From assembly GCA_021732675.1 (NCBI GenBank), contig JAKFUN010000169.1:1-32013 (forward strand): a stretch of 32,013 bases of DNA, read 5' to 3'. The position numbers and the translations under genes were made by a program. This document shows, piece by piece, positions 1 to 32,013 of the stretch. The notes beneath the pieces were generated by a model. The model saw only the letters and a program-made list of their open reading frames with translations, was not told the origin of the DNA and ran no database searches. This DNA is from Phycisphaerales bacterium (GTDB lineage: Bacteria; Planctomycetota; Phycisphaerae; Phycisphaerales; UBA1924). Positions within the stretch are counted from its first letter, which is position 1. Each line of letters starts with the position of its first letter.

Positions 1-91
1 GGGTCGAACATCTCGGACCGTATGGACTACCGAGCCTGAGCTTGCCCAACCCGTGGGTGGCTAAACACAGGCCGGTGGGAGGTTTGGAACG

Positions 92-520
92 ATGGGTAAG
101 CGCGAAGTCACTCAAGTTTTCAAGGTCATGGCGATCGGTGGGGCGGCTACGCCCGCGCCGCCGCTGGGTCCTGTGCTGGGCTCCAAGGGTGTCAACCCCG
201 GCCAGTTTGTCCAGAAGTTCAACGCGGCGACGCAGAACGTCAAGGGCAAGAAGGTCGGCTGCATCGTCACCGTCTACTCGGACAAGAGCTTCGAGTTCGA
301 GGTGAAGAGCTCGCCCGCCTCGGCGATGATCTGCGAAGCCGCGGGCATCGAAAAGGGCTCGGGCGTCCCCAACAAGGACAAGGTCGGCAAGATCACCAAG
401 GCGCAGGTCGAGAAGATCGCCAAGGAAAAGATGCAGGACCTCAACTCGCTGTCGATCGAGGCAGCGATGAAGGTGATCGAAGGCACGGCCCGCTCGATGG
501 GCGTGACGATCGTCGCCTGA
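92..520 (+). CDS. rplK: 50S ribosomal protein L11
   Basis: Translation MGKREVTQVFKVMAIGGAATPAPPLGPVLGSKGVNPGQFVQKFNAATQ is typical of L11; first gene of the rplKAJL cluster. Confidence 0.97.
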   Translation: MGKREVTQVFKVMAIGGAATPAPPLGPVLGSKGVNPGQFVQKFNAATQNVKGKKVGCIVTVYSDKSFEFEVKSSPASAMICEAAGIEKGSGVPNKDKVGKITKAQVEKIAKEKMQDLNSLSIEAAMKVIEGTARSMGVTIVA

Positions 521-631
521 GTTTCCTTGGCACGGGCATTGGCCCGAGCCACATCTGATCAACACCACGCAGACCAACGAACACAGTGATTTTAGGGGTC
601 GGGCGACCAAGCCGACCAGGAGCGAAGCGTT

Positions 632-1333
632 ATGCCGGTACGAATGACCAAGCGCGACAAGACCAACGAAGTGTTGAAGGTGGCGAACCCCGTCACCGCC
701 CCCGAGGCCGTCGCGGCTCTCAAGAAGTTCAAGGCCCCGAAGTTTGACCAGACGGTCAACGTCTGCATGCACCTGAATCTGGACACGGCCCAGGCCGACC
801 AGAACCTGCGCGGAGCCATCAGCCTGCCACAGGGCATCGGCAAGAGCAAGCGTGTGGTGGCCTTCTGCGGGGCGGACCTGACCAAGGCCGCCATCGAAGC
901 TGGGGCTGTAAAGGCGGGGAGCGAAGATCTCGTCGCCGAGATCGAGAAGGGGTGGATGGAGTTCGACGTGGCGATCGCCAGCCCCGACATGATGCGGGTG
1001 GTCTCCAAGCTGGGTAAGGTGCTCGGTCCCAAGGGCCTGATGCCCAGCCCCAAGGCTGGCACCGTGACTCCGGACGTGGTGAAGGCTGTGAAGGAATACG
1101 GCGCGGGCAAGGTGGAGTATCGGGCTGACAAGGCTGGCAACGTGCACGCGGTCATCGGCAAGATGAGCTTCCCCGAGGCGTCGCTGGCGGAGAACCTCGA
1201 GTTCTTCATCTCGGCGATCGAGAAGACGCGGCCCGCCACCGTCAAGGGGCTGTACGTCAAGAAGGTTGTGATCAGCGGGGCCATGACCCCCAGCGTCCAG
1301 GTGAAGTTCGTGTCGGCCTTCGAGGCTGAGTAA
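632..1333 (+). CDS. rplA: 50S ribosomal protein L1
   Basis: L1 motifs such as VVSKLGKVLGPKGLMPSPKAGTVTPDV and a KAGNVHAVIGKMSF region; follows rplK. Confidence 0.97.
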   Translation: MPVRMTKRDKTNEVLKVANPVTAPEAVAALKKFKAPKFDQTVNVCMHLNLDTAQADQNLRGAISLPQGIGKSKRVVAFCGADLTKAAIEAGAVKAGSEDLVAEIEKGWMEFDVAIASPDMMRVVSKLGKVLGPKGLMPSPKAGTVTPDVVKAVKEYGAGKVEYRADKAGNVHAVIGKMSFPEASLAENLEFFISAIEKTRPATVKGLYVKKVVISGAMTPSVQVKFVSAFEAE

Positions 1334-1405
1334 CGCGGGCGGCGAGAAGCGAATCCCACAGCGAAACAGAGATTCGGCCCCCCGTGGGCGAATGAGGTAA
1401 GAACC

Positions 1406-1963
1406 ATGTCAAAGACTGTCAAGAACATCATCATGCGGGACTACAAGACCCGCATCGCCTCCGGCCTTGAGGAATATCCCGACGCGACCCTGATCAGCAT
1501 TCGCGGCGTCAAGGGCGTCGACTCCACCAAGCTGCGCATGGCGCTGGCCAAGAAGAAGGTTCGCATCACCGTGGTGCAGAACGCCCTGGCCCGCAAGGCC
1601 TTCGAGGGGAGCAAGCTGGCGCCCCTGGGCGAACTCATGACCGGCGGCAACGCCATCGCCTACGGCGGCGAGTCGGTCGTCGAGGTGGCTCGTGAGCTGG
1701 TGTCGTGGATCGCCAAGATCCCCGCCCTCGAGCTCAAGGGTGCCGTGCTCGATGGCACCTTGTTCAAGGGCAAGGCGGGCGTGGAAGAGCTCTCCAAGTT
1801 CCCCACCAAGGACGAGGCGATCGCGAAGGTCATCACCCTGGCGGTCAGCCCTGGGCGCAACCTGCTGGGCCAGCTCCAGGGCCCGGGCCGGACGATCGGC
1901 GGGCTTATCAAGGCGATCGAAACGAAGTTGGAGAAGGGCGAGACGATCGCCAAGGCTGGTTAA
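1406..1963 (+). CDS. rplJ: 50S ribosomal protein L10
   Basis: L10-like sequence (LISIRGVKGVDSTKLRMALAKKKVRITVVQNALARKAFEG); position between rplA and rplL. Confidence 0.94.
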   Translation: MSKTVKNIIMRDYKTRIASGLEEYPDATLISIRGVKGVDSTKLRMALAKKKVRITVVQNALARKAFEGSKLAPLGELMTGGNAIAYGGESVVEVARELVSWIAKIPALELKGAVLDGTLFKGKAGVEELSKFPTKDEAIAKVITLAVSPGRNLLGQLQGPGRTIGGLIKAIETKLEKGETIAKAG

Positions 1964-2141
1964 GAGGGTCTTTCAGTAGCCCGACCATGAGGGAGGGCTT
2001 TGGTACACGAATGAACGTGACTTCATTGGTCCGTATCCCGGCATTGTGGCCGGGCTCCGGCGGATCAAAGACCGGGCGTGCCGGTCCCTCTGAAGTGCGA
2101 AGGCTGCCGGGCCTTTTCCGGCGCTAGTGGAAGGGTTTCAC

Positions 2142-2522
2142 ATGTCGATGACGATTGATCAGTTGGGTGATGCGCTCGCGGGTTTGTCTTTGAAGGACGC
2201 GGTCGAGCTCGGCAAGTACATGAAGGACAAGTACGGGATCGAAGCCGCCGCAGGTGGTGGCATGATGATGGCGGCCGCCGGCCCCGCGGCCGCGAAGGTC
2301 GAAGAGAAGACCAGCTTCGACGTGGTCCTGAAGGCCGTCGATGCCGCCAAGAAGATCCAGGTCATCAAGGTGGTTCGCGAAGCCACCGGCCTGGGCCTGG
2401 CCGAGGCGAAGGCGCTGGTCGATGTTCCGGGCAAGGCCATCAAGCAGGGCCTGGACAAGGCCGAGGCCGAGAAGCTCAAGAAGACCATCACCGACGCGGG
2501 TGGCACGGTCGACCTGGTGTAA
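2142..2522 (+). CDS. rplL: 50S ribosomal protein L7/L12
   Basis: C-terminal KTSFDVVLKAVDAAKKIQVIKVVREATGLGLAEAKALVDVPGKAIKQGLDKAEAEKLKKTITDAGGTVDLV. ATG at 2142 is preceded by GGAAGGG; the ORF track also extends to GTG 2127. Confidence 0.96.
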   Translation: MSMTIDQLGDALAGLSLKDAVELGKYMKDKYGIEAAAGGGMMMAAAGPAAAKVEEKTSFDVVLKAVDAAKKIQVIKVVREATGLGLAEAKALVDVPGKAIKQGLDKAEAEKLKKTITDAGGTVDLV

Positions 2523-2558
2523 GACAGGCGAGAGTTACAAAGTCAGATGCTTTGCTTG

Positions 2559-2586
2559 GCCCCTCTCTCCGAGAGGGGCTTTTTCG
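2559..2586 (+). terminator. Rho-independent terminator after rplL
   Basis: Perfect stem GCCCCTCTC/GAGAGGGGC (2559-2567/2571-2579) with TCC loop followed by TTTTT. Confidence 0.85.
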
Positions 2587-2660
2587 TTGCTGTATTTCGG
2601 TGGACGCGAGATGCGAGCGGCTATTCCAAATGGACATTGGTGCGGACGCTCGATCTGTGC

Positions 2661-3149
2661 TCAGTAGTTTTCGCCGCGCCGGCTGTCTGCGTCGCGAAGC
2701 AGTTGCTCGACTACCGAATCGGTACATCGAAATGTCGTGAGTCGCAGCGCCCCGATCGCTTCTGCGAGCTTGAGCACGCCCTTCTCGTCGGCCAGTTGAA
2801 GGACGCCGAGTGTTCCGGTGACCACCAGGCCTAGACCTTCGGCGGCTTGGGTTCCCTTGCGTTCATCGATCAGCACCACGTCCGCGTGAATCTCATGGGC
2901 GAGACTGATCGCTTCGGTTTCGCCCCGCCCGAGCTTGAGCGATGACTCAAGCGAGCTCGGGGGCCGGACCTCCAGCCAAGCGGGCTTGGCGCTAGCCCAT
3001 TGGCGAACAATCTGTGGACAGCCCGGGTGCGTGAGTTCGCTGACGACGGCGGGGGCCGTCAGCACGCGGCCAAACAGTTTGGGCAGCACATCGACATGCC
3101 CGATGAGGACAAGATAGTTCAGGGGCGAGGTGTCTGAAACGACCAACAT
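2661..3149 (-). CDS. PIN-domain toxin-like protein (DUF3368-type)
   Basis: MLVVSDTSPLNYLVLIGHVDVLPKLFGRVLTAPAVVSEL...LGRGETEAISLAHEIHADVVLIDERKGTQAAEGLGLVVTGTLGVL has the PIN acidic pattern (SDTSPLN, GxxETEAI, LIDERKG). Start overlaps the upstream antitoxin stop (TGATG at about 3149). Confidence 0.88.
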   Translation of the reverse strand: MLVVSDTSPLNYLVLIGHVDVLPKLFGRVLTAPAVVSELTHPGCPQIVRQWASAKPAWLEVRPPSSLESSLKLGRGETEAISLAHEIHADVVLIDERKGTQAAEGLGLVVTGTLGVLQLADEKGVLKLAEAIGALRLTTFRCTDSVVEQLLRDADSRRGENY

Positions 3150-3412
3150 CAGGCACCGAGCTTCCGCAGCCGCGAAACCTGGGTTGCAAGTTCATCGCCG
3201 GTAAGCAGGTCTTCGCTCACGTTGTGGCGGCGAAGAACCGAGTCGGTCTCGAAGCGGGAAATGCCCAGCCCCTCCGCAAGTTCACCATGAGAGATGCGGC
3301 CGAGCCGGTAGAGTTCAACGAGCCCGGCTTCCTTGAGTTCAGATGCCGGGTCCGCTCCGGCGCGGGCGATCGCCTGTTCGACGCTGGCGGGGATGTTGAA
3401 GCTGATGGTCAT
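3149..3412 (-). CDS. UPF0175-type antitoxin
   Basis: MTISFNIPASVEQAIARAGADPASELKEAGLVELYRLGRISHGELAEGLGISRFETDSVLRRHNV resembles UPF0175; AGGAG upstream of the ATG; one-base overlap with the PIN gene. Confidence 0.85.
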   Translation of the reverse strand: MTISFNIPASVEQAIARAGADPASELKEAGLVELYRLGRISHGELAEGLGISRFETDSVLRRHNVSEDLLTGDELATQVSRLRKLGA

Positions 3413-3450
3413 GGCACTACTCCTGAACGGTCAATCATATGACGTGTCGA

Positions 3451-3578
3451 GCCTGGCCGAGGCGAAGGCTTTGGTCGACGTCCCCGGCAAGGCCATCAAG
3501 CAGGGCCTGGACAAAGCCGAGGCCGAGAAGCTCAAGAAGTCCAGCACCGATGGGGGTGGCTCGGTCGACCTAGTGTAA
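3451..3578 (+). pseudogene. Partial second copy of the rplL 3' end (about 42 codons plus stop)
   Basis: 128 bp gap-free match to 2395-2522, 12 mismatches by manual count (about 91% identical); encodes LAEAKALVDVPGKAIKQGLDKAEAEKLKKSSTDGGGSVDLV*. Confidence 0.93.
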
Positions 3579-3643
3579 GTCAGCGCAGGTTTCGACACTC
3601 AAGATTGACAAAAGCCCGGGCGGAATGCATGTGTTGTTCATTT

Positions 3644-4333
3644 TCAGCGGCGGCGACGGCCGGAGAAGGCCAGCAGCGGTAGGAAGGCTGCGAGCGTCGT
3701 GGGGGCGGGAACGGTAAGGACGAAGTCATTGGAGACAGAAGCGGAGGCCCCCGACGCTTGGGTTTCTCCTTCAGAAATTAGGGTGTAGACGACTCCGGCT
3801 CGAAAGATGCCTTGGATCTGAGTTGAGTAGGAACGCCAACTCAACCCATCACCAGTGCCGGGTGCACCTGCTTCGTAGACGGTCTCTCCATCGTCCGATT
3901 TGAGCGAGAAGTGAGTGCCCCCGAGGCCGACGCCGTAGCTACCGCCCGTATAAAAACTGCCGTGAATGTCGACGTTGAGTTCGAACGGCACGTCCACAGT
4001 TGGAGACCAAAAAGATGATGTGAAGTGAAGCTCTGCATATGAGGAGGTAGTGTGGAGACCACCGGTTGAATGCACTGAATCTGTCGATCGGATGAGCGAA
4101 GTACTGATAAGGGAGCTTGTGGACCACGAGAAGTTGCCGTAGAACGGGCCCGGCGCGGAAAACATGATCGAGTCGGAGTAGGGGCCAGCGTTGTTGACGG
4201 TGTGCGAAAGAGAGCCGCCACCGTTCGCGACATGACCCGCAAAGACACGGGACTGGCTCAGCAAAACGACATCGGCGTGGGCCAGGGCAGTTCCAAGTGC
4301 GCAGAGCGAGACGGCGGCGAGTTTGAACTGCAT
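3644..4333 (-). CDS. Secreted protein with PEP-CTERM-like C-terminus
   Basis: ATG at 4333 with GGAG upstream; signal peptide MQFKLAAVSLCALGTALAHA; C-terminus VPAPTTLAAFLPLLAFSGRRRR (VPxP, hydrophobic stretch, RRRR). Confidence 0.75.
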   Translation of the reverse strand: MQFKLAAVSLCALGTALAHADVVLLSQSRVFAGHVANGGGSLSHTVNNAGPYSDSIMFSAPGPFYGNFSWSTSSLISTSLIRSTDSVHSTGGLHTTSSYAELHFTSSFWSPTVDVPFELNVDIHGSFYTGGSYGVGLGGTHFSLKSDDGETVYEAGAPGTGDGLSWRSYSTQIQGIFRAGVVYTLISEGETQASGASASVSNDFVLTVPAPTTLAAFLPLLAFSGRRRR

Positions 4334-4522
4334 GAGATCTCCTTCTGACTGAACAAGCCCCAGCGTAGGCCCCTCTAAGTGAGCGACCCGCCGAGAGAAC
4401 ATACAGCAGATTTTGAGAGGTGCCACGAATCTGAGAGCTTTTTTGGGGCTGGGGGTCGAATTCTCGGGTAGTAGTCGCTTGCGTCACGGGGTCTCAACTG
4501 AAATCCACCAGAAAACGCGTCC

Positions 4523-4551
4523 TCGACTTGAGAAAATCTCCCGCCTATACT
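4523..4551 (+). promoter_or_regulatory. Possible sigma70-type promoter for rpoB
   Basis: TCGACT-N17-TATACT; good -10, weak -35; about 255 nt upstream of rpoB and downstream of the interrupted rplL-rpoB junction. Confidence 0.35.
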
Positions 4552-4807
4552 CCTACAGCCGTTTGGGGCGCACGCATTGCGCGCACCCGCAGGCCGTCGG
4601 TTTTCTTTGCGTTGTTTGGGATTTGTACGTAGGCTGGTGCGTGGTTTGTGACGGACACTACGGGCGCGAAAGATCAGCGAGCGGCGGCTAGTGAACAACT
4701 GTGTAGCGTAGGCGAAAATCGGACTTTGACGAGCCGGAGCGGGGTTGCCCGTTCGCGGCTGTCGTCGTATCCGCGAGGTATCCGCAAGGATTCTGAGAGG
4801 TATCTGA

Positions 4808-8641
<3,834 letters not shown>

Positions 8642-8653
8642 TGGAAGCGAGCG

Positions 8654-8815
8654 ATGTGGGATGCGTTTATCTGTCTCCTCGCTCCTTCCGGTGCCGCAAT
8701 CATGGCGATGGTGATTCCAGGTTGGCTCGGTTGGTGTTTCGCATGTCTGTTTGTGTTGGTGTTTGTCGGGATGATCGTGAACTCGATCAGAGGCGTGCGG
8801 TTGCGAGAGGGTTAG
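8654..8815 (+). CDS. Putative 53-aa hydrophobic small protein between rpoB and rpoC
   Basis: ATG at 8654 with GGAAG upstream; reads MWDAFICLLAPSGAAIMAMVIPGWLGWCFACLFVLVFVGMIVNSIRGVRLREG*; one or two possible TM helices. Below the ORF-track size cutoff. Confidence 0.45.
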   Translation: MWDAFICLLAPSGAAIMAMVIPGWLGWCFACLFVLVFVGMIVNSIRGVRLREG

Positions 8816-8919
8816 CGTCCTCCGAGTAGAAAATGACTCGGCGATGCGTCGAAGACTAGCTAGTTGATGCAAAATGACACAGACCCGATCTTGGGTGTGT
8901 GCGAAGAAGGAAGAAGCAA

Positions 8920-13320
<4,401 letters not shown>

Positions 13321-13346
13321 TCCGGTTTGCACATTGAGATCAACCC

Positions 13347-13376
13347 ACCCCCTCGCCCAGGCGAGGGGGTTTTTTT
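13347..13376 (+). terminator. Rho-independent terminator after rpoC
   Basis: ACCCCCTCGCC/GGCGAGGGGGT stem with very short loop followed by TTTTTT. Confidence 0.9.
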
Positions 13377-13461
13377 ATGGAGCTGCGAAGTTCGGAACAT
13401 CCGGGCGCGAGGATCCATGGCCCGGGCGCGTGTGCGGGCGAGGTGCCTGGTGTGGCCGGGG

Positions 13462-13698
13462 CTACTTCGGTGGGACCTGCTCGCCCTTCATGAGTTCTGC
13501 GATTTCATGATGGGACAAGACCGGTACGGTGGTCCGCCCGGTTCGAAGCATGTGCTTGACGTAGGGGAGGCACATTCCGCACCCGGTGCCGCAACCGGTC
13601 TTTTCGCTCAGTTTCGCCAGATCGTTCCCAACCTCGCGGGCCACCAGGGCGATCTGGGTGAAGGGCACATTGCGGCAGATGCAACGATTCACGCCCAT
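13462..13698 (-). CDS. BFD-like [2Fe-2S]-binding protein
   Basis: MGVNRCICRNVPFTQIALVAREVGNDLAKLSEKTGCGTGCGMCLPYVKHML: CxC...CGTGCGMC cysteine pattern of BFD-type [2Fe-2S] domains. Confidence 0.8.
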   Translation of the reverse strand: MGVNRCICRNVPFTQIALVAREVGNDLAKLSEKTGCGTGCGMCLPYVKHMLRTGRTTVPVLSHHEIAELMKGEQVPPK

Positions 13699-13864
13699 GG
13701 CCGCGATTGCCCCGTGGTGACCTTGCCAGTGACCGCCCGGCGCTCGGGCTTTGCATCACTTCACGGCAGGAGTTTATCACGCAGGCGAGCAGAAAAACCG
13801 CTCAGAATGCCGAAAAGGCCAGACAAGCTGCGTGGCGAGGCGACGAAACTTCCCCCGCCCAAAG

Positions 13865-14677
13865 CTATCGCCAATCCGCAGCGTCGGGGACATAGTGCGG
13901 GGCATTCGTACGCCCAACCGAGCCGACGCCCTGCTCTGGCTGCGTCAACCACTGGGTCTCTGCCATCTGGCGCTTGACGCTCCCGTCCGCCCGAGCCGCG
14001 ATCGTCTCGCCCAGGCCTCCACGCCCGCGTGAGTGACGAAACGAAGTGGTGGGGTAGGAGTTTGCGTCCCACCCGCTCCCGTTCCAAAGCTCGGGCGGGT
14101 CCAGCAGCGCGGTGTTGCGGGGCATGGTGGTGCCCAGCAGCGAATCCGCGAAGACAAAGAGCTCGCTGGGAAGGGTAAGCTCATAGAGCCGGCGCCAAGG
14201 GCGGCGGCTGATATTTGACGCCCAGCCCGGAGTGCGCGACGGCGTGAGGTAGTAGCCGTTATAGCCGTAGGTGCTGGTGGGGGCGCCAACGACGCCTTGC
14301 GTGCTGTAGGTTCCCCATGGCTGCGCGGGGCACTCGAAGACCGACTTGCGGGCCAGCTCCGCGCCCAGGTAGGGGGAGATGAAGCCCCGATCGTGATTGA
14401 CCTCGAGACCGGAAGCCGCGATCGACCCCCACCAATAGACGGACCCGCCGGAGCCCACGTCCGCCAGGCTCCAGTAGGCCAGAGGCATGGCGCGATCTTT
14501 GTAGTCGTTGGCGTAGGCGGTCCAGCCGACGATGAGTTGATGCTGGTTGGAGAGGCACACCGCCCCGCGAGCCGCGGCCCGCGATTGACGCAACACCGGC
14601 ACCAGCAGCCCCACCAGCACGGCGATGATGGCGATGCACACCAGCAGCTCCATGAGCGTAAAGGCGCGGCGCCTCAA
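13865..14677 (-). CDS. Type II secretion/pseudopilin-like protein with prepilin N-terminus
   Basis: [29 protein letters not shown] prepilin cleavage/methylation motif; C-terminal [10 protein letters not shown] as in planctomycete pseudopilin-like families. ATG overlaps the stop of the upstream gene. Confidence 0.88.
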
Positions 14678-16476
14678 GGCAGCACCCCAAACCTCAGTTG
14701 AGGCCAGGTGGGCCGAAGCGAGCGAATCAGCGTGCGGCGGTCTTCCTCGTTCGTGACGTGATCACGATTGACGTCGCGATCTCCAAAACCGGCCTCCCAG
14801 ACGTAGAGGTCGTCGATGGTGCGGGTCTTGTTTCGGTTGACATCCAGTCGCGCGGGGGTGGCGCCAAACATCGCCAGGCCATCTGAGCCGATGCTCGCCA
14901 TCGACACGCCCGCGATGCCCGGGCTCCCGCCCGCTGCCGTCGCCGACGAACAGGCAACGATGAAGTCCTCTGAGCTGGGCTCTTTGTCGATGTCGAGGAT
15001 GTACAACCCGTCTCCGGGACCGTTGAGGTCCAGGCTCTCGGCCGGCACGCCGACGACCAGCAGGTTTCGCCCGTCCGCAGTGAGCAATGCCGGCTGGTGG
15101 CGCCACCCTCCAAGGCTCAGAAACTCGTCGAGGTCAATCTCGCCATCACCATCAAGGTCAATCCAGGTGGAGAAAACGGTGTTCCACACCCCGGCGACGC
15201 TGGTTTGGGACTCGGTGGAAGTTTCTTGAAAGAGCTCGACGCCCGACGCGCTTCCGTAGCCGTTGATGCCGCTGGAGAGGAGCACGCGCCGGTCGGGCAG
15301 AGGCATCGGCACGGATGAAGAGCGATTGGAGGCGACCGACCAAACCACGCTGCCGTCCAGCCCGTTGAGGCTTAGGAGATTGCCAGAGTCCAAACCGCCG
15401 AAGAAGGCGTATGAGGCGACATAAACGCGAGGCGCCGGGTCGGTGTCGGTGGGGGGGGCGACCGAAACCCCTCCAAAGAAGCCCAACGGCTCTGGGTTTG
15501 CGGTCTGCCACGCGAGGTTGGGCGAGTTGTCCGCGGCCACGAAAGCCCGCACGACTCCGTTGCCGTACCCCCCGGGAGCAGGGGACGCGACGTAGACCAG
15601 CCCGGCGCCACCCTGGCAGGCGGGCAAATAGGCCGGGGAGTTGCCAACACTCGAGCCCAGTGGGGCGGACCAGACGATCTCGCCGGGCTGGAAAGGGTTG
15701 AGCACGCTGTCGCACTCATCGACATTGATGCAGTAGAGCTTGGCGGAGTTCCCAAACCCGTCGGCGTCGGTGATGAAGAGGCGATCGGCCGGCCCGAGGT
15801 CGTTGGTGATGACCGGGTTGGCGTCGATGATGTCGCGTGACAACTGGCGTTGCCAGACCACTTCGCCGTCGTACAGGCGCAGGGCGGTAACCTTGTTCCC
15901 CGAGCAAACGATGACGGTGTCATGCTCAGGGTCGACGGTGATGCCAGCGTTGGAGTCAGCCACGGGGTTCGCGACCGGGGTCTCCCACTTGGTCTCGCCG
16001 TCGTCGCGCGAGAAGGCGATGGCATAGGTCTGATTGGCGGCATCGATGGGGCGGGAGATGCGTCCCAGGGCGATGACCAGATTGCGCCGGCTGGGTGAAG
16101 TGATGGCCAGTGGCGCCTGCGCGAGAAACCGGATGTCGTAGCCGTCGCTGTCTTTGTCGACCGTCCAGGCCGCGATATCGATTCGCGGCGGCGCGGCGCC
16201 GCGCGCCGCAACGCGCATAGGAGTTCCCGCCAGCGTGAGCCACTCATCAGGGCTCGGGCCGGGGCAGCTGGAGGGAACCTGCGCGAACACGGGCGCGGAC
16301 GCCGCGACGATCGCTGTGAAGCACAACCTTGGCGACCACTTGGCGCGCACCGCGTCTGCGTGTTTCGCGGGCTCGCGTTGGGGTCGTTGCTTGGTCTTCA
16401 CAACCGCGTACTTCGTCTTTCGGCGAGGCACGCGTACTCTCTCTCGGTCGTTCACCTGCGGCGAGCCCGCACGCAC
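14674..16476 (-). CDS. Secreted beta-propeller (PQQ/quinoprotein-like) protein with EF-hand/dockerin-like C-terminus
   Basis: Repeated blade-like segments ([47 protein letters not shown]); Ca-binding [14 protein letters not shown]-terminal [40 protein letters not shown] resembles dockerin repeats. Exact start uncertain. Confidence 0.75.
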
Positions 16477-17243
16477 AGCAGCCCGCTCAGCACCAGCCCC
16501 GCCAAGGGCGAGGGCACCGGCGTCACCGCCGACACCGCGTCGATGCTGAATGGCGCTGAGCCAAGATTGGTAATCCGGATGTACGAGGCCTGCGACAAAC
16601 CGGTCGAGCCGATGTCGATCCCCGTCCCGCCACCCGAGCCGTTGTACCCCGCCACGATCTGGGCGAAGGACTTGCCCGAGGGATCAAACGATGGGTTCAC
16701 CGGCTTGGTGAAATCGCTCAGCACGCTCCCCTGCGTCGTGCTGGTCGGTGCACTCAAGTCCAAGTACCCAAGCGTCGGATACAGCCCGGTCGCCTGCGCC
16801 CCAGTCACCGTCAACCACGTCTGGCCATCGGCGCTAACTTCCACGCGGCTGTTGCTGGCCGCCCCGAAGATCGGGCCCGCGTTGCCATTGGGAAAGTCGG
16901 TGTCGATGAAAAACTGCCCGCCGAAGATCAGTAAATCCTGCCCGTACGGGTTGTTGGCGTCGTTCGCCACCGGCTGGGCAAACTGCAAGGTCAACGACCC
17001 GCCCGAACCAATGCTCACGATCTCGTCGGTGCCAAACGCCGGGTTGAAGGGGCTGACCGCCGACGGAAACACCCCTTCGCCAGTGAATCGCTCGGGCGAC
17101 CCTAACGCTACCAACGGGTTGCGAAACGCGCTCGACGTACCCGACCCCGGGGTGTATGAAACCACCCCGCTGGCAAACGACCCGGCCAGCGCCGGCAAGG
17201 CCAACGAAACTGCCGCTGAAACACCCAAAATCCTGCACAACAT
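16452..17243 (-). CDS. Secreted PEP-CTERM-like cell-surface protein
   Basis: Signal peptide MLCRILGVSAAVSLALPALAG; FASGVVSYTPGSGTSSAFRNPLVALGSPERFTG; C-terminus [24 protein letters not shown]. Confidence 0.8.
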   Translation of the reverse strand: MLCRILGVSAAVSLALPALAGSFASGVVSYTPGSGTSSAFRNPLVALGSPERFTGEGVFPSAVSPFNPAFGTDEIVSIGSGGSLTLQFAQPVANDANNPYGQDLLIFGGQFFIDTDFPNGNAGPIFGAASNSRVEVSADGQTWLTVTGAQATGLYPTLGYLDLSAPTSTTQGSVLSDFTKPVNPSFDPSGKSFAQIVAGYNGSGGGTGIDIGSTGLSQASYIRITNLGSAPFSIDAVSAVTPVPSPLAGLVLSGLLCVRARRR

Positions 17244-17308
17244 TCGCTCTCTCGCTCACGCCGCTCTCGCGGCTGTTGCTCCGTTTCGCGCGGAACAATC
17301 CCTAGCCT

Positions 17309-17330
17309 AAAAACTGGCCAAAAAGGCCAA
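17309..17330 (-). terminator. Candidate intrinsic terminator between riboswitch and PEP-CTERM-like gene
   Basis: On the - strand TGGCC-TTTTT-GGCCA-G-TTTTTA; upstream CTGGCC (17337-17332) could pair alternatively with GGCCAG (17319-17314). Confidence 0.5.
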
Positions 17331-17502
17331 GGGCCAGAGCGCGGAAGTCATGGGGGTACGGCGACCAACAGGGATGCACCAGCCGCCGACCGCCAGTACC
17401 CTTTGCCTTCCCGGAGCTGACTTTCGACCCGCCCACCGTTCGCACGGCGACGCATCGCTCAGCACCGGCAAGGCCCGCGAGGGCCCACCAGCTCACAGTC
17501 AT

Positions 17503-17735
17503 CGGCAGGTCTTCCGGCTTCGGGCTCCACGGGTTCGACCTTCCCGACGTTCGTTCCGGTTTCCCGGAAACTCCCGTCAGTGGCTGGAGCCAGACTCGCT
17601 CGCGATGGTGTCGCGAACCAATCCGGTCCCAATGAACCCGCTTCAACACCCGTTACGGCGGCGCGTCCGCGGTGGATTTGAACCACACTTCCCTTTTCAC
17701 CCGGGCGGCCTTGCGGTCCCCCGGACACCGACAAC
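17503..17735 (-). ncRNA. Cobalamin riboswitch (aptamer)
   Basis: On the - strand: CGGTGTCC...GTGAAAAGGGAA...GGTTCAAATCCACCGCGGACGCGCCGCCGTAACGGG...GCCACTG...CGTCGGGAAGG...GAAGCCGGAAGACCTGCCG, matching the ordered conserved blocks of the class. Confidence 0.93.
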
Positions 17736-17742
17736 GAGGGCG

Positions 17743-17770
17743 AGCCTAACGACTCTCCGGGCTGTGTCAA
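17743..17770 (-). promoter_or_regulatory. Putative sigma70 promoter for the riboswitch transcript
   Basis: - strand TTGACA (17770-17765), 16-nt spacer, TAGGCT (17748-17743), ending a few nt before the aptamer. Confidence 0.6.
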
Positions 17771-17960
17771 GCGGAGATTCTGCGAAAAAGCCGGCGAGGC
17801 TGGCGCAAAGTTCTGGAATCAAACTACTTACGCCTCTCATTTTCACTCTGTGAATTGCCCGCCCGACTCCCGCAGCCTCCGGAATGCCCGGACAACTCGA
17901 TCGCGTGGACCCAGTTTTCGTTCCTGACACTCGCCCGGCAACGCGATCAAAGCAATGCGT

Positions 17961-18009
17961 GTAGGGTGGCAACCCCGGGGCCTTGCGGGTGCGACTGGGG
18001 TTTGCCACC
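17961..18009 (+). repeat. Intergenic GTAG-headed palindrome (REP-like) at the 3' side of the ABC-F gene
   Basis: GTAG followed by GGTGGCAACCCC...GGGGTTTGCCACC (17965-17976/17997-18009, one bulged base). Confidence 0.55.
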
Positions 18010-18038
18010 AACCGAAAAGGCTTGGCCTCGCGAAGGCC

Positions 18039-19937
18039 TCACGGACGGGTCTTGGACTCCAGCTCGGCCCAGCGCTCAAACAAGGCCGCCACTGTTGCTT
18101 GCGCTTCTTCCAGCTCGCGGCACGCCTGCGTCATCTCTCGATGATCCGACGAGTTGGTCGCGGCGTGTACCCGCTTCTCGGCTATGGCGGCCAGCGCCTC
18201 TGCCTCGTGAATCCGCTTCTCGATCGAGTCAAACTCGCGCTGCTCGTTGTACGTGAGCTTTTTGCGACTCGGCGCCGTCGCAGCCACGACAGTAGGGGCC
18301 GGGGTGGTCGCTGCCCGCAGCGACGCCTGTGCCGCTTTCTCTGCCGCGATCTGAGCCGCGATCGCCTGCTCGAGCTGGGCGTAGATCTTCGCCCCGCCCT
18401 TGCCGTCCAGCAGCAAAATCTCAGTGGCCAAGCGACCCAACATCGCCCGGTCGTGCGTTACTAGCACCAACGCGCCGGGGAAGTCTTCAAGTGCTTCTTC
18501 CAACACCTGCAACGTCGGAATGTCGAGGTCGTTGGTCGGTTCGTCAAGCACCAGCACATCCGCAGGTTCCAGCATGATCCGCGCGATGTGTACGCGGGCC
18601 AACTCGCCCCCGCTCAGCGACCCCACCGGCTGCGCAAGCTGCTCATCGCGAAACAGAAACCTTCGCGACCACCCGGTGATGTGCATCGTCTGACCCTGAA
18701 ACCGCACCTGGTCGCTCACCGGGCACAACGCCTCGCTCAGCAGCGTGCTGGGCTCAAAGTCCTGCCGATGCTGGCTGAAGACCACCACGCGCGGCAACGG
18801 ATCGCACAACTTGATTGTCCCTGCATCGGGCTCGAGTTCTCCCGTCAGTACGCGAATCAGCGTGGTTTTACCGCTGCCGTTTGGGCCCATCAGCCCCAGG
18901 CACCCGCCCGGGCTGAGGGTGATGTCAACATCGGCAAAGAGCTGCCGCCCCGGCTCGCCCAGCGACTTGGCAATGCCTTTGGCTACTACTAGTTTGTTGG
19001 TTCGCCGGCCCGTGCCAGAAAAGTCCACCCTCGCCCCATCCGCCCCCGCCGCGGCGTTTCGATCCTTGAGCTCGGCCAGCTCGTCTTGCCGGTCGTACGA
19101 TGCGAAAATCTTGCTTTTGGACTTGGTGCGTCGCGCCTCCGGCTTACGGCTCAGCCAATCCAGGTCTTTCTTGACCTGGTTCGACAGGGCCTGCTCTGCC
19201 TTGGCTTGGCCTTCCAAAAACTCGCCTTTTCGCCGCAAAAACTCCGTGTAGTTGCCTTGGGCGCTCAGCGTCCCCTGTGGGTACGCGCGGCTCAGTTCCA
19301 CCACCCGGGTCGCGACGTTCTCCAGAAACACCCGGTCGTGCGTCACGAAGACAGATGCGAAAGTTCGCCCACCCGCCAGGGGTTTGAGCAGCAACTCCTC
19401 CAGCCACTCAATCCCTTCCAAGTCCAGGTGATTGGTCGGTTCGTCCAGCAGTAGCAAGTCCGGCTCGCCCCCGCACTGGGCCAGGCCCCGGGCGATGGAC
19501 AGCCGCTTGCGCCACCCGCCCGAAAGGGCCAACGCGGGTGTACCAGCGTGCCCGTCATCAAAGCCGATGCGCGACAGGATCATCTCGGCCAAAATCTCCG
19601 CCTCGTGCAGATCGTGTACGCCCGCCGCCAATCCGCCCAGCATCGCGGCTGCCGTCACCACCTCACGCGGGGTCTTCGCCGGATCATTCCCAAACACGTC
19701 GTACTGCGGCACATACACCACCCGTGCGCCCTTGGAGGTCGTCACCGTGCCCGAGTCGGGCGCGTGCTCCCCTGCGTCGCCGTCGATGCGTGCCAACAGC
19801 TTGAGCAGCGTGCTTTTGCCCGCCCCGTTGGGCCCGATGAGGCCTACGCGTTCGCCCTCGTCGATGCTAAAAGTGACGCCCTGAAAGAGCGCGCGAAGGC
19901 CGTGGGTCTTGGAAATCGATTGAGCGGTGAGCAGCAC
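18039..19937 (-). CDS. uup: ABC-F family ATP-binding protein, Uup-like
   Basis: Two ATPase cassettes (GLIGPNGAGKSTLLKLL / GLMGPNGSGKTTLIRVL), LSGG motifs, LLDEPTNHLDLEGIEWLE, and a C-terminal coiled coil after KKLTYNEQREFDSIEKRI as in Uup. Confidence 0.88.
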   Translation of the reverse strand: MLLTAQSISKTHGLRALFQGVTFSIDEGERVGLIGPNGAGKSTLLKLLARIDGDAGEHAPDSGTVTTSKGARVVYVPQYDVFGNDPAKTPREVVTAAAMLGGLAAGVHDLHEAEILAEMILSRIGFDDGHAGTPALALSGGWRKRLSIARGLAQCGGEPDLLLLDEPTNHLDLEGIEWLEELLLKPLAGGRTFASVFVTHDRVFLENVATRVVELSRAYPQGTLSAQGNYTEFLRRKGEFLEGQAKAEQALSNQVKKDLDWLSRKPEARRTKSKSKIFASYDRQDELAELKDRNAAAGADGARVDFSGTGRRTNKLVVAKGIAKSLGEPGRQLFADVDITLSPGGCLGLMGPNGSGKTTLIRVLTGELEPDAGTIKLCDPLPRVVVFSQHRQDFEPSTLLSEALCPVSDQVRFQGQTMHITGWSRRFLFRDEQLAQPVGSLSGGELARVHIARIMLEPADVLVLDEPTNDLDIPTLQVLEEALEDFPGALVLVTHDRAMLGRLATEILLLDGKGGAKIYAQLEQAIAAQIAAEKAAQASLRAATTPAPTVVAATAPSRKKLTYNEQREFDSIEKRIHEAEALAAIAEKRVHAATNSSDHREMTQACRELEEAQATVAALFERWAELESKTRP

Positions 19938-20031
19938 AGGGCGGGACGATATGCGCCGGGTGAGGCCACACGGCCGCGGGTGGGAAAGGCGTCGCGCCGG
20001 TCCGCGAACTCGCCCGCGATTCGCCCGCTGC

Positions 20032-21333
20032 TCACTTCCCTGACTTTTGCCGCTCCATCTGCGCCTTGATCATTTTTCGAATCTGCGTCGCCTGAGCCTT
20101 CATCCCGGGCACGCTGTTCAGGTCGGCATCGATGGCCGTGAACCACTGCGTGCCCGCGTAGGTGTACCCGTCGTCGGTGAGGTGGTTCTCCAGGTCCGGC
20201 AGGTGTCCGGCGCCGTAGAAGAGCGCGATGGACTTGGGAGCGGGCTTTTCCGCGCTCGCCGCCGCCAGGTCCTTGAGCACCGCCTGGTTGCGGTCCTGCA
20301 CGATCACCTTCATCAGCGTGTCCAGGCCCTGGCCTTGCTTGCCGGCGATGGCCGCCAGGTCGTCCGCGTGGGCCAGCACCTCGACCATCATGACTTTCAC
20401 CGTCAGCGACAACTCCGGGCTGCGTTCCACAAAGCCGAGCATGAAGCCCATGAGCTTGGAGGCAAAGGATGAGCCGTCCAGCATCTTGAAGAGCGCGTCA
20501 CCCGACGCCCCTGAGGCCTCGAGCTTCTTCTGCACTTCGTCGATCGACAGATCGCTGTTGCGCCAGTTGGGGTGCGAGTAGTCAATCGCGGCCAGCTGAA
20601 ACTTCAGCCCCATCGCGCGGGCGAGCTTGGTTTGGATTCCCTCCCCAGAACTGTCGAGTTCCTGTGTGGTGAGCGGCTTCTGGGTGGAGAAAGCGATGTC
20701 CGCCGCGGCCCCTTCCCCCCCGGGGGCGGCGTCGTTTCCAAGGCTGATGATGTCAAACTTCGCGGGAGTCGCGGGGTCAACCTTGAGCTCTTGCGGATGG
20801 CCCCAGGCATCGATCGTGGCGGCTTTGCCGAGTCTTGCGATGCTCCCGTGCAGCGGCGTCAGCACCTCTTCAAAGCTCGCCGGCATCGCGTTCTTCTCTG
20901 CCCGAAACCTCGAAATCAGCACCGCGAGCAAACGCTGGCGCTGGATCGTCACCTTCGCCTTCGCCGCGTCGTCCCCCGGCTCAGCCTCGTCGGCCCCCGA
21001 AGGCTTCACCCCTTCGAAGAGCACCAGCCCCTGCCCGTCCAAGTACTTCTGCAACGCGTCGTAGTAGGCCTGGTCGCCGATGTGCACCACGCCCACCAAC
21101 TGAACTTCTGGCGCGCCGGGCTTGGTCAGCGTGCGAACCGCGATCTCGAGTTTGAGGCGCGAGCCGCCCTCTGCGTCGGTCACGCGGATGTACTTGCCTT
21201 CAGATTCGGAGGGGGTAGCCGCAGCGGCAGGTTGCGGCTCCGAAGACTTCGGCGCCTGAGCCCAACCAACCCTCGGGTTCAAGCCACCACCCAACACGAG
21301 CAACGCGGCGACGGTTCGAAGTGAGCGAAGCAT
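20032..21333 (-). CDS. TraB/GumN-like secreted protein with internal GspG-like segment
   Basis: Signal peptide-like N-terminus; VQLVGVVHIGDQAYYDALQKYLDGQGLVLFEGVKPSG and ALFYGAGHLPDLENHLTDDGY resemble TraB; internal DAWGHPQELKVDPATPAKFDIISLGNDAAPGGEGAAADIAFS resembles the GspG C-terminal domain. Confidence 0.7.
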   Translation of the reverse strand: MLRSLRTVAALLVLGGGLNPRVGWAQAPKSSEPQPAAAATPSESEGKYIRVTDAEGGSRLKLEIAVRTLTKPGAPEVQLVGVVHIGDQAYYDALQKYLDGQGLVLFEGVKPSGADEAEPGDDAAKAKVTIQRQRLLAVLISRFRAEKNAMPASFEEVLTPLHGSIARLGKAATIDAWGHPQELKVDPATPAKFDIISLGNDAAPGGEGAAADIAFSTQKPLTTQELDSSGEGIQTKLARAMGLKFQLAAIDYSHPNWRNSDLSIDEVQKKLEASGASGDALFKMLDGSSFASKLMGFMLGFVERSPELSLTVKVMMVEVLAHADDLAAIAGKQGQGLDTLMKVIVQDRNQAVLKDLAAASAEKPAPKSIALFYGAGHLPDLENHLTDDGYTYAGTQWFTAIDADLNSVPGMKAQATQIRKMIKAQMERQKSGK

Positions 21334-21597
21334 CAGAATCCTTTCCTATCTACGAACGCGACTCATCAGTGGGGCAACGTCGCGCGGTGTCCCGGTTCGC
21401 GCCAGCACACCCCTCACTTGGTTTTCTCCACACTGCCTTGGGCCCAAACGCCCCCGCCAAACTCTCCGCCAACCCTCACGGCAGTAGGAAACCAACCGCT
21501 CCGATTTCACCCCGGTGTGTCCCGCTTGAGTCTGCCGGGGACCTGCCTATCATCTCGACCCGCCGGCAGCCCCGGCGGCACGATCCGGAGCTTTGCG

Positions 21598-21825
21598 ATG
21601 AAAGAGAAGATTCACCCCAAGTATTACCCGAACTGCAAGGTATACCACAACGGCCAGGTCGTGATGGAAGTGGGAGCCACGGTCCCGCAGATGCATGTCG
21701 AAGTGTGGTCGGGCTCGCACCCGTTCTTCACTGGCAAGCAGACCTTTGTGGATGCCGCCGGTCGCGTCGAGAAGTTCCAGCGCAAGTACGCTGGCAACTA
21801 CTTCGACAAGGCCAAGAAGAAGTAA
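21598..21825 (+). CDS. rpmE: 50S ribosomal protein L31 (Cys-poor, probably zinc-independent)
   Basis: MKEKIHPKYYPNCKVYHNGQVVMEVGATVPQMHVEVWSGSHPFFTGKQTFVDAAGRVEKFQRKY; GGAG upstream of the ATG. Confidence 0.93.
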   Translation: MKEKIHPKYYPNCKVYHNGQVVMEVGATVPQMHVEVWSGSHPFFTGKQTFVDAAGRVEKFQRKYAGNYFDKAKKK

Positions 21826-21948
21826 TCCGGGCGATTGCCCGAGCGAGTCGATTGACCACCCGTGGCAGACGCCGCGGGTGCTTTGTTATTGGACGGTAGC
21901 CGGACTCGGCTTGCCTGCCCCTTGGTTCGTGGCTACGTTTAGCCGTTC

Positions 21949-21964
21949 ATCCGGCTATACGGAT
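21949..21964. promoter_or_regulatory. Candidate operator palindrome upstream of metH
   Basis: Perfect inverted repeat ATCCG-GCTATA-CGGAT about 70 nt before the metH ATG. Confidence 0.4.
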
Positions 21965-22035
21965 AAAGCCTGGCGGAGGTCTCGGCGGGAGCCGCCAAGC
22001 CACCCAAGCGGGCCACTCATGCGGGACACATCTGA

Positions 22036-25000
22036 ATGACGAGTCGTTTTCTTTCGGAGTTGCGCCGGCGGGTGCTCGTCCTCGACGGGGCGATGGGCAC
22101 CTCCATCTACGCCCATGACCTCAGCGTCGAGGCCGACTACTGCGGCTGCGAAAACTGCACCGACATTCTCGTCAAGACCCGACCCGACCTCATTCAGTCC
22201 ATCCACGAGTCATTCTTGGCGGTCGGGGCCGACGCGATCGAGACCGACACGTTCGGGGCCAATGAACTGGTGTTGAGCGAGTTCGGCTTGCAGGCCGAGT
22301 GCCGGGCGTTGAACAAGAAAGGGGCGGAGATCGCGCGGGCGGCGTGCGAGCGCTTCAGCACCAGCGACAAGCCGCGATTTGTGCTCGGCTCCATGGGCCC
22401 GGGTACGCGCCTCATCACGCTGGGAAACACCGACTGGGCGGGCATGCTGGCGAGCTATCGCGAGCAGGCCCGGGGACTACTCGATGGCGGCGTCGACGCG
22501 TTCATCATTGAGACCTCGCAAGACCTGCTGCAGGTCAAGTGCGCGATTAATGCGTTGCTAGAGGCCTTGGGCGAACGCGGCAAGACGGCGCTGGACGTGC
22601 CGATCATGGTGTCGGTGACGATCGAGACGACCGGGGCAATGTTGCTCGGAACGGAGATCGCAGCGGCGGCGGCAGCGCTGGCCGAATATCCGATCTGCTC
22701 GCTGGGACTCAACTGCGCCACCGGGCCCACGGAAATGGCCCCGCACGTGCAGTGGCTCGGCAAGCACTGGGGGGCGATGGGGGCGCCTGGTAGGTCGGCT
22801 CTCAGAGCTGACCACGTTGCGGGGGAATCAGAAGTGTCGGCTCGGAGAGCCGACCTACGAAGAGCCGGCCTTCCCCGAGTGGTTTCGGTGGTGCCTAACG
22901 CGGGATTGCCGGTGCTGCACGAAGGGCGCACCGAGTATCCGTTGCAGCCGCAGCCTTTCGTCGACGCGCTGGTCAAGATGGTCGCGCAGAACGGCGTGGG
23001 CATCGTCGGCGGGTGCTGCGGCACCACGCCCGCGCACATCGAGCTGCTGGTCAAGACCGTCGAAGAACAGCAGCGCGAAATGTCGAGGCAAGGCGGCACG
23101 CCGGGAGCCCTCAGCGCGCCCCGCGCGGCCGAAGCGGTGCCCCCCGACGCGGGCGTCACTTCTCTCTATGCGGTTCAGGAATATCGCCAGGACAACTCGG
23201 TGCTCATCATCGGCGAGCGCATGAACGCCTCGGGCTCGCGCGCGTTCAAGAAACTGCTGGAAGCTGAAGATTGGGACGGCATTGTGAGTCTGGCCCGCGA
23301 GCAGGTGCGCCATGATGGGGCCCACGTGCTGGACCTCAACGTCGACTACGCCGGGCGCGACAACGCCCGCGACATGGCCGAGATCGTCAAACGCGTGGTC
23401 CGTCAGGTGAACGTGCCCCTGATGCTCGACTCGACGCAGCCGGCGACCATCGAAGCGGGCCTGCGCCATGCTCCGGGCAAGTGCATCATCAACAGCGCCA
23501 ACTTTGAAGACGGCGAGCACAAGTTCGACGCGATCTGCGCGTTGGCCAAGACCTACGGGGCGGCGTTGGTCATCGGGTCGATCGACGAGGACAAAGAAGC
23601 CTCGATGGCCCGCACGGCGGATCGCAAGCTGGCGATCGCCCAGAGGGCCCTGGAGCGGGCCACGAACGTGCATGGCATGGCCCCCGAAGACATCATGTTT
23701 GACCCGTTGGTGCTGCCGATTTCAACGGGGATGGAGAGCGACCGGCGCAGCGGCCTAGAGACGATCGAGGGCGTGCGGCGCATCATGCAGCGGTTCCCGC
23801 AGTGTCAGACGACGGTGGGCCTCTCGAACTGCTCGTTTGGTTTGAAGCCAGCCGCCCGGGTGGTGCTGAATAGCGTTTTCTTGCACGAACTGCGTGAGGC
23901 GGGTCTCACCAGCGCCATCGTCCACTTCAGCAAGATTTTGCCCAGAAACAAGATCGACCAGACTCAGTGGGACGCGGCCCTCGATGTGATCTACGACCGG
24001 CGACGCGGCGTGGCAGGCGGCACGGTGGTTGGTGGCACCGGTCTCCGGACCGGTGCTTCCGGAGACACCGCTCTGGAGAGCGGTGCCACCAAGGAAGTCG
24101 ACCCGCTGCAAACCTTCATCGGGCTCTTCAACGACGCCACACTGGCGACGACCAAGAAGGAAGCCAAGACCCTGACTCTGGAGGAACGCCTCCGGGCCCA
24201 CATCATCGATGGGGAGAAGGAAGGCGTGGCGGAGACGCTGGCCCTCGCCCGCGAGAAATACAAGCCGCTGGACATCATCAATGATCACCTGCTCGACGGC
24301 ATGAAGACCGTGGGCGATCTCTTCGGCTCGGGGCAGATGCAGTTGCCTTTCGTGTTGCAGAGCGCCGAGGTCATGAAAATGGCGGTGGCGATGCTTGAGC
24401 CCTACATGGAAAAGGCCGGGGCGGGGGGCAAGGGCTCCATCGTGCTCGCCACCGTCAAGGGCGATGTGCACGACATCGGCAAGAACCTCGTCGATATCAT
24501 TTTGACGAACAACGGCTACACCGTCCACAACATCGGCATCAAGCAGCCCATCGCGGACATCCTCAAGGCTTGGCGCGAGTACCACAGCGATGCCATCGGC
24601 CTCTCGGGGTTGCTCGTCAAAAGCGTGAACGTGATGGAAGAGAACCTGCGCGAGCTCAACGAGCAGGGGGTCAATGTGCCGGTGCTGCTGGGCGGGGCGG
24701 CGCTCACACGCCACTACTGCGAGGGGCACCTGCGCGGCGTCTACCGGGGCGAGGTCTTCTACGGTCGCGATGCCTTCGACGGGCTGCGCACCATGGACTA
24801 CATCATGGCCGGGCAGACCGCGACGCTGACCGCCGAGATCACGGATCGCCAAGGCAAGCGCACCAAAGCGGAAGAGATGATCCAGCAGACCCGTATCGAG
24901 AAGCTGGCCAAGGCGAATGCGGAGAACCAAGACACGGGCTGGAAGCCCATGCCACAGGCCGGAGAACCGAAGGTTCGCGTTCGCAGTGACGTCGGGATCG

Positions 25001-25872
25001 ACCATGCCCTGCCCAAAGCCCCGTTCTTCGGCACGCGGGTGGTGAAGGGGATCGACCTGGACGAGGTCTATTCGTACATCAACCCGATCGCGCTCTTTCG
25101 CGGGCAGTGGCAGATCAAGAAGGGTGCCTTGAGCGACGCGGCCTACGAGGCCCTTCTGGAAGACCAGATTCAGCCGATCTTTGAGAAGCTGAAGGAGCAG
25201 TGCCGTCGCGATGGGGTATTGAAGCCCGAAGTTGTGTACGGCTACTTTCCGTGCAACAGCGATGGGGATGATCTGGTTATCTGGGCACCGGAGGGGAACT
25301 CGGCGGGGACCGCCTTGCCACCCAATACTGCGCCACCCGCGGCCAAGCTTCCTGCGGGCGTGCCATCTCGGCGCGAGCTCGAACGCTTCACCTTCCCGCG
25401 TCAGGCCGACAAGCGCCGCCTGTGCATTTCCGATTACTTCCGCCCAATCTCCAGCGGCCAGACCGACGTCATCGGTCTGCACTGCGTCACCGTCGGCACC
25501 GCCGCCAGTGAAGCGGCCCAGGCGCTCTTCAAGGCCAATCGCTATACGGATTACCTCTACCTGCACGGCCTAGGCGTGGAAACCGCCGAAGCCCTCGCCG
25601 AGTTCTGGCACAAGCGCATGCGTCAAGAGCTTGGTATCGCTGGCGAAGATTCGCCCGCGATCAAAGGCCTTTTCACGCAGCACTACCAGGGCAGCCGCTA
25701 CAGCTTTGGGTATCCGGCGTGCCCGAACATGAGTGACCAGGAAAAGCTCTTCCGGTTGCTGGATCCGTCGCGCATCGGCTGTCACCTGACCGAGAACTGG
25801 CAGATCGACCCCGAGCAGAGCACCAGCGCGATTGTCGTCCACCACCCCGAGGCCAAGTATTTCAACGTCTGA
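22036..25872 (+). CDS. metH: Cobalamin-dependent methionine synthase
   Basis: Hcy domain (LDGAMGTSIYAHDL, GGCCGTTPAHI), pterin-binding domain (GERMNASGSRAFKKLL), B12-binding DVHDIGKNLVDIIL, and C-terminal activation domain (RELERFTFPRQ...YRGSRYSFGYPACPN-like). Confidence 0.97.
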   Translation: MTSRFLSELRRRVLVLDGAMGTSIYAHDLSVEADYCGCENCTDILVKTRPDLIQSIHESFLAVGADAIETDTFGANELVLSEFGLQAECRALNKKGAEIARAACERFSTSDKPRFVLGSMGPGTRLITLGNTDWAGMLASYREQARGLLDGGVDAFIIETSQDLLQVKCAINALLEALGERGKTALDVPIMVSVTIETTGAMLLGTEIAAAAAALAEYPICSLGLNCATGPTEMAPHVQWLGKHWGAMGAPGRSALRADHVAGESEVSARRADLRRAGLPRVVSVVPNAGLPVLHEGRTEYPLQPQPFVDALVKMVAQNGVGIVGGCCGTTPAHIELLVKTVEEQQREMSRQGGTPGALSAPRAAEAVPPDAGVTSLYAVQEYRQDNSVLIIGERMNASGSRAFKKLLEAEDWDGIVSLAREQVRHDGAHVLDLNVDYAGRDNARDMAEIVKRVVRQVNVPLMLDSTQPATIEAGLRHAPGKCIINSANFEDGEHKFDAICALAKTYGAALVIGSIDEDKEASMARTADRKLAIAQRALERATNVHGMAPEDIMFDPLVLPISTGMESDRRSGLETIEGVRRIMQRFPQCQTTVGLSNCSFGLKPAARVVLNSVFLHELREAGLTSAIVHFSKILPRNKIDQTQWDAALDVIYDRRRGVAGGTVVGGTGLRTGASGDTALESGATKEVDPLQTFIGLFNDATLATTKKEAKTLTLEERLRAHIIDGEKEGVAETLALAREKYKPLDIINDHLLDGMKTVGDLFGSGQMQLPFVLQSAEVMKMAVAMLEPYMEKAGAGGKGSIVLATVKGDVHDIGKNLVDIILTNNGYTVHNIGIKQPIADILKAWREYHSDAIGLSGLLVKSVNVMEENLRELNEQGVNVPVLLGGAALTRHYCEGHLRGVYRGEVFYGRDAFDGLRTMDYIMAGQTATLTAEITDRQGKRTKAEEMIQQTRIEKLAKANAENQDTGWKPMPQAGEPKVRVRSDVGIDHALPKAPFFGTRVVKGIDLDEVYSYINPIALFRGQWQIKKGALSDAAYEALLEDQIQPIFEKLKEQCRRDGVLKPEVVYGYFPCNSDGDDLVIWAPEGNSAGTALPPNTAPPAAKLPAGVPSRRELERFTFPRQADKRRLCISDYFRPISSGQTDVIGLHCVTVGTAASEAAQALFKANRYTDYLYLHGLGVETAEALAEFWHKRMRQELGIAGEDSPAIKGLFTQHYQGSRYSFGYPACPNMSDQEKLFRLLDPSRIGCHLTENWQIDPEQSTSAIVVHHPEAKYFNV
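22790..22858. repeat. REPIN-like palindromic element A, in frame within metH
   Basis: Perfect 14-bp inverted ends GTAGGTCGGCTCTC (22790-22803)/GAGAGCCGACCTAC (22845-22858), each arm containing a hairpin (GTCGGCTC-GGA-GAGCCGAC on the right). 69 bp = 23 codons. Confidence 0.85.
24031..24090. repeat. REPIN-like palindromic element B, in frame within metH
   Basis: Inverted ends GGTGGCACCG/CGGTGCCACC; two hairpins GCACCGGTC-TCCG-GACCGGTGC and CACCGCTC-TGGA-GAGCGGTG. 60 bp = 20 codons. Confidence 0.85.
24933..24957. repeat. Single REP-like hairpin C, in frame within metH
   Basis: CACGGGCT-GGA-AGCCCATG with flanking CCAC; on the - strand GTGGCATGGGCTTCCAGCCCGTGTC, same 25-nt layout as elements A and B. 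Confidence 0.65.
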
Positions 25873-25882
25873 GCCGGTCCGG

Positions 25883-26248
25883 TCACTGCCGGCTGGCCAG
25901 GGCCAGCATGATGTCCGGCAGGTTGTGGTCAAACGAACCTCGGGTGAAGACCTGGTCGGCCCCGGCGTCGCGCGCTTGCTGCAATAGGTCTTTGGCCACG
26001 TGGGGGCCGAAGGCCAGTACCCGGATGGGGCGGGCACCCTCCTGAGCGATGGACTTGACCCGGGCAAGCATGGTCATGGCCTCGTCGGGCTTGTCCAGGT
26101 CGAGTAGCAGAGCCGAGACCGGGCTGTCGGCCAGGCGTGCCTCCAGCATCTCCAAGGAACGCACGGGCCGGGCCGGGAGGCCCAGAGAATCGGCGACGCC
26201 TTTGATCTTCGAGGCCCACAAAAGGTCCGCGGCGAGGTACAAAATCAT
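25883..26248 (-). CDS. Receiver-domain-like protein (stand-alone)
   Basis: MILYLAADLLWASKIKGVADSLGLPARPVRS...VSALLLDLDKPDEAMTMLARVKSIAQ...RVLAFGPHVAKDLLQQARDAGADQVFTRGSF: receiver-like alternation with an acidic LLLDLD, but an incomplete acidic pocket. Confidence 0.55.
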   Translation of the reverse strand: MILYLAADLLWASKIKGVADSLGLPARPVRSLEMLEARLADSPVSALLLDLDKPDEAMTMLARVKSIAQEGARPIRVLAFGPHVAKDLLQQARDAGADQVFTRGSFDHNLPDIMLALASRQ

Positions 26249-26446
26249 GTGTCATCGTTGGCCGGCTCGTGGCATCAGACCGTCCGCCCCGCACATTCCG
26301 ACCAAGTCGACATGGAAAACGCTTTCATGAGCGAAGAAATGCCTGGGGTGGTACGATGCAGCCCCCGGGGGGTGCGTACGGTGCGTTCATCGGGAGATTG
26401 ACCAGGTGTTCTCCAAGGGGGCACCGAAACACAGGAAGCACGACGA

Positions 26447-27832
26447 ATGAGCAGTGCAACGGCTTCGAAGAAAACAGGGAAGACCGCGGCGGCCAAGTCC
26501 CAAAAGGCTGGCGGTGGCCGCGGGGGCGAGGGCGTTCAGAACAGCCACCCCATCTTTACCGAGCTCGGGTTCTCGCCCGACGCCAACAACCTCTACCGGC
26601 AGACCGTCAGCTCGATGCTCCAGGCTGCGGACTTGATGAACCTTCCGCACCACCTCAAGATCATCCTGGCCCAGCCCAAGAACGAGATCATGGTGCACTT
26701 CCCCGTCCGCATGGATGACGGGGAGTTTCGCATGTTCAAGGGCTATCGCGTTCAGCACAACAACGCGCTGGGCCCCTACAAGGGCGGCCTCCGTTTTCAC
26801 CATGACGTCCACCTCGACGATGTCAAGAGCCTTGCCTTCTTGATGACGATGAAATGCTCGCTGGTGGGCGTCCCCTACGGCGGCGGCAAGGGTGGCATCA
26901 AGGTCGATCCTTACAAGCACAGCAAGAGCGAGATGGAGCGGATCGTCCGCCGCTTCACCGCGGCCATCGCCCACCAGATCGGGCCGGATTACGACATCCC
27001 CGCGCCGGACGTCGGTTCTAACGCCCAGCACATGGCCTGGATCGCCGATACCTACGCCTTTTTGTCCGAAGTTGGTGGTCGCCATCCCGAGGCGGTCATC
27101 ACCGGCAAGCCGGTAGAGTTCGGCGGATCGGTCGGGCGCGAAAAGGCTACCGGCCAGGGCGTCGTCGACACCCTCGCCGAGATGCTCCCCGAGATTGGCG
27201 TCGACATGAAGGGGTGCAAGGTCAGCATCCTGGGCTACGGCAACGTCGGCTCGTGGACCGGGCGGATTTTGCAGGATCGCGGGGCCAAAATCATCGCGGT
27301 CATGGATCACACCGGCGCGATCATGAACGATCACGGGATCGACGCCCACGCTCTGGCGCTGCACACCAGCAAGGTCGGAGGCGTGGCGGGCTTCAAGAAC
27401 GCCGACACGATCGACAAGACCGAGTTTTACTCGACCAAGGTGGATGTCTTTGTGCCCGCCGCCTTGGAGCAGATGATCCAGGAGCCCGAGGCGAAGATGC
27501 TCAACTGCAAGGTGGTCGCCGAGGGCGCCAACGCCCCGACCACACCGGCGGGCGAGCGCGTCCTCGAAGGCCGCGGGATCGAAGTGCTCCCGGCCATTCT
27601 CTGCAACGCCGGGGGAGTCACCGTCAGCTACTTCGAATGGGTGCAGAACCGCACCTTCCAGTCCTGGGATCTGGAGCACGTCGACACCGAGCTCAACAAG
27701 CACATGATCCGGGCAGCCGGACGCGTGCGCGACGCCCGCAAGAAGTACAAGTGCAACCTGCGCACCGCGGCGTATGTCGGGGCGCTGGAGCGCCTGCGAG
27801 CTGCCTACGAGATTCGCGGCTTGTTCCCGTAA
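26447..27832 (+). CDS. Glu/Leu/Phe/Val dehydrogenase
   Basis: Catalytic GGLRFHHDVHLDDVKSLAFLMTMKCSLVGVPYGGGKGGIKVDP and nucleotide-binding VSILGYGNVGSWTGRIL. Confidence 0.95.
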   Translation: MSSATASKKTGKTAAAKSQKAGGGRGGEGVQNSHPIFTELGFSPDANNLYRQTVSSMLQAADLMNLPHHLKIILAQPKNEIMVHFPVRMDDGEFRMFKGYRVQHNNALGPYKGGLRFHHDVHLDDVKSLAFLMTMKCSLVGVPYGGGKGGIKVDPYKHSKSEMERIVRRFTAAIAHQIGPDYDIPAPDVGSNAQHMAWIADTYAFLSEVGGRHPEAVITGKPVEFGGSVGREKATGQGVVDTLAEMLPEIGVDMKGCKVSILGYGNVGSWTGRILQDRGAKIIAVMDHTGAIMNDHGIDAHALALHTSKVGGVAGFKNADTIDKTEFYSTKVDVFVPAALEQMIQEPEAKMLNCKVVAEGANAPTTPAGERVLEGRGIEVLPAILCNAGGVTVSYFEWVQNRTFQSWDLEHVDTELNKHMIRAAGRVRDARKKYKCNLRTAAYVGALERLRAAYEIRGLFP

Positions 27833-27864
27833 GCCCCCTCGCACTCACCCTGAAACCCCACACC

Positions 27865-27890
27865 CGGCGGACCCCCCGCCGTTTTTTTTT
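27865..27890 (+). terminator. Rho-independent terminator after the dehydrogenase gene
   Basis: CGGCGG/CCGCCG stem followed by a run of nine T. Confidence 0.85.
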
Positions 27891-27928
27891 ATCCAGCCCA
27901 TGCGGGGGGCGCCATTTCGCCGAGCTGT

Positions 27929-28330
27929 TCAGTTGGGGGCCGCGGCTGGGGCTGCGGGCCCGAGCTGATGGCTCACCGGTTGGAGCGATTCAGAATCCGA
28001 AGCGAAGTGCCACGTCCAGGAGACGCCCAGGCGAGAGCCCTCCAGCGTGGCCCCTTCATACGACTTGGGCTCGATGGGAGCGTGGAGCGATAGAGTCGTT
28101 TGCCCTGGGGGCAGAATGGCCGCGTTGAGCGTCTGAGTACCCCGCTTTCCGGACACAACAATGGTCGCGCCGCGGACCAAAGCCCCCGAGTTGTGGATGA
28201 TCACCGTGTTGTCTACAACAGAGACGCGGAGCCCGCCGCCGATTTGAACTGCAACAAACATGAGCCCCGCGAAGAGAAGCACCAGAACGACAACAACAGT
28301 CACGAACGCGGATCGAATCGATACTCGCAT
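27929..28330 (-). CDS. Small membrane-anchored protein (family 'NSG', copy A)
   Basis: ATG 28330 with AGGA upstream; one TM helix (FVTVVVVLVLLFAGLMFVAVQIG); NTVIIHNSG...ATLEGSRLGVSWTWHF similar to the product of 30561-30938. Confidence 0.65.
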   Translation of the reverse strand: MRVSIRSAFVTVVVVLVLLFAGLMFVAVQIGGGLRVSVVDNTVIIHNSGALVRGATIVVSGKRGTQTLNAAILPPGQTTLSLHAPIEPKSYEGATLEGSRLGVSWTWHFASDSESLQPVSHQLGPAAPAAAPN

Positions 28331-28615
28331 ATGGATTTCCTGGGGCTGATCGACCTTCCATCCCTCACCGTTAGCGGGCGCTGCGTGAAAGCCCGTGCCT
28401 GATCGGCTGGACATTGTTATTATACTCAGGGTCAGGGTTTGTGCCCGGCCCTGGCCCCCCGCGGCCCCTCACCACTTTTGCCGAGGGAACTCGCTTCACG
28501 GGAGGTCATCGCGGGGATTGGTTTCTGACCCGCTCACAGTATGAACCGCCCAATCTTGTGGCACGGGCGTCCCGCCTGGGTCCCTCCATCCCTTCACTTC
28601 ATCCTGTGAGAGGCA

Positions 28616-29353
28616 CTAGTTGTACGCGAGGCAACTTGCCCACGTCGACTGGCCCAGCAACCAGGCCTTCTCGTCGCTGTACCCATCTTGCAGGTTCTGG
28701 GTTGCGAAAAGGCACGCGAACTGGCAACAGAGCTTCTCGATCTCCCTCGAGGCACCAAAGCCAATCGAGATGAACGGCACCGAAAAAAGCGGAACTCCAT
28801 CCGCCCCCGCGCACGTGCAGCTCGCGCCGAATCGCCCCGCGTCGCCTGAAGGTGCTTCCCCAGCGGCCAGTCCCACATTGGGCGAGCTTCGGAGCGATTC
28901 CATCTCCTGGGCGATGCGTTCCGGAGAGACCAGGCTCGCGACCATGAACTGGCGGCTGACACCCTGCGGGCCCGTCAGTTGCACCTTGGAGATGACGACG
29001 CCAACCCACCTGGGAGCTTCATCAGGCGAGTGCAGCTCGGCGAGGGCCAGGCTCCACTGGACCGATCCCACCCCGTCGCGGATGGCGGCAGGAAACTCAG
29101 CCACGACCAGTCGCTCGTCTGCGACGACAAGCACGCCAGCGTTCGCCCCCGTCGCATCTTCCAGCGTCAGCATCCCTCCCGGCACCTCGTAAGCGATATG
29201 CGTCGAGTCGGGGAGGCTGCTTGACACTTCCGCGCGAGTCTCGAGGGCGGGCTCCCGGGACCGATCGACCCCCACCTGGCCATGGGCGAGGGGGGGCACC
29301 ACCATCGAAAGCAACCAGAGGGCGGCTCGAAACGCTGGGAAAGATCGTGGCAT
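28616..29353 (-). CDS. Secreted Cys-rich protein of unknown function (copy A)
   Basis: ATG 29353 with GGAG upstream; signal peptide MPRSFPAFRAALWLLSMVVPPLAHGQ; C-terminal CTC...PFISIGFG...EKLCCQFAC...GYSDEKAWLLGQSTWASC matching the neighbour at 29737-30471. Confidence 0.72.
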   Translation of the reverse strand: MPRSFPAFRAALWLLSMVVPPLAHGQVGVDRSREPALETRAEVSSSLPDSTHIAYEVPGGMLTLEDATGANAGVLVVADERLVVAEFPAAIRDGVGSVQWSLALAELHSPDEAPRWVGVVISKVQLTGPQGVSRQFMVASLVSPERIAQEMESLRSSPNVGLAAGEAPSGDAGRFGASCTCAGADGVPLFSVPFISIGFGASREIEKLCCQFACLFATQNLQDGYSDEKAWLLGQSTWASCLAYN

Positions 29354-29736
29354 CGGAGGGCTCCTTTGAGGACTGGCCGGATGGCGTGCGGTGTGTGTGC
29401 CGCGCCATCGCTGATTCAACCCAACCCCAGCGGAGAGCATGATGACTGAGATTGGTTATCGCAATAGGGACTTTGCTTCACTTTGGCCAAGATGCCGTGT
29501 GCGGCCCGCGTCTTCCCCCTCAATAGAGAAGGCAAATCGGGCAGTCAGCCACCGAACTTCGCGCGAGAACGGCAAGGCGATGTCGAGACTTGAGGGGACG
29601 CTGCCGCGGATGAAGATGGGCAAAGTGCTAAGCGACCAAAACTCTACGGAAAAAGAAGCGCCGGCCATGGCGTGACCGGCTCTCCGAGGAGGCATCGTGC
29701 GAGCGTATTGAAGACGCTCGCGACGAAGACCGACGG

Positions 29737-30471
29737 TTAGGCGCAGAGCATGCAGGTGACCCACACGCCCTGTCCGACGAGCCAGGCTTCGGGGTAGCCG
29801 GCTCCGGTGTGGAGCGAGTTGCACCCGGCCGCGCACGCCAGGCCGCAACAGGCTTCTGCGACCGACGACGTGTTCCGAACTCCGATCACGAAGAAGGGCG
29901 CCCAGAAACGACCACCCAGGGGGCAGGCGGGGCAACTGCAGGAGGATCCCAGGCTGCGGGCGGCATTGGCCTCGGCCGAAGGAACCACTTCGACCCCGCT
30001 GGTGCTGCGAATGGCTTCGATGACTGACCAGGCGGTGTCGTCGGTGATGATGCTGGCCGCGCTGAAGGCGGTCACGATTCCGGCCGCGTCGACCAATCGC
30101 ACATTGGAGATCACGAGCCCAGCCACGATCGGCGAGCTGTCGGGGGTTAGAAGCGTCCCGCGAGCGACCGACCAGGTGACCGTGCCGCTCGCGTCGTTGA
30201 TGGCGGCTGGCAGATTGCTGGCGACCACTTCCTCGTCATTGATCAGGAACGCGCCCGTGGTGGCCCCGCTCGCGCTGCTCAGGGTGAGGGCTGACGCCGT
30301 CGCAAACGACGCCAGATAGGTGGAACTCCCGCAGCTGGCAGTGGGGGAGCCGATCGACACGCCGCTGGGCTGGGCAGTTTGAACACTCCCGACCTGGCCC
30401 AGGGCCAGCGAACTGAGCATCAAGCCCGCAGCCGCACACATCGCCCGAACACAAGCCATTGAGAATCGCAT
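29737..30471 (-). CDS. Secreted Cys-rich protein of unknown function (copy B)
   Basis: ATG 30471 with GGAG upstream; signal peptide MRFSMACVRAMCAAAGLMLSSLALGQ; C-terminal CSCPAC...PFFVIGVR...EACCGLACAAGC...GYPEAWLVGQGVWVTC. Confidence 0.75.
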   Translation of the reverse strand: MRFSMACVRAMCAAAGLMLSSLALGQVGSVQTAQPSGVSIGSPTASCGSSTYLASFATASALTLSSASGATTGAFLINDEEVVASNLPAAINDASGTVTWSVARGTLLTPDSSPIVAGLVISNVRLVDAAGIVTAFSAASIITDDTAWSVIEAIRSTSGVEVVPSAEANAARSLGSSCSCPACPLGGRFWAPFFVIGVRNTSSVAEACCGLACAAGCNSLHTGAGYPEAWLVGQGVWVTCMLCA

Positions 30472-30560
30472 GCACAGATCTCCTGGTCGCAAGAGGCGTG
30501 CCGCCCAAGTTCACACGAGCCTGGGCCGCACGCGAAAAGACAGCGGGTGAATGTCATACA

Positions 30561-30938
30561 TCAGGAAGAAAAGCGAGAATCTGGCCGAGTCGAGCACGTC
30601 GAGCTCGCGGGCGAACCAGGCAGCAAGAGAACCCAACACCACGGAATGCCCAGCCGGCGGCCTTCAATCGTGACGCTGCGAATCTCTCCCTGGGTCAACG
30701 TGCTTGGCAGCGGGTAGGCACTCACGCCTGGCTGGATCGGACCCCGGTAGATCTCGATAGAAGCGGGCAAAGCGGGAATCAGGATGCGGGCCGCGGCTAT
30801 CTTGCCTCCCGAGTTCTGAATCGTCAGTCGGCCAAGCTCCAAATTCGGAGACAGTCGCGAGTCAAGCAGAAGTCCAATCTGACGAAGCAGCCACCCGCAT
30901 GCCGTCGCCACAAATCGCCTCACTAGTCCAAACACCAT
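30561..30938 (-). CDS. Small protein (family 'NSG', copy B)
   Basis: ATG 30938 with GGGGGAG upstream; RLTIQNSGG...ILIPALPASIEIYRGPIQPG...VTIEGRRLGIPWCWVL similar to 27929-28330. Confidence 0.6.
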   Translation of the reverse strand: MVFGLVRRFVATACGWLLRQIGLLLDSRLSPNLELGRLTIQNSGGKIAAARILIPALPASIEIYRGPIQPGVSAYPLPSTLTQGEIRSVTIEGRRLGIPWCWVLLLPGSPASSTCSTRPDSRFSS

Positions 30939-31457
30939 TGGCTCCCCCTCGACGGTCAGCACCTCGCGGATCAAAATCCCCACACGGCGGCGTGATTGAC
31001 CTCCTCGTCGCGTTGTCTACGGCTTCATTCCTCACTCCATAAAACTCACTCCGGTGTGCTACTTCGCGGAAAAGTGCTAAGAATCTATCGGTACGTTTCG
31101 AGCGGAGTCTGCTGCGATCGCGCGTCGCCAACTTCGGGCGACAGCGTCTTCGCGGCCTGTGAGTACGATGCGGTTACAAGCCAGATTGCTGCGTGTGGTG
31201 TTACTGGCCACACAGGCGTGCCTTCACACCGCCGCACGGATTCTAACCCGTTGTCAACACGTTGCCACTACCCCCCGCGACGGCGAGAGTGTGCAAAACG
31301 CTAAAACCCAGAAATGTGGGTCTCCGGAACCGGGGAGGTGGGGCGGCGACGCACAGTTCTGGGTGACAAAGCCGATTCGCTCACGGAACCTTCTGGAAAT
31401 TGTTCCCCGCTTGAGGGGTGGCCTTTGGTCGGAAGGAGCGTCTGCGACGTCTGGGGC

Positions 31458-31475
31458 CCCGCAAACGCGGGCTAC
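31458..31475 (-). repeat. GTAG-headed REP-like hairpin at the 3' end of the phnZ-like gene
   Basis: - strand GTAG-CCCGC-GTTT-GCGGG; the TAG of GTAG is the stop codon of the overlapping CDS. Confidence 0.6.
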
Positions 31476-32013
31476 AGGGCCGTCTGATCGAGATACTTCG
31501 CGAAGTACTCGACCGAGGGCGTCTCAAGGTTCTCGATCTTGGCGGCGTCGTCCCAGCGGCGCAGGCGCACGGCGTCTTTGTAGTGCGGGTTGGCCTCAAA
31601 CTCTTGGCACTCGGCCTCGGACATCGGCCCACCCTGCAAGGCAAGGCTTTGGATGGAGGGAGGACTGAGGAGGGCCATGTAGCTGGGCTCGCGGGTGCAG
31701 AGGTAGCGTTTGGCGTCGACGTGCAGTTTCACAGGCTCAGAAACTTCGGCGGGGAAGTGCTTGACGAGCCACACCTGGCCGAGAATCTCGTGGCGATCGT
31801 CGATCCCCTGGTCGGGGGCGTCGTCGGGAAGGTCATGGAGCAGGTGGCCCACGTCGTGCAGCAAAGCCGCGGCGATGAGGGACGCGGGCGCACCCTCCTG
31901 CTCGCCGCGCAACGCGGCTTGCAGCCCATGCTCTGCCTGAGTGACGGCCTCGTGCCCGTATTGGGAGTTGCCCCGGTCTTTGAAGAGGGCAACGACTTTT
32001 TGAGAAATGGGGT
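31472..32013 (-). CDS. PhnZ-like HD-domain oxygenase (phosphonate-associated HD family), 5' truncated by window end
   Basis: Frame stays open to the window edge: SQKVVALFKDRGNSQYGHEAVTQAEHGLQAALRGEQEGAPASLIAAALLHDVGHLLHDLPD...VRLRRWDDAAKIENLETPSVEYF matches the phosphonate-associated HD family pattern. Confidence 0.8.
   Translation of the reverse strand, partial: PISQKVVALFKDRGNSQYGHEAVTQAEHGLQAALRGEQEGAPASLIAAALLHDVGHLLHDLPDDAPDQGIDDRHEILGQVWLVKHFPAEVSEPVKLHVDAKRYLCTREPSYMALLSPPSIQSLALQGGPMSEAECQEFEANPHYKDAVRLRRWDDAAKIENLETPSVEYFAKYLDQTAL

Follow-up and report, generated by a model that had tools for sequence, protein, structure and literature searches.

A TraB-like protein of Phycisphaerae with an inserted GspG-type pseudopilin domain

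A TraB-like protein of 433 residues from a Phycisphaerales bacterium carries a second domain within its core, and this domain belongs to a family known from filament subunits. Residues ~112-218 are confirmed as a complete GspG globular domain, and structural modeling confirms the prediction of two folds within one chain. The gene lies in a window of 32,013 nucleotides, the whole stretch of DNA analyzed here (contig JAKFUN010000169.1, assembly GCA_021732675.1). On the reading proposed here, to which we give about even chances, the protein would be a periplasmic TIKI-type hydrolase whose once-inserted GspG domain acts as a Ca-stabilized module for substrate or partner recognition at the rim of the active site.

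Profile searches recover both parts of the protein. Pfam places T2SSG at residues 170-214 (E 2.4e-6, above the cut-off) and TraB_PrgY_gumN (PF01963) at residues 323-391, where the 25.8 bits fall just below the 26.8 cut-off (E 1.1e-5) and the match is borderline alone. The NCBIfam GspG equivalog scores sub-threshold (23.9 versus 88.85 bits), and a phmmer search against the PDB leads to EpsG/GspG chains. Among 45 orthologues, T2SSG (PF08334) matches 43 and TraB matches 30 at E<=0.01. A hydrophobic N-terminus with a cleavage-like site, recognized by a simple heuristic, is present in 44 of 49 orthologues, and the fusion protein is probably exported to the periplasm.

AlphaFold, run on the alignment of 45 orthologues, models the full protein with a mean pLDDT of 87.9 and a pTM of 0.82, and builds the insert as a helix (residues 122-147) followed by a small sheet. 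Modeled alone from an 80-sequence alignment, the insert reaches a pLDDT of 93.2 and a pTM of 0.84. Foldseek assigns the modeled domain to EpsG/GspG: the first eight PDB matches of the whole model are EpsG chains at probability 1.00, and the nine top matches of the insert alone are all EpsG, with TM-scores of 0.71/0.69 to 3gn9. With so small a domain the Foldseek E-values stay modest (1e-3), and the probability and consistency of the matches carry the assignment. When hhalign compares the profile of the inserts with that of genuine pseudopilins of sister genomes, the match spans 94 columns at 99.5% and E 9.3e-23. The first-pass annotation had already read the gene as a TraB-like fold with an embedded GspG-type domain, and profiles, structure prediction and the collection of 135 insert-bearing and 20 empty-site homologues bear this out. 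Its boundaries need revision: the segment it marked (residues 131-216, positions 20686-20943) does lie within the domain, but the domain is larger, spanning ~112-218 and starting with the helix at 122-147 (Table 1).

Table 1. Features of the TraB-GspG gene, numbered in the window, and of other proteins with GspG-like domains, numbered by locus
Feature	Position	Strand	Basis
Whole gene, 433-aa TraB-like protein with GspG-like insert	20032..21333	-	ORF; Pfam T2SSG and TraB; orthologues
Predicted Sec-type signal peptide, ~residues 1-26 (...VGWAQA)	21256..21333	-	Sequence and simple heuristic in orthologues
TraB/TIKI core, N-terminal part, residues 46-110	21004..21198	-	Common to insert-less homologues
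First GxxH motif, residues 81-84 (H84)	21082..21093	-	H84 invariant in 155/155 rows
Catalytic-type glutamate E107, end of core strand	21013..21015	-	Invariant in 155/155 rows; model strand 103-106
Inserted GspG-like (T2SSG) domain, residues ~112-218	20680..21000	-	9-36 residue linker in 20 insert-less homologues; folds alone; Foldseek EpsG
Helix 122-147, counterpart of pseudopilin alpha1-C	20893..20970	-	AlphaFold/DSSP; profile alignment with genuine pseudopilins
D175-A-W177 of DxWG motif	20803..20811	-	D and W invariant in 135/135 insert-bearing rows
Putative calcium-site loop S197-D212 (SLGNDAAPGGEGAAAD), ligand-type D201 and D212	20698..20745	-	Conservation; GspG 3G20 correspondence
TraB/TIKI core, C-terminal part, residues 222-430	20044..20670	-	Pfam TraB 323-391; contiguous with N-terminal part in insert-less homologues
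Conserved basic residue R348 of DRN motif	20290..20292	-	Invariant in 155/155 rows
Second GxxH motif, residues 374-377 (H377)	20203..20214	-	Invariant in 155/155 rows
Non-pilin GspG-like domain proteins	L204:587-1471; L205:263-832 and 914-1780	+	
Non-pilin GspG-like domain proteins	L207:264-932 and 963-1652; L197:897-1415	+	
Non-pilin GspG-like domain proteins	L206; L203	-	

Conservation separates the inserted domain from the filament subunits to which it is related. Invariant insert columns in the 45-orthologue alignment include D175, W177, S197 and D212, and T129 and R132 are conserved among inserts but not among pilins, which fits a domain that has adapted to its host. The inserts have neither a prepilin signal nor a transmembrane helix; as the first-pass annotation had held for the prepilin helix, no prepilin motif occurs within the first 160 residues of 49 orthologues. 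Their alpha2/beta1 segment is ~10 residues shorter than in genuine pilins, and its W-GPY is gone. With all of these losses, the insert would be incapable of polymerizing.

The surrounding core carries the residues expected of a TIKI-type enzyme. Beyond pseudopilins, Foldseek gives the full model only one weak match, 7w5z_E (probability 0.44), which we take to be a TraB-type subunit of Tetrahymena complex IV. H84, E107, R348 and H377 are invariant in all 155 rows (135 insert-bearing and 20 insert-less), while the glycine of the first GxxH motif varies (G/A/S). These four residues correspond to the His/His/Glu set and essential Arg of the TIKI enzyme RRSP, on whose description the motif assignment rests (PMC6254334); no clear equivalent is seen for the second Glu of RRSP. 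Together they would make up a TIKI-type active site for the cleavage of a peptide or ester. The related PrgY is peptidase-like and acts outside the cell (PMC7117660).

Within Planctomycetota, the fusion is conserved throughout the Phycisphaerae branch. Among 150 genomes of the same family, 109 contain some match and ~80 contain a full-length or near full-length homologue with 33-71% identity. In a scan of 85,462 species genomes, nearly all of the best 80 loci are titled Phycisphaerae, Phycisphaerales or Planctomycetota. One locus is outside Planctomycetota by title, in a 'Kiritimatiellae' MAG (L100). Another, in a 'Cyanobacteria' MAG (RHKP01000003.1, L076), is probably mislabeled: it is collinear with a Phycisphaerales locus (L083), and the neighboring genes are mostly 78-97% identical. 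One genome encodes, in addition to its normal copy, a second and very diverged TraB-GspG paralogue (L051, G114:C73) with ~28% identity, a long branch and the catalytic-type residues kept.

Other Planctomycetota preserve the state without the insert. In their proteins the domain is replaced by a linker of 9-36 residues directly after LxEGV(K/G)P, and the two pieces matched by the TraB profile (~10-110 and 215-392) adjoin each other directly or almost directly. Eight insert-less proteins scanned against Pfam show TraB and nothing else, four of them above the TraB cut-off. A chimeric contig or a frame error that fused two genes would be the trivial explanation, and its probability is negligible. 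The 135 insert-bearing sequences, from many genomes, share one insertion point, which rules such an artefact out; their reading frames are uninterrupted, and codon-position GC is alike in core and insert.

Phylogenetic analysis suggests one gain. A tree built on core columns only has a branch (SH-aLRT 93) that sets the insert-bearing rows off from the others, with L104 as the exception. This Phycisphaerae protein is nested among the insert-bearing rows, but its insert is reduced to 41 residues, which makes it a natural near-deletion with the enzyme kept. This pattern indicates one gain and at least one near-loss, and the insertion was apparently gained once, in an ancestor of Phycisphaerae-type Planctomycetota. 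A tree of the domain itself (94 columns) cleanly separates all inserts from all pilins (SH-aLRT 99). The inserts are their own clade, diverged from pilins and kept in nearly all descendants sampled. Branch supports were computed by a quick method and the trees contain some long branches; the sequences were collected by profile and pattern searches that are non-exhaustive.

The insert also preserves a putative calcium site. D201 and D212, kept in 127 and 128 of the 135 insert-bearing rows (~94%), correspond to the Ca-coordinating residues D117 and D125 of GspG 3G20, and the ligand assignment rests on that description (PMC3396595). A few members have this loop lost, weakened or degraded (L047, L073, L111, L122, L132, L138 and L139). 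Judged from these residues, the insert is plausibly a Ca-dependent module, and the domain may fold around one calcium ion. The GspG encoded in the genome of the TraB fusion described here (L193:301-927, minus strand) has a shortened Ca loop (SYGRDKLENTNDDLV), whereas the TraB insert has the full-length loop.

The position of the insert suggests a place beside the active site. It follows LFEGV(K) directly and leaves the core five residues after E107, in the loop after the E107 strand, which would place it at the active-site rim. There it may form a rigid, Ca-stabilized module that selects a substrate or partner. The same proximity to E107 would suit an enzyme gated by calcium, in which Ca binding orders the loop beside the active site, so that a Ca-rich extracellular medium turns the enzyme on. 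The Ca site of GspG is known for a role in folding and stability rather than signaling, which speaks against such a switch, as does the full catalytic set kept in several members whose Ca loop is degraded. In favor of gating, PulG without Ca misfolds and undergoes domain swapping close to the Ca site (PMC6692295); on balance this reading is quite improbable. Degraded Ca loops and the near-loss in L104, with the enzyme kept, indicate that neither the Ca site nor the insert is strictly required for core function.

GspG-like domains without a prepilin motif are not confined to the TraB fusion. Phycisphaerae genomes also encode them, single or in tandem, in DUF4190-like two-helix membrane proteins, whose DUF4190 matches lie below the Pfam cut-off, and in a short lipoprotein. 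This reuse, together with the near-loss of the insert in L104 and its greater variability (mean pair identity 0.32 versus 0.38 for the core), would agree with a passive structural spacer, a freely reused Ca-stabilized extracytoplasmic module tolerated in a surface loop and contributing stability or bulk only. Such a spacer is possible but doubtful, because the insert is retained at ~30% pair identity with D175 and W177 invariant, the Ca aspartates ~94% conserved and T129/R132 specific to inserts. Retention and conserved positions across diverged members suggest selection for more than bulk. A broader view, put forward tentatively, is that the GspG globular domain escaped the filament and now serves in the planctomycetal periplasm as a general Ca-binding recognition module, built into membrane proteins and lipoproteins as well as peptidase-like enzymes. 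The TraB enzyme would use it as a substrate-selecting, Ca-dependent active-site rim.

The first-pass annotation had proposed a link to the type II secretion pseudopilus. As an adaptor, the insert would dock the TraB enzyme on the pseudopilus or secretin, and the enzyme would process pseudopilins or itself be a T2SS-secreted exoprotein. The homology of the insert to the major pseudopilin speaks for this, as do T2SS-type genes that this genome carries elsewhere, on contig C14 (homologues of GspG, GspF and GspE), and the T2SSG proteins in 41 of 41 genomes sampled. These 41 include genomes without the fusion, however, and across 63 neighborhoods no conserved T2SS gene accompanies it (GspF in none, GspE-like in two, GspG-like in one). 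The loss of the prepilin helix and of the W-GPY alpha2/beta1 segment, which leaves no polymerization helix, and the reuse of the domain outside filaments, in unrelated non-pilin proteins, argue further against a secretion-system adaptor. The link is therefore unlikely and is not sustained. A Ca-stabilized recognition module remains the favored reading, followed in order by a passive spacer, a T2SS dock and a Ca switch.

The neighborhoods as a whole show little conservation. Any one gene is conserved in at most 16 of the 63. Isoprenoid-pathway and housekeeping genes are the commonest neighbors, and DXS, polyprenyl synthase, GcpE, topoisomerase and MotA/ExbB are among the frequent ones. In the window, the gene has an ABC-F ATPase gene downstream and, upstream on the other strand, bL31 and metH (both named by eye). 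The window also contains a PQQ-type beta-propeller ORF (14674-16476, minus strand) and, directly after it, a prepilin-type (N_methyl) ORF that is DUF1559-like by eye (13865-14677, minus strand). The latter was considered as a functional partner of the TraB gene and set aside, the synteny being common only to the closest relative (L053). Two neighboring exported ORFs (28616-29440 and 29737-30492, both minus strand) have no Pfam match, are mutually similar by eye and end in cysteine-rich C-termini (CTCAGADG and CSCPACPL).

Pseudopilin domains are familiar as building blocks of the filaments in secretion and pilus machines. The fusion described here is an apparently single-origin transfer of the whole pseudopilin globular part into an enzyme that is probably exported. 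Both the before-state, an insert-less TraB protein, and the likely donor family, the resident pseudopilins, are available for comparison, and the role of a pseudopilin domain without a filament becomes testable. The fusion also offers an entry point to how enzymes of the TraB/TIKI family, which is poorly understood, recognize their substrates. For annotation, it means that T2SSG matches in Planctomycetota need not be secretion-system components.

Set beside known systems, the protein combines features of two families. It resembles TraB/PrgY/GumN (TIKI, PF01963) in its core profile match and in the two GxxH motifs with His, Glu and Arg all invariant, yet it differs in its inserted domain of ~105 residues, which is absent from insert-less planctomycetal members. 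The insert shares with the globular domain of GspG/EpsG/PulG (PF08334) the fold, the DxWG motif and the S-x-G-x-D...GG...D residues of the Ca site, whereas it lacks the prepilin peptide and transmembrane helix, has a shorter alpha2/beta1 segment without W-GPY and sits inside an enzyme. The first-pass annotation knew of no described fusion of this kind, and a search of the open-access literature found no published GspG-TraB fusion either; a single paper there, on a Verrucomicrobiota isolate, names Phycisphaera together with pseudopilins. Domain databases may already list the architecture.

The closest published precedent found is the PERCAL insertion of bacterial animal-type peroxidases, a Ca-loop that its authors relate to pseudopilin (PMC3396595). 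In both cases a pseudopilin-like Ca loop is placed within a catalytic domain, but PERCAL is an 11-residue loop only, with several insertions, whereas here a whole folded pseudopilin domain was apparently inserted once. RRSP and other TIKI-superfamily enzymes likewise equip a TIKI core with extra domains that help substrate recruitment (PMC6254334). The extra lobe of RRSP, however, is N-terminal and unrelated to pseudopilins, and RRSP is a toxin effector, unlike the chromosomal planctomycetal protein.

Follow-up and report, generated by a model that had tools for sequence, protein, structure and literature searches.

Two protein families, which we call Cys and NSG, are encoded side by side in the same nine genomes of one Phycisphaerales family, always with the Cys gene followed on the same strand by the NSG gene. 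We propose, with about even confidence, that they constitute a two-gene cell-envelope module in which NSG holds or stabilizes the Cys protein. The families are considered here from a 32,013-nucleotide contig of a Phycisphaerales bacterium (JAKFUN010000169.1, hereafter the window), which carries one additional and strongly diverged copy of each gene. What had been two unrecognized pairs of open reading frames are now two defined families with a strict genomic partnership and a testable interaction hypothesis in a poorly characterized bacterial group; the narrow taxonomic range limits the reach of the finding.

Two families in the window

A preliminary description of this DNA reported two mirrored pairs of paralogs, and translation bears out all four minus-strand reading frames. 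The features relevant here are as follows:

26447..27832, plus strand: glutamate dehydrogenase (by reading of the sequence); marks the ancestral site of the pair and lies outside the module
27929..28330, minus strand: NSG-A, 133 aa; conserved NSG copy and, as in relatives, the last gene before glutamate dehydrogenase
28616..29353, minus strand: Cys-A, 245 aa; fast-evolving paralog of Cys-B
29649..29693, minus strand: noncoding stretch with a terminator-like hairpin (stem 29680-29660, then a T-run), shortly 3' of the Cys-B stop
29737..30471, minus strand: Cys-B, 244 aa; conserved, ancestral-like copy
30561..30938, minus strand: NSG-B, 125 aa; diverged NSG paralog

Read along the minus strand, the order is NSG-B, Cys-B, Cys-A, NSG-A. 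"Mirrored" is apt for this gene order but not for its history, and all four genes lie on one strand. The window genome is 71% complete, and more copies may reside elsewhere in it.

Cys-A and Cys-B are full-length paralogs, as first described (78 of 245 residues identical, or 32%; E = 5e-41), and Cys-B shares 55% identity over the aligned region with the only Cys protein of G001, the nearest relative. For NSG-A and NSG-B, a single pairwise comparison (22 of 83 residues identical, 27%; E = 1e-7) was too weak to be trusted alone and was therefore retested with a profile built exclusively from the NSG proteins of other genomes, both window copies being excluded. NSG-A scored 75.9 bits and NSG-B 32.6 bits against this profile, compared with 7.8 bits for the best of 500 composition-preserving shuffles of NSG-B. 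The claimed kinship is thereby borne out and, judged by profile score, NSG-B is genuinely, if remotely, related to NSG-A. The latter is 36% identical to the NSG protein of G001. The motifs originally quoted for both families are present and coincide with conserved columns of their alignments.

By direct reading, the N terminus of the Cys proteins is a hydrophobic segment that leads to a small-residue/Gln site of the kind seen in Sec signal peptides, with the Gln mostly at or adjoining the likely cleavage site. In Cys-B, the putative signal peptide ends in LALGQ and is followed by a beta domain (residues ~50-160) and a Cys-rich C-terminal domain (~175-244). The C-terminal domain is the best-conserved part of the family: of its ~76 columns, 15 (including six Cys) do not vary across ten proteins, and its motifs are, in order, CxCxxC, FWxPFxVIG, CCxxxCxxxC, and GQGTWVxCMxC. 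Nine cysteines characterize this domain across the family, and Cys-B has all nine. Cys-A has lost four of the ten consensus mature cysteines, namely the N-terminal one and three C-terminal ones (aligned to Cys-B 183, 217, and 243); with the six invariant C-terminal cysteines (CxC, CC, C, and C) all kept, it is a member of the family. Cys-A and the G031 protein are the two that lack the N-terminal cysteine (near residue 45-47), and the same two lack the last cysteine; 183 and 217 are both lost in Cys-A. These co-losses, few as the events are, would fit paired bonds 47-243 and 183-217. An apparently odd number of mature cysteines in four of the eight Cys proteins from other genomes (G002, G004, G005, and G008) would match a simple all-disulfide protein poorly.

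AlphaFold2 predicts for Cys-B a six-strand beta domain (51-142), a helix, and two C-terminal helices (202-221 and 226-243) in a model of moderate quality (pLDDT 66.9) that draws on a shallow alignment of only seven sequences. The model has no matching fold among solved or viral structures; a levivirus coat-protein fold was rejected as not significant (E about 0.09), and profile searches of the PDB returned noise only. The C-terminal domain, with no described family and a model without a known fold, is a reasonable candidate for structure determination.

In NSG-A, the N-terminal segment is strongly hydrophobic (19-residue Kyte-Doolittle mean 3.09), and the eight NSG proteins of other genomes reach 1.9-2.8. 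The view that both window NSG proteins are small membrane proteins holds for NSG-A but not for NSG-B, in which the best 19-residue window scores 1.20, lies away from the N terminus, and forms no convincing helix. NSG-B is the only member of the family without an N-terminal transmembrane helix and has probably lost its membrane anchor. In the AlphaFold2 model of NSG-A (mean pLDDT 78.9), a membrane helix (5-30) precedes a predicted seven-strand domain, for which the best Foldseek matches are immunoglobulin (Ig)- or FnIII-like sandwiches, including pilin-chaperone complexes, fibronectin domains, and designed Ig-like proteins. Foldseek probabilities are near 1, but TM-scores over the query are about 0.3-0.4, there is no sequence family match, and the N-terminal membrane helix is an addition. 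A fold this common is non-specific and gives NSG no function.

Neither family was recognized in the preliminary description, and this holds on searching: with a match defined as a score above the curated cut-off or E of at most 0.001, no Pfam, NCBIfam, PHROGs, or PADLOC family was found for Cys or NSG. The best score was that of Cys-B against PF12245 (Big_3_2), at 17.4 bits versus a cut-off of 23.3 and in one of nine members only. An hmmscan of three Cys C-terminal domains at E up to 10, in which the HMMER filters drop most weak matches, also returned no family, and a literature search found no description of such a family.

Genomic partnership and taxonomic range

In a co-occurrence test that was set beforehand, the Cys profile picked out nine convincing carriers among 163 genomes of the window's taxonomic family, and the NSG profile picked out the identical nine; both families are absent from at least 153 of the 163. 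The carriers are the window genome (G000), five congeners (G001-G005), and single genomes from three further genera (G008, G031, and G391). One of the window's six congeners, G006, is without the pair. In all nine carriers, the Cys and NSG genes adjoin in that order on the same strand. The gap measures 285 bases in the window and 234 in G001; in the other seven genomes it is 3-43. This strict association supports the earlier suggestion of a functional pair.

Glutamate dehydrogenase adjoins or lies near the pair in six carriers (the window, G001, G003, G004, G008, and G391). The pair occupies another genomic context in G002 and G005 and a third site, beside an S20-like ribosomal protein gene, in G031. 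Its presence at three or more sites indicates that Cys and NSG stayed together through relocation. Part of the adjacency is nevertheless inherited rather than selected anew, given that the ancestral site is common to six carriers. In genomes without the pair, no trace of Cys-NSG was seen beside glutamate dehydrogenase. A separate gene of this neighborhood (25883-26248, minus strand) encodes a 121-aa protein with no Pfam match, which is also found near or adjoining glutamate dehydrogenase in G003, G004, G006, and G015.

Convincing matches were confined to the window's family among 101 relatives that included other families of the order, among 397 genomes of the class, and among 392 genomes of the phylum queried with the C-terminal domain alone. 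Viral contigs and a plasmid collection, the latter searched by single-protein tblastn, gave no match. A profile scan of 85,462 named species genomes returned five loci, four of them titled Phycisphaerae, Phycisphaerales, or Tepidisphaera. As far as searched, then, both families are confined to one Phycisphaerales family, with the proviso that the genome search scored limited candidates per genome and may miss very distant relatives. The fifth locus (QWIH01000049.1) is metagenome-assembled and bears a cyanobacterial name, Leptolyngbya sp. PLA1; its protein sequence is the same as that of G002, and the title is probably that of a mislabelled planctomycete record.

Several weaker similarities were set aside. 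Cys-like matches in G038, G264, G388, and G444 (E from 3e-4 to 8e-3) were short and either ran across stops or fell in an unrelated frame, which in G444 contains an HExxH-type motif; matches to NSG-B in distant genomes were likewise short or contained stops. Separately, genome G497 encodes a protein of 132 aa that has a membrane helix and resembles the NSG profile weakly over its full length (E = 5e-4; contig C21, ~7313-7723, minus strand). It has no Cys neighbor, and no Cys match occurs anywhere in that genome.

Origin of the extra copies

Sequence conservation, a conserved hairpin, and the position of NSG-A at glutamate dehydrogenase together identify Cys-B and NSG-A as the ancestral pair and Cys-A and NSG-B as accelerated extra copies. 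Cys-A, Cys-B, and the Cys protein of G001 form one clade (support 97/97) within which the branch leading to Cys-A measures 2.6 and that to Cys-B 0.3. NSG-B has the longest branch of its family (2.69 versus 1.22 for NSG-A) and no firm placement. The 45-base hairpin stretch is 91% identical between the window and G001, where the Cys genes are 68% identical as DNA, and in G001 it lies between Cys and NSG. It looks like a terminator or attenuator between the two genes. A dispersed repeat was ruled out as its origin by the presence of a single copy of the core pattern in each of these two genomes; the other seven genomes have none.

Cys-A now separates Cys-B from NSG-A, and NSG-B lies 89 bases upstream of Cys-B, so that the NSG/Cys order there is reversed relative to every relative. 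This arrangement is not what one tandem duplication of a Cys-NSG unit would produce, and the intergenic DNA of the window holds no remnants of further Cys or NSG copies, which would be expected from a triple tandem array followed by losses. Cys-A plus NSG-B is not a copied Cys-NSG unit, and joint duplication, which had been offered as the reason for regarding the families as partners, is a weak argument for it. We envisage that each gene gained one additional copy next to Cys-B and NSG-A in the window lineage and that these copies then diverged fast.

It is possible, although we lean against it, that Cys-A and NSG-B are decaying, functionless remnants and that only Cys-B and NSG-A are of consequence, a view compatible with any of the functional readings below. 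Their long branches and the loss of cysteines and anchor point that way; both reading frames are nonetheless intact, and Cys-A retains its signal peptide and the six family-invariant cysteines.

Proposed function, its alternatives, and other genes of the window

In the proposed envelope module, the Cys product would be exported by Sec and carry a beta domain plus a C-terminal domain, in which conserved cysteines may staple the helices and the loop leading into them. The NSG gene, usually 3-43 bases downstream, would yield a single-pass membrane protein with its Ig/FnIII-like domain facing outward. Given this predicted topology and the strict pairing, we infer that NSG holds or stabilizes the Cys protein on the outer side of the cytoplasmic membrane, either as a docking partner or as an assembly factor. 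The two families, their co-occurrence and adjacency, and the unequal divergence of the copies are computed results; export, topology, and folds are model predictions, and disulfide bonding, physical contact between the two proteins, and the anchoring role are inferred. The preliminary description had likewise imagined a membrane anchor with an exported partner, which fits NSG-A and both Cys proteins but not NSG-B, whose anchor is probably gone. A more specific and rather unlikely extension is a two-part Phycisphaerales envelope system in which a dedicated bitopic Ig-like partner holds a Cys-stapled exported protein by its conserved C-terminal helical domain, and the cysteine-poor Cys-A with the unanchored NSG-B forms a specialized variant pair.

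Two alternatives assign the C-terminal domain another role, and both are possible but less supported than an envelope module. Its cysteines, in the CxCxxC loop, the CCxxxCxxxC helix, and the CxxC end, could coordinate Cu(I), Zn, or a different metal rather than pair as disulfides, NSG then serving as the membrane docking partner. Nine conserved cysteines are an odd number, and CxxxCxxxC spacing on a predicted helix places the thiols on one helix face. The helices of copper storage proteins (Csp) likewise carry thiols on one face, and Csp1 is exported. The Cys family resembles Csp1 and Csp3 in having cysteines on helices with CxxxC spacing, but it differs in its additional beta domain, its CxC and CC motifs, and its probable export by Sec rather than Tat (by direct reading), and it lacks both the sequence match and the Cys-lined four-helix bundle by which a Csp is recognized, only two C-terminal helices being predicted. 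Background on Csp proteins is given in PMC9484137. The absence of a Pfam or NCBIfam match, the tolerance of Cys-A for losing three of the nine cysteines, and the fact that no metal-homeostasis gene was seen next to the pair in the loci inspected speak against metal binding, which we regard as improbable. Nor do we favor a released antimicrobial with NSG as its immunity protein, which we regard as the least probable of the readings. Halocin C8 offers the precedent, its precursor carrying a Cys-rich C-terminal peptide behind a signal peptide and middle domain, with a neighboring protein encoded alongside. The Cys layout is alike (signal peptide, variable middle, Cys-rich C-terminal domain of ~75 residues, and an adjacent small membrane protein), and the duplicates diverge fast. 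The C-terminal domain is, however, the most conserved part of the protein, whereas toxin moieties usually diversify; it gave no bacteriocin family by hmmscan, and NSG combines a single membrane helix with an Ig-like domain. The pair sits mostly at one fixed chromosomal site, with none in the plasmid collection or viral contigs, and we noticed neither a transporter nor a protease gene next to it.

A further reading denies any partnership and takes Cys and NSG to be two unrelated envelope genes that are neighbors by common descent. The carriers are few and related, six share the glutamate dehydrogenase site, and the extra copies in the window break the usual order. We nevertheless judge this very unlikely, since both genes are jointly missing from nearly all genomes of the family, both moved together to at least two further sites, and the short gaps in seven genomes suggest a single transcript. 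The envelope module remains the reading we prefer.

Other genes of the window deserve brief mention. A PIN-type toxin-like gene (2661-3149, minus strand; DUF3368 just above the cut-off) lies between an rplL-like gene and rpoB, an interval in which an unbroken series of ribosomal protein and RNA polymerase genes is usual, and is followed by a gene for an exported protein (3644-4426, minus strand). Finally, a 433-aa protein (20032-21333, minus strand) shows an unusual combination of a type II secretion protein G domain above the cut-off and a weak TraB/PrgY similarity below it.
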